49,885 nucleotides of DNA. It comes from Desulfobacterales bacterium (GTDB lineage Bacteria > Desulfobacterota > Desulfobacteria > Desulfobacterales > Desulfosarcinaceae). The notes beneath the pieces were generated by a model that worked only from the letters and a program-made list of their open reading frames with translations, was not told the DNA's origin and made no database searches. The position numbers and the translations under genes are program-made. Positions 1-49,885 of the stretch are shown piece after piece; positions within the stretch are counted from its first letter, which is position 1; each line of letters opens with the position of its first letter. The DNA lies in contig JACRDD010000031.1 in the NCBI GenBank assembly GCA_016218685.1, positions 1-49,885 on the forward strand, given 5' to 3'.

Positions 1-438
1 GAACGCCTCCTGGCTCAGGCCCAGGTGCATCTGCTGCAGCGGCGGTTCCAAGCGAATGGCGGGCGTCGATATCGATGGGTCCAGCCGGGGTTGCACGACG
101 TCGGAAAGGATGCTGTGGTAGCGGCAGAATTTTGCGAGCGCGGCTCCCACCGTGGGGCTGTTCAACAACACGGCATACAACAGGTGCCCGCCGGCATAAT
201 CTTTTACCGCCCGGCCCAGCCCAAGGCCGAAGAGGCCGTCGCCGGCATTGCCGTCCACGGCCCGCCACAGGGCATCGAAGCGCTGCGCCGGGATGCGAAC
301 CCCGCCGACTTGCCGCTGCAGAGGGTCCAATCCGCAAAGCCGCCACAGCGCCTCTGCCGGCCACCCGTGGTCAGCGGCATAGCGGATCAATATACGCGCC
401 AGATCGATGGAAACCGAGGGCTCGGCTCTTCTGGGCAT
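1..438 (-). CDS. AraC-family transcriptional regulator, N-terminal part (cut by window edge)
   Basis: The minus strand reads open for 146 codons from an ATG at 438 to the window edge, so the C-terminal DNA-binding domain is outside. The visible part begins MPRRAEPSVSIDLARILIRY and continues with LLYAVLLNSPTVGAALAKFC, which matches the arabinose-binding-like N-terminal domain of AraC regulators of the OruR/ArgR type. A GGAGG lies about nine bases before the ATG. It is divergent from the MerB-like selenoprotein gene with 269 bp between the two starts, so it may control that gene, but this is inference. Ligand and targets are unknown. Confidence 0.75.
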   Translation of the reverse strand, partial: MPRRAEPSVSIDLARILIRYAADHGWPAEALWRLCGLDPLQRQVGGVRIPAQRFDALWRAVDGNAGDGLFGLGLGRAVKDYAGGHLLYAVLLNSPTVGAALAKFCRYHSILSDVVQPRLDPSISTPAIRLEPPLQQMHLGLSQEAF

Positions 439-707
439 CGGCAACTGCCTCCGGGTGAAGCGGCCGGTCGGCTCCCGGCCATGGATCACCGCTTGCGTGA
501 ATTCATAAAACTATTTCGTTTGCGCACAATACAGGCCAGCATTTTGACGATAGCATGGCCTCATCCAGTGGGAACATAGACGATCCGCGGTTGCCGGGCA
601 ACCCGAACAAAGCAAGGCAACGGATTCGAGGGATCTGGCGCGACGGAAAACAGCCGCTGAAGGATTTTGAATGGCAACAACCCTAATAGACACTCGTCAC
701 GGGAGGA
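439..707. other. divergent intergenic region between AraC-type gene and MerB-like gene
   Basis: This 269-bp stretch separates two divergent starts and must hold both promoters. No convincing -10/-35 pair, mer-type operator or long palindrome was found. Short open frames on both strands here have no family resemblance and are treated as noise. Confidence 0.4.
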
Positions 708-1469
708 ATGAACTTGCAGAAAAGACTGTTGTTCGGGTTCTGGCGCTTCATCCTGAAGGCCCCTCCGTCTCTCTTGGAGAAACGGATGCAGGGCGCGAAG
801 CGCAAGTTCGAAAAGGAGATGGCGTTTATGAGCGCCGGGCATCGCCGGATTCATCATCTGATTGTGCGGGAGCTGCCCGGGTATGGCAAACCGATGACGG
901 CCGACTTCATTGCCGGGCGGGCCGGGATGGCGGCTGCCCAGGTGCGATCGATCCTGAAAGATCTGGACGAACATATGACCTTCATCTGCCGCAACCAACA
1001 GGGTGAGGTGGTGTGGGCCTATCCGGTGACGGTCGAAAAAACGCCGCATCGGGTCACCCTCGGCAGCGGTGAACAGGTGTATGCCGCTTGAGCGGCCGAC
1101 GCATTCGCCACGCCCTTCGTGCAAGGGCGCCTGAGAAACGCGTATATCGCTGCCACCGTGCACACCTGCTGTGCCCATTGCGGGCAGCCCATGGTGCTGC
1201 GCATCGACAGCGACCTCGCGGTCGCAACGGATGCCGAAGGATGCCGGCCCCTGTGTTTCGTGCCGGAGGTGGACCTGTTCGGGCTGGAAGATGAGTGCAT
1301 CGTCGACGCCTTCTGAAAGGAGAGCGTCTTCTTCTGGTCAGAAGAACATGCGGCGGATCACCGGAAACGCGGCCACCGAACGCGAGGGGCCTACTTTAAT
1401 CCTCAGCAGATGGCCCTGGTCACGCGGACGATCCAGGCGGAGATATTCCAGTTCGGCAAAGATGAATGA
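708..1469 (+). CDS. MerB-like organomercurial lyase, predicted double-selenocysteine protein (253 aa)
   Basis: MerB cleaves carbon-mercury bonds using two cysteines and an aspartate. The frame starts at ATG 708 and runs to TGA 1467-1469 if TGA at 1089-1091 (codon 128) and 1314-1316 (codon 203) are read as selenocysteine (U). The first context is VYAAUAAD, aligning with LYAWCALD of E. coli MerB, so U replaces C96 and D131 keeps D99. The second is AFUKESVFFWS, aligning with SFCCHVHFFAS, so U replaces C159. An N-terminal helical/winged-helix region (about residues 40-95) and the CCAHCGQP segment also fit MerB. Each UGA is followed by a SECIS-like hairpin. The gene stands alone, with no merA, merT or merP nearby. 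GGAGG is only one base from the ATG, so the start is less certain; ATG 786 is an alternative. A standard gene caller would break it into fragments. Decay to a pseudogene is the alternative reading. Confidence 0.8.
1092..1130 (+). promoter_or_regulatory. putative bacterial SECIS element for UGA at codon 128
   Basis: After TGA 1089-1091 a perfect 7-bp stem CGCCCTT (1111-1117) / AAGGGCG (1123-1129) encloses the loop CGTGC (1118-1122). The loop begins 26 bases after the UGA, within the usual bacterial SECIS distance, and carries a G at its second position as SelB-bound loops usually do. It lies inside the coding sequence, as bacterial SECIS elements must. The pairing was read by eye, not computed. 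Confidence 0.6.
1317..1346 (+). promoter_or_regulatory. putative bacterial SECIS element for UGA at codon 203, GGUC loop
   Basis: After TGA 1314-1316 a perfect 7-bp stem TTCTTCT (1329-1335) / AGAAGAA (1340-1346) closes the tetraloop GGTC (1336-1339). The loop starts 19 bases after the UGA. E. coli fdhF shows the GGUC loop at nearly the same distance. This is the better of the two elements and strongly supports selenocysteine insertion. Confidence 0.7.
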
Positions 1470-1490
1470 CAAAGACGGCCGGGCCGTGCA

Positions 1491-1532
1491 AATCAAACCG
1501 GCGAAGCTAAATCTGGCTTCGCCGGTTCGATT
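1491..1532. terminator. strong hairpin between convergent MerB-like gene and nrfA
   Basis: A perfect 12-bp stem, AACCGGCGAAGC (1496-1507) with GCTTCGCCGGTT (1516-1527), extends by four more pairs after one mismatch to 1491/1532. It starts 22 bases after the MerB-like stop and just downstream of the convergent nrfA stop, so it probably ends both transcripts. The T-tract is poor on either strand. Confidence 0.7.
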
Positions 1533-1556
1533 ATTAGGAAGCAATCGTAGAGACTT

Positions 1557-3023
1557 TTAGAAGAACTTATCCTGCAACCCCATGGGGTCCTTGAACTCCA
1601 GTTCGGGCTTGAAGGGCAGCTTCTTTTCGCCGCGCTGGTCCACGTACTTCATGATTTCCAGATCCACCTTGACCGGCACGACGACGCCGGCCTGGGCCAG
1701 GGCCTGGCGCAGGTAGGCCTCGGCGCGGGTGCCGAAGGCCAGCGAGTCGCCCAGGATGCGCAACGCTTCGGTGGGGTTATGGAAGCCGATGGAGTTTTCG
1801 GCGCCTATGAACAGGGAGCGGTAGAAGGCCTCTTCGTAGAACTCCTTGGCCTTGTCATACAGTCCCTGATCGATGGTTTTGCCTTCGGCCTGGGCCTTGT
1901 GCGTGGTTTCGAAGAGCTTGGCCACCGTGGCGGTCTCGTAACCGGCGCGGATCATGATGGAGACCACCTGGTCCTGGATGTCGAAGACGCGGTCGCGCAG
2001 CCAGTCGGCGTCTTCGGCGTGGCACTGCTTGCACGATTTCATGCCGGCCTGGACCGGGCTCATGACGCGGTGGTCCGAGATCTTATGAATTCCGGCCGCG
2101 GTGTAGGGCATGTGGCAGTCAGCGCAGGAGGCGCCGGCCTTGAAGTGAATGCTGCCCTTGGTCCAGAACTCATATTCGGGATGTCGGATGAAGGCCATCT
2201 TGAAGCCCGTCACGTTTTGCTTCCACTCCTTCACCGATTCGTCCTGGCGGATGCGCAGGATGATGTCTTCGATGGTAATCGCGCCGGGTTTGCTGTTTTG
2301 CCAGGGGAAATAGAGGCCGACCGATTTACCGTCCTTTTTGGGGATATTGTAGGTCACATGGCATTGGGCGCACACGGCCGAACGCATCTCCTGGCGGCTG
2401 AGCGTGGCGGGGTCCTGGCCCATGCTTTTCATGGCCTCCACCAGGGTGAAACTGCGCGACAGCTTGAGGCTCATGTCCTTGTTGTCGTGGCAGTCGAGGC
2501 AGGCCACGCCCAATTCGCGGAATTGCTCGGGGATTTTGGCCAAAACATCCTTGAAGGGCAGCTTGTAGTAATCTTCGCCCATCTCCTTTTGAAGCCCGGG
2601 GGCATAAGGGCTCTTGCAGCTCAGGCAGACGCCGCCGGCCTTGAGCCGGGACGCATCGATTTCCAGTTGGTCGCGGACCATATTGGCATGTCCGCGCGGT
2701 TCGTTGTACTCCACCCCGAACCCCCATCCGTTGAAAAGCAGCGCCATGTAGGGAAACTGCGACAGCTTGTCCACCGACAAGGCGCCGCTGTCCATGCCGG
2801 TTTTATATTTGCTGCGCCGCGTGCCGATGGGTTCGGCCGTTTTCTTCCACAACTCGAATTCTTCTGGATAGGCCTTGCCCCAAAGAGCGGGATCGGCGGT
2901 ATTGTCCGGGATTGTAATAATCTCCCTCGGCTTGGGTTCGGGGGGAGCTCCGCACGCGCTCAGGAGCATCGCCAGAATGAAGAGCGCGCATACAGCCGAT
3001 TTTGTTCGGGTGCTGAAAGCCAT
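1557..3023 (-). CDS. nrfA: cytochrome c nitrite reductase, pentaheme catalytic subunit NrfA
   Basis: This periplasmic enzyme reduces nitrite to ammonium with six electrons, and can also reduce NO and hydroxylamine. The 488-residue product has a lipoprotein signal (LLSACG), then five heme-binding sites: the CXXCK active-site motif CLSCK that gives lysine ligation, and four CXXCH motifs (CLDCH, CAQCH, CADCH, CKQCH). Length and order match the family. ATG 3023 is chosen because AGGAGG lies seven to eight bases upstream; an in-frame ATG at 3038 has no such site. nrfH lies directly upstream, so the pair forms the usual NrfHA complex taking electrons from menaquinol. The lipid anchor matches NrfA of sulfate reducers. 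Confidence 0.97.
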   Translation of the reverse strand: MAFSTRTKSAVCALFILAMLLSACGAPPEPKPREIITIPDNTADPALWGKAYPEEFELWKKTAEPIGTRRSKYKTGMDSGALSVDKLSQFPYMALLFNGWGFGVEYNEPRGHANMVRDQLEIDASRLKAGGVCLSCKSPYAPGLQKEMGEDYYKLPFKDVLAKIPEQFRELGVACLDCHDNKDMSLKLSRSFTLVEAMKSMGQDPATLSRQEMRSAVCAQCHVTYNIPKKDGKSVGLYFPWQNSKPGAITIEDIILRIRQDESVKEWKQNVTGFKMAFIRHPEYEFWTKGSIHFKAGASCADCHMPYTAAGIHKISDHRVMSPVQAGMKSCKQCHAEDADWLRDRVFDIQDQVVSIMIRAGYETATVAKLFETTHKAQAEGKTIDQGLYDKAKEFYEEAFYRSLFIGAENSIGFHNPTEALRILGDSLAFGTRAEAYLRQALAQAGVVVPVKVDLEIMKYVDQRGEKKLPFKPELEFKDPMGLQDKFF

Positions 3024-3053
3024 TTCTCCTCCTTGCATGTGTTGCTGGTTTGA

Positions 3054-3515
3054 TCAATTTGTCAATCGGGTGCCGGCCAATTGGTGCTGTACGAAGCGGT
3101 GGCAATCCCAACAGTCGCGCGTTTTGTCGATCATCTCCACCCTCTCCGAATGGCAGCGGATGCAATTGCTCTGCAAGAAATTACGTCCGCGATTGGACAC
3201 CTCGATATATTCGGGAATATCTCCGGAGTAAAAAATGATGACATCTTTCATGCCATCGATGGATTTCCACATGTAGTAGAGGGGCAGATTGCGGTGCGGC
3301 AAGTGGCAATCCACACAGCGAACGCTGCGATGCGTGCCCATACTGAACCAGGTTTCATAGCGGGTCTTCATGATATGGCAGGAAGCGCAGAAGAGCGGCG
3401 ACTCGGTGCGCGCCATAAGTTTGGGTGGGCCGAAGGCGAGGAAAAAGGCCAGGAGGACGGCCAGCGCCGCGGTCGCCACCAGGAATTTCCATCGATTCTT
3501 TAGGAAAGATTGCAT
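3054..3515 (-). CDS. nrfH: cytochrome c nitrite reductase small subunit NrfH (tetraheme quinol dehydrogenase)
   Basis: NrfH of the NapC/NirT family oxidises menaquinol in the membrane and passes electrons to NrfA. The 153-residue protein has one N-terminal membrane helix (about residues 8-29) and four heme motifs: CASCHIM, whose methionine fits the unusual first heme of NrfH, then CVDCH, CIRCH and CWDCH. An AAGGG ribosome-binding site precedes ATG 3515. The stop is 30 bp from the nrfA start, indicating one operon. The quinol NO reductase gene ends 124 bp upstream on the same strand. Confidence 0.95.
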   Translation of the reverse strand: MQSFLKNRWKFLVATAALAVLLAFFLAFGPPKLMARTESPLFCASCHIMKTRYETWFSMGTHRSVRCVDCHLPHRNLPLYYMWKSIDGMKDVIIFYSGDIPEYIEVSNRGRNFLQSNCIRCHSERVEMIDKTRDCWDCHRFVQHQLAGTRLTN

Positions 3516-3639
3516 CCGTCACCCTTTCAACAGTTGTATTGCGCCGGTCCATGTTGGCGGGTTTTTGGGTTTGCCGTGCGCATCGATTGGTTCGGCGGAA
3601 ACTTACAAATGCTATAACCGATAAGTGCCAGAAACTCAA

Positions 3640-5919
3640 TCATGCTCGGATGGGTTGCCTTATTTTTAAATAGGTCAGTCCGGCGGCGATCACCATGGGA
3701 ATCACGCCCAGGCCGATCAGCACCGCATGCGAAGGCAGGCTGGCCCATTCCAGCAGTCGAATGCGATCCTGGGCCATGAACTCCAGCCCCCGGGCATGCC
3801 AGTACCCGTTGGAGAGCACATCCCAGACCTGCAGGATGCCCACGGGAAACAGGTTGGTGAGGACCATCAGGGCCAGCCCGCCGTTCATGCCCCAGAACGA
3901 GACCTTGACCCACTTCTCGGGCGCCCGCCATTGCTCGTCCCTGAGCACGTGGCGCAGGCAAAGCACCAGCAGGGCCATGGCCAGCATGCCGAAGGCCCCC
4001 AGCAGGGCCGCATGGCCGTGGTTAAGAGTCAGGACCGTGCCCACTTCAAAGTAGCTGACCACCGGCATGTTGATCAAGAAGCCGAAAATGCCGGCGCCCA
4101 CGAAATTCCAGAAACCCACGGCCATCAGAAAGTAGAAGGCCCATTTGTGGGGGATCGCCTTGGGGGGTGCCGGGTCGGCGCCCTGGGTGCCGGTCAGCTT
4201 CATGAAGTCCCAGGCGTCCAGGGTCAAGAGGGTCAGGGGCACCACCTCCAGGGCCGAGAACATGGCGGCCAGGGCCATGGTGATGTTGGTCTGACCGGTC
4301 CAGTACCAGTGGTGGGCCGTGCCGATGATGCCCCCGGCCAGAAACAGGATGGCATCCATATAGATGACCCGGATCACGTTGAGGCGCCGCACGAAGCCCA
4401 GTTGATAGAAGGTGACGGCCACCAGCACGGTGACGAACAGCTCGAAAAACCCTTCGACCCAGAGATGGATGATCCAGAAGCGCCAGGTGTCGACCACCGC
4501 GAAGTTGGTGGTGGTGCCGAAGAAAAAGGCCGGCAGGTAAAACACCGGAATGGAGGCCGCGGCCCCCAGGAAGAGCCATCCGATCTCCTTTCTCTCGGGG
4601 TCCCTGAGCGCCGGTCCGATGGCCCGGAACAGCAGCCACAGCCAGAAGCTCAGGCCCACGGCCAGAATCACCTGCCAGAAGCGCCCCAGTTCGAGAAATT
4701 CCCAGCCCTGGTGGCCGAACCACATCCACAGGGAACCGAACAGTTGGTGGATGCCCAGGATTTCGCCCAGCAGGCTGCCCACCACCAGCACGACCAGGGC
4801 CCAGAAGAGCAGGTGAACGCCCACGGCGTGACCGCGCGGTTCGGCTTGCCCGAGGGAGGAGGCCAGCAGCAGGCCGCCGGCCACATAGCCGGTGGCGATC
4901 CAGAACAGGGCCAGTTGCAAGTGCCAGGTGCGCAGGATGTTGCTGGGCAGGTACTGGGCCAGGTCGACGCCGTAGAAATCGCCGGGCTCGGCCCGGTAGT
5001 GGGCCAGGGCGCCGCCGATCACGACCTGGGCCAGGAAGAGCAGCGCCACGATGACGAAGTACTTGACCACCGCCCGCTGGCCGGGCGTGGCCTCGCCGGG
5101 CCGCATCAGGGGTTTGATCTCGGGTTGTCCGCCTTTCCACCCCAGGTAGTCGAAGCGGCCGAAGGTGAAGAGCACCAGGGCCAGGCCGCCCAGCAGCATG
5201 ACCACGCTCAACGCGCTCCACAGGATGGCGTCGCGGGTCAAAAGGTTGCCGACGGTGGGGTCATAGGGAAAGTTGTTGGTATACGAATAGGGCTTGTCCG
5301 GCCGCTTGGCCACGCTGGCCCAGGCGGCCCAGGCGAAAAAGGCGGTCAGTTGGCGGATCTCCTGCGGGTCGTCGATATACTTGCTCGGAAGGCCGCCGTT
5401 GTTGGTGGGGTGGGCGAAGTAGTCGGCCCACACCCCCAACTGCCTTTCGAAAGAGGTTTTTTCGGCCGCGGAAAAGCGGAGGGTGTGGGTTGCGGCCTCG
5501 TAGCGATTCTCCTTGAGCAGGAGCGCCGCCTGGGCGTTGACTGCCGCGCGTTGGGCCTCGTCGAGCTTTGCCGGCTCCCGGCCAAAGCGCTCGACGGCCA
5601 GGGCGTTGCCGGCATCCAGCGACAGCTCATGGAGGTATCGGGCCGAAAAATCGGGGCCCAGGTAGGCGCCGTGGCCCCAGATGGTGCCGTTTTGCATCAG
5701 GGCGTATTTCAGGAAAACCTGCTGGCCGGTCTCGATATCCCGGCCGCTGAAAACCGTCTCGCCGCCCGGGCCGACCACCTTGGCCGGAATCGGGGGGGCA
5801 TGGCGATAGGCCATGGCGGAGATGAAAATCAACACCGCCATGCCGACCAGAAAGACCAGCGCCACGCTGCGGCGCCACCAGGGCGAAAGGTCTTGGGGGA
5901 GCGATCGTTGTGCTTGCAT
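3640..5919 (-). CDS. norZ: quinol-dependent nitric oxide reductase (qNOR, single-subunit NorB/NorZ)
   Basis: This enzyme reduces two NO to N2O in the cytoplasmic membrane using quinol. The 759-residue length fits the fused qNOR type: one N-terminal helix, a periplasmic cytochrome-c-like domain without a CXXCH motif (about residues 45-240), then about 12 helices of the heme-copper oxidase fold. The catalytic segments HLWVEGFFELF (glutamate near the binuclear centre), GTAHHWYWTG (paired histidines) and NHGHAALLGAFG are present. ATG 5919 is chosen because GGAGGTG lies upstream; an earlier in-frame ATG at 6000 lacks a site. An HcpR/FNR-like palindrome lies 136 bp upstream. In a sulfate reducer the role is most likely NO detoxification, not denitrification. 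Confidence 0.95.
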   Translation of the reverse strand: MQAQRSLPQDLSPWWRRSVALVFLVGMAVLIFISAMAYRHAPPIPAKVVGPGGETVFSGRDIETGQQVFLKYALMQNGTIWGHGAYLGPDFSARYLHELSLDAGNALAVERFGREPAKLDEAQRAAVNAQAALLLKENRYEAATHTLRFSAAEKTSFERQLGVWADYFAHPTNNGGLPSKYIDDPQEIRQLTAFFAWAAWASVAKRPDKPYSYTNNFPYDPTVGNLLTRDAILWSALSVVMLLGGLALVLFTFGRFDYLGWKGGQPEIKPLMRPGEATPGQRAVVKYFVIVALLFLAQVVIGGALAHYRAEPGDFYGVDLAQYLPSNILRTWHLQLALFWIATGYVAGGLLLASSLGQAEPRGHAVGVHLLFWALVVLVVGSLLGEILGIHQLFGSLWMWFGHQGWEFLELGRFWQVILAVGLSFWLWLLFRAIGPALRDPERKEIGWLFLGAAASIPVFYLPAFFFGTTTNFAVVDTWRFWIIHLWVEGFFELFVTVLVAVTFYQLGFVRRLNVIRVIYMDAILFLAGGIIGTAHHWYWTGQTNITMALAAMFSALEVVPLTLLTLDAWDFMKLTGTQGADPAPPKAIPHKWAFYFLMAVGFWNFVGAGIFGFLINMPVVSYFEVGTVLTLNHGHAALLGAFGMLAMALLVLCLRHVLRDEQWRAPEKWVKVSFWGMNGGLALMVLTNLFPVGILQVWDVLSNGYWHARGLEFMAQDRIRLLEWASLPSHAVLIGLGVIPMVIAAGLTYLKIRQPIRA

Positions 5920-6054
5920 GGGAACACCTCCAGCTCTCTTTGGGGATTGGTTTGCCAAGCTCATGAACCCCAGCTTGGCGGAGAGGGATACGCGTTGCAT
6001 TTCAGGCGCGAAGCAGGAGATGGCTCAAGGATATGCGCAGTCTGTGGGAACTCC

Positions 6055-6068
6055 TTGAGTTAAGTCAA
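6055..6068. promoter_or_regulatory. HcpR/FNR-like palindrome upstream of norZ
   Basis: TTGAGTTAAGTCAA is one base from a perfect TTGAC-N4-GTCAA palindrome, the form reported for HcpR sites in Desulfovibrio. It sits 136 bp upstream of the norZ start, in the gap after the polyferredoxin gene. A compact TTGATGTCAA follows at 6083-6092. HcpR regulates nitrosative-stress genes, which suits the neighbours. The regulator itself is not in the window. Confidence 0.55.
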
Positions 6069-6121
6069 ATGCCAAACCAAGGTTGATGTCAAATGAAAAC
6101 AGGGTTGCCATGGGCACAATC

Positions 6122-7156
6122 TCACTCGCTTGGCCGCCCCATACCCACCGTGGGATGGGTGTTTTCCGGTGCATCGATGGTCGCCAGACGCATGCGGAAC
6201 TCCAGGTCCGACACCCCCCCGCGCCAATGGCCGCTGATGGCGGCCCCATAGACGCTCAGCACGAAGCAGAGCGCGATGCACAGACCCACCCGGGCCGGGG
6301 TCCAGAACCGGCGCCCGAGCCCGGCACTGGAGAGCGCCAGGGTCTCTTCCACCGGACAGGCGGCCACGCAATCCAGGCAGCCGATACATTCCGGGCTGTG
6401 AATCATGGTTTTCTTCGAAACCGGCAGGCGGGACGGACAGGCCCGGTCGCAGCGCCCGCAGTCGACACAGCGTTTTTGGTCCCGGCGGATGCGGGTGGGG
6501 CCGGCCATGGCGCAAAGACCGAGCAAGGCGCCATAGGGGCACAGATAGCGGCACCAGAAGTTTTTGACCACCAGGGAAAAGGCCAGCAGGAAGAGGAGCA
6601 CCACGGCGGTCAGGGCGCTCATACGAGTGAAGAAGTGCAGCATTTTGACGTCGGAGAGTTTGTAGTAGGGGCTGTGCATGAAAGCGGCGATCTCCTCAGC
6701 GCTCATGGTGAAGATGACCCATCCGAAGAAGCCGAGGAGAAGATATTTCAGGCTCCGCGCGGGGATGTCGAGCCAGGCGGGCAGTTGCCCATTGCGGCCC
6801 AACAGCCGCCGGCCCAGGCGCCAGCACCACTCCGAAATTGTACCGACGGGGCAGAACCAGCCGCAAAAACTTTTGCGCAACAGCAGCGACAGGGCCACGG
6901 CCCAGCCCAAAATCACCATGGCCGCGGGATGGACCACGTCCCATGGACCGCCGAGCGCGAACTGCTTCCAGCCCATAAGGGCGCCGATGGGCAGAAAGCC
7001 CTCCACCCCCGGCGGTCGGGCCACGGTGATGGCGCCGGTGCCGGACGCCTGGCGCACATAGAAGTAAAATTGCAGGCCGATGGCCAGGGTGAGCAACAGC
7101 ACCACCAGTTGGAATAGATGTCTGGGTTGTTTGAGATATTGGCCTATGCTATGCAT
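6122..7156 (-). CDS. membrane 4Fe-4S polyferredoxin, NapH/NosR-C-terminal-like
   Basis: The 344-residue protein has about five to six membrane helices. It carries the two cysteine motifs of the NapH/YccM/CcoG group, FCGWFCPVG and CRYLCPYGALLG, followed by two [4Fe-4S] motifs, CVDCGRCDRACP and CIGCLDCVAACP, at about residues 230-280. Such proteins move electrons between quinol and periplasmic or membrane reductases. It lies upstream of norZ on the same strand, so a link to NO or nitrite reduction is likely but inferred. ATG 7156 was chosen because residues upstream of it look unlike a membrane start; ATG 7195 is possible. Confidence 0.85.
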   Translation of the reverse strand: MHSIGQYLKQPRHLFQLVVLLLTLAIGLQFYFYVRQASGTGAITVARPPGVEGFLPIGALMGWKQFALGGPWDVVHPAAMVILGWAVALSLLLRKSFCGWFCPVGTISEWCWRLGRRLLGRNGQLPAWLDIPARSLKYLLLGFFGWVIFTMSAEEIAAFMHSPYYKLSDVKMLHFFTRMSALTAVVLLFLLAFSLVVKNFWCRYLCPYGALLGLCAMAGPTRIRRDQKRCVDCGRCDRACPSRLPVSKKTMIHSPECIGCLDCVAACPVEETLALSSAGLGRRFWTPARVGLCIALCFVLSVYGAAISGHWRGGVSDLEFRMRLATIDAPENTHPTVGMGRPSE

Positions 7157-7257
7157 TTGGGGTCGTTTCTCTCCGTGAACTTGCAATACTCGCAAGCGCG
7201 CGCCGCATTAGAGTTGCATTAGTGTTAGATTGATACCGGGTTCGCCTGGAAAGCGAA

Positions 7258-7271
7258 TTGACCTAAGTCAA
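7258..7271. promoter_or_regulatory. perfect TTGAC-N4-GTCAA palindrome in divergent promoter region
   Basis: TTGACCTAAGTCAA is a perfect 5+4+5 palindrome of the HcpR type. It is centred almost exactly between the divergent polyferredoxin start (7156) and amidotransferase start (7374), about 100 bp from each. It could control either or both. It shares the AAGTCAA half with the site at 6055. Confidence 0.6.
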
Positions 7272-7373
7272 GGAGGGAACGGGGTATGTCAATTATATGG
7301 GGTCATTGGCGGCGTTCTCGGGAGGTGTTTTCGAGCACGCGTACGAGTAAGAAATGTGGGCAGAGAGGCAGTT

Positions 7374-8066
7374 ATGCGCATCCATTATCTACAACATGTT
7401 CCCTTCGAAGGCCTTGGCCATATCGAGACCTGGGCCCGGCAACAGGGTCACGGGCTAACGGCCACGGCCCTGTTCAGCGGCGAACCGTTGCCCGCGCCCG
7501 AGGCCCTCGAGCTGCTGGTGATCATGGGCGGCCCCATGGGGGTTTACGATAGCGCAGAGTATCCGTGGCTGGTGCGCGAGAAGCGGTTTATCGAACAGGC
7601 CCTGGCCGCGAAGAAAAAAGTGCTCGGCATCTGCCTGGGGGCGCAGCTCATGGCCGACGTGTTGGGTGCCAGGGTTTATAAAAACCGCCACAAGGAGATC
7701 GGCTGGTTTCCGGTGACCCGCACCCAGGGCGCGCAAAGCCCGCCCTGGACCGGCCTTTTGCCGGAGCATTTCTTTGCGTTTCACTGGCACGGCGACACCT
7801 TCGACCTGCCGGCCGGTGCCGTGCACCTGGCCCAGAGCGTGGCCTGCCGCCACCAGGCCTTTTTCTATCCACCGGCGGCCCTGGGGTTGCAGTTTCACCT
7901 GGAGTCCACTCAGCAGAGCATCGAGCAGCTCATTTTCCATTGCGGTCATGAGTTGGTGCCGGAGCCCTGCATCCAGAGCGAAGCGGACATTCGGGGCCAA
8001 TATGAGCGGATCGCGCCATCCAATGAACGCATGGAAAGCATATTGAATTTTCTGGTGGATAGCTAA
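7374..8066 (+). CDS. class I glutamine amidotransferase (GMP-synthase-like domain protein)
   Basis: The 230-residue protein shows the class I amidotransferase fold: the oxyanion-strand motif VIMGGPMGVYD, the nucleophile elbow GICLGAQLMAD with the catalytic cysteine, and the catalytic histidine region LQFHLESTQQS. No synthetase domain is attached, so it belongs to the stand-alone YfeJ/GuaA-like type of unclear substrate. ATG 7374 starts the conserved fold and has GAGG six bases upstream; the frame stays open upstream to 7230 without family resemblance. It is divergent from the polyferredoxin gene and shares the palindrome at 7258 in its promoter region. Confidence 0.85.
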   Translation: MRIHYLQHVPFEGLGHIETWARQQGHGLTATALFSGEPLPAPEALELLVIMGGPMGVYDSAEYPWLVREKRFIEQALAAKKKVLGICLGAQLMADVLGARVYKNRHKEIGWFPVTRTQGAQSPPWTGLLPEHFFAFHWHGDTFDLPAGAVHLAQSVACRHQAFFYPPAALGLQFHLESTQQSIEQLIFHCGHELVPEPCIQSEADIRGQYERIAPSNERMESILNFLVDS

Positions 8067-8073
8067 AGGCAGG

Positions 8074-9066
8074 TCATAGTCGTGGCATGGCGGTTTTGAT
8101 CTCTGCTTTTTGCCGCAGCCCGGCCAGATATTGCTTCACGCCATTGCCGATTTCCTGGTCCAGCAAGTGCCGTTCGATCGCTTCTCGGGCTTCATCGAAG
8201 GCAATGACCCGTACCGGCTGGCGATCGGTCACTTTGATGATGTGATACCCCATCGAACTTTTCACGATCGGGCTCACCTCGTTGAGCTTTAAGGCAAAGG
8301 CCGCCTTTTCGAATGCGGGATCCAGGGTGCCGCCGGTTAAAAAGCCAAGATCCCCGCCGCGCTCGCTGCTGGCGCAGTCGGAGAATTCGCGGGCCAGGAC
8401 TTCAAATGGTTCTCCTTGTCGCAACCGCTGCTCAAGGGATTGGATGGTGGATAGGGCCTTCTGCTTTTCGGCATCGGAGGCGTTCTCATCCAGGAAGATA
8501 CCGATATGGCTGGCTCTGATTTTTTCCGGTTCTTTAAATCTGTCGATGTTGATCTGATAGTAGGTTCGGCAAGCGGTGTCCGAAACGGCTATCCCGCCGG
8601 CAATCTCCTGTTCGATGAGGGCATTGATCGTCAAATCTTTTCTGACCAACGTAAGAAATACCGGGAGCGACAGCTTCCGGTTGTTCAGCATGTTATTAAA
8701 AATGGCCTCGTTGCCATATTGCTTTTTCATCTCCTCCATTTCCGCGGAAACGGCCTCGTCGGTCACGGAGATGCCCATCTTGGCCGCCTGCTGCCATAGC
8801 AGCTCTCTTTCGATAAGGCGCTCCAGTACCGCTTGCTCTAATTGCGCGAGCTCGGATTTGTCGTGAAAGATGTTTTGCATGGCATAGGCGTCCCGGGTCT
8901 TTTTGATCTCTTTTTGCAGCTCATTTAGGCTGATCGGCGTGCCGTTAACCCAGGCGACCGATTCTGTAATGTCGGGGCCATTCAATTGCCCCCCTGCGGC
9001 GAACAGACCGATGCCGGCGAAGGCAACGATCACCAGAGACAAAACCATTCGCTTTTTTATGGACAT
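8074..9066 (-). CDS. secreted PpiC/SurA-type peptidyl-prolyl isomerase
   Basis: The 330-residue protein starts with a signal peptide (MSIKKRMVLSLVIVAFAGIG) and a SurA-like helical N-terminal domain. A parvulin rotamase domain follows at about residues 180-290, with SERGGDLGFLTGGTLDPAFE and the end motif GYHIIKVTDR. It probably assists folding of exported or outer-membrane proteins in the periplasm. ATG 9066 is chosen because it opens the signal peptide and has GGAG upstream; the longer frame to 9207 adds an unrelated leader. It stands alone between convergent amidotransferase and an upstream hairpin. Confidence 0.9.
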   Translation of the reverse strand: MSIKKRMVLSLVIVAFAGIGLFAAGGQLNGPDITESVAWVNGTPISLNELQKEIKKTRDAYAMQNIFHDKSELAQLEQAVLERLIERELLWQQAAKMGISVTDEAVSAEMEEMKKQYGNEAIFNNMLNNRKLSLPVFLTLVRKDLTINALIEQEIAGGIAVSDTACRTYYQINIDRFKEPEKIRASHIGIFLDENASDAEKQKALSTIQSLEQRLRQGEPFEVLAREFSDCASSERGGDLGFLTGGTLDPAFEKAAFALKLNEVSPIVKSSMGYHIIKVTDRQPVRVIAFDEAREAIERHLLDQEIGNGVKQYLAGLRQKAEIKTAMPRL

Positions 9067-9109
9067 ACGCGTTGCTCCATAGCGGTGCGCCCGAAAATAG
9101 ATGACTACC

Positions 9110-9147
9110 AAAGCGGGGGGAAGGGCGTGAGCGCTTCCCCCCGCTTT
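9110..9147. terminator. 14-bp perfect hairpin between hydrolase and PpiC genes
   Basis: Arms 9110-9123 and 9134-9147 pair perfectly (AAAGCGGGGGGAAG with CTTCCCCCCGCTTT) around a 10-base loop. It follows the hydrolase stop by about 50 bp, so it likely ends that minus-strand transcript. The T-run (TTTGTTTA) is on the plus-strand side, so it may work in either direction. Confidence 0.7.
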
Positions 9148-9197
9148 GTTTACTATGGGTTCTTCAGAAGATAAGCCCGCTGATCGGCTTATCTGAA

Positions 9198-10016
9198 TTA
9201 GTTGCACCCACCACTGCTGCTGCTACTGCTGCTACTGCTACTGCCGCCGCTACCCGCATTGAACTTGTAGTCGGTCATGCCGCGGCCGGCGCCTTGCGAA
9301 AAGACGCTGTAAGCGGACTGGTTGGCGTTCAGATAGAACTGCGACCAGGCCACGATAAAGTCCACTTCGCTGCCCTTGCTGCCGCTGGTCATCCAGTAGG
9401 TGTGGGACTTTCCACTCAAACTGGCATACAGTCGGGGCGTGGTCGAGGGCAGATTGTTGTAGGCCCCTTCGCCCATGCGGGCCGGCGCCGTTGTATCACT
9501 GGTGCCGGTCAGGATCATGGTGGCCGCATCATGGTTCCGGCTGGGGGTGTTTGGTGAATAGGGCGCCATCGCTACCACGACATCGACACCATCCGTGGCC
9601 CCCAGGTTGATGACCGCGCCGCCGCCCATGGAAAAGCCCATGATGCCGAGTTTGCCGAGCCGATTCCTGATCGTGCTGTTGTTGCGCAAGATCGTCAGGC
9701 CGCCCCGGTGGGCATTTTCATAACCGCCGATGGAGCTGTTGTTGGTCGCACTGATGGCCAGGGCGATGATCCCGCCATCTTGAAGGGCTTCCGCCAGCCA
9801 ATACATTTGCTCCTTGGTGTTGGTAAAGCCGCCGGAGACGGTGACGGCGCCGGTGACGCCGCTGCCGGAGGGGACGAAAAGGGTCGAAGAGCTGACGCCC
9901 GAAGCGGTGCCACCCGATTGGCCGCCGCTGCTGCTGCCAGAATCACAACCGGAAAAAACAAACAAGAGCACTACCAACGATAATAGCAATGATGCCGCTT
10001 TTTTGGATGTTGTCAT
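9198..10016 (-). CDS. alpha/beta-hydrolase lipoprotein, dienelactone-hydrolase/PETase-like
   Basis: The 272-residue protein has a lipoprotein signal ending FVFSGC at about residue 24, then a Ser/Gly-rich linker. The hydrolase domain has the nucleophile elbow GFSMGGGAV, an acid candidate in TGTSDTTAP and a histidine in GKSHTYW. This arrangement resembles cutinase-like polyester hydrolases and related secreted esterases (PETase has WSMGGG). The substrate cannot be stated. The C-terminus is odd: a run of ten serines from a trinucleotide repeat ending SGGCN. AAGGATTT precedes ATG 10016; the frame continuing to 10106 has no good start. It is monocistronic, with an upstream gap rich in inverted repeats. 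Confidence 0.8.
   Translation of the reverse strand: MTTSKKAASLLLSLVVLLFVFSGCDSGSSSGGQSGGTASGVSSSTLFVPSGSGVTGAVTVSGGFTNTKEQMYWLAEALQDGGIIALAISATNNSSIGGYENAHRGGLTILRNNSTIRNRLGKLGIMGFSMGGGAVINLGATDGVDVVVAMAPYSPNTPSRNHDAATMILTGTSDTTAPARMGEGAYNNLPSTTPRLYASLSGKSHTYWMTSGSKGSEVDFIVAWSQFYLNANQSAYSVFSQGAGRGMTDYKFNAGSGGSSSSSSSSSSGGCN
9203..9252 (-). repeat. AGC/AGT trinucleotide tract coding a poly-serine tail
   Basis: The coding strand has ten consecutive AGC or AGT codons flanked by GGC/GGT glycine codons, just before the stop of the hydrolase gene. Such tracts can gain or lose triplets without shifting the frame. Confidence 0.8.
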
Positions 10017-10334
10017 TTTAAATCCTTTCTTTTCACATCTTCCATTTATAAGGGTGCTGGCACGCTTCCGCCGAAAGACATCTCTGCCAACACGGGCAAC
10101 AACCAACGCCTATTGCGGAGGGCATCACCTCCTTTCCTTTATGATCACGAGAGGCTGTGTATATCTGCAACCCAACGATCTTCCGGGCGGCGTCAGCGAA
10201 CAAACCCGACACGCGCTTGCAGGGGTGTTTGACCCCTGAATGAAGCCTTTCCGTGCCGCAGGATGAGGGCCAAGTCGATGGGACCGCCCGCCGCGCTTTT
10301 CGACGGAGATCGGGGGTTGCTCCGGAATTTTTCC

Positions 10335-10360
10335 ATTTTGTCGCAATTATGAGACAAAAT
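10335..10360. promoter_or_regulatory. perfect 8-bp inverted repeat, candidate operator
   Basis: ATTTTGTC and GACAAAAT flank a 10-base spacer. The centre-to-centre distance of the arms (18 bases) is longer than one helical turn, and the AT-rich context suggests a dimeric regulator site upstream of the hydrolase gene. No regulator is assigned. Confidence 0.45.
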
Positions 10361-10403
10361 GCCGAAATTCTTTTCCAGATACACCGTAACCCTCTTATTA
10401 TGC

Positions 10404-10422
10404 AATTAGGAGAAGCCTAATT
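10404..10422. promoter_or_regulatory. AATTAGG-N5-CCTAATT inverted repeat, candidate operator
   Basis: Perfect 7-bp arms with a 5-base spacer (AGAAG), 44 bp from the previous repeat and followed within 12 bp by a third weaker repeat ACACC-N6-GGTGT (10434-10449). Its minus-strand end touches a CATAAT -10 candidate. Confidence 0.45.
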
Positions 10423-10511
10423 TTAAGATGCCAACACCCTAATTGGTGTCCATCCAGGGATGAGATCTTTTCGTCAAGTTCAAGGCGGAAAGTGTGTGAC
10501 GGGAGCGGGGA

Positions 10512-11177
<666 letters not shown>

Positions 11178-11185
11178 CGATACTT

Positions 11186-11377
11186 CTACTCATCTTCCCA
11201 GACGATCACATCCACCGGGCAATATTTGATGGCCTCGTTTACGCACGCCGCGGGGTAGACCTCCAGATCCGCCACGCCAATATACCCGGCATCGTTCAAG
11301 CTGAACACTTCCGGGCAGACCGCCACGCACCCCATGCACAGGGTGCAGGTGGCGATATCCACCGCGGGTCGTTTCAT
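11186..11377 (-). CDS. monocluster ferredoxin [4Fe-4S]
   Basis: The 63-residue protein has CTLCMGCVAVCP, giving three cluster cysteines plus one before proline, and a distal KYCPVDVIVWEDE cysteine. That is the pattern of small one-cluster ferredoxins such as Desulfovibrio ferredoxin I (C-x2-C-x2-C plus a distal C-P). Its ATG overlaps the stop of the flavodiiron gene by four bases (ATGA), so the two are translationally coupled. It likely supplies or receives electrons for its neighbours, inferred from position. Confidence 0.92.
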   Translation of the reverse strand: MKRPAVDIATCTLCMGCVAVCPEVFSLNDAGYIGVADLEVYPAACVNEAIKYCPVDVIVWEDE

Positions 11378-12567
11378 GCCGGCACCTGGGCCGCGATCCG
11401 TTGTCCGATGGCCCGGCCGAACTCGTAACTCTCCTCCAGGCTCTTGCCGTCGGGCACGAACTGCCGCCGGATGGGGGCCACCATCTCGAACTGCAAGGAC
11501 TCCAGCTCCTGGCTGATCAGCTTGGGCGCTTCACCGCTCCAGCCATGGGAGCCGAAAGCCGCGCCGATCTTGCCCACCGGCTTGAGCCCCTTCATGTAAG
11601 TCAGAAAATCACTCACCGTGGGAAAGAGCCCGTTGTTGAGGGTCGGCGAACCCACGATCACGGCCTTGGCATCCAACACCTCGGTCATCACGTCGCTGCG
11701 GTGCCACTTGCGCAGGTACATGGGCCGCACCTGGATGCCCTCGGCGCTCAGGCCGGCCGCGATGGCCTCGGCCATGCGCTCGGTGCTGTGCCACATGGTG
11801 TCGTAGACCAGCACGGCCTTGCGTTTGGGCGTCTGGCGGCTCCACTGGTCATAGGCCGCGATGATCTTGCCCGGGTCCTTGCGCCAGATGACGCCGTGGT
11901 CCGGGCAGATGGTCTTGATCGCAAGGCCCATCTGGGTCACCTTGTCGATCAGCTTGAGAATCAGGGGCGCGTAGAGCAGCAAAATGTTGGCGAAGTACTT
12001 TTTGGCATGCGGCATGATGACGTGGCCGATGACGTCGTCGAACTTTTCGAAACCGGCGTAGTGCTGCCCGAAGCCGTCGCTGGAAAAAAGCATCTGCTCT
12101 TCGATGAGGTAAGTGAACATGCTGTCGGGCCAGTGCACCATGCGCGTTTCCATGAAAGTCAGAGTGCGTTTTCCCAAGGAGAGCTTTTCGCCCTCCTGCA
12201 CGGCATGGTAGTTGTAGCGCTGGGGAAGGTGCAGGGCCAGGTTCTTGGCCCCCAGCTTGGAGCAGTAGATCGGCTTGTCTTCGCCGATGCGGTGCATCAC
12301 CCGCGCCAGGGACCCGGAGTGGTCCATCTCGGTGTGGTTGCTGATCATGTAGTCGATCTTGCGCGGATCGATGACTCGCTCGATGTTGGCGATCAATTGA
12401 TCGGCGAACTCTTTCTTCACCGTGTCGATGAGGGCGATCTTTTCATCTACGATCAGAAAAGCGTTATAGCTGGTCCCCAGGGGGGTCGAGTAGCCGTGAA
12501 AATCTTCGATGTTCCAGTCGTTGACGCCGACATCGTAGACGCCTTTGGCGATTTCAATGGGTTTCAT
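11374..12567 (-). CDS. roo: flavodiiron protein (A-type flavoprotein, rubredoxin:oxygen oxidoreductase)
   Basis: This cytoplasmic enzyme reduces O2 to water and/or NO to N2O with electrons from rubredoxin. The 397-residue protein has a metallo-beta-lactamase-like domain (about 1-250) with diiron ligands in NHTEMDHSGSL, a D in SSDGFGQHY and H in CPDHGVIW. A C-terminal flavodoxin domain (about 252-397) contains VYDTMWHSTERMA and GSPTLNNGLFPTV, binding FMN. AAAGGAACC precedes ATG 12567. The rubredoxin gene lies immediately upstream and the ferredoxin gene overlaps downstream, a classic arrangement in sulfate reducers. Confidence 0.96.
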   Translation of the reverse strand: MKPIEIAKGVYDVGVNDWNIEDFHGYSTPLGTSYNAFLIVDEKIALIDTVKKEFADQLIANIERVIDPRKIDYMISNHTEMDHSGSLARVMHRIGEDKPIYCSKLGAKNLALHLPQRYNYHAVQEGEKLSLGKRTLTFMETRMVHWPDSMFTYLIEEQMLFSSDGFGQHYAGFEKFDDVIGHVIMPHAKKYFANILLLYAPLILKLIDKVTQMGLAIKTICPDHGVIWRKDPGKIIAAYDQWSRQTPKRKAVLVYDTMWHSTERMAEAIAAGLSAEGIQVRPMYLRKWHRSDVMTEVLDAKAVIVGSPTLNNGLFPTVSDFLTYMKGLKPVGKIGAAFGSHGWSGEAPKLISQELESLQFEMVAPIRRQFVPDGKSLEESYEFGRAIGQRIAAQVPA

Positions 12568-12620
12568 GTTGCGGTTCCTTTGCTAATGGGCTCAAATCGG
12601 GCCGCCAGCCAGAAATGGCA

Positions 12621-12651
12621 ATGCCCTTTTCGCCACGTGCAAAAAGGGCAT
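12621..12651. other. 10-bp hairpin between rubredoxin and flavodiiron genes
   Basis: ATGCCCTTTT (12621-12630) pairs with AAAAGGGCAT (12642-12651). It lies after the rubredoxin stop and before the flavodiiron start on the minus strand. Without a clear T-tract beyond it, partial termination or mRNA stabilisation is as likely as full termination. Confidence 0.5.
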
Positions 12652-12671
12652 CCGGGAAAAGCCGATCGGCG

Positions 12672-12833
12672 TTACTCTTCTTTTTCGAAATCGGATTTGG
12701 ACGCTCCGCAGACCGGGCACTCCCAGTCCTCGGGCAGGTCTTTGAACTTGGTGCCGGCCTTCACGCCGTTGTCCGGGTCACCCTGCTCGGGATCATACAC
12801 ATAGCCGCAAATCGTGCAAACATAACGTTCCAT
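12672..12833 (-). CDS. rub: rubredoxin
   Basis: A 53-residue protein reads [20 protein letters not shown] from ATG 12833, with the two iron-binding pairs CTIC-G and CPVC-G, the aromatic core residues and the typical NGVKAGTKF and DLPEDWECP segments. It carries one Fe(Cys)4 centre and passes electrons to the flavodiiron protein encoded next, and perhaps to rubrerythrin and desulfoferrodoxin upstream. It is shorter than usual gene-size cut-offs and easy to miss. GGAGG stands in the leader (minus strand near 12843). Confidence 0.96.
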
Positions 12834-12923
12834 TCGGGTCTTCCTCCTTCTATGGGGTTGATGTCATCTATTCAAGCCGAGGCCATCGGGCCGAGCGGTG
12901 TTCGTTGGCGCGTACCCCGATAG

Positions 12924-13895
12924 CTATGACGCCGTTTCGATAAAGGCTTTCACCTTGTTTTCGATTTGATCGCGAATGGCGCGCATCGTCTCTATGGATT
13001 GTCCGGCCGGGTCGGGCAGGTCCCAATCCTCGCGCCGCGCGCCGGGCACCAGGGGGCACTGCTCGCCGCAGCCCATGGTGACGATGACCCGCGGCCGATG
13101 ACGTTCGATGGCCGTCTCCAGGCTCTGGGTCGTCAGGAAGCCCATGTCGATGCCGCGCTCTTCCATGACCGCCACCATGTCGGAATTGACCTGGGCCGCT
13201 GGCTGGCTGCCGGCGCTGGCCACATCCCAGCGCTCCCCGCCGTACAGGCGGGCGAACGCCGCCGCCATCTGGCTGCGGCAGGCGTTTTCCCGGCAGGCAA
13301 AGAGCACTTTGGATCGACCGGCCAGACCTTGCATCAGGCTTTGGGCCGCCTGCTCCACCTCGGCCTGGGCCGTGGGGTGGGAGGCCATCTCGCCGCGTTT
13401 TTCGATATGCCGATACGCCAGCGTACCGGCAAATTGGGCCGTGATGCCGTCGAAGAAGTATTTGGCCGTCAGGTTCAGGCCGTCGAACAACTGCTTGCCC
13501 GCCGTGGCGCCCACCGCCAGCATGAAGCCGCGACGGGTTTTGTGGCCCGGATCGTTGAGCTTTAGGGTGTAACGGCGGGCCCACAGGGTCTGGCAGCGGT
13601 CGATTAAAGCCTTGAGCTGGGCCGTGACGCCGTAAAAGAAGACCGGCGAGGCGGCCACCACGATGTCGGCCCGGCGCAGCAGGCCGTAGATCTCGCGGCT
13701 CATGTCGTCGTCGATGGGGCAAAACCCTTTTTTTTCGCAGACGACCAGTTCCTTGCACGGTTCGATGGCGCGCCGGCAGACATCGATGGTCATGGTTTGG
13801 GCTCCCTGGCGTTCCAGGGCCTGCATGAACATGGTCAGCAGGACGTCGCTGTTGCCTTTCTTGCGCGGGCTGCCTTGCAGACCTAGTGCAAGCAT
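12924..13895 (-). CDS. fusion: iron-sulfur-flavoprotein-type FMN reductase + LMW-phosphatase-type ArsC
   Basis: The N-terminal part (about 1-190) is a flavodoxin-like NADPH-dependent FMN reductase of the ISF type: LGLQGSPRKKGNSD phosphate loop, PCKELVVCEKKGFCPIDDDM cysteine segment (one cluster cysteine of true ISF is missing), and VVAASPVFFYGVTAQLK. The C-terminal part (about 194-323) is thioredoxin-coupled arsenate reductase/LMW phosphatase: P-loop CRENACR, relay cysteines in MGCGEQCPLVPG and DPAGQS. AAGGAG precedes ATG 13895, inside the end of the cytochrome gene. The flavin domain might reduce the ArsC disulfide, which is inference. It lies in the oxygen-defence array, not near other ars genes. 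Confidence 0.88.
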   Translation of the reverse strand: MLALGLQGSPRKKGNSDVLLTMFMQALERQGAQTMTIDVCRRAIEPCKELVVCEKKGFCPIDDDMSREIYGLLRRADIVVAASPVFFYGVTAQLKALIDRCQTLWARRYTLKLNDPGHKTRRGFMLAVGATAGKQLFDGLNLTAKYFFDGITAQFAGTLAYRHIEKRGEMASHPTAQAEVEQAAQSLMQGLAGRSKVLFACRENACRSQMAAAFARLYGGERWDVASAGSQPAAQVNSDMVAVMEERGIDMGFLTTQSLETAIERHRPRVIVTMGCGEQCPLVPGARREDWDLPDPAGQSIETMRAIRDQIENKVKAFIETAS

Positions 13896-13899
13896 CGAC

Positions 13900-14250
13900 T
13901 CACTCCTTTATATGACATTTGGCGCAACCGATGGGGCCACTGGGCTGTCCGGCCTGTTTGCGGTCGCGGTGGCACTGGATGCACATGGTGTTCATCACCT
14001 GCTTGGGCGCCAGCTTGCCTTCGGCTTTGGACTTGACGATGCTGCCCGGCTCCTGGGCGAAAAAGGCATGGCAGGCCAGGCAGTCATCGCCCAAGGCTTT
14101 CTGGTGGCGGTGGTGGGGAAACGGTACCGCCCCCTGGGTGCCGCCGGCCAGCTTGATCTGCTCGGCCCCTTTGCCGGTCTGGGCCGCGGCCCCCCATGCC
14201 AACAGCAGCGCTACGGATGGAACCACAACTACCGCTACGAAACGGTGCAT
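13900..14250 (-). CDS. triheme class III-type cytochrome c (c7/c3-like)
   Basis: The 116-residue periplasmic protein has a signal peptide (about 1-23, ending WGAAAQ) and three CXXCH motifs: CLACH, CIQCH and CAKCH. Extra histidines in PFPHHRHQKAL serve as distal ligands as in cytochrome c3/c7. It is shorter than tetraheme c3. GGGAGAG precedes ATG 14250. It lies 60 bp after cydB in the same direction and could connect periplasmic electron donors with the membrane, but no partner can be named. Confidence 0.88.
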   Translation of the reverse strand: MHRFVAVVVVPSVALLLAWGAAAQTGKGAEQIKLAGGTQGAVPFPHHRHQKALGDDCLACHAFFAQEPGSIVKSKAEGKLAPKQVMNTMCIQCHRDRKQAGQPSGPIGCAKCHIKE

Positions 14251-14309
14251 CCTGTCTCTCCCTCGACCTTCCCCTGTCTAGCATCTTTCCCGCGGGCGAT
14301 CAACCATCC

Positions 14310-15335
14310 TCAATAAACCATATCTTCACCGGTCATCTTGGTGCGGAACAGGTGATAGGCCCAGATCTGATAGGCCAGCACCACCGGGATGAAGAGCAGC
14401 ACCACCACCAGCATGATCTTGAGGGTCAGTTGGCTGGAGGCGGCGTTGAAGGCCGTGAGGCTGTAGGTATCGGCGATCGTGGATGGCAGCATTCTGGGGA
14501 ACAACCCCACGATGCCGAAAAAGGTGGCGGCCACGATGGCCAGGGCCGAGGCGAACCAGGCCTTGAAAAATTGTTGCCGGGCCAGGAAGACCCGGATGCC
14601 CAGCAGGCCGGCCACGGCCAGCAGGATCACCACGAACCGGAAGGGCCGGGCCAGGTAGTTGGCGTAAAGATTTGTGGCCACGGCGCTGTATGCCAGGAAA
14701 GCCACCGCGGCCAGGAGCAACGGCAACCAGATCCAGGCCGCGGTGCGCACGGCCCGCTGCTGAAGGTCACCTTCGGTGCGGATGGCCAGCCATAGCGCCC
14801 CGTGCACCAGGAAGAAGAGCAGGAACAGAATGCCGCCCAGCAGTCCGTAGGGGTTGAGCAGGGTCAGCAGGTTGCCCCGGAACAAGTACTCCTGATTGAC
14901 CTTGTCCAGCGGCAGACCCTGGAAGATGTTGGCGAAGGCCACGCCGAAGAGCAGGGCCGGCAGGAAGCTGCCGACGAAGATGCAGGTGTCCCACACCCGG
15001 CGCCAGGCCGGCGAATCCACCTTGCCGCGGAACTCCATGGAGACCCCTCGCAGGATCAGGGCGAAGAGGATCAGCATCAGGGGTGTGTAGAGCGAAGAGA
15101 ACATCACGGCGTAAACCAGCGGGAAGGCGGCGAAGGTGACGCCGCCGGCGGTGATCAGCCACACCTCGTTTCCGTCCCACAGGGGGCCCATGGCATTGAT
15201 CATGCTCCGCTTGTCGCCATCGCTGCGCCCCAGAAACGGGTACAGGGTGCCGATGCCGAAGTCAAAACCGTCGGTGATGAAGAAAATGGCCCACAACAGG
15301 CCCCAGACGTAAAACCAGGTAGCTACTAAAAGCAT
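14310..15335 (-). CDS. cydB: cytochrome bd quinol oxidase subunit II (CydB)
   Basis: Subunit II of the high-affinity oxidase that reduces O2 to water with quinol, here for oxygen protection. The 341-residue protein has about eight helices. It shows the family start WFYVWGLLWAIFFITDGFDFG, then GPLWDGNEVWLITAGGVTFAAFP and NPYGLLGG. ATG 15335 opens the first helix; ATG 15350 in frame is possible. It follows cydA by 37 bp, and no cydX-like small gene is seen in between. Confidence 0.95.
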   Translation of the reverse strand: MLLVATWFYVWGLLWAIFFITDGFDFGIGTLYPFLGRSDGDKRSMINAMGPLWDGNEVWLITAGGVTFAAFPLVYAVMFSSLYTPLMLILFALILRGVSMEFRGKVDSPAWRRVWDTCIFVGSFLPALLFGVAFANIFQGLPLDKVNQEYLFRGNLLTLLNPYGLLGGILFLLFFLVHGALWLAIRTEGDLQQRAVRTAAWIWLPLLLAAVAFLAYSAVATNLYANYLARPFRFVVILLAVAGLLGIRVFLARQQFFKAWFASALAIVAATFFGIVGLFPRMLPSTIADTYSLTAFNAASSQLTLKIMLVVVLLFIPVVLAYQIWAYHLFRTKMTGEDMVY

Positions 15336-15372
15336 GGTCTCATCCCCCATTTGTTAATCGTGGCCAACGCAG

Positions 15373-16695
15373 TTATCTACTGGCCGGCGCGGGTTGCGCC
15401 GGCGGTCCCTGGAGGGCGAACCGGCCGATGAGGAAAAACCCCACCAGCCCCAGCAGTCCGTAAACCAGGATGAAGGCCGCCAGCGACGAGAGCACTTGCG
15501 CGCCGGCCACCGGCGAAACGGCATTCGTGGTGCGCAGCAGGCCATAGACGATCCAGGGCTGGCGCCCCACCTCGGCCAGGACCCACCCGGCCTCGATGGC
15601 GATATAGGGCAGGGGGATAGCCAGCATCATGATCGTCAGGTACCAGCGGTTCTCCACCAGGCGTTTGCGCAGGAACCAGCCGATAATGGTCAGCAGCGGA
15701 AAGAGGGTTCCCAGGATCACCATGATGCGGAACGACAGGAAGGTGAGCAGTACCGGCGGGCGATCTTCCTTAGGGAAGTCATTGAGGCCGCGCACCTCGG
15801 CATTGATGTCGTGATAGCCCAAAAGGCTGAGCAAGCCGGGAATGCGGCCGAACTCGAAGAGATTACGCTCGTTTTCTTCGTCGGGGATGGCCAGCAGCAG
15901 CATGGGCGCGGCGCTGGTGGTCTCCCAGTGGGACTCCATTGCCGCCAGCTTGGCCGGCTGCACTTCGGTGACGTGCACCGCGTGCTGATCGCCCTGGACC
16001 GCCACCCAGATCGAGGAGAACAAACCCAGAACCAGGGCGATGTTGAACGAGCGGGTGAAGAAGTCGATCTCCTGCTTTTTCAATAGATGGTAGGCGCTGA
16101 TGCCCATCACAAAGAAGCTGCTCAGGATGAAGGCTGCCGGCACGGTGTGCAAAAACTCCATGATGGCGAACTTGTTGAAAACCACGGCCGCGAAGTCGTT
16201 GAGCTCGGCCCGGCCGTTGCGCAGCACGTAGCCCACCGGATGCTGCATCCAGCCGTTGGCGATCAAAATCCACAAGGCCGAGATGTTGCCGGCGCCGGCC
16301 ACCAGCCACATCACGGCGGCGTGGGCCTTGGGCGAGAGCTTTTTCCAGCCGAAGATCCATACGCCGATCAAAGTGGATTCCAGGAAGAAGGCCACCGAGG
16401 CCTCGATGGCCAGCAAGGAACCGAAGATGTCCCCCACGTAGGCCGAATAGCGCGACCAGTTGGTACCGAATTGAAACTCCAGCGTGATGCCGGTGACCAC
16501 CCCCAGGGCGAAGTTGATCAGGAACAACTTGCCCCAGAATTTGGTCATGCGCAGATAGGTTTCGTCGCCACTGCGCGCAAAGCGCGTCTCCATGTAGGCC
16601 ACCAGGATCGACAGGCCCAGGGTCAGCGGTACGAACAGGAAGTGAAACATGGTGGCCGCCGCAAATTGCAGCCGTGACAAGAAGACAGGATCCAT
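15373..16695 (-). CDS. cydA: cytochrome bd quinol oxidase subunit I (CydA)
   Basis: This subunit binds hemes b558, b595 and d. The 440-residue protein starts MDPVFLSRLQFAAATMFHFL, with the conserved histidine in FHFLFVPLTLG, a Q-loop between about residues 245 and 320 (short type), and the GRQPWIVYGLLRT motif typical of CydA. Length fits the Q-loop-short family. GAGGAG precedes ATG 16695; the frame upstream to 16785 has no CydA resemblance. It forms an operon with cydB and follows two small zinc/iron-binding proteins. Confidence 0.96.
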   Translation of the reverse strand: MDPVFLSRLQFAAATMFHFLFVPLTLGLSILVAYMETRFARSGDETYLRMTKFWGKLFLINFALGVVTGITLEFQFGTNWSRYSAYVGDIFGSLLAIEASVAFFLESTLIGVWIFGWKKLSPKAHAAVMWLVAGAGNISALWILIANGWMQHPVGYVLRNGRAELNDFAAVVFNKFAIMEFLHTVPAAFILSSFFVMGISAYHLLKKQEIDFFTRSFNIALVLGLFSSIWVAVQGDQHAVHVTEVQPAKLAAMESHWETTSAAPMLLLAIPDEENERNLFEFGRIPGLLSLLGYHDINAEVRGLNDFPKEDRPPVLLTFLSFRIMVILGTLFPLLTIIGWFLRKRLVENRWYLTIMMLAIPLPYIAIEAGWVLAEVGRQPWIVYGLLRTTNAVSPVAGAQVLSSLAAFILVYGLLGLVGFFLIGRFALQGPPAQPAPASR

Positions 16696-16706
16696 CCTTA
16701 TTCTCC

Positions 16707-16910
16707 TCAGCGAGGGGCTTTGGTTGCGGCCGCCCCCTCCAATGTGCATTGGGTAAAGTCGATGGGTTTGCCGCACGCGTCGCATTTATGCTTTTTTTGA
16801 AACTCGTCCGAGAAGATCTCCTTGGACGCGCCGCACTGCGGACACTTGCATTGGAAGGATTTAAGATTCCTGAACGCTTCGAAGCCCGGACAATGTTGGG
16901 GAGTCGTCAT
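16707..16910 (-). CDS. small zinc-ribbon protein
   Basis: A 67-residue protein with CKCPQCGASKEIFSDEF and HKCDACGKPIDFTQC, two CXXC knuckles that should bind one zinc or iron. AAGGAGG stands eight bases before ATG 16910. It lies 12 bp upstream of cydA, so it is co-transcribed. Such proteins occur beside redox genes in sulfate reducers, but the function is unknown. Confidence 0.8.
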   Translation of the reverse strand: MTTPQHCPGFEAFRNLKSFQCKCPQCGASKEIFSDEFQKKHKCDACGKPIDFTQCTLEGAAATKAPR

Positions 16911-16922
16911 AAGATCCTCCTT

Positions 16923-17078
16923 TCATTTGATACGCGGGTCCTTGCCTTGGGCCTGGCAATCCGGCGTATAGCAACTGTTATCCAGGAACTCGCACGTCTT
17001 TTTGCAAGACGGGCAACGCTCCGGGGGGGTCTTGGCCTCCAATTGATAACCGCAATTCGAGCATTTCCAGTCAGCCAC
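16923..17078 (-). CDS. rubredoxin-like small protein (51 aa), GTG start
   Basis: From a GTG at 17078, preceded by a perfect AAGGAGGTGATC site, the frame reads [20 protein letters not shown] and then RCPSCKKTC. It resembles the rubredoxin-like domain at the end of rubrerythrins: two CXXC pairs 13 residues apart. The tail has three further cysteines ([14 protein letters not shown]), which is unusual. It lies between desulfoferrodoxin and the zinc ribbon in the same direction and could carry electrons for them. It is below common length cut-offs. Confidence 0.85.
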
Positions 17079-17109
17079 GGGATCACCTCCTTTTATTGGT
17101 TGGGGCGCA

Positions 17110-17131
17110 GGGGCGTATTATCATACGCCCC
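17110..17131. terminator. 9-bp perfect hairpin downstream of desulfoferrodoxin gene
   Basis: GGGGCGTAT (17110-17118) pairs with ATACGCCCC (17123-17131) around a TATC loop. It lies 23 bp past the dfx stop and before the rubredoxin-like gene. Partial termination or transcript processing is likely because the array continues in the same direction. Confidence 0.55.
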
Positions 17132-17153
17132 TTCCATTCGCCACGGGGAGCGC

Positions 17154-17528
17154 TTATGCCTTCCAGTGGCCGTGCAGGTTGCAGTACTCACGGGCCGAAA
17201 TACTGGCCGCCTCGATCATGAAGGTGGCTTCCGGGGTCTGGCCCGGCTTTAAAAACTGCCGGTAGGATTTGCCGTCGGCCACGATCTCGATCCATTCGAT
17301 ATAGTGCTTCTCTTCCATGGGATGGGCCACACTGCCCACTTTCACCTTCACGCCGCCCTGGATCTTTTCGATCACCGGCACATGCTTTTCCTTGGCCGCA
17401 TCGACGGTATTCTCCTTGAGGCAGGTCATGGGTTGGCCGCAGCACACCAGTTGTCCGGCACCCGGATGCAGTACGTCGACGATGTTGCCGCATACGCCGC
17501 ATTTGTAAACTTCCAGCCGTTGGGTCAT
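17154..17528 (-). CDS. dfx: desulfoferrodoxin (superoxide reductase, two-iron type)
   Basis: This enzyme reduces superoxide to hydrogen peroxide without making O2. The 124-residue protein has an N-terminal desulforedoxin domain with YKCGVCG and VCCGQPM cysteines (centre I), and a neelaredoxin domain with ligands in [25 protein letters not shown] and [10 protein letters not shown] (centre II: four His and one Cys). A GGAGGAG site precedes ATG 17528. It sits between rubrerythrin and rubredoxin-like genes, the natural peroxide and electron partners. Confidence 0.97.
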
Positions 17529-17563
17529 TTTTTGCTCCTCCTAGTTTGCGTTTAAAGGTGAGG

Positions 17564-17585
17564 GCGGGCGCCCGCGGGCGCCCGC
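17564..17585. other. 22-bp perfect GC palindrome between rubrerythrin and dfx
   Basis: The stretch is fully self-complementary and consists of two tandem GGGCGCCCGC units with GC flanks. It starts 7 bp after the rubrerythrin stop codon on the transcribed strand and 36 bp before the dfx start. As RNA it would form a very stable hairpin that could shield the 3' end of the rubrerythrin message or attenuate read-through. Confidence 0.7.
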
Positions 17586-17592
17586 GGATGGA

Positions 17593-18168
17593 CTACCAGT
17601 TCTCGCCCAACAGCTCGAAATGGGCCTGAGGATGGGCACAGGCCGGGCACATCTGGGGCGCTTCCATTCCCTGGTGGAGGTAGCCGCAGTTGCGGCAGCG
17701 CCAGACAACTGCCTGGGCGCGTTTGAAAACCCGTCCGGCGGCCAGGTTGGCGGCCAGATCACGATAGCGTTTCTCATGTTGTTTCTCGGCCACCGAAATG
17801 GCCATCCAGACCATGGCGATGGCTTCGAAGCCTTCCTGGCGGGCGATCTTGGCAAAGCCGGGGTACATCTCGGTGTGCTCGTGTTTTTCGCCATTGGCGG
17901 CGGCAATCAGGTTGTCCTGGGTGGTGCCCACGATTCCGGCCGGGAAGGCGCCGGTGATCTGGAGGTCGCCGCCTTCCAGGAAGTTGAAGAATCGCTTGGC
18001 ATGCTCTTTTTCCTGGTGGGCAGTCTCTTCGAAAATATCGGCGATCTGAACCAAACCGTCCTTGCGCGCCTTGCCGGCAAAGAAGGTGTAGCGGTTGCGG
18101 GCCTGGGATTCGCCCGCGAATGAGGCTAACAGGTTCTTCTCGGTTTGGGTTCCTTTCACACTGGCCAC
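17593..18168 (-). CDS. rbr: rubrerythrin, GTG start
   Basis: This cytoplasmic diiron enzyme reduces H2O2 to water with electrons from rubredoxin. The 191-residue protein has a four-helix domain with diiron ligands in AGESQARNRYTFFA, EETAHQEKEHAKRFF, ANGEKHEHTEMYP and AEKQHEKRY. A C-terminal rubredoxin-like domain follows with WRCRNCGYLH and CPACAHPQAHFE. GTG 18168 is chosen because AAGGAGGACC lies seven bases upstream and the protein begins ASVKGTQTEKNL as in the family. It heads the array with the small gene upstream. Confidence 0.96.
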   Translation of the reverse strand: MASVKGTQTEKNLLASFAGESQARNRYTFFAGKARKDGLVQIADIFEETAHQEKEHAKRFFNFLEGGDLQITGAFPAGIVGTTQDNLIAAANGEKHEHTEMYPGFAKIARQEGFEAIAMVWMAISVAEKQHEKRYRDLAANLAAGRVFKRAQAVVWRCRNCGYLHQGMEAPQMCPACAHPQAHFELLGENW

Positions 18169-18184
18169 GATCGGTCCTCCTTTT

Positions 18185-18391
18185 TCATGTTTTGGGTTGA
18201 GTCGATTTATTCGAATGACGTTGTTTCTCTTCTTCGGCCATGCGCCAGAGCTTGTAGGCGGCATCGCGCAGCATCCCATAAAGGATGCCGCAGCCGGTGT
18301 CTTCCCGATCCACATCGCCGCGGTCGGCCAGGCGGATCATCTCCTGCGTTAAATCGATCGTACGTTGAATGTTTCGATCGCAGGGTTTCAC
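18185..18391 (-). CDS. conserved small protein beside rubrerythrin
   Basis: A 68-residue, charged, helical protein starting MKPCDRNIQRTIDLTQEMIR from a GTG at 18391. It has one motif, GCGILYGMLRDAAYKLWRMAEEE, and two cysteines. I recognise the type as a small protein near rubrerythrin or superoxide reductase genes in sulfate reducers, without known function. GGAG lies 11 bases before the start. It is 16 bp upstream of rubrerythrin and probably the first gene of the array. Confidence 0.65.
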   Translation of the reverse strand: MKPCDRNIQRTIDLTQEMIRLADRGDVDREDTGCGILYGMLRDAAYKLWRMAEEEKQRHSNKSTQPKT

Positions 18392-19057
18392 TTGGCTGAA
18401 GTCTCCGGAAGAAATTAAGGGCTGAGTAGAATCGAGCCCATCGTCTCAAACGGCTTATCAAAACCTATGCCAAGCCATGGCGCCATGCCCAGAAGCCGGG
18501 AGAACCCCTTCAGATAGAGGCTTTTCGTAAATCCTGTCAGAGATCGAGAGCGCACAACGATCGCCGCGGTCGGTGGCATATGATACACAGCGCCGCTGCC
18601 TTGCTCTTACCAGACGATCGGTGGGTACGGCAACCCAATGTTTTTCAATGCAATCGGAGTGTCTCTCCAGCACAGCGGGTTTCTTGATACACATCTGTCT
18701 CGCAATACAGATGAGCCTCATCGGAGTCGCCGGCTCCTCCGCCCCTTTGTGAACGGATGATATCGAAAAGGTTTTATCGGCAGATTCCATATGGGCGGTC
18801 CAGGCTTGGAGCAGCGCCATCCAGGCGTTTCAATTCACCCGTATCACACGGATAATCCATGATCAAGCCGAGGGTCCGACCCATCGGCAATTATCGATGA
18901 ATGGCGATCGTTTCGGCCAAACGCGCTGTGAAGTTTCACCGAATATTACGGCCGGCCAGGGTGGACGAAGGCATATTAATTGCTAACCTGTTATGGACGG
19001 TCGAATACGGGCATGCCCCATGACGGAATGGCATGGGTGCCACGAAAGGAGAAAGCC
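18392..19057. other. 666-bp gap without supported gene
   Basis: A 120-codon minus frame (18458-18820) has no family resemblance and poor composition. A short inverted repeat CATCTG/CAGATG (about 18691-18712) is present. The promoter of the minus-strand oxygen-defence array must lie near 18400-18500 and that of the plus-strand gene near 19000, but neither could be pinned down. A small RNA cannot be excluded. Confidence 0.4.
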
Positions 19058-19417
19058 ATGGGTTCCATGGAAAATATTAAACAAGATGCCGAACTGCTCA
19101 ACGCCATCGATTGGGAGATGACTCCCGAGGAAGCGGTGCGACTCTATCTGGAATGGGGCAACAACTGGGCGCGGGGCAACTACGTGATCCGCTCTAAAAA
19201 CGACGAAACCCTTTATTTCGCCATCAGCACCTGGAAAGAGCCGCCGATCATCTATTTGATCCGCCGCAACTCCGAAGAGGCCAAGGAGATTGCTCGCATC
19301 GAAATGCCACCGGCCATCCGCAAGGCCTTTGCCAAGGAGAACGGAACGCTCAAGGGGGTTTATGCCGTCGAGGGGGTGGTCAAGGAGTGGTTGCGCAAGG
19401 AGCTGACGATCAATTAG
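19058..19417 (+). CDS. conserved small protein of sulfate reducers (DVU0772-like)
   Basis: A 119-residue acidic cytoplasmic protein with EMTPEEAVRLYLEWGNNW, ARGNYVIRSKNDETLYFAIS and EMPPAIRKAFAKENG. I recall a family of this kind (DVU0772) restricted to sulfate-reducing lineages. There is no catalytic motif. AAAGGAGAAAGCC precedes ATG 19058. Its stop overlaps by four bases the stop of the convergent PerR-like gene. Function unknown; its place between peroxide-defence genes and their likely regulator suggests an oxidative-stress link. Confidence 0.65.
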   Translation: MGSMENIKQDAELLNAIDWEMTPEEAVRLYLEWGNNWARGNYVIRSKNDETLYFAISTWKEPPIIYLIRRNSEEAKEIARIEMPPAIRKAFAKENGTLKGVYAVEGVVKEWLRKELTIN

Positions 19418-19872
19418 TTTTGGTCGGTCGGCTTGGCCGGCTCCGTCGGAATCCCCAGCAACTGTTCGGCCACGCGCCGGGCCTCTTCATCGCGCGAGCA
19501 CTCGGGACATAGCCCCATGAACTCCAGGCGGTGGCCCATGATGGTGTAGACCGTGGCGCCGTAAAGTTCATCTTCGAGGGTGCTCAGGGGCGCGATGGGG
19601 GCGTCGTCCATGCGGCCGCAGTGGACGCAGCGGATGTGGTAATGCTTCTGGGGGATTCCATCGTAGCGTTTCTGGCTGCCGCTGATCTCCAGGGTTTGGA
19701 TCTCGCCCAGGGCCGTCAGAATCTCCAGGTTGCGGTAAACGGTGCCCAGACTGATCTTGGGCATACGCTTGCGCACCATCTCGTAGAGCAGGTCGGCCGT
19801 CGGATGGATGTTCTCCTTGCGCAGCTCTTCCAAGATGACCCGCCGTTGGCGGGTCATGCGCAGGCGGTCCAT
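19414..19872 (-). CDS. perR: Fur-family regulator, PerR-like
   Basis: This DNA-binding metalloregulator probably senses peroxide. The protein has a winged helix with MTRQRRVILEELRKENIHPT and KISLGTVYRNLEIL, a metal site with KHYHIRCVHCGRM, and a distal CPECS pair; CXXC twice makes the structural zinc site. ATG 19872 gives 152 residues, the usual size; ATG 19911 would add 13 residues, and neither start has a good ribosome-binding site. Placement beside rubrerythrin, desulfoferrodoxin and flavodiiron genes supports PerR over Fur or Zur, but that assignment is inference. Confidence 0.85.
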   Translation of the reverse strand: MDRLRMTRQRRVILEELRKENIHPTADLLYEMVRKRMPKISLGTVYRNLEILTALGEIQTLEISGSQKRYDGIPQKHYHIRCVHCGRMDDAPIAPLSTLEDELYGATVYTIMGHRLEFMGLCPECSRDEEARRVAEQLLGIPTEPAKPTDQN

Positions 19873-19971
19873 TCGATCCGATTCTAAAAGTGTTTTCACG
19901 TTTGCATACATGCTGCATGACTCGTGACGCGCCCGCCCGGCCAATGCCGGGCCTTGGGCGCGCCGCCGCGA

Positions 19972-21153
19972 TCAGCGTTTCTCAATGGGTACAAAGCTGC
20001 ACTCGTCCGGGCCGCAATATTCGCCGATGTATTTGGACTCCGGCCGGTAGAGCATGGGTTTGGGCGCCGCGCCGGCGAATTGCTCTTCCAGCACGTGGGC
20101 CGTCCAGCCGGCCACCCGGGATATGGCAAACAACGGCGTATACAGGTCCACCGGAATGCCCATGGAGTAGTACAAGGAGGCGCTGTAGAAATCGACGTTG
20201 ACGTAGATGTCGGTGCCTTTGCGCTCCTTGAAGGCTTTCTTGCCCTTTTCCTCCAGAATTTTGGAGATTTCATACCAGCGGGTGTCGCCGGCCATCTCCC
20301 CCGCCCTTTTGGACATGGGCGCCAGGATATGGGCGCGCGGATCGTCGGTTTTGTACACCGCGTGGCCCAACCCCATGATCAGCTTGCCTGCTTCCAGGAC
20401 ATGCTTCACATAGGCTTCGACCCGATCGGGACTGCCGATCTCCAGCAGCATTTGCATGACGCGCACGTTGGCGCCGCCGTGCAGTTCGCCGGAGAGCGAT
20501 CCGATGGCCGCCGAAACCGCGGCATAAATATGGGCGCGGGTGGAAGCCACTTCCCGGGCCGCGAAGGTGGAGGCATTAAAAGAGTGTTCGGCATGCAGCA
20601 CCAGGCCTACGTCGAAGAAGTGGACCAGTTCGGCTTCGGGCTTCTTGCCGAAGAGCATGTAAAGAAAATTGGCCGCGTGATCCAGTTTGGGGTCCGGCGC
20701 CACGGGGTTCTGACCGTTGCGCACCCGCTCCCAGGCCGCCACTATGGTGGGCAGCTTGGCAACCAGGCGGATCGCCTTGCGCACGCAGGACGCCTGGGAT
20801 GCATCGCCGATTTCCGGATCGTGGTTGGCGAGCAACGCCACGGCACCCTGCAGGATATCCATGGGCAGCGCCATTTTGGGCTGAGTCTTGAGCGCTTCGA
20901 TGAGGGCCTCGGGGATCTGGCGTTCGGCCGTCAATTGCTGTTTCAAAGCCGCCAACTCTTCTTTGTTGGGCAGCTTTTCGAAAAGCAGCAGGTGGATGAT
21001 CTCCTCGTAGCTGGCTTTGGCAGCCAGATCCGGTGCCAAATAACCGCGATAGATCAATTTTCCCTTGTCGCCGATGACATCGCTGATCTTGGTACTGGCA
21101 ACCGTCACTCCCCGTAAGCCGGTGTTAAGGATGGGTTTACAGGCGTCTTCCAT
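19972..21153 (-). CDS. citrate synthase (type I-like/2-methylcitrate synthase family)
   Basis: It condenses acetyl-CoA with oxaloacetate to citrate. The 393-residue protein has GLRGVTVASTKISDVIGDKG at the start, the active-site histidine segments VLHAEHSFNAST and GLGHAVYKTDDPRA, and the catalytic aspartate in NVDFYSASLYY. The length matches the short bacterial/archaeal type, which also includes 2-methylcitrate synthases. ATG 21153 (second of two) has AGGAG six bases upstream. A 14-mer shared with the cooS promoter lies 34 bp upstream. It feeds the oxidative TCA cycle used by complete-oxidising sulfate reducers. Confidence 0.93.
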   Translation of the reverse strand: MEDACKPILNTGLRGVTVASTKISDVIGDKGKLIYRGYLAPDLAAKASYEEIIHLLLFEKLPNKEELAALKQQLTAERQIPEALIEALKTQPKMALPMDILQGAVALLANHDPEIGDASQASCVRKAIRLVAKLPTIVAAWERVRNGQNPVAPDPKLDHAANFLYMLFGKKPEAELVHFFDVGLVLHAEHSFNASTFAAREVASTRAHIYAAVSAAIGSLSGELHGGANVRVMQMLLEIGSPDRVEAYVKHVLEAGKLIMGLGHAVYKTDDPRAHILAPMSKRAGEMAGDTRWYEISKILEEKGKKAFKERKGTDIYVNVDFYSASLYYSMGIPVDLYTPLFAISRVAGWTAHVLEEQFAGAAPKPMLYRPESKYIGEYCGPDECSFVPIEKR

Positions 21154-21186
21154 CATTTTCTCCTTTTGCTTGGTGCCCCTTGGGTA

Positions 21187-21200
21187 ATTAGGAACCATTA
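21187..21200. promoter_or_regulatory. 14-mer ATTAGGAACCATTA near citrate synthase promoter (copy 1)
   Basis: Identical to 23225-23238. On the minus strand it directly follows a GATAAT -10-like hexamer, so it would overlap the start of the citrate synthase transcript. The copy at cooS has the same relation to its promoter but in the opposite orientation. Confidence 0.4.
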
Positions 21201-21455
21201 TCATGTATGGGTTGAAAATAAAACCATAAAATGCTAATGCAAACTTAACGCTCAGACTCCCAATGCAACCCTGCCGGTACGTTTCAACTCCTTGGCCCCA
21301 CCTTCCTGCAATGGTCGAGTCGCCCCCAGCGCGGTGATGTGAACGGACCATCCGCCGGTGCCCCTTATGGAAGACCCAACAGGAAGCCACCCTGCTATGC
21401 GCCATAACCACCCACACCTGTCCGGCAGAGGAGCAAAAAGTGTATTACGTACCGC

Positions 21456-21471
21456 GAGACACCTGTGTCTC
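21456..21471. promoter_or_regulatory. perfect palindrome GAGACAC-CT-GTGTCTC
   Basis: Seven-base arms with a two-base spacer, about 80 bp upstream of a promoter-like AT-rich block and 210 bp before the small plus-strand gene. It looks like an operator or upstream activator site. No matching regulator is known to me. Confidence 0.45.
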
Positions 21472-21550
21472 ATCGACCGATCGGCGGGGACACCCACCGG
21501 GCCACGGATAGCCGTCTGTATTTTTAACATGCTGTAGTTGCACATAATTA

Positions 21551-21571
21551 ATATAATTTCGACGTTCGAAA
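21551..21571 (+). promoter_or_regulatory. -10-like TATAAT followed by TTTCGA-N3-TCGAAA operator candidate
   Basis: TATAAT (21552-21557) lies in the run ATAATTAATATAAT, which vaguely resembles a PerR box. A perfect inverted repeat TTTCGA-CGT-TCGAAA follows at 21557-21571, where a repressor would block initiation. A matching -35 is not clear. Confidence 0.45.
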
Positions 21572-21680
21572 GCATGGCATACATTTTGATAAGTCAGGAG
21601 CCAAGGCGCTGACCGGTACGCATCACTACCCAAGATATCAACGGGTTCATCCATACAACAATAAGGTAGAAGGGGGATTT

Positions 21681-21866
21681 ATGAAAATCAAAGTCGAGAA
21701 AAACCTGGTGGAAATGGTTCCCGAAAACGAAGTTGAGACCCAGCAGATGCTCAAGCTGTGGAACACCATCGTGGATTGCGTCAAGTTTAACAAGAAGCTG
21801 GTGCCCATCGGCGAGTTTGTGCCCCAGAAGTCCAACCTGGCCCGTTTTGCAATCGAGGACAAATAG
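21681..21866 (+). CDS. conserved small protein upstream of flavodoxin
   Basis: A 61-residue protein starting MKIKVEKNLVEMVPENEVET, with LWNTIVDCVKFNKKLVPIGE and a single cysteine. The amphipathic pattern suggests a small folded domain without a signal peptide. GAAGGGGG precedes the ATG. It is 57 bp upstream of the flavodoxin gene in the same direction, so they are probably co-transcribed. Function unknown. Confidence 0.7.
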   Translation: MKIKVEKNLVEMVPENEVETQQMLKLWNTIVDCVKFNKKLVPIGEFVPQKSNLARFAIEDK

Positions 21867-21923
21867 CACCCTTTCGGCCGATTCTTGAAAACTGAAACTG
21901 TTTTAAAATTAAAGGAGAAGACG

Positions 21924-22370
21924 ATGCACAAGATTTTGGTGGCTTATATCAGCAGGACCGGCATGACCGAGAAGATGGCCAACTTCATAGCCGAAGGCAT
22001 CCGCATGACCGGCCAGCAGGTCGATATCCGCAAGATCTCCGAGATCAACAACGAAGCTCAGCTCAACGGGTACGATGCCTATCTCTTCGGATGCCCCACC
22101 TATCACCGGGACATGACCAACGGCATGAAGAATTTTCTCTTCCTGGCCCAGAAAGCCAATCTGACCGGCAAGATGGGCGGCGCCTTCTGCTCCTACACCC
22201 ACAGCGGCGAATCCGGGCCCATGATCTTCGACACCATGCAGCACGTCTATAAGATGGATATGGTCGATCTGGGCGCGCTCAATCTGAAAGAGGCGGTCAT
22301 CGACACCCGCGATGGTGTCAAGGCCTGCCAGGATTACGGCAAGGCGGTTTGCGCCAAGTTTAAAAGCTGA
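21924..22370 (+). CDS. flavodoxin-family FMN protein
   Basis: The 148-residue protein has the FMN phosphate loop near the N-terminus (VAYISRTGMTEKMANFIAEG), GYDAYLFGCPTYHRDMTNGM and MGGAFCSYTHSGESGPM, as in the C-terminal FMN domain of flavodiiron proteins and related stand-alone flavodoxins. It should shuttle electrons in the cytoplasm. AAAGGAGAAG lies six bases before ATG 21924. It is encoded after the small 61-residue protein and ends convergently to an FTR-like gene. Confidence 0.88.
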   Translation: MHKILVAYISRTGMTEKMANFIAEGIRMTGQQVDIRKISEINNEAQLNGYDAYLFGCPTYHRDMTNGMKNFLFLAQKANLTGKMGGAFCSYTHSGESGPMIFDTMQHVYKMDMVDLGALNLKEAVIDTRDGVKACQDYGKAVCAKFKS

Positions 22371-22381
22371 TCGGGAAGCCT

Positions 22382-22413
22382 CCGCCCGGATGTCGCGACC
22401 GATGTCCGGGCGG
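22382..22413. terminator. hairpin between convergent flavodoxin and FTR-like genes
   Basis: CCGCCCGGA (22382-22390) pairs with TCCGGGCGG (22405-22413) around a 14-base loop, directly after the flavodoxin stop. The convergent gene ends at 22434, so it could serve both. Confidence 0.6.
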
Positions 22414-22433
22414 GTGTCGTCCCGCTGCCCCGA

Positions 22434-22766
22434 TCAGAAACCCATTTTTTCGGGCGGCCTACGCTCAGGGACATAGGCATGCGGTATGGTGCCGTCGTTC
22501 CAGGCTTTGGACACATACAGATTGCAGTAGCAACTGCCGAACTCGTTGACATCGGGTTCGCGATAGACGCACGGGCAGAAGATATCCTTGTCGGCCTCGC
22601 GATCGCCGGACGCCAGGCGGCAGGGACAAGCCATGTATCCGTAGCGCTGCTTGTTGGCCAGCAGCGCATCCATCAACTCAAAGACCCGCTGCTTGTCGTT
22701 GCTGAAAAAGTACCCTTTGGCCTCCTGGACCTTTTTCAAGTTATCGTAAAGCTGTTTCGCATCCAT
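22434..22766 (-). CDS. ferredoxin-thioredoxin reductase catalytic-domain protein
   Basis: The 110-residue protein has the pattern of the FTR beta subunit: CPCRLASGDREADKDIF, CPCVYREPDVNEFG and CYCNLYVS. The usual CHC is CYC here. The cysteines bind one [4Fe-4S] cluster next to a redox-active disulfide, so it would reduce disulfide proteins with ferredoxin electrons. Its ATG overlaps the stop of the glutaredoxin gene by one base (TGATG), giving tight translational coupling. The likely substrate is that glutaredoxin, inferred from position. Confidence 0.9.
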   Translation of the reverse strand: MDAKQLYDNLKKVQEAKGYFFSNDKQRVFELMDALLANKQRYGYMACPCRLASGDREADKDIFCPCVYREPDVNEFGSCYCNLYVSKAWNDGTIPHAYVPERRPPEKMGF

Positions 22767-23020
22767 CAGAGCCCCAGCGCCTCCTTGATCTCGTTCTCCT
22801 TGAAACCGACGATCACCTTGTCGCCTATTATAATGGTGGGAAACGAGCACTTGGGGTTGAACTTCTTCACATCTTCCAAAATGGCCTTGCGCTCGTCTCC
22901 TTCCAGCAGATCCACATCCACGAACTCGTATTTGATCGTGCACTCGCTGAGAAACTTCTTGGTGGATTTGCAGTGACTGCAGGTGCTCAGACTGTATATC
23001 TTGACTTGCTCATTGGCCAT
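22766..23020 (-). CDS. glutaredoxin-family protein
   Basis: The 84-residue protein has a thioredoxin-like fold with the active site STCSHCKSTKKF (CSHC), the cis-proline CSFPTIIIGD and GFKENEIKEALG. AGAGGGG precedes ATG 23020; a longer frame to 23200 has no family resemblance. It is transcribed with the FTR-like gene downstream. Together they form a ferredoxin-linked thiol-reducing pair, common in anaerobes lacking glutathione. Confidence 0.92.
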   Translation of the reverse strand: MANEQVKIYSLSTCSHCKSTKKFLSECTIKYEFVDVDLLEGDERKAILEDVKKFNPKCSFPTIIIGDKVIVGFKENEIKEALGL

Positions 23021-23193
23021 GGCCCCTCTTCCTTTCTGTGGCGTGAATTGGATGGCAAACGCTCGCTGCGTTGAACTTGGTCTGACATGAATGAGATCTT
23101 TAGATAATACAGCTTCCCCTGGAATGCAAACCCCGGTGGGTCGAGCCGGGAATTCAAGAATCGAGGATTTTGACCACCGCGGCATATTCCAGC

Positions 23194-23222
23194 TTGACAT
23201 ACGGACAAGGGCAAGCTAAAAA
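23194..23222 (+). promoter_or_regulatory. sigma70-type promoter candidate of cooS
   Basis: A perfect -35 TTGACA (23194-23199), a 17-base spacer and -10 TAAAAA (23217-23222). Transcription would begin near 23229, giving a leader of about 105 bases. The shared 14-mer ATTAGGAACCATTA (23225-23238) lies at the predicted start point. Confidence 0.55.
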
Positions 23223-23224
23223 AA

Positions 23225-23238
23225 TTAGGAACCATTAC
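23225..23238. promoter_or_regulatory. 14-mer ATTAGGAACCATTA at cooS promoter (copy 2)
   Basis: Identical to the copy before citrate synthase. Its position just after the -10 is that of an operator. The GG-AA-CC core with A/T flanks gives weak two-fold symmetry. Confidence 0.4.
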
Positions 23239-23334
23239 TGATAAGGTAAAACCCGGCCGGCTCGGGGAACCGCAACTATCCGAACGCTGGAGCCGAATCG
23301 TCCTAAAACAATCTTTCCCAAGAAGGGAGACACC

Positions 23335-25311
23335 ATGGAAGAAAAGAAAAAAATCGAGAAGGAAAAGAAAGAGGCGCCCATCAGAGACCTGACCACCTGT
23401 GAGGCCACGGCCCAGATGCTCGAAAAGGCGCGCAGAGACGGCGTGGAGACCCAATTCGACCGCGCGCTGAATATGAAAGCCTGCCCCATCGGCGCCGATT
23501 CGGCCTGCTGTAAACATTGCGCCATGGGCCCCTGTCGGCTCAATGCCAATGACCCCTATGGCAAAGTCGGTGTCTGCGGGGCCAATATCGACACCATCCA
23601 ATCCCGAAACTTCGCCCGCATGGTTGCGGCGGGCACGGCCTGCCATAACGATCACGGCATGGCCATGTTGAATATCTTTAGAGACGTGGTCAATGGAGAA
23701 ATCAAGGACTACGCCATCAAGGATGTGGCCAAACTGGAAAGCGTGGCCACCTCCATCGGCATCGCGATCGAAGGCCGCACGACCAAGGAGATCGCCCTGG
23801 ATTTGTATGATGCGCTCGAAAAAACCTACACCCAGGTGGAAGGCGAAATTCCCTTCGCCAAGCGCGTGCCGGCCAAGACCCTCGAACTGTGGCGCAAGCA
23901 CAACATCGTGCCCCGCGGCGCCATGCGCGAGATCATGGAGATGATGAGCCGCACCCATATGGGCGTGGACCAGGATTACAACAACATCATGAAGCAGATC
24001 AGCCGTACCGCTCTGGTGGACGGCTGGGGCGGGTCCATGGTGGCCACCGAGATCGGCGACATCATGTTCGGTACGCCGTCGCCCGTGACCATCGAGGTCA
24101 ACATGGGCGTGCTCAAGGAAGACCAGGTCAACATCATCGTGCACGGCCATGAGCCCAACCTGTTCGAGTCCATGCTGATGTCGGTCAAGGAGCCGACCCT
24201 GGTCAAGGCGGCCAAGGAGGCCGGCGCCAAAGGCATCAACCTGGTCGGCATGTGCTGCTCGGGCCTGGAAGTACTCTCCCGGCACGGCGTGCCCCACGCC
24301 GGCAACTTCTCTTCCACCGAACCGATCCTGGTCACCGGGGCCGTGGATGCCATGGCGGTCGACATCCAATGCATCCAGCAGGGTTTGGTGAAGGTGGCCG
24401 AATGCTACGGCACGCCGCTCTTCACGACCAATCCGCGCTGCAAGATCGAAGGCGCCACCCATCTCGAGCTGCACGAGCACAATCCCCAGGAGTGCACCGA
24501 CGGCATCGTGATCAAGGCCATCACACGCTTCAAGAACCGCAAGTTCCCGGTGCAGATCCCCAAGAACGTCAATTTCGGCGTTCACGGTTTCTCCCACGAG
24601 TATATCAACTACATGCTGGGCGGCAGCTTCCGCGGCTCCTACACGCCGCTCAACGACAACATCATCAATGGCCGCATCCGGGGCGTGGCCGGCGTGGTGG
24701 GCTGCACCAATCCCCGCGTCAAGCAGGACTGGGTGCATGTGGAGTTGGTCAAGGAACTGATCAAGAACGATATTCTGGTGGTGCAAACCGGTTGTTCCCA
24801 GATCGCCCTGGCCAAGGCCGGCCTGACCACGCCCGAAGCGGCCCATCTGGCCGGCCCGGGATTAAAAGAGGTGTGCGAAACCGTGGGCATGCCGCCCGTG
24901 CTGGGATTGGGCGCCTGCGTGGACAACAGCCGCGTCTTGATCGCCTGCGCGGAAATGGTCAAAACCGGTGGATTGGGTGACAGCATCGCCGATCTGCCCG
25001 TGGCCGGCTGTGCACCGGAATACATGAGCGAAAAAGCCATCGCCATTGGGCAGTACTTCGTGGCCTCGGGTGTTTACACGGTTTTCGGCGTCACCTTCCC
25101 CATCACCAAGGGCACCAAGTTCGAAAAACTGCTCTTCGAAGGTTTGGAAACCCAAGGTTTCGGCAAGTGGGGCTTTGCGGTGGATCCCCACGACATCGCC
25201 CGCCTGATGATCGCCCACATCGACAAGAAGCGCAAAGCGTTGGGTCTGGACAAGGGCCGCGAACGCGTCCTGATGGATATGCAGGATCGCCGGGCCATCG
25301 ACGCGGCCTAG
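23335..25311 (+). CDS. cooS: anaerobic carbon monoxide dehydrogenase, Ni-Fe catalytic subunit CooS
   Basis: It interconverts CO and CO2 at a [Ni-4Fe-5S] centre. The 658-residue protein has the cluster B/D cysteines in SACCKHCAMGPCRLN and KVGVCGA, and the C-cluster histidine in IIVHGHEPN. Further C-cluster cysteine segments are GMCCSGLEVL, NPRCKIEG, VVGCTNP, VQTGCSQ and GLGACVDNSR. A lysine-rich N-terminal tail precedes the fold. AGGGAGACACC stands before the ATG. No cooF, cooC or acetyl-CoA synthase gene is in the window, so it looks monocistronic with a terminator behind it. CO oxidation or CO2 reduction in the Wood-Ljungdahl route are both possible. Confidence 0.97.
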   Translation: MEEKKKIEKEKKEAPIRDLTTCEATAQMLEKARRDGVETQFDRALNMKACPIGADSACCKHCAMGPCRLNANDPYGKVGVCGANIDTIQSRNFARMVAAGTACHNDHGMAMLNIFRDVVNGEIKDYAIKDVAKLESVATSIGIAIEGRTTKEIALDLYDALEKTYTQVEGEIPFAKRVPAKTLELWRKHNIVPRGAMREIMEMMSRTHMGVDQDYNNIMKQISRTALVDGWGGSMVATEIGDIMFGTPSPVTIEVNMGVLKEDQVNIIVHGHEPNLFESMLMSVKEPTLVKAAKEAGAKGINLVGMCCSGLEVLSRHGVPHAGNFSSTEPILVTGAVDAMAVDIQCIQQGLVKVAECYGTPLFTTNPRCKIEGATHLELHEHNPQECTDGIVIKAITRFKNRKFPVQIPKNVNFGVHGFSHEYINYMLGGSFRGSYTPLNDNIINGRIRGVAGVVGCTNPRVKQDWVHVELVKELIKNDILVVQTGCSQIALAKAGLTTPEAAHLAGPGLKEVCETVGMPPVLGLGACVDNSRVLIACAEMVKTGGLGDSIADLPVAGCAPEYMSEKAIAIGQYFVASGVYTVFGVTFPITKGTKFEKLLFEGLETQGFGKWGFAVDPHDIARLMIAHIDKKRKALGLDKGRERVLMDMQDRRAIDAA

Positions 25312-25336
25312 TTCGCTTTATTATGCATGCAGCCTT

Positions 25337-25365
25337 GGGCGCTCCGCAAGGGGCGCCCTTTTTTT
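25337..25365 (+). terminator. intrinsic terminator of cooS
   Basis: A 9-bp GC-rich stem (GGGCGCTCC with GGGGCGCCC, one G-U pair) with a GCAA tetraloop is followed by seven T. It is the most typical intrinsic terminator of the window and ends about 50 bp after the cooS stop. The convergent sigma54 activator stop is at 25364. Confidence 0.9.
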
Positions 25366-26719
25366 ATGCGTTCGCATCCGCCCCGGGATTCTCTTCCAGG
25401 AAACGATAGAGCGTGGCCCGTCCCACACCCAGCGTGCGCGCGGCGCGGGCCTTGTTGCCGGCTGTTTTGGCCAGGGCCTCTTGGACGGCCTGGACGTTGA
25501 GCTTGCGGCCGCGTTCGAGACGCGGGGCGAGGTTTTGGGTTGAGGCGGGCCGCAGCTCCAGGGGCAGGTCGGCCGGCGTGATGGTCTTGTTGTCGCACTT
25601 GACCAGGGCGAACTGCACGGCGTTTTGCAGCTCGCGCACGTTGCCCGGCCAGTCGTAGTCCATGAGCAGCGCCATGGCCGCATCCGAGATCTTGGGCGCA
25701 CTCTGGCCGGTGCGCTCGGCCACCTGGCGCAGAAAATGGCCGGCCAGCAACGGCACGTCGTTGCGCCGTTCGCGCAACGGCGGGATATGGATGGGGATCA
25801 CGTTGAGCCGGTAGAAGAGATCTTCCCGGAAGGTATTCTTCTTTACTTCCGCGCGCAGGTCCTTGTTGGTGGCGCTGATCACGCGCACATTGACCGCCAC
25901 GGTGCGCTCGCCGCCCACCTTTTCGAAACGGCCCTCCTGCAAAAAGCGCAGCAGCTTGACCTGCAGCGGCTTGGGCAGGTCGGCCACCTCGTCCAGAAAA
26001 ACAGTGCCGCCGTCGGCCAGTTCGAAGCGGCCCTTCTTGTCGCGGATGGCGCCCGAGAAGGCCCCTTTGACATGCCCGAACAGTTCGCTTTCGATCAGCC
26101 CCTCGGGCAGGGCCCCGCAATTGATGGGCACGAAGGGTGCCCCGCCGCGCCGGCTCTCGTTGTGGATGGCGTTGGCCACCAATTCCTTGCCGGTGCCGGT
26201 CTCGCCGGAAATGTGCACCGGAAAGTCGTACTGGGCCACATCCACGATCTGCTGAAACAGGCCGCGCATCTGGCTGTCGGCGCCGATGATGTTGGCGAAA
26301 TGGGTGGTTTCGCCGCTGCGGCGCTCCAGCTCGCGCAGCACCGTGACATCGCTGAAGGCCGCCAGCACGCCCACCGCTTCGCCGGCGTCATCGCGCATCA
26401 GGGTGGCCCGGAATTCCAAGCGCCGGGGCGCGCCCTGCTTGGTGGTGATGCTCAAGGGGTAGGCGATGTTCTCGCGCACGAAGGGCGCACCGTCGCAAAA
26501 CGAGCAGCGCTGGCCGCAAAAGGGGGCTCCGAAGACATCGTGACAGTCGTGGCCGACCACCTCCTGGCGGGTAAAACCGGTGATGCGTTCGGCCTCGGCA
26601 TTGAAGAAGAAGATGCGGCGCTGCAGGTCATGGGCGATGATGCCCTCGTTGAGGTTGTCCAGAATGCGGATCAGATTTTCCCGGCTGGCAATGGTGTTGA
26701 CGAGTTTTCTATCCGACAT
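25364..26719 (-). CDS. PAS-domain sigma54-dependent activator (NtrC family)
   Basis: The 451-residue protein has a PAS domain (about 15-130) with a cysteine motif GHDCHDVFGAPFCGQRCSFC, an AAA+ domain (about 145-375) with Walker A GETGTGKE, GAFTGA-loop variant GAFSGA and Walker B TVFLDEVADL, and a Fis-type helix-turn-helix (NKARAARTLGVGRATLYRFL). It activates RNA polymerase-sigma54 in response to a signal sensed by PAS; the four cysteines could bind a metal, cluster or redox signal. ATG 26719 is preferred over 26800. It is convergent to cooS; its target genes are not evident. Confidence 0.93.
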   Translation of the reverse strand: MSDRKLVNTIASRENLIRILDNLNEGIIAHDLQRRIFFFNAEAERITGFTRQEVVGHDCHDVFGAPFCGQRCSFCDGAPFVRENIAYPLSITTKQGAPRRLEFRATLMRDDAGEAVGVLAAFSDVTVLRELERRSGETTHFANIIGADSQMRGLFQQIVDVAQYDFPVHISGETGTGKELVANAIHNESRRGGAPFVPINCGALPEGLIESELFGHVKGAFSGAIRDKKGRFELADGGTVFLDEVADLPKPLQVKLLRFLQEGRFEKVGGERTVAVNVRVISATNKDLRAEVKKNTFREDLFYRLNVIPIHIPPLRERRNDVPLLAGHFLRQVAERTGQSAPKISDAAMALLMDYDWPGNVRELQNAVQFALVKCDNKTITPADLPLELRPASTQNLAPRLERGRKLNVQAVQEALAKTAGNKARAARTLGVGRATLYRFLEENPGADANA

Positions 26720-26835
26720 CGCAGATCCCACGCATCTTCGAGTTCCGTTTTCAAGGTCCAAAAACCTATCCGAGTGATGGGTCAAAGTCAATCGTCTCAT
26801 GCGCGTCGCGCGCAGCCGGGATCTGAAAAGAGCGC

Positions 26836-27573
26836 CTACGGATGGATATCGAAGCGACAGGGCAAGGGCCGGCGCAGGGCGATGCCGGCCAGATCGATGG
26901 CCACATCGTACACCAGGATCTCCACCCCCGCTTCGGCCGCCTGCCGCAGGCCGCGGCCGTACGCCGGATCGATGGCATCGGCCGGTGCGAAAACCGTTGC
27001 GTCACCCCTTTGAACGATAAAAAGCATCACGGCCCGGCTGCCGCCGGCCTTGAGGCGCGCCAGGGTCTCAAGGTGCTTCTGGCCGCGCACGGTGCGGGCG
27101 TCGGGAAAACGGGCCAGGCCATCTTCGACCAGGGTGCAGTTTTTAACCTCGATGTAGCAATCGGCCCGTTTGCCGTCGCGGAGCATCAGATCCAGGCGCG
27201 TGTGGGCATCGACCTTCACCTCGGCCCGGGGCGGACCATAGCCGGCCAGCTCCGGGATGACACCGGCGGCGATGGCCTTGGCCGCCAGGCGGTTAGGCAC
27301 CAGGGTGTTGACCCCCACCAGCGAGGTCGGCATCCGGATCAGCTCCCAGGTGAATTTCAGCTTGCGCTTGGGATTGTCATGGCTGGAAAGATAGACCGGC
27401 TGCCCCGGCGCGCAACAGGCGGCCATGCTGCCCGAATTGGGGCAATGGGCGGTCACGGCCCGGCCGTCATCCAATCCCACGTCGGCCAGGAAACGCTTGT
27501 AGCGCCGGATCAGGCGGCCGCTTAGGAGCGGCGGCCATGGAAGCATTGCAGCGTGCTTGTCGTTGGGGCTCAT
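26836..27573 (-). CDS. sfsA: SfsA, sugar fermentation stimulation protein homolog
   Basis: The 245-residue protein covers the full SfsA family with ligand-like motifs AHCPNSGSM, NTLVPNRL, EVKNCTLVEDG and FPDARTVRGQKHLETL. The family has a nucleic-acid-binding N-terminal domain and a nuclease-like C-terminal domain (E-V-K motif), and its physiological role is not settled. AAGGAG precedes ATG 27573. It lies between two regulators on the same strand without close coupling. Confidence 0.95.
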   Translation of the reverse strand: MSPNDKHAAMLPWPPLLSGRLIRRYKRFLADVGLDDGRAVTAHCPNSGSMAACCAPGQPVYLSSHDNPKRKLKFTWELIRMPTSLVGVNTLVPNRLAAKAIAAGVIPELAGYGPPRAEVKVDAHTRLDLMLRDGKRADCYIEVKNCTLVEDGLARFPDARTVRGQKHLETLARLKAGGSRAVMLFIVQRGDATVFAPADAIDPAYGRGLRQAAEAGVEILVYDVAIDLAGIALRRPLPCRFDIHP

Positions 27574-27622
27574 AGGGAGGCTCCTTTACCATCGGGGCCT
27601 CATTTTTTCAAAGGGCTGGCCA

Positions 27623-29878
<2,256 letters not shown>

Positions 29879-29879
29879 C

Positions 29880-30446
29880 TTAGTGACTCTCGCTTGCATC
29901 GTCCGTGGACACGATCTTGGCCAGGCGCAACAGATGGGAGCTGACTTTCAACCCGGCCTGGTCGGTGACCTGGGCGTTGATCTCGAAGCGCACCTTGTTC
30001 TCCACGGTCATCAGGTGAATCATACCGCCCCGGCGGGCAAACCCCTCGAACTCTCCCACGGTGAGCACGGGCTGGCCTTTGAGACTGTTCAAAGTTCGCT
30101 CCAGCTCCGCGGCGGAGGCCGCGCCGATGAAAAGCACCTGGCACCCCTTGAGCTCCTCCAGGGTAAGACCGCGCACCACCCGCAGCGGCTTGTCCTTAAC
30201 CGGCTTGCCTTCGATGACCGCGATGTCCGGGCCAAAGGGGTCCCGGCCCAGAATGCCGATGGCAAAGCTCTGGGCATCGGCCAGGTGGGCATCGGCCGGC
30301 CATTCGATGAACTTTGCGAAATTATAGAGGAATGCGGCCTTGATCTGATACTCACTGACGGGCGGCGGCTCGGCCATGGCCGGCCCCGCGGCGAACCACA
30401 GCATCCAGGCGGCCATCAGCCTATATATGGAACGTTTCAGTCGCAT
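29880..30446 (-). CDS. YfiR/DUF4154 periplasmic protein
   Basis: The 188-residue protein has a signal peptide (about 1-27, ending AGPAMAEP) and the YfiR fold: YQIKAAFLYNFAKFIEWPAD at the start, VLFIGAASAAELERTL, PVLTVGEFEGFARRGGMIHL and VRFEINAQ. Members bind and inhibit a membrane signalling partner in the periplasm. Here the partner is probably the hybrid kinase that begins one base after its stop. ATG 30464 in frame is an alternative start. Confidence 0.9.
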   Translation of the reverse strand: MRLKRSIYRLMAAWMLWFAAGPAMAEPPPVSEYQIKAAFLYNFAKFIEWPADAHLADAQSFAIGILGRDPFGPDIAVIEGKPVKDKPLRVVRGLTLEELKGCQVLFIGAASAAELERTLNSLKGQPVLTVGEFEGFARRGGMIHLMTVENKVRFEINAQVTDQAGLKVSSHLLRLAKIVSTDDASESH

Positions 30447-30506
30447 CCCAACCGCTCTACCCATGTCACGCGCATGCCCTCTCGAAGCACATGCCCTGCG
30501 CGATTC

Positions 30507-32552
30507 TCAAAATTGCCACGTCATTTTGACATAAACGCTGCGTTCGATTTCCGCGGGCGTAAATTCGATATATTCGGGTGCATACTCCTGATGCTTCTCC
30601 TCCACCAGATTCTGGCCCACCAGGGCCAGTTCCAGCCGAGCCGTGGGCCGCCAGCTCAGGCGCGCATCCAGGGTGATATAATCGGAAATGTCCTGGGCCG
30701 GCAGGTCGTCCACGTAACGGCCCCATAGATCCAGGCCCCAATTGCCCGGCAAATCCAGGTAGGAGAGCAAGGAGACCTGATGGCGCGGCACTTCGCCTTC
30801 GGCGTCCTCGCTTGTTGGATCATTGCTGGTATCATAGTTCTGTAAATGCATTTTCAAATAGGTGTAAGCCCCCTTCAGGCGCCACCACTGCCAGGGCCGG
30901 AACTCCAGCGCCAGCTCGGTGCCGTAGGTGTGACCCTTCATTTGGTTGTCCACATACAGAGGTACTACTATATAGGGCGGCGCCCCAATCTCCAGGAACG
31001 GGGCGCCCGCTTCGGCGGTGCGCAGCTTGTCATAGTCGTTGTAGAACAACGCCAGGTCCAGGGAGAGGCGCTCCTCGGGCACATAGCGGTAGCCCAGTTC
31101 ATAGGCGATCAGCTCTTCGGATTCGAAATCCTCGTTGCCATAAAAGCGGATCAGGGTTTCGGGATTGCCGGGCAACACATAGCGGGTCAAGATCGTGTCG
31201 TGCTCGGCCTGGGAGGGCGTGCGCACCGCCCGGGAGACCGCGCCCCAGAAGGTGTGCTGGCGATGGGCGTTCCACAGCAGGCGGGCGTTGGGCTGCACTT
31301 CAAAACCAGTGTAATCGTTCTCTTCGAACTTGCTGCCCAGCAGCAGCGAGAGCTTTTCCGGCCACAGGGCAATCTCGTCCTGCACGAAAAAGCTGAAAAG
31401 CTGATCCTGGCGCTCCTCGTCGCGCATGAACACCGCGGGACCATTGACCAGATGGGCCTGGGTCAAGCGGTAGCCAGCGCCCCACATAATCTCCTGGCGC
31501 CGGCCCAGGCCGAAGCGGTGCTGGAAATCCAGGTCGAAGGTGTCGCGGGTCTCTTCCAGCAGGACCACGGGCCGTTCGGTGTGGTCGTAGTAGGTTTGAA
31601 AAATGAAATCGGAGCTGGACGAGAGGGTGCGCTGCCAGCGGCCCAGCAGGTTGCCGCCGGTGATGGGCACATTGTCCTTGAAATCGGCCAGGTAGGGCGG
31701 ATCGTAGAGCGGATAGGTGCCCTGATTACCCACCCGGCCGTCGTAGTAATCCCCCTGGAAAGTGACGGCATCCCGCTCCGACGCCTGCCAGTCCATGCGG
31801 CCGCCGCCCCGGGCCACTTCGAGTTGGTCGTAGTTGTCGTTGCCTTGCAGATCGACGGCATTGTCGCGGTTGAAATACTTGGCATAGGCCCGGTAATGGG
31901 CCGTGCTGCCCATGGTTCCGCCGTAGCGCAGGCCGCCGAAGGCCTTTTCTTCGGTGCCGGCGCCGGCCGCCATCAGCCCGCCCTGGGTCTCATTGGCCGG
32001 CTTGGTGATGATGTTGATTACGCCGTTGACCGCATTGGCCCCCCACAGGCTGGCCCCGGGACCGCGGATCACCTCGATGCGGGCGATGTCTTCCAGCAGT
32101 GTGTCCTGCACGTCCCAGAAGACGCCCGAATAGAGCGGCGAATAGACCGTGCGGCCGTCCATGAGCACCAGCAGTTTGTTGGCGAAGTTGCCGTTGAAGC
32201 CGCGGGCCGTGATGGCGTAACGATTGGCATCCAGCCGGGCCACCTCGATACCCGGCACCATGCGCAGGGCTTCGGCGATGGAGACGACCCCCGAGCGGCG
32301 GATATCTTCGGCCGTGATCACAAACACGGCCGCCGCCGTGTCGGACAGGCGCTGGGCCTTGCGCGCGACGGTCGTGGTCACTTCCACGGACATGAGATCC
32401 TCGATGCTCATCTCGGTCAGATCCTTGGCCATGGCCTGGGTGGCCTGGGCTACGGGAATGCCAAGACCGATCAGAAGGCAAAGCCCCAGGGTCGCGCGCC
32501 TGAGCCAGCCGCCCCATCGCCCGATTTCGTTTTTCAAGTCAATTGTTTGCAT
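30507..32552 (-). CDS. TonB-dependent outer-membrane receptor
   Basis: The 681-residue protein has a signal peptide (about 15-42), a plug domain with the family entry KDLTEMSIEDLMSVEVTTT, SVSIAEALRMVPGIE-like plug sequence, RGPGASLWGANAVNGVIN and a barrel ending in the aromatic residue F (KMTWQF). Substrate unknown; receptors of this MSIEDLM type usually occur with a YfiR gene and PAS kinases, as here. GGGAAAG precedes ATG 32552. It may act in uptake or as the outer-membrane sensor of the module. Confidence 0.92.
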   Translation of the reverse strand: MQTIDLKNEIGRWGGWLRRATLGLCLLIGLGIPVAQATQAMAKDLTEMSIEDLMSVEVTTTVARKAQRLSDTAAAVFVITAEDIRRSGVVSIAEALRMVPGIEVARLDANRYAITARGFNGNFANKLLVLMDGRTVYSPLYSGVFWDVQDTLLEDIARIEVIRGPGASLWGANAVNGVINIITKPANETQGGLMAAGAGTEEKAFGGLRYGGTMGSTAHYRAYAKYFNRDNAVDLQGNDNYDQLEVARGGGRMDWQASERDAVTFQGDYYDGRVGNQGTYPLYDPPYLADFKDNVPITGGNLLGRWQRTLSSSSDFIFQTYYDHTERPVVLLEETRDTFDLDFQHRFGLGRRQEIMWGAGYRLTQAHLVNGPAVFMRDEERQDQLFSFFVQDEIALWPEKLSLLLGSKFEENDYTGFEVQPNARLLWNAHRQHTFWGAVSRAVRTPSQAEHDTILTRYVLPGNPETLIRFYGNEDFESEELIAYELGYRYVPEERLSLDLALFYNDYDKLRTAEAGAPFLEIGAPPYIVVPLYVDNQMKGHTYGTELALEFRPWQWWRLKGAYTYLKMHLQNYDTSNDPTSEDAEGEVPRHQVSLLSYLDLPGNWGLDLWGRYVDDLPAQDISDYITLDARLSWRPTARLELALVGQNLVEEKHQEYAPEYIEFTPAEIERSVYVKMTWQF

Positions 32553-32676
32553 GGTTTCTTTCCCTATCACGCAACAGAGTTTCTCTCTGAGGGCGCATTT
32601 CTGCCACATGCGCGGATATTACCTTTTTCGGCCGCTTAGCTTTAAATAATTAGAAAAATATGGGGGATGGGCTTTT

Positions 32677-33816
32677 CTATCGGGTTTTAAGGTAGCGTTC
32701 CAGGCGGGCCAGCCCCTCCTGGATGTTCTCCAGGGAGTTGGCGTAGGAAAAGCGCAGGAAACCTTCTCCGTTAGGTCCGAAATCGATGCCCGGGGTCACG
32801 CCCACGTGGGCCTTTTCCAGAATATCGAAGGCCAGGGCATAGGAATCGACGGACAGGTGCCGGGCATTGACGAAGACATAGAAGGCGCCGGTGGGTTCCA
32901 CCGCGATTTTAAAGCCGATGCGGCGCAAGCCCTCGATCATGGCCCTGCGGCGCGTGTCGTAGGTGGCCACCATGCGGGCCACATCGGCCTGGGCGCACTG
33001 AAGGGCCGCAATGCCAGCTTTCTGTACGGGGCCGTTGGCCGAGATGAAGAAGTTCTGGTGGATCTTCTGCAACGGCCGGATAAACGCTTTGGGGGCGATG
33101 ATGTAGCCCAGGCGCAGGCCGGTCATGGCAAAGAGCTTGGAAAAACCGTTGATCACGAAGGCCCGGTCGCTGAACTCCAGAATCGAGCGCGCGCGGCCCT
33201 CGTAGACCAGGCCGTGATAGATCTCGTCGGAGAGCACCCAGGGACCCAGGCCGGCCACGGCGGCCATGCGTTCGGGCGACAGCAGCGTGCCGGTGGGGTT
33301 GGCCGGCGAATTGACGAAGATGCACTTGGTGCGGTCGGTAAGCTTGGCCCGGATGGCCTCGGGCCGGTACTGAAAGCCGTCGGCCTCATGCACCGGCACC
33401 CGGACGCAGCGGCCCTGGACGAAATTGATGAAATTGGGATAGCAGGCGTAGTGGGGGTCGGAGAGGATCACCTCGTCGCCCGGATCGAGCAGGGCCGCGC
33501 AGGCCATGAAGATAGCCGGCGAGCTGCCCGAGGTGACCACCACCTGATCCGGGTCCACCGAGACGTTGTAGGTGTCGTGGTAGTAGGCGCAGATGGCCTC
33601 GCGCAGTTCGCGCACCCCCAGGCTGTGGGTGTAGTGGGTGAAGCCGTCACGCATGGCCCGGGTGACCGCCTCGATGACGCAGGCCGGCGCGTCGAAATCG
33701 GGCTCGCCCACTTCCAGGTGGACAACGTCGATCCCTTGGCGCGCCAGCTCGGCGGCTTTTTCCATGACATCCATCACGATGAAGGAGGTCATTTTTTCGA
33801 GGCGTTGGGAGATCAT
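32677..33816 (-). CDS. PLP-dependent class I/II aminotransferase (aspartate aminotransferase-like)
   Basis: The 379-residue protein is a fold-type I aminotransferase: GEPDFDAP, TSGSSPAIF phosphate-binding region, NSPANPTGTLL, SDEIYHGLVYEG with the PLP-binding aspartate and tyrosine, the Schiff-base lysine in NGFSKLFAMTGLRLGY (about residue 228), and RFSYANS with the substrate-binding arginine. It starts five bases after hisG, so it is in the histidine operon and may serve as a histidinol-phosphate or aromatic aminotransferase, although the sequence looks more like the aspartate group. Confidence 0.9.
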   Translation of the reverse strand: MISQRLEKMTSFIVMDVMEKAAELARQGIDVVHLEVGEPDFDAPACVIEAVTRAMRDGFTHYTHSLGVRELREAICAYYHDTYNVSVDPDQVVVTSGSSPAIFMACAALLDPGDEVILSDPHYACYPNFINFVQGRCVRVPVHEADGFQYRPEAIRAKLTDRTKCIFVNSPANPTGTLLSPERMAAVAGLGPWVLSDEIYHGLVYEGRARSILEFSDRAFVINGFSKLFAMTGLRLGYIIAPKAFIRPLQKIHQNFFISANGPVQKAGIAALQCAQADVARMVATYDTRRRAMIEGLRRIGFKIAVEPTGAFYVFVNARHLSVDSYALAFDILEKAHVGVTPGIDFGPNGEGFLRFSYANSLENIQEGLARLERYLKTR

Positions 33817-33821
33817 CGGCG

Positions 33822-34697
33822 CTAAACCACTTTGTTCAACGGATACTCGATAATCCCTTCCGCCCCGGCCTTGAGCAGTTTGGGAATCAGCTCGCGCACC
33901 ACGTGGGTGTTGACCACGCTCTCCACAGCGAACCAGGAGGACTGATACAGCGGGGATACCGTGGGGGCGTTGAGGCTGGGCAGCAGGCCCACCACCTTTT
34001 CCAGGTGCTCCTTGGAGACGTTCATCTTCAGGCCCACCAGCTTTTCGCCGCGCAGGGCGCCTTGCAGCAAAAGGGCGATCTGCTCGATCTTTTCGCGCTT
34101 GGCCGGGTCTTTCCAGGCGGTGTGGTTGGCGATGAGCTGGGTGTTGGTCTGCATCAGGTCATAGATGATACGCAGGCCGTGGGCCTTGATGGTGCTGCCG
34201 GTTTCGGTGACCTCGACGATGGCGTCGGCCAGGCCCGAGACCACCTTGGCTTCGGTGGCGCCCCAGGAGAACTCCACCGAGACGTCGATGTTGCGCTCGG
34301 CAAAGAAACGCTTGGTAAAGCCCACCAGTTCGGTGGAAATCTTCTTGCCTTTCAGGCCTTCTAGGGTGGTGATGCCTGAATCGTAGGGCACGGCCAACAC
34401 CCAGCGCGCCGGCCGGGAACTCACCTTGGAGTAGACCAGGTCCTCGACCACGTGCACGTCGGATTGGTTTTCGGCGATCCAGTCCTTGCCGGTCAGACCG
34501 GCGTCCAGGGTGCCACTTTCAACGTAGCGCGACATCTCCTGGGCCCGGCAGATGGCACACTCGATCTCCTTATCATCGATTTCGGGAAAGTAGCTGCGTC
34601 CGTTGACGTCGATGGACCAGCCCGAGCGCTTGAACAGGGCGATGGTGGCGTTCTGCAGGCTGCCCTTGGGAACGCCGAGTTTCAAAGGTAATGTCAT
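33822..34697 (-). CDS. hisG: ATP phosphoribosyltransferase, long form
   Basis: First enzyme of histidine synthesis, joining ATP and PRPP. The 291-residue protein is the long form with its own regulatory domain: [17 protein letters not shown] at the start, [16 protein letters not shown], the PRPP loop region [15 protein letters not shown] and the C-terminal ACT-like histidine-binding domain. GGAGG precedes ATG 34697, which overlaps the hisI stop by four bases. Long HisG does not need HisZ, and none is seen. Confidence 0.97.
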
Positions 34698-35077
34698 TTT
34701 TTATAAACCTCCTTGGGATCGAACAGGGGCCGGCCCACCACTTCGATGTCGCCGTCGGCGCTCAGGCGTTTGTAAAAACAGCTCTGGTGGCCGGTGTGGC
34801 AGGCCGCGCCGCCCACCTGCTCGACCTTGAGCACCACCGTGTCGTCGTCGCAATCGATTCTGATTTCTTTGACCAGTTGAACGTTGCCCGAGGTCAGGCC
34901 CTTGGTCCAGAGAGTCTGGCGGGTGCGGCTCCAAAAGGTGGCCTTGCCCGTGCGCACCGTGGTTTCCCAGGCCTCGGGATTCATGAAGCCCACCATGAGC
35001 ACTTCGCCGCTGAGGTGGTCCTGGACCACCGCTGGAACCAGGCCGTCCAGCTTCTTGAAATCAAGGGTTGCCTTCAT
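34694..35077 (-). CDS. hisI: phosphoribosyl-AMP cyclohydrolase
   Basis: It opens the purine ring of PR-AMP in histidine synthesis. The 127-residue protein has the family motifs [31 protein letters not shown] and the metal ligands [12 protein letters not shown] and [11 protein letters not shown]. The PR-ATP pyrophosphohydrolase domain (HisE) is not fused. AGGAG lies upstream of ATG 35077. It is followed by hisG with overlapping codons. Confidence 0.97.
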
Positions 35078-35133
35078 CGTTCACATGCTCCTGTCGTTGA
35101 AATCCGCTTTAGTACCGATTGTCGGCGGCCCAG

Positions 35134-36276
35134 TCAATTCAAATTTAGATCGTTGGTCCGCCAGCCGAGCGCCGGTGCATGCAAGCTCTGGATATAGAGC
35201 CGCTCGGCGGTTTCGGTGACGCCGGTGGTTTGCGGATAGGCGCCGCTCGGGTCCTGCATATCGGCCACGATTCGGCCGCTCTCATCGAAGGCGAACACGT
35301 GGCCGTAAGATTTGGGCACCGGCCAGAGCCGCTGGGGCAGGCGCATGGCCATCTTGCGCAAGAGGGGCTTGTCCGCCAGCCAGTCGAGCAGCCGGCTGCG
35401 CGGCTTGACCAGGCCGGCCCAGATGCGCCCATCCCGGCCGCGCATGAGATTGTCGGGGTAGCCGGGAAGGTTGTCGACGATGACCTTGGCCTCGCCCGGG
35501 GATCGGGTCAGGTCCATGTTCCGGGCAGCGACCGGAATCCGCCAGATGCGGTAGGCGCCGGTTTCCGCCACGAACAGCCACTGTTGATCGGCCGACAGGG
35601 CGATGCCGTTGGCGAACGAGAGTCCGGCGGCCAGAACTTCGGTGCGCCCGGCGGCCGGATCGTGCACCAGCACCCGGCCGGTGCGGCTGTGCTCCATGAT
35701 ATCCAGGATGCTGGCCGTGTAGGTGCCGCCCCATTGGGCCGGCCCGAAGCGGCGGGAGGCGTCGGTGAAATAGATCTTGTTGTCGGAGGCCACCGCCACC
35801 GCATCGGCATAACGGATCGGATCTTGGACGCCGTCGATAGCGACCGAATCGGCCAACACCGAAATGGTGCGGCCGCTCTCTTTGCCCGCCAGGGGGCCGA
35901 TGGCCAGCAGCCCGCGCAGGGCATCGGCGGCGATCAAGCGGCCGGTGCGGTCGAAATCGAAACCCAGCACCCGTCCGCCGGTGCGCGCCCAGATCTCCAC
36001 GCTGGCGCCGTCTGGCGCAAGGCGCAGGATCTTGCCGCCGTCCACCGCGGCATACAGTTGGCCGTCCGGTCCCAGGGCCACGTGCTCGGGGCCGGCCTCG
36101 GTGCCGATGGTGATCCGGTGCAACTCGGCCAGCCGCGTGTTGACCGCAAACGGCCCCACATAGCCGGCATCGGCCGGGGCCTGCCAGGCCACGGGCGCCA
36201 TGGGCACCGGCATCAGCAGCAAGTAGGCCACGGCCACTAGAAGCAGCACCAGGAGGACGACCAGGATTTTACGCAC
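35134..36276 (-). CDS. SMP-30/strictosidine-synthase-like beta-propeller, membrane-anchored
   Basis: The 380-residue protein has an N-terminal membrane helix (about 4-24) and a six-bladed propeller: GPEHVALGPDGQLYAAVDGG, GFDFDRTGRLIAADALRGLL, DAVAVASDNKIYFTDASRRF, FANGIALSADQQWLFVAETG and YPDNLMRGRDGRIWAGL. These match the APMAP/strictosidine synthase branch of lactonase-like hydrolases with calcium-binding N and D residues. Substrate unknown. GTG 36276 is chosen because AAGGAG lies upstream and it opens the helix. It is 56 bp upstream of hisI in the same direction. Confidence 0.82.
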   Translation of the reverse strand: MRKILVVLLVLLLVAVAYLLLMPVPMAPVAWQAPADAGYVGPFAVNTRLAELHRITIGTEAGPEHVALGPDGQLYAAVDGGKILRLAPDGASVEIWARTGGRVLGFDFDRTGRLIAADALRGLLAIGPLAGKESGRTISVLADSVAIDGVQDPIRYADAVAVASDNKIYFTDASRRFGPAQWGGTYTASILDIMEHSRTGRVLVHDPAAGRTEVLAAGLSFANGIALSADQQWLFVAETGAYRIWRIPVAARNMDLTRSPGEAKVIVDNLPGYPDNLMRGRDGRIWAGLVKPRSRLLDWLADKPLLRKMAMRLPQRLWPVPKSYGHVFAFDESGRIVADMQDPSGAYPQTTGVTETAERLYIQSLHAPALGWRTNDLNLN

Positions 36277-36413
36277 GGGGCACTCCTTTCGCGGGTGGGA
36301 TCGAGATGCGCGCGAACTACGGTCAAGGGACGGTACGGGCCATTGCACCTCAGACGAACAGGCTGTACTTCCGAATAAGGGAACCGTGCTGGAAAATCAA
36401 GGCGATTTTGGGG

Positions 36414-38348
36414 TCAGGCGGCCCGTCGAAAGGCCCCTTCCGAGGGCTTGGCCAGGGGTGTGCCGGGCAGGTAGATCGTCACCTGGGTGCCCTTGTCGGG
36501 CGCCGATTGGACTTCGATCATGCCGTCGTGGTTGCGCACGATGCCGTAGGCGGCGGCCATGCTCAAGCCCCGGCCCACGAATTTGGTGGAGAAGAAAGGT
36601 TCGAAGATGCGCCGGCAGGCTTCTTCATCCATGCCGACACCTTGATCGGCGATGGTGATGGCCGCATAGAGGCCGGCCGGCAGGGCGCCGTCCGGTCCTT
36701 TGGGTCCCTCCGCAAGCATCCGGTAGCAGGTGGCGATAAGCACATCGCCGCCGTTGGGCATGGCTTCGACGGCATTGGCCAGCACCGCCTCCAGCACCGT
36801 TCGGATCTGGGTGTTGTCGGCGCCCGACAAGGAGACATCCTCCTCGAAGTGGGTCACCATCCGCACCTTTGGCATGCGCAGGGTTTTACTGTTTTTGAGC
36901 AGATTCAGGATCAGTTCGTTGATGGAAAAATTCCCGGGTTGATACTTGCCGCCGCGGGCATAGGCCAGGAGCTGTTCGGTCAACCCGTGCATGCGTTCCG
37001 TGGAGGTGCGCAACCCATCGATGAACCGGTTGTTTTTGCCCGGCCCCTGGGGGTCGAGCTCGATCAGGTCCAGGTTGCCCATGATGACGGCCAGGGCGTT
37101 GTTGAACTGGTGGGCGATGCCGCCGGCCAGGGAGGCCACCGCCTGGATCTGGCGGGTGTGCTGCAACTGCAGATCCACCCGTTTGCGCTCCTCCTCCACG
37201 GCCACCCGCTCGGTGATGTCGTAGACCGAAGTGAACACCTTTTCCCAACTCTGTTCATAGCCGGCCGGAATCGCGCTGGTCACCAGCAGATGCAACCCGC
37301 GCCCGGCGAGGCTGCGGGCCGTTACCTGGCTATCGTAGCGGCCGGTGCGGTATATGGCCACGATCCGCTGAATCGTAAACGTCTCGATGTCCGCCGGTAG
37401 AATGGCCCATATATTTTGGAGAAAATGCTCGAAGCTGTCGGCCGCGTAAAGCTTAAGGGTTGCCCGGTTCACCCCCGTGATCCAAATCGACTTGATGCAC
37501 CGGCGGACCTCCTGGGGATTGGCCCTTAGGTAGGCTTGCAGGTCCGCATGGGCCTCGGAGGGCAAGCCGTCGATGACCTCCTTGAGGCCGGCCCAATTTT
37601 CTTCCCACATGGAAACCGAAGACTCTTCGAACAAGGCCCGGTAGCGGGTTTCGCTCTGGGCCAGGGCCTTTTCCGATTCCAGGCGCATCTCGATTTCGCT
37701 TTTCAGCTCGGCATTGGTGTGGCGCTGCCGGGCCTCGGCCGCCTTGTACATGTTGCGGGCTTCCAGCAGGTGGTTGCGCATGCGCACCCGCGCCCGTTCG
37801 GAAATGATGGCGATCGACATGATCGCCAGCAGCGTCAAGATGGAGTGCAGCTTGAACACCTTGGTATAGGCCTCGTTCCAAGCCGGAAAATGGAGGGAAA
37901 AGATCACGACCACCATGACCGCCGAAAACGCCGCGGCGAGGGTGATGCCGATGCGGCCACCGAAAAAGAGGGCGGCGGTCACGGGGTAAAAGAAAAGCCA
38001 GGGATAGGAGATGTAGATGTCGCTGGTCAGGACGCCGATGGCGATGCTGACGGCGATTAGGGCAAAAGCGATGGCGGCACCCACCTGTTTGATCAGGATC
38101 AGTTGCCGGGTATCGTTGGTGCGGAAGGCCCAGCCCTGGCCCACGATGGCGTTGAGCGTCAGGGCGACGAAGAGGCCGGTCTGGATATAGTCGTCGCGCA
38201 AATAATAGAAAAAGACGAAAAAGAGATACACCGGCACGGCGAGCAGGACCAACCGCACGTCCATGTTGCGGTGATACCTGACTTCGACGCTCATCCGGCC
38301 GGAGCTATCTTCCTTGTCGCTACCGATCGATGCTTTGGTCTCTTCCAT
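36414..38348 (-). CDS. membrane PAS histidine kinase, paralog A
   Basis: The 644-residue protein has about five to six N-terminal helices (about 30-190) of the kind used as an integral membrane sensor, with SYPWLFFYPVTAALFFGGRIG, then a coiled region, a PAS-like domain (about 245-400, VNRATLKLYAADSFEHFLQN) and a kinase core. The phospho-acceptor box is GGIAHQFNNALAV, with HQFNN instead of the common HDFNN. ATPase boxes are LANAVEAMPNGG, DQGVGMD and GRGLSMAAAYGIV. No receiver is fused. It is 74 bp downstream of a close paralog. Confidence 0.92.
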   Translation of the reverse strand: MEETKASIGSDKEDSSGRMSVEVRYHRNMDVRLVLLAVPVYLFFVFFYYLRDDYIQTGLFVALTLNAIVGQGWAFRTNDTRQLILIKQVGAAIAFALIAVSIAIGVLTSDIYISYPWLFFYPVTAALFFGGRIGITLAAAFSAVMVVVIFSLHFPAWNEAYTKVFKLHSILTLLAIMSIAIISERARVRMRNHLLEARNMYKAAEARQRHTNAELKSEIEMRLESEKALAQSETRYRALFEESSVSMWEENWAGLKEVIDGLPSEAHADLQAYLRANPQEVRRCIKSIWITGVNRATLKLYAADSFEHFLQNIWAILPADIETFTIQRIVAIYRTGRYDSQVTARSLAGRGLHLLVTSAIPAGYEQSWEKVFTSVYDITERVAVEEERKRVDLQLQHTRQIQAVASLAGGIAHQFNNALAVIMGNLDLIELDPQGPGKNNRFIDGLRTSTERMHGLTEQLLAYARGGKYQPGNFSINELILNLLKNSKTLRMPKVRMVTHFEEDVSLSGADNTQIRTVLEAVLANAVEAMPNGGDVLIATCYRMLAEGPKGPDGALPAGLYAAITIADQGVGMDEEACRRIFEPFFSTKFVGRGLSMAAAYGIVRNHDGMIEVQSAPDKGTQVTIYLPGTPLAKPSEGAFRRAA

Positions 38349-38422
38349 GTGCCCCGCCCCCGTCTCCGATTCACAATAGCTTATCGGACGGTCGGCCCCT
38401 TACCTTTAGAAATAGAAACCGG

Positions 38423-40345
38423 TTAGGCGTTGTGCCCGTCGCCCGGATCGGGGCCGGCCTGAACCGGGTTGGCCCCCGGCAGATGAATCGTGACCCGGGT
38501 GCCTTGGCCGAGGGCCGATTGAACCTCGATCCGGCCGTCGTGGTTGCGCACGATGCCGTCCACCGCAGCCATGCCCAGGCCCCGGCCGACGAACTTGGTG
38601 CTGAAGAAAGGTTCGAAGATGCGTCGGAGGGTCTCTTCGTCCATGCCGACACCTTGATCCGTAACGGTGATCAGGACATAACGGCCGGGGCGCAAGGGGG
38701 CATCCCCGGCCGGCTCCGTCGCGATGACCTGCCCGCGCGTGTCGATGACCACTTCGCCGCCCTGGGGCATGGCCTCGACGGCGTTGGCCAGCACGGCCTC
38801 CAGCACGTTGCGGATCTGGGTGGCGTCTCCGCCGGTCAGACGCAGGCCCTCTTCGAAGCGGGTGGTGATGGCGATGCCCGGTTTGCGGAAAGCCTTGCCG
38901 GCCGTCAGCAGATCCTGGATCAGTTTGTTGATGGCGATGTCGCCGGGCTGATACTTTCCGCCCCTGGCGTAGGCCAGCAGTTGCTCGGTCAAGGAGCGCA
39001 TGCGCTCCGTGGATGCGCGCAACGACCCGAGGAAGCGGTTTTTCGGTTGCGGCCCCTGGGGATCGAGTTCCAGCAGATCCAGATTGCCCCAGATCACGGC
39101 CAGGGCATTGTTGAACTGGTGGGCGATGCCGCCGGCCAGGGAGGCCACGGCTTGAATCTGGCGGGTGTGGTGCAACTGGCGGTCCATCCGTTTTCTATCT
39201 TCCTCCACGGCCACCCGCTCGGTGATGTCGTAGACCGAGGAGAACACCTTTTCCCAACTGTGCTCGAAGCCGGCGGGCACGGCGCTGGTGATCAGCAGGT
39301 GCCGCCCGCGGCCTTCGAGGGTTTGCATGGTCGTCTGGTCTTCGACCTGGCCCCCATGGTAGATGCCCGCGATGCGCCGGCGCATGAACGTTTCCAGGTC
39401 GGACGGCAGGACCGTCCGGATGTTGCGCACCAGATGCGGCATGCTGTCGGCCGCATACAGCTTGAGGGTCGCCCGGTTGACCGCCGTGACGCGCAGCAAC
39501 AGGGTCATCTGCGTGACCTGGTCGGGATGGCCCTTTAAATAGGCTTCCAAATCGTTGCCGGCCTCGGGGGGCAGCTTGTCCAGATGGGCCTTGATCGCCG
39601 ACCAGTCCTCTTCCCACAACGAAATCGCCGACTCCTCGAACAGCGCCCGGTAGCGCCGCTCGCTCTGGGCCAGCGCTTTTTCCGATTCCAGGCGCATCTC
39701 GATTTCACTCTTGAGCTCCAGGTTGGTGCGGCGTTGCCACGCTTCGGCTTGCCGATACTGATTGCGCGCCTCGAGCAGATGGTTGCGCATGCGCAACCGG
39801 GCATTCTCCGAAACCGCGGCCACCAGCAGCAGAATGATCAATGTCAGAATCGAGTTGAGCCTGAAATCCTGGATATAGGATGCCGTCCAATGCGGATACT
39901 CCAGGTACATAATGGCGATGGCGGTGGCCGCGCAGTAGAGCGCGGACCCGATAATCCCCGGCCGTCCGCCGACGAAAATCGCGATGGTGATCGGGTAAAA
40001 GAAGATCCAGGGATAGGAGAAATAGATGTCTTTGGTAAACAGCCCGGTCAGAATGCTGGCGGCCAACAGGCCGAAGGTCAGAAAGGCGCCGACCTGCTTG
40101 AGCAGGGTCAATTGTTTCAGGTCCCGGATGCGGTACGAGAGGATCAGCGAGGTCGATGCCGTCAGCGCCAAGCCCAAAAAGAAAAGCGCCTGGAGGTTGT
40201 CGCCCCGCAGAAACATATAGATGGAAAAACACAAAAACACCGGAAAGCCGATCACGATCAACGGCATGTTCAGGTTTTTCTGATATTTGATGTCGACGAT
40301 ACCCTGGTCGGACAGCGGCGTCTCGTTGTTCGTGACGGTGTTCAT
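38423..40345 (-). CDS. membrane PAS histidine kinase, paralog B
   Basis: The 640-residue protein matches paralog A along its whole length: helices with SYPWIFFYPITIAIFVGGRPG, then LRMRNHLLEARNQYRQAEA, then PAS (VNRATLKLYAADSMPHLVRN), then GGIAHQFNNALAVIWGNLDL, GRGLGMAAVDGIV. The pair is a tandem duplication. No response regulator is adjacent, so the partners must be elsewhere. ATG 40345 is preferred for its closer match to the paralog; the frame continues to 40372. Confidence 0.92.
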   Translation of the reverse strand: MNTVTNNETPLSDQGIVDIKYQKNLNMPLIVIGFPVFLCFSIYMFLRGDNLQALFFLGLALTASTSLILSYRIRDLKQLTLLKQVGAFLTFGLLAASILTGLFTKDIYFSYPWIFFYPITIAIFVGGRPGIIGSALYCAATAIAIMYLEYPHWTASYIQDFRLNSILTLIILLLVAAVSENARLRMRNHLLEARNQYRQAEAWQRRTNLELKSEIEMRLESEKALAQSERRYRALFEESAISLWEEDWSAIKAHLDKLPPEAGNDLEAYLKGHPDQVTQMTLLLRVTAVNRATLKLYAADSMPHLVRNIRTVLPSDLETFMRRRIAGIYHGGQVEDQTTMQTLEGRGRHLLITSAVPAGFEHSWEKVFSSVYDITERVAVEEDRKRMDRQLHHTRQIQAVASLAGGIAHQFNNALAVIWGNLDLLELDPQGPQPKNRFLGSLRASTERMRSLTEQLLAYARGGKYQPGDIAINKLIQDLLTAGKAFRKPGIAITTRFEEGLRLTGGDATQIRNVLEAVLANAVEAMPQGGEVVIDTRGQVIATEPAGDAPLRPGRYVLITVTDQGVGMDEETLRRIFEPFFSTKFVGRGLGMAAVDGIVRNHDGRIEVQSALGQGTRVTIHLPGANPVQAGPDPGDGHNA

Positions 40346-40604
40346 TGAGCTTCTTCCCCGGCGGCGGAGCATTGATCAGACCGCATTGACTGTTGATATA
40401 TCGTCCAAAATCATTGAGCGCTTTAGCTTTTTAAGGGTTGGCGCCGGCCCCGGGCGCGTTTCGCCGAGGGCATGAACGCGCTTGCGGGAAGCGCCGGCTT
40501 GCCGTAGCGTTTTGTTTTTGTTAAGTTGAGTGAACTTCGAGGAACGCGAATCATCACCGGCGCATCGGCGCCACGATTTCCGAGGAATAGACCGCCCGGG
40601 TGAA

Positions 40605-43016
40605 ATGTCCATGGCCAAATCCACGACCGCGTCTCAAATTTTGAAAAAGCGGGCCCGCAAGGAGCAGCGCGGGCCCTATACCAGAATCATCAAATGGTCC
40701 TTGTGGCTGGTGCTTTTCCTGATGCTGCTGGCTTTCGCCGCCACGGCCGGCTTTGTTCTCTATATGAGCGAGGGGTTGCCCAAGATCACCTCGCTCAAGG
40801 ACTATCGGCCGCCGGTGGTCACCATGGTCTATTCCGACGACAACCGCAAAATCGCCGAGTTTTACAAGGAACGGCGCATCGTCATGCCCATGGCGCAAAT
40901 CCCCATACAGCTCCGCCAGGCGTTCATCTCGGCCGAAGACTCGCGCTTTTACAAGCACAAGGGCATCGATGTGTTCAGCATCGTGCGGGCCTTTTTCAAG
41001 AACCTCGAGGCCGGCGCCATTGTCCAGGGCGGCAGCACCATCACCCAGCAGGTGACCAAGAGCTTCCTGCTCACGCCCGAGCGCAGCTACGAGCGCAAGG
41101 TCAAGGAGGCGATCCTGGCCTACCAGATCGACAAGGCCTTTACCAAAGACGAGATCCTCTTTCTTTATCTGAACCAGATCTACCTGGGCCATGGGGCTTA
41201 CGGCGTGCAGGCCGCGGCCGAGAACTACTTCGGCAAGTCGGTACAGGAGCTGAATCTGGCCGAATGCGCCATGATGGCCGGCCTGCCCCAGGCCCCCAGC
41301 CGCTACTCGCCCTTTCACTATCCCGAACGGGCCAAGGAGCGGCAGATCTACGTGCTCACGCGCATGGTGGAAGAGGGTTACATCAGCCAGATCGAAGCTT
41401 CGGCGGCCATGGCCCTGGAACTGGACATCAAGCCGCGGCGCAACTGGTACCTGGAGCAGGTGCCGGTCTACACCGAAGACATCCGGCGCTACGTGGAGAA
41501 GAAGTACGGCGAAAACGCCCTCTACAACCAGGGCTTGCACATCTATGCGGCCGTGAACATCGACATGCAGAAAACCGCTGTGGCCGAGGTCCAAAAGGGG
41601 CTCAAGGACCTGGACCGGCGCATCGGGTACCGCGGCCCGCTGGAGAAGCTGCCCCCCGACCGTATCGAAACCTTTTGCCAGGAGCGGCAAAAGGAGCTGG
41701 ACCTCCAGCCGTTGACGCCGGGCGTGGCGGTGCGGGCGGTGGTCATCGCCATGGACGACAAGGCCGGCCAGGCGACCGTGCGCATGGGCCATGAACGGGG
41801 CGTGATCACCATCGACACGATGCGCTGGGCGCGCAAGCCCAATCCCGAGATCGAGTGGCACACGGCCAAAATCAGCCGGATCAGCCAGGCCCTGGCCGTG
41901 GGCGACGTGGTGCTGGTGGAACCGGTGGCCAAGGACGACAAGGCCGAGGGCTGGAAGGTGCTGTTGGACCAGGTCCCCGAAGCCCAGGCGGCCTTGATGT
42001 GCATCGAGGCCGGCACCGGCCTGGTCAAGGTGATGGTGGGCGGCCGGGATTTTTCCGAGAGCCAGTTCAACCGCGCCACCCAATCGCGCCGGCAACCCGG
42101 TTCGGCCTTCAAGCCCGTGATCTACGCGGCGGCCATCGACAAGGGCTACACGCCGGCCACCATGATCATCGACGCCCCGATTATCTTCAAGGACCCCTAC
42201 CAGGACGAAGCCTGGAAGCCCAAGAACTACGGCGAGAAATTCTACGGCCCCACCCTGGTGCGCGAAGCCCTGGCCAAATCGCGCAATGTGGTCACGATCA
42301 AGATCCTGCAGGACATCGGCGTGGACTATGTGATCGACTATGCCCGCAAGCTGGGCTTCGAATCCGAACTGGGCCGCAACCTCTCCCTGGCCCTGGGCAC
42401 GTCGGAAGTCTCGCTGTTCGAGTTGGTGCGGGCCTATTCGGTCTTCGCCAACCAGGGCTACCTGGTGTCGTCCACCTTCGTCACCAAGATCGTGGACCGC
42501 GACGGCAACATCCTGGAAGAGGCGAGCCCGACGCGTCAAAAGGCGATCGAGGAGAGCACCGCCTATATCATGACCAGCCTGATGGAAGGCGTGATCAAAT
42601 TCGGCACCGGCCAGCGCATCCGGGCTCTCAAGCGCCCGGTAGCCGGCAAGACCGGCACCACCAACGATTTGATCGATGCCTGGTTCGTGGGCTACACCCC
42701 GCGCTACATCACCGGCGTGTGGGTCGGCTTCGACCGCGTACGCCCCCTGGGCGAGGGCGAAACCGGGGCCCGGGCCGCCAGCCCCATCTGGCTGGGCTTC
42801 ATGCAGGAGGTGCTCAAGGATCAGCCGGTGCAGATCTTCCAGGTGCCCGAGGGCGTGGTCTTCGCCAAGATCGATGCCCAGACCGGCTTGCTGCCCATTC
42901 CGGAATCCAAGGAGACCGTTTTCGAGTGCTTCAAGGAAGGCACCGTTCCCCAACGGTACACCCCCCGGCCCGGACAAATCACCGAGCCCGACCAGTTTTT
43001 CAAGCAGGACATGTAA
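40605..43016 (+). CDS. mrcA: penicillin-binding protein 1A (bifunctional transglycosylase/transpeptidase)
   Basis: It polymerises and cross-links peptidoglycan. The 803-residue protein has one N-terminal membrane helix (about 25-50), a GT51 transglycosylase (about 60-235) with ISAEDSRFYKHKGID and GGSTITQQVTKSFLL, an inserted OB-like domain, and a transpeptidase with SxxK in RQPGSAFKPVIYAAA, SxN in AKSRNVVTIK and KTGTTNDLIDAWFVGYTP. ATG 40605 lies behind a GGGTGAA site; ATG 40611 is an alternative. It is divergent from the kinase pair. Confidence 0.95.
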   Translation: MSMAKSTTASQILKKRARKEQRGPYTRIIKWSLWLVLFLMLLAFAATAGFVLYMSEGLPKITSLKDYRPPVVTMVYSDDNRKIAEFYKERRIVMPMAQIPIQLRQAFISAEDSRFYKHKGIDVFSIVRAFFKNLEAGAIVQGGSTITQQVTKSFLLTPERSYERKVKEAILAYQIDKAFTKDEILFLYLNQIYLGHGAYGVQAAAENYFGKSVQELNLAECAMMAGLPQAPSRYSPFHYPERAKERQIYVLTRMVEEGYISQIEASAAMALELDIKPRRNWYLEQVPVYTEDIRRYVEKKYGENALYNQGLHIYAAVNIDMQKTAVAEVQKGLKDLDRRIGYRGPLEKLPPDRIETFCQERQKELDLQPLTPGVAVRAVVIAMDDKAGQATVRMGHERGVITIDTMRWARKPNPEIEWHTAKISRISQALAVGDVVLVEPVAKDDKAEGWKVLLDQVPEAQAALMCIEAGTGLVKVMVGGRDFSESQFNRATQSRRQPGSAFKPVIYAAAIDKGYTPATMIIDAPIIFKDPYQDEAWKPKNYGEKFYGPTLVREALAKSRNVVTIKILQDIGVDYVIDYARKLGFESELGRNLSLALGTSEVSLFELVRAYSVFANQGYLVSSTFVTKIVDRDGNILEEASPTRQKAIEESTAYIMTSLMEGVIKFGTGQRIRALKRPVAGKTGTTNDLIDAWFVGYTPRYITGVWVGFDRVRPLGEGETGARAASPIWLGFMQEVLKDQPVQIFQVPEGVVFAKIDAQTGLLPIPESKETVFECFKEGTVPQRYTPRPGQITEPDQFFKQDM

Positions 43017-43135
43017 TAAAAGAGGCTTGCAATACGATCGGCAGCTTCGTAAAAGGGGGCCTTCCGATGGTTTTGTCAAAATAACGCAGGGCGAAGGAGC
43101 TCGCCTTCCGCCTGTTGCATCAAAGGAGAATTGTT

Positions 43136-44311
43136 ATGCGTGAAGCAGTCATCGTCAGTGCGGTCCGCACGCCCCTGGGCGGTTTCAACGGCACCCTGGC
43201 CGGCATCGGCGCCACCGATCTGGGCGGCAAAGTCATCGCCGAAGCGGTCCAGCGGGCCAACGTTCCGGCCGAACGGGTCAACGAAGTGATCATGGGCCTG
43301 GTGCTGCCCTGCGGCTACGGCCAGAACCCGGCCAAGCAGGCCGCCATCAAAGCCGGCCTGCCCTGGGAAGTGGAATGCTTCACCATCAACAAGGTGTGCG
43401 GATCGGCCCTCAAGGCGGTCATGCTGGCGGCCCAGGCCGTGCAGACCGGCGATGCCGACGTGGTGGTGGCCGGCGGCATGGAGAACATGAGCGCGGCGCC
43501 CTACTACCTGGAAAAGGCGCGCTTCGGCTACCGCATGGGCCCGGGCCAGATCCAGGACCACATGGTCCACGACGGGCTGTGGGACATCGTCAATGACTTT
43601 CACATGGGCATCTCCAACGAGCTGTGCTCGGAGAAGTACAACATCTCCCGCGAAGTTCAGGACCGTTATGCCCTGAGTTCCTACCAGCGCGCCCTTTCAT
43701 CCATCGCCGCCGGCCGCTTCAAAAAAGAGATCCTGCCGGTAAGCATTCCCCAGCGCAAGGGCGAGCCCAAGATCTTCGACACCGACGAATGCCCCCGGGA
43801 GACCAGCCTGGAAGCCCTGTCCAAAATGGGGGCCGCCTTTAAAAAGGGCGGTGTCACCACCGCCGGCAACGCTTCGGTGATCAGCGACGGCGCGGCGGCC
43901 GTGGTGGTCATGTCGCGCCAGGCGGCCCAGGAGCTGGGCTGCGAGATCCTGGCCACGATCGGGGCCCAGGCTTCCTACGGCATCGACATGAAGTACGTGC
44001 TGGTGGCCCCCATCTGGGCCGTGCCCAAGGTGTTGGCCAAGGAGGGGATCGGCATCGACCGGGTGGATCTGTTCGAAATCAATGAAGCCTTTGCCGGCTC
44101 GACCTGCGCCGTGATGCAGGAGCTCAAGCTTGACCCGGCCAAGACCAACGTCAACGGCGGCAGCGTGGCCCTGGGCCATCCCATCGGCGCCAGCGGCTGC
44201 CGCGTGCTGGTCACCCTGATTCACGAAATGATCCGTAGCGACAAGAAGACCGGCGTGGCCTCGCTGTGTTTGGGCGGCGGCGAAGCCGTGGCGCTGGTGG
44301 TCAAGCGATAA
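43136..44311 (+). CDS. acetyl-CoA C-acetyltransferase (thiolase)
   Basis: It condenses two acetyl-CoA or cleaves acetoacetyl-CoA. The 391-residue protein has the acyl-acceptor cysteine in NKVCGSALKAVMLA (about residue 88), GGMENMSAAPY, NEAFAGSTCAVMQ, the histidine in GGSVALGHPIGASGCR and the second cysteine in ASLCLGGGEAVAL. AAAGGAGAAT precedes ATG 43136. It is followed in 43 bp by the hydroxyacyl-CoA dehydrogenase, so the two form an operon for butyrate or fatty-acid oxidation. Confidence 0.95.
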   Translation: MREAVIVSAVRTPLGGFNGTLAGIGATDLGGKVIAEAVQRANVPAERVNEVIMGLVLPCGYGQNPAKQAAIKAGLPWEVECFTINKVCGSALKAVMLAAQAVQTGDADVVVAGGMENMSAAPYYLEKARFGYRMGPGQIQDHMVHDGLWDIVNDFHMGISNELCSEKYNISREVQDRYALSSYQRALSSIAAGRFKKEILPVSIPQRKGEPKIFDTDECPRETSLEALSKMGAAFKKGGVTTAGNASVISDGAAAVVVMSRQAAQELGCEILATIGAQASYGIDMKYVLVAPIWAVPKVLAKEGIGIDRVDLFEINEAFAGSTCAVMQELKLDPAKTNVNGGSVALGHPIGASGCRVLVTLIHEMIRSDKKTGVASLCLGGGEAVALVVKR

Positions 44312-44354
44312 GAGCATAGTAAAACCGTGGTTTAAATACTTCTGAAGGAGAGGG

Positions 44355-45212
44355 ATGATGGAGATTAAAACTTTCGGCGTCATCGGCGCCGGTCAGATGG
44401 GCAGCGGCATCGCCCAGGTGGCCGCCATGAGCGGCCTTGCCGTGATCATGAACGACATCAAGGACGAGTTCGTGCAGCGCGGTGGCGAGACCATCGCCAA
44501 GTTCTTCGACCGCGGCATTGCCAAGGGCAAGCTGACCGCCGAGCAAAAAGAGACGGTCCTGGGCCGCATCAAGGGCAGCACCAAGCTGGAAGACATGGCC
44601 GCCGCGGATTTTGTGGTCGAGGCCGCCACGGAAAGAGAAGATCTAAAGTTCCAGATCTTCCGCAAACTGGACGAGATCTGCCGGCCCGGCGTGATCCTGG
44701 GCTCCAATACCTCTTCCATTCCCATCGGTCGCATCGCGGCCCAGACCAAGCGGCCCGACAAAGTCATCGGCATGCACTTTATGAACCCGGTGCCCCTGAT
44801 GAAACTGGTGGAAGTGATCCGCGGCATCGCCACCTCCGAAGAGACCTTCCAAATCACCTGGCAGCTTTCCGAAATGTTCGGCAAGACGCCGGCCGAGGCC
44901 AACGACTTCCCCGGCTTCATTGCCAACCGCATCCTGATGCCCATGATCAACGAAGCGGTCTTCTGCCTCTATCACAGCGTGGGCAGCCGCGAAGCCATCG
45001 ACACCGTGATGCAGCTCGGCATGAACCATCCCATGGGGCCGCTGGCTCTGGCCGACCTCATCGGCCTGGACACCTGTTTGGCCATCATGGAGACGCTCTA
45101 CGACGGTTTCAAGGACTCCAAGTACCGGCCCTGCCCGCTGCTGCGCAAATATGTGGAAGCCGGCTGGCTGGGCAAAAAGACCGGCCGCGGATTCTACGAA
45201 TATTCGAAATAG
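44355..45212 (+). CDS. hbd: 3-hydroxybutyryl-CoA dehydrogenase
   Basis: It oxidises 3-hydroxyacyl-CoA with NAD+. The 285-residue protein has the dinucleotide fold start FGVIGAGQMGSGIAQVAAMS, SNTSSIPIGRIA, catalytic histidine in GMHFMNPVPLMKLVEVIRG, GFIANRILMPMINEA and NHPMGPLALADLIGLD. AAGGAGAGGG lies before the ATG pair at 44355/44358. No crotonase gene is adjacent, so the hydratase must be elsewhere. Confidence 0.95.
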   Translation: MMEIKTFGVIGAGQMGSGIAQVAAMSGLAVIMNDIKDEFVQRGGETIAKFFDRGIAKGKLTAEQKETVLGRIKGSTKLEDMAAADFVVEAATEREDLKFQIFRKLDEICRPGVILGSNTSSIPIGRIAAQTKRPDKVIGMHFMNPVPLMKLVEVIRGIATSEETFQITWQLSEMFGKTPAEANDFPGFIANRILMPMINEAVFCLYHSVGSREAIDTVMQLGMNHPMGPLALADLIGLDTCLAIMETLYDGFKDSKYRPCPLLRKYVEAGWLGKKTGRGFYEYSK

Positions 45213-45244
45213 CGGCGGATCTCTTCTCGCGCCTCCGCCCTTTC

Positions 45245-45288
45245 CCGGCCCCCGGGGGCGAACCTCGTGTTCGCCCCCGGGGGGCCGG
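45245..45288 (+). terminator. very GC-rich hairpin after hbd
   Basis: About 19 base pairs between 45245-45263 and 45269-45288 with one bulged G and a short loop, ending GAAC-CTCGT-GTTC at the tip. It has no T-tract. It lies 32 bp after the hbd stop and probably separates that operon from the lipoprotein gene. Confidence 0.6.
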
Positions 45289-45333
45289 ACCATCGCTCCC
45301 CCAAACCCTTCACCCCCCTCAATAGGAGCAACC

Positions 45334-45597
45334 ATGCGCCCTTCGACCTCCAAGATCTTTGCTCTTCTACTGTCCGCATTGCTTCTAACCGTCGCCTGCA
45401 GCAAATTGACCCCCGAAAACTACAGTCAACTCAAAATGAGCATGCCCTACGAGGATGTGGTCGATCTGCTGGGCAAGCCGGACAAGTGCGACGGCGCCAT
45501 GGGCATCAAGGATTGCACCTGGGGCGGCGAGAAGAAGCAGATCAACGTGAAGTTCCTCAACGAGAATGTGATCTTCTTTACCGGCAAAGGGCTGTAA
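45334..45597 (+). CDS. small DUF3862/SmpA-like lipoprotein
   Basis: The 87-residue protein has a lipoprotein signal ending LLLTVACSK, then a BamE/SmpA-like domain: LTPENYSQLKMSMPYEDVVD, LLGKPDKCDGAMGIKDCTWG and a final strand pair. This matches DUF3862-type proteins, small envelope lipoproteins of unknown role. Two extra cysteines (KCD, DCTW) may form a disulfide. AGGAGCAACC precedes ATG 45334. Confidence 0.85.
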   Translation: MRPSTSKIFALLLSALLLTVACSKLTPENYSQLKMSMPYEDVVDLLGKPDKCDGAMGIKDCTWGGEKKQINVKFLNENVIFFTGKGL

Positions 45598-45702
45598 GCG
45601 AGCCTCGGCCACTTCTTAGCTTGATCCAGTGCAGCCCTTTGGTCTATCCTGAGCCCAGCAAATTTACGGACAGTTCCTGGACAGAACTTAAAAGGAGCCG
45701 CC

Positions 45703-46248
45703 ATGCCGCGTCCTAAAAAAGCTTCCCCCATCGGCCAGCGCATCAAGTCGGCCCGCACCCGCAAAAAGATCGCCCTCGATCAACTGGCCAACGAGACCGG
45801 CTGCCGCATCGAGTTTCTCAAGGAGATCGAATCCGGCGCCGAGATGCCGCCGGTGGGTACCCTGCTGCAGATCTGCCGGGCCCTGCACATCGATTCGGGC
45901 GACCTGCTCCAAGAGCCGGCACCGGCCCGCGACAAGCGCGCGGATGCCTACACCAAGCGCACCCAGAACTACGCCTACACCACGTTGACCCCCGGTGCCG
46001 AGCACAAGCATCTCAAGGCGTTCCGCATCCAGGTCAAGGCCATGCAGGAGCACCAGGGCGTGGGCTACCAGCACGAGGGTGAAGAGTTCGTCTATGTGCT
46101 CAAGGGCCGCATCGAGGTGACCGTGGGCGACCACGTCAATCGCCTGGAGGCCGGCCAGTCGCTGCATTTCAACTCGGGCATCCAGCACCACATGCGCAAT
46201 ACGGGCGAGGAAGATGCGGAGTTGATGGTGGTGGTCTATCACCCTTAA
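45703..46248 (+). CDS. XRE-family regulator with cupin domain
   Basis: The 181-residue protein has an N-terminal helix-turn-helix (IGQRIKSARTRKKIALDQLA and LKEIESGAEMPPVGTLLQIC) and a C-terminal cupin (about 105-180) with GYQHEGEEFVYVLKGRIEVT and FNSGIQHHMRNTGEE carrying metal-binding-type histidines. Such regulators sense small metabolites. Position between lipoprotein and acyl-CoA dehydrogenase genes (42 bp upstream of the latter) suggests control of the beta-oxidation genes. AAAGGAG precedes the ATG. Confidence 0.92.
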   Translation: MPRPKKASPIGQRIKSARTRKKIALDQLANETGCRIEFLKEIESGAEMPPVGTLLQICRALHIDSGDLLQEPAPARDKRADAYTKRTQNYAYTTLTPGAEHKHLKAFRIQVKAMQEHQGVGYQHEGEEFVYVLKGRIEVTVGDHVNRLEAGQSLHFNSGIQHHMRNTGEEDAELMVVVYHP

Positions 46249-46290
46249 AATCCTATTCGTATCTGTGCAAAAAAAGGACGGGAGCGGCAT

Positions 46291-47442
46291 ATGGTGAAGT
46301 TGTCCGAAGAGCAGCTCATGATCCAGCACATGGTGCGCGAGTTTGCGCGCCGGGTGGTGGCGGCCGGGGCCGCCGAACGGGATCGCACCAAGCAGTTTCC
46401 GGCCCAGGTGCTGCGCCAGATGGGCGAGCTGGGCCTGCTGGGCATGATGGTGCCCACCGAGCTGGGCGGCAGCGGCAGCGACGCCGTGGGCTATGTGTCG
46501 GCCCTGTCGGAGATCGCCTATGCCTGCGCGGCCACGGCGGTGGTCATGTCGGTGCAGAACTCCATCGTGTGCGAGAGCCTGCTGCGCTTCGGCACGCCGG
46601 CCCAGCAGGAGCGTTTCCTGATGCCGCTGGCCCAGGGCAAGACCATCGGCGCCTTTGCCATGACCGAGCCCGAGGCCGGCTCGGACCCGGTGAGCCAGAG
46701 CACCACGGCGGTGCGCGACGGCGATTTCTACATCCTGGAGGGCACCAAGCGCTTCATCACTTCGGGCAAGAATGCCGGTATCGTGCTGGTCACGGCCAAG
46801 ACCGACGAAAGCAAGAAACACCGGGGCATTTCGGTCTTCATCGTGCCCAAGAAGACCGCCGGTTTCAAAGTCGGGGCCCCCGAAGAGAAGCTGGGGCTGC
46901 GCGCGTCGGACACCACCGACTTGATTTTCGAGGGCTGCCGGGTGCCGGCGGCCCAGCGCCTGGGAGCCGAAGGCCAGGGGTTCGAGATCGCCATGCAGGG
47001 GCTGGACAGCGGCCGCATCGGCATCGCGGCCCAGAGCGTGGGCGTGGCCCAGGCGGCTTTGGATGCGGCGGTCAAATACACGCGCCAGCGCACCCAGTTC
47101 GGCCAGAGCATCTCCAAGTTCCAGGGGTTGCGCTGGATGGTGGCCGACATGGCGGTGGAGGTGGCGGCGGCGCGCCAATTGATGCTGGCGGCGGCGGTGG
47201 CCAAGGACCAGGGGGAGAACTACACCTTGCAGGCGGCCATGGCCAAGCTCTTCGCCTCGGAGATGGTCAACCGCGTCACCGGCCAAGCCATCCAACTGCA
47301 CGGCGGCTACGGCTACACCCAGGAGTACCCGGTGGAACGATATTATCGGGATGCGCGGGTGTTCACGATCTACGAAGGGACTTCGGAGATTCAGCGAGTG
47401 GTGATTTCGAATCACATCTTTAAGGATAAAAGGAATCCCTGA
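46291..47442 (+). CDS. acyl-CoA dehydrogenase (short-chain/butyryl-type)
   Basis: It oxidises acyl-CoA to enoyl-CoA with FAD, passing electrons to ETF. The 383-residue protein has AFAMTEPEAGSDP, FITSGKNAGIVLVTAKTD, RTQFGQSISKFQGLRWMVAD, LHGGYGYTQEYPVERYYRDA and the catalytic glutamate in TIYEGTSEIQRVVIS. It is typical of short-chain enzymes. AAAGGACGGGAGC lies before the ATG. With thiolase and Hbd it gives three of the four beta-oxidation steps. No ETF genes are next to it. Confidence 0.94.
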   Translation: MVKLSEEQLMIQHMVREFARRVVAAGAAERDRTKQFPAQVLRQMGELGLLGMMVPTELGGSGSDAVGYVSALSEIAYACAATAVVMSVQNSIVCESLLRFGTPAQQERFLMPLAQGKTIGAFAMTEPEAGSDPVSQSTTAVRDGDFYILEGTKRFITSGKNAGIVLVTAKTDESKKHRGISVFIVPKKTAGFKVGAPEEKLGLRASDTTDLIFEGCRVPAAQRLGAEGQGFEIAMQGLDSGRIGIAAQSVGVAQAALDAAVKYTRQRTQFGQSISKFQGLRWMVADMAVEVAAARQLMLAAAVAKDQGENYTLQAAMAKLFASEMVNRVTGQAIQLHGGYGYTQEYPVERYYRDARVFTIYEGTSEIQRVVISNHIFKDKRNP

Positions 47443-47467
47443 CCCGCTCCACACGACGAAGCGGGCT

Positions 47468-49357
47468 ATGTTAAAGCCCATGAAATCAAATCACCGCCGG
47501 CCCAAGCCGAAACCCGTCAACTCCCTGGATATCCTTGTCCGCCTGAACTGGGACGAAGGTGACGATTTGGAGTTCAAATCCGCCAGAGGCGGCTTGCCGG
47601 GAAGCCTCTGGGAGACCTACAGCGCCATGGCCAACAGCCACGGCGGAGTGATCCTGCTTGGAGTAGAAGATGACGGTACGGTCAGCGGTGTCCATGAACC
47701 AAGCAAGTTGAAGAAGTCCTTCTGGGACACCATCAACAACCGAGGCAAGGTGAGTGCCAATCTGCTGAACGACTCAGACTTGGCCGTTGTGGCCCTCGAA
47801 GCGGGTTCTGTTATCGCTATCCATGTACCCCGGGCCAACCGTTACCAACGGCCAGTGTTTCTTGGTCAGAACCCGCTCACCGGCACCTATCGCCGCAATT
47901 TCGAAGGTGACTACCGATGCACCGAACAAGAGGTCGGGCGGATGCTTTCCGATCGTGGCGAGGAGCCTGCCGATAGTAGAATTCTGGAAGGCTTCGGAAT
48001 GGACGACCTTGACCTTGCCAGCTTGCGCCAGTACCGTCAGCGCCTCACCTCCCATAAGCCCACGCACCCCTGGTTGAGCGAGGAAGACAAGGAGTTGCTC
48101 GCCAAGTTGGGCGGCTGGCGGCGCGACCGCAAGAGTGGCTTGGAAGGGTTGACAGTAGCCGGGCTGCTGATGTTCGGTCGCGATGAAACTCTGCGCGAGG
48201 GGGTTCCCGGCTATCATGTGGATTATCGCGAAAAACTATCAACTGACCCGGCGGTGCGCTGGACCGACCGGCTGACCATGGACGGCACCTGGAGTGGCAA
48301 TCTGTTCCAATTCTACCTGCGCGTGGTGCAACGCCTGGCCGCCGACCTTAAGCTCCCTTTCCAAATGAATGCAGAACTCTTCCGTAAAGGTGAGTCCGAG
48401 GTTCATGAGGCCATTCGCGAAGCCCTGGTCAATGCTTTGATCCATGCCGACTACAGCGGCCAGGGCGGCATCGTGGTGGAGAAACATCGCGATGCCTTCG
48501 ATTTTTCTAATCCCGGTACCCTCTTGGTTTCTTTTGACCAGTTGCTACGCGGCAATGTCAGCGAATGTCGCAACAAGTCGTTGCAAACGATGTTCATGTT
48601 GATCGGTGCGGCTGAGAAGGCAGGCTCCGGGGTTGATAAAATGCGGCGTGGGTGGGCCTCACAGCATTGGCGCTCGCCCATAGTGAGCGAGCAAGTGCAG
48701 CCGGATCGCGTGGCCTGGCGCCTTCCCATGATAAGTTTGATCCCCGAGGAGTCCATCCAGCGGTTACGGAATCTGTTCGGCAATGCCTATAGCCGATTCG
48801 CTAAAAACGAGCTGCAAGCACTGGTCACCGCCGATATAGAAGGCGCCGTTGACAACGCCCGAATGCGTCAGATCTGCGGGGCTCACGCCACGGACATGAC
48901 GCGACTGTTGCAGGGTTTGGTTGCAAAGGGGGCGCTGGTACAGGAGGGACAGGGGCGTTGGAGCCGTTATCGGTTATCCTTCGATACCCACTCCTTACAT
49001 AAAATCAGTGACTCCTCACATAAGGCGGCCGACTCCGTACATAAGACCGCGAACTCCGTACATAGGGACGAAGCAGATGCGTTGGCCGAACTTGTCATGG
49101 TTGCTGCGCCTGCGCGGGAAAATCGTCGCCTGGAAACCAAGGCCATGGAACGATTGATTCTGGAGCTTTGCCTTAACCGTTGGTTGTCCCGAAAGCAATT
49201 GGCAGACCTGCTCCAGCGTAACTCCGATGGGCTGCGCTCACGCTTTCTTACCCCCATGGTAACGCACGGCCTATTGCGCCTTCGCTACCCCGATAAGCCC
49301 AACCGCACCGATCAAGCATACACTGCAACCGATTTAGTAAAAAAAGTCCGTAACTAA
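47468..49357 (+). CDS. AlbA_2/Schlafen-type ATP-binding protein with heptad-repeat linker
   Basis: The 629-residue protein starts with an AlbA_2 (Schlafen-like) domain (about 25-145: EGDDLEFKSARGGLPGSLWE, MANSHGGVILLGVEDDGTV). It continues with a RecG-C/GHKL-type ATPase-like region (about 290-400: HEAIREALVNALIHADYSG, FSNPGTLLVSFDQLL, AGSGVDKMRRGW) and two winged-helix-like segments. Between them is a 28-residue heptad repeat of the type SVHKTAN. Such proteins are putative regulators found in variable regions, sometimes near defence genes. Two ATGs (47468, 47480) are possible; the ribosome-binding site is weak. It marks the start of an accessory-looking end of the window. Confidence 0.85.
   Translation: MLKPMKSNHRRPKPKPVNSLDILVRLNWDEGDDLEFKSARGGLPGSLWETYSAMANSHGGVILLGVEDDGTVSGVHEPSKLKKSFWDTINNRGKVSANLLNDSDLAVVALEAGSVIAIHVPRANRYQRPVFLGQNPLTGTYRRNFEGDYRCTEQEVGRMLSDRGEEPADSRILEGFGMDDLDLASLRQYRQRLTSHKPTHPWLSEEDKELLAKLGGWRRDRKSGLEGLTVAGLLMFGRDETLREGVPGYHVDYREKLSTDPAVRWTDRLTMDGTWSGNLFQFYLRVVQRLAADLKLPFQMNAELFRKGESEVHEAIREALVNALIHADYSGQGGIVVEKHRDAFDFSNPGTLLVSFDQLLRGNVSECRNKSLQTMFMLIGAAEKAGSGVDKMRRGWASQHWRSPIVSEQVQPDRVAWRLPMISLIPEESIQRLRNLFGNAYSRFAKNELQALVTADIEGAVDNARMRQICGAHATDMTRLLQGLVAKGALVQEGQGRWSRYRLSFDTHSLHKISDSSHKAADSVHKTANSVHRDEADALAELVMVAAPARENRRLETKAMERLILELCLNRWLSRKQLADLLQRNSDGLRSRFLTPMVTHGLLRLRYPDKPNRTDQAYTATDLVKKVRN
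48991..49074 (+). repeat. four 21-bp tandem repeats inside the AlbA_2 gene
   Basis: Units start at 48991, 49012, 49033 and 49054, each with CTCC-N-TACATA or a close variant, and encode heptads SLHKISD, SSHKAAD, SVHKTAN and SVHRDEA. The 21-bp period keeps the frame if units are gained or lost. Confidence 0.9.
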
Positions 49358-49377
49358 GTGGCTCTGTAGTAGGCACC

Positions 49378-49413
49378 GGCGGAGGCGGCCGCAGCTCTGC
49401 GCCCGCCTCCGCC
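49378..49413 (+). terminator. 17-bp GC-rich hairpin after the AlbA_2 gene
   Basis: GGCGGAGGCGGCCGCAG (49378-49394) pairs with CTGCGCCCGCCTCCGCC (49397-49413) with one mismatch and a two-base loop. It lies 21 bp after the stop codon. The T-tract is weak (CAATTT some 12 bases on). Confidence 0.6.
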
Positions 49414-49663
49414 TGCTACGTGCCCAATTTAGCAGCTACGCGGTGACACAAGAAAGGCTTCCGATACCGCACCTGTTTGATTCCCACCGCTCCTAACACG
49501 TTGACACACCATGGTTTTATGAACTAAGTTGGCCGTAAGCTTCCCCTATTCCGAACCGCAACCGAAAGTTTCAAGATGAACTTGTTCACGAGGGCGTTCC
49601 GTTGCCCTAATAGCAGGAGACTTTGATGGCATTCGAGTGGGCCAATAGGTTCCGATTCGGGCA

Positions 49664-49813
49664 TTATGTATCAAACCAGTCGTCTAAATCCATTTCGTAG
49701 AAAAAGCAGTCGTAAAGCAAGACGGCCATTCGGCCGTCGAATTGAGGTTGAACTAAACCGCTTCGCGGAGAAGTACTTCCTCCATACTTACCATCCTTCA
49801 TCTCTAACTTCAT
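49664..49813 (-). CDS. possible 49-residue small protein
   Basis: From ATG 49813 the minus strand reads MKLEMKDGKYGGSTSPRSGL and then a coding-like VLLYDCFFYEMDLDDWFDT to a TAA. The acidic, aromatic tail looks more like real protein than random sequence, but no family is recognised and no strong ribosome-binding site is seen. It could also be the end of a gene broken by a frameshift upstream. Confidence 0.3.
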   Translation of the reverse strand: MKLEMKDGKYGGSTSPRSGLVQPQFDGRMAVLLYDCFFYEMDLDDWFDT

Positions 49814-49885
49814 AACCCGCTAAAATATTTTCGTTTCATTTAGAGACTTAGTGCTCCATATTGGTCTTCATCTGTTAACCTTTAA

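What the first reader, a model, noticed from the sequence alone, without database searches (positions are those of the whole stretch)
708..1469. MerB-like lyase with selenocysteine predicted at both mercury-binding cysteines
The reading frame is uninterrupted from 708 to 1467 except for two TGA codons, at 1089 and 1314. Both fall exactly on the positions of the catalytic cysteines of MerB: VYAAUAAD against LYAWCALD (C96, with D99 kept), and AFUKESVFFWS against SFCCHVHFFAS (C159). Sequence after each TGA continues the MerB fold in the same frame. Two random stop mutations would hardly hit both catalytic codons and nothing else. Selenolate binds mercury far more tightly than thiolate, so a di-selenol lyase would be a distinct catalyst. 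From memory, a selenocysteine-assisted organometal (SAO) system with a MerB-like SaoL has been described; no SAO transporter or thioredoxin-like partner is recognisable here, so this may be a solitary relative or a new branch.
Basis: partly seen in the sequence, partly recalled or inferred. Interest (0 to 1): 0.93.

Follow-up and report, generated by a model that had tools for sequence, protein, structure and literature searches.

The report
Mercury lyase with two predicted selenocysteines
This bacterial gene is a relative of the mercury-detoxifying enzyme MerB whose two mercury-gripping positions are both UGA codons, each followed by a conserved hairpin-forming sequence, so the enzyme is predicted to carry two selenocysteines there and would likely split methylmercury-type bonds in oxygen-free environments where usual merB surveys would probably miss it.

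The parts
708..1469 (+). MerB-like gene with two in-frame TGA codons (ATG 708; TTG 714 is the likelier start), stop TGA 1467-1469
   Evidence: (PF03243 55.2 bits, cut-off 27)
702..706 (+). Shine-Dalgarno-like GGAGG, 7 nt before TTG 714
   Evidence: sequence; inferred role
1089..1091 (+). TGA 1, residue 128, at the MerB C96 column; predicted selenocysteine
1098..1100 (+). Asp131, at the MerB D99 column (proton relay in MerB, recalled)
   Evidence: invariant in 47 rows
1111..1129 (+). bSECIS-type hairpin 1 (7 bp here, inner 5 bp conserved; loop CGTGC 1118-1122, 26 nt after the TGA)
   Evidence: criteria from a passage of PMC13188914
1170..1172 (+). Cys155, at the MerB C117 column
1314..1316 (+). 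TGA 2, residue 203, at the MerB C159 column; predicted selenocysteine
1324..1351 (+). bSECIS-type hairpin 2 (inner stem 1329-1346, loop GGTC 1336-1339, 19 nt after the TGA; outer pairs poorly conserved)
   Evidence: the synonymous-shuffle energy test is negative for this site
1491..1532 (+). strong inverted repeat after the gene (-28.4 kcal/mol for 1488-1540), possible terminator shared with the convergent gene
   Evidence: inferred role; the pattern scan did not list it
1..438 (-). divergent AraC-type regulator, N-terminal arabinose-binding domain only (runs off the contig); possible regulator
   Evidence: PF12625 54.4 bits

Best explanation
The gene at 708-1469 encodes a MerB-family protein with in-frame UGA codons at both positions that grip mercury in MerB, each followed by a conserved SECIS-type hairpin, so it is predicted to be made with two selenocysteines and would likely act as a stand-alone organomercurial lyase that splits Hg-C bonds. 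Shown here: homology and predicted fold of MerB; UGA at the C96 and C159 columns with D99 and C117 kept; both UGAs in 79 of 80 loci with record titles from about ten phyla; frozen hairpin codons after each UGA; selA, selB and selD in the same genome. Inferred mechanism: SelB and Sec-tRNA read both UGAs. Sec-96 and Sec-159, deprotonated at cell pH, capture R-Hg(+) as a bis-selenolate. The stronger donor weakens the Hg-C bond, and Asp-99 protonates the leaving carbon to release R-H. The Hg(II) would then leave by exchange with sulfide, selenide or low-molecular thiols, abundant in sulfidic anaerobes, which could explain why no merA or mer transporter was recognised beside the gene. An upstream MarR- or MerR-like regulator in some relatives, and the divergent AraC-type gene here, suggest inducible expression.
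Against: No biochemical data. selC was not found in the window's assembly (64.6% complete; best tRNA hit 42.7 bits, cut-off 47). 9 of 47 carriers lack a strong selB hit, one of them (G323) 97% complete. For hairpin 2 the synonymous-shuffle folding energy is no better than elsewhere (z -0.20 vs -0.21, p 0.38), and for the window's own two hairpins z is -0.80 and +0.27. Codons 127 (z -14) and 167-168 (z -17, -20) are frozen too, without a TGA hairpin, and the z-scores are not corrected for kinship. NCBIfam MerB equivalog cut-offs are missed by far (57.4 of 193; 49.5 of 200). No mer gene was recognised among the recurrent neighbours. Association with the Hg-methylation gene hgcA is crude (24 of 36 carriers vs 138 of 353 others, p 0.002) and not significant when stratified by family (odds ratio 1.8, p 0.29). 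A bis-selenolate Hg site could be a dead end rather than a catalyst.
Confidence: 0.66

Rival explanations
1. A genuine dual-selenocysteine protein with the MerB fold, but not an organomercury lyase: a selenium-based metal sponge or chaperone, or a lyase for other organometals such as organotin, organolead, organoarsenic or organotellurium.
For: Only 18-20% identity to solved MerB; mostly solitary, no mer gene recognised among recurrent neighbours; MerB equivalog cut-offs missed; Sec residues are proposed as possible metal ligands in SaoB/SaoC (passage of PMC13188914).
Against: All four catalytic columns of MerB are kept, including D99, which a mere chelator would not need.
Confidence: 0.28
2. 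A member of the SAO (Sec-assisted organometal) system, i.e. a divergent SaoL.
For: SaoL is a MerB-like selenoprotein; the window protein matches its model weakly (45.4 bits).
Against: Far below cut-off 140; a true SaoL (165 bits) exists separately in genus-mate G006; separate groups in the tree, 99/100 and 100/97; SaoL is listed with one Sec and the three SaoL-like rows have Cys at the C96 column; no SAO gene recognised among recurrent neighbours.
Confidence: 0.03
3. A decayed merB with two stop mutations, or sequencing errors.
For: L145 and G140 show frame damage.
Against: Both TGAs kept in 79 of 80 loci, and among only 27 invariant columns in 47 rows; codon freezing around them.
Confidence: 0.01
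4. The organism reads UGA as tryptophan or glycine, so the residues are not Sec.
For: 50 of 112 database copies carry Trp at both columns.
Against: 13 of 29 window ORFs judged real stop at TGA; exactly two TGA per gene in 49 of 50 genomes, at the Cys columns where checked; selA/selB/selD present; three copies have Cys at column 1.
Confidence: 0.01

Closest known systems
MerB organomercurial lyase (PF03243; PDB 1s6l, 3f0o, 5c17)
   Same: Predicted fold, and the columns C96, D99, C117, C159 (as U, D, C, U).
   Different: UGA instead of Cys at both Hg ligands; below MerB equivalog cut-offs; no mer gene recognised among recurrent neighbours.
SaoL, MerB-like lyase of the SAO system (NF040728)
   Same: MerB-like selenoprotein with TGA at the C159 column.
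   Different: SaoL is listed with one Sec (CU motif) in an operon of six selenoprotein genes (review passages), and has Cys at the C96 column in the three rows here. This family has two, is mostly solitary and forms another group.
UxxU metal-binding protein (putative mercuric reductase, NF041115)
   Same: A prokaryotic selenoprotein listed with two Sec and a mercury link (passage of PMC13188914).
   Different: Two Sec in one short motif and another family; here the two Sec lie 75 residues apart and are predicted to meet in the active site.

Membership tests
Bacterial selenoprotein | In-frame UGA conserved where relatives have Cys or UGA | tested here: met
Bacterial selenoprotein | bSECIS: loop 3-9 nt, upper stem 4-16 bp, G in first two loop positions, 16-37 nt spacing (PMC13188914, passage) | tested here: met
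   Loops CGTGC and GGTC, stems 7 bp in the window, spacing 26 and 19 nt; frozen codons. The energy test is negative for site 2.
Bacterial selenoprotein | Sec machinery in the genome (selA, selB, selC, selD) | tested here: inconclusive
   selA, selB, selD found; selC not found in the 64.6%-complete assembly, but over the cut-off in G006, G037, G043, G048
Bacterial selenoprotein | Selenium in the protein | not testable with these tools
   needs 75Se or mass spectrometry
MerB organomercurial lyase | MerB domain and fold | tested here: met
MerB organomercurial lyase | Cys at 96 and 159 with Asp 99 | tested here: not met
   Asp met; both Cys replaced by UGA
MerB organomercurial lyase | NCBIfam equivalog or exception cut-off (193 or 200 bits) | tested here: not met
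   57.4 and 49.5 bits
MerB organomercurial lyase | Protonolysis of Hg-C | not testable with these tools
   needs enzyme assay
SaoL | NF040728 cut-off 140 bits | tested here: not met
   45.4 bits; a genus-mate's SaoL scores 165.2
SaoL | Single Sec, Cys at the C96 column | tested here: not met
   single Sec and CU motif from PMC13188914
SaoL | SAO operon partners nearby | tested here: inconclusive
   Up to five ORFs on each side were clustered for 80 loci, many at contig ends; clusters of three or more loci were judged by eye; Sao models themselves were not run

The most novel reading that the evidence does not exclude
A widespread, undescribed enzyme class: a di-selenol organomercury lyase in which both metal-gripping catalytic residues are selenocysteine, encoded by one solitary gene, in some hosts behind its own regulator. 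It gives anaerobes (sulfate reducers, Anaerolineae, Acidobacteriota and others) a mer-operon-free route for methylmercury demethylation. It stays invisible because gene callers stop at UGA or write Trp, and because merB surveys ask for Cys96/Cys159.
Probability: 0.5. Interest if true: 0.92.

Novelty: new variant of a known kind. Interest (0 to 1): 0.84.

Why it matters
Methylmercury breakdown in anoxic sediment is only partly explained genetically (general knowledge). Two merB surveys whose passages I read screen for the cysteines: PMC9948709 chose its MerB model sequences on C96/C159, and PMC12997803 checks cysteine and aspartate signatures. This family would probably be truncated or discarded there. 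If it demethylates, a widespread demethylation gene has been missed in habitats where methylmercury forms. Chemically, selenolate binds mercury more tightly than thiolate (established knowledge), so an enzyme that uses two of them and still turns over would be a test case for Sec in metal chemistry rather than redox. Cys forms are rare: 3 of the 60 database proteins that reach the first column, none seen at the second. That suggests Sec is needed.

Tried and rejected
Rejected: decay, sequencing error and code reassignment; SaoL membership. Led nowhere or against me: the hgcA link is not independent of phylogeny; folding energy does not single out hairpin 2, and by plain rank within the gene it is weak for the window's own hairpins (26% and 61% of codons as low); Rfam gave only two chance-level matches, none at the hairpins' strand; the terminator scan did not list the inverted repeat at 1491-1532; the whole-genome search with PF03243 missed the window's own gene although the translated protein scores 55 bits; no mer or SAO neighbourhood was recognised, other clusters of three or more loci being common families at scattered places, such as an ABC-type ATPase in 6 loci (labels by eye); the tree cannot say whether the two dual-TGA clades share an origin (support 6/0, several long branches). 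VIA-align rows below MerB are mostly winged-helix proteins matching about residues 40-107 and tell nothing of function. Literature: searched MerB, organomercurial or alkylmercury lyase with selenocysteine, selenoprotein, UGA or selenolate, and the SAO name. Among the listings only two reviews that list single SaoL/MerB-like selenoproteins bore on it (passages of PMC13188914 and PMC9312934), and one preprint naming Sao genes in a legend. A search for SaoL gave 88 papers of which I saw 20, none relevant. Deep-Sep (PMC12013277, passages and term counts) has no MerB; PMC2398784 and PMC5029168 were searched for terms only (no MerB). Haft & Gwadz 2023 and Haft & Tolstoy 2025 are not held, so an earlier description there cannot be excluded.

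Full report

Not chance. Among 97 relatives including the window's own genome, five had a match: four strong ones (G000, G043, G048, G037), each with exactly two TGA, and a short one in G006 that turned out to be SaoL. In 389 genomes of the order, 53 matched at E <= 0.001; 36 of these at E <= 1e-60, 35 of them with exactly two TGA and no other stop. The exception, G140, has the pair plus damage near the 3' end. In 395 genomes of the phylum, 32 matched, 15 at E <= 1e-60 (14 new), each with two TGA. The weaker matches include other MerB-like genes and short pieces. Column positions were checked for 42 loci, and two more, missed by that script, were read; six strong hits were not fetched. A scan of one genome for each of 84,980 species, with patterns that avoid both TGA columns, gave 134 relatives, of which the best 80 were returned. 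79 of 80 have TGA at both columns; L145 is frame-broken. The two sets overlap. Record titles name delta-/Desulfobacterota, Chloroflexota (24 of 80 by my count, two of them Aquidulcis placed by recall), Acidobacteriota, Acidimicrobiia, Nitrospirota, Spirochaetes, Bacteroidota, Binatia, Rokuibacteriota and Abyssobacteria. These are metagenome bins, whose labels I did not test. That the window itself is Desulfobacterota is inferred from the titles of same-order contigs (L097, L118).

Sec or Cys. A protein search with the family profile gave 112 proteins. At the two columns, 50 have Trp/Trp, as expected if the source's gene caller used a UGA=Trp code on short contigs (inferred), 52 have a gap at both, 3 have Trp then a gap, 3 have Cys at column 1 and end just before column 2 (P0030, P0035, P0040), 1 has Arg at column 1 and a gap, 1 has Gly/Leu, and 2 have other residues. 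None has Cys at both. So the first Sec can apparently be Cys; no Cys at the second column was seen.

Recoding signals. Bacterial SECIS limits were read in a passage of PMC13188914: loop 3-9 nt, upper stem 4-16 bp, G in the first two loop positions, 16-37 nt spacing. Hairpin 1 (1111-1129, loop CGTGC, spacing 26) and hairpin 2 (1329-1346 with outer pairs to 1324-1351, loop GGTC, spacing 19) both fit. Among 80 genes (window and 79 loci) the codons that form them are frozen: codons 136-140 are mostly CCC TTC GTG CAA GGG (z -16 to -41) and 208-213 mostly TTC TTC TGG TCA GAA GAA (z -15 to -34), against about -5 to +2 in most other conserved codons. Other low scores are codon 127 (-14), the pair 167-168 (-17, -20), and 131, 134, 143, 157, 227 and 243 (-5 to -7). 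These scores are not corrected for kinship; the other codons of the same genes are the control. Loops are CGTGC in 80 of 80 and GGTC in 78 of 80. The inner pairs hold in 79-80 of 80, the outermost in as few as 58 (hairpin 1) and 36 (hairpin 2). A few paired changes keep hairpin 2 closed, and a second dual-TGA clade has the same GGTC loop with C-G in place of T-A at the closing pair. A folding-energy test against synonymous shuffles supports hairpin 1 (mean z -2.15 vs -0.21 at 320 control codons) but not hairpin 2 (z -0.20), and is not significant for the window's own two hairpins.

Machinery. The window's genome (64.6% complete) has selB, selA and a selD that itself carries a TGA. tRNA-Sec was not found there over the cut-off, but is in the four other genomes tested, including genus-mate G006. 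selB is found at E <= 1e-80 in 38 of 47 carriers, the window's genome included, and 21 of 22 good assemblies, in the three remaining carriers G043, G048 and G037, and over the cut-off in 39 of 42 genomes behind loci not titled delta- or Desulfo-.

Kinship. The protein scores 45.4 bits against SaoL (cut-off 140) and 57.4/49.5 against MerB models (193/200). A true SaoL (165 bits) sits in genus-mate G006. In a 47-row tree this family (27 rows) is one group with 99/100 support, SaoL-like rows (3) another with 100/97; deeper order is unresolved and several branches are long. The SaoL-like rows and two other lineages have TGA only at the C159 column; the Cys MerB rows have none; this family, a second clade and the lone L160 have TGA at both.

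Context. Up to five ORFs on each side of 80 loci were clustered; many loci end near the gene. The only recurrent immediate neighbours are a same-strand upstream MarR-like (8 loci) or MerR-like (6 loci) regulator, with domains checked on one example each. Other clusters of three to six loci are common families at scattered places; by eye none is a mer or SAO gene. In the window a divergent AraC-type fragment lies upstream, and a strong inverted repeat separates the gene from a convergent multihaem nitrite-reductase-like gene (that label is from the sequence and recall).

Mechanism. Shown: the catalytic columns of MerB, with UGA for both Cys. Inferred: Sec insertion, bis-selenolate capture of R-Hg(+), protonolysis by the Asp, release of Hg(II) to sulfide or thiols. 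hgcA co-occurrence is suggestive only: 24 of 36 carriers against 138 of 353 others over the cut-off, but odds ratio 1.8, p 0.29 within families. The main rival is a Sec protein for another organometal or for metal binding.

Novelty. A MerB-like selenoprotein is known (SaoL, listed with one Sec). I found no description of a dual-Sec MerB in the searches named under Tried and rejected, and NCBIfam of June 2026 has no model whose cut-off the window protein reaches; two key papers are not held. I therefore file it as a new variant of a known kind.

Noticed in passing
L155-L159, L162, L165, L063, L064 (G079, G042, G094, G007, G001, G009, G006, G630, G524): A second, distinct dual-TGA MerB clade (about 235 aa, TGA at the C96 and C159 columns, Glu at the D99 column, Asp in L162), present in the window's own genus; PF03243 74.8 bits for L158.
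   Followed up: partly
L160 (G084): A third MerB-like protein with TGA at both columns (UVWD ... YTUATILAF), very divergent.
   Followed up: no
L065 and L067: MerB-like genes with Cys at the C96 column and TGA at the C159 column; L067 scores 54.8 bits against the SaoL cut-off of 140, so it looks like a single-Sec lineage outside SaoL; L065 was not scored.
   Followed up: no
G006:C6 30781-35121 (L154, L170): In a genus-mate a true SaoL gene lies about 3 kb from a TGA-bearing selD.
   Followed up: no
window codons 167-168 (1206-1211): Asp-Ser written GAC AGC in most relatives; GAC is synonymously frozen (z -17) although no TGA is near. Unexplained; a further RNA element is possible.
   Followed up: no
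P0002-P0113: Public protein sets hold copies with Trp at both Sec columns, probably an automatic switch to a UGA=Trp code on short contigs; this could be used to mine for other multi-Sec proteins.
   Followed up: partly
NC_015710.1 57852-58469 (hit H2): Simkania negevensis plasmid: a MerB-like stretch lies under a gene annotated merA.
   Followed up: no
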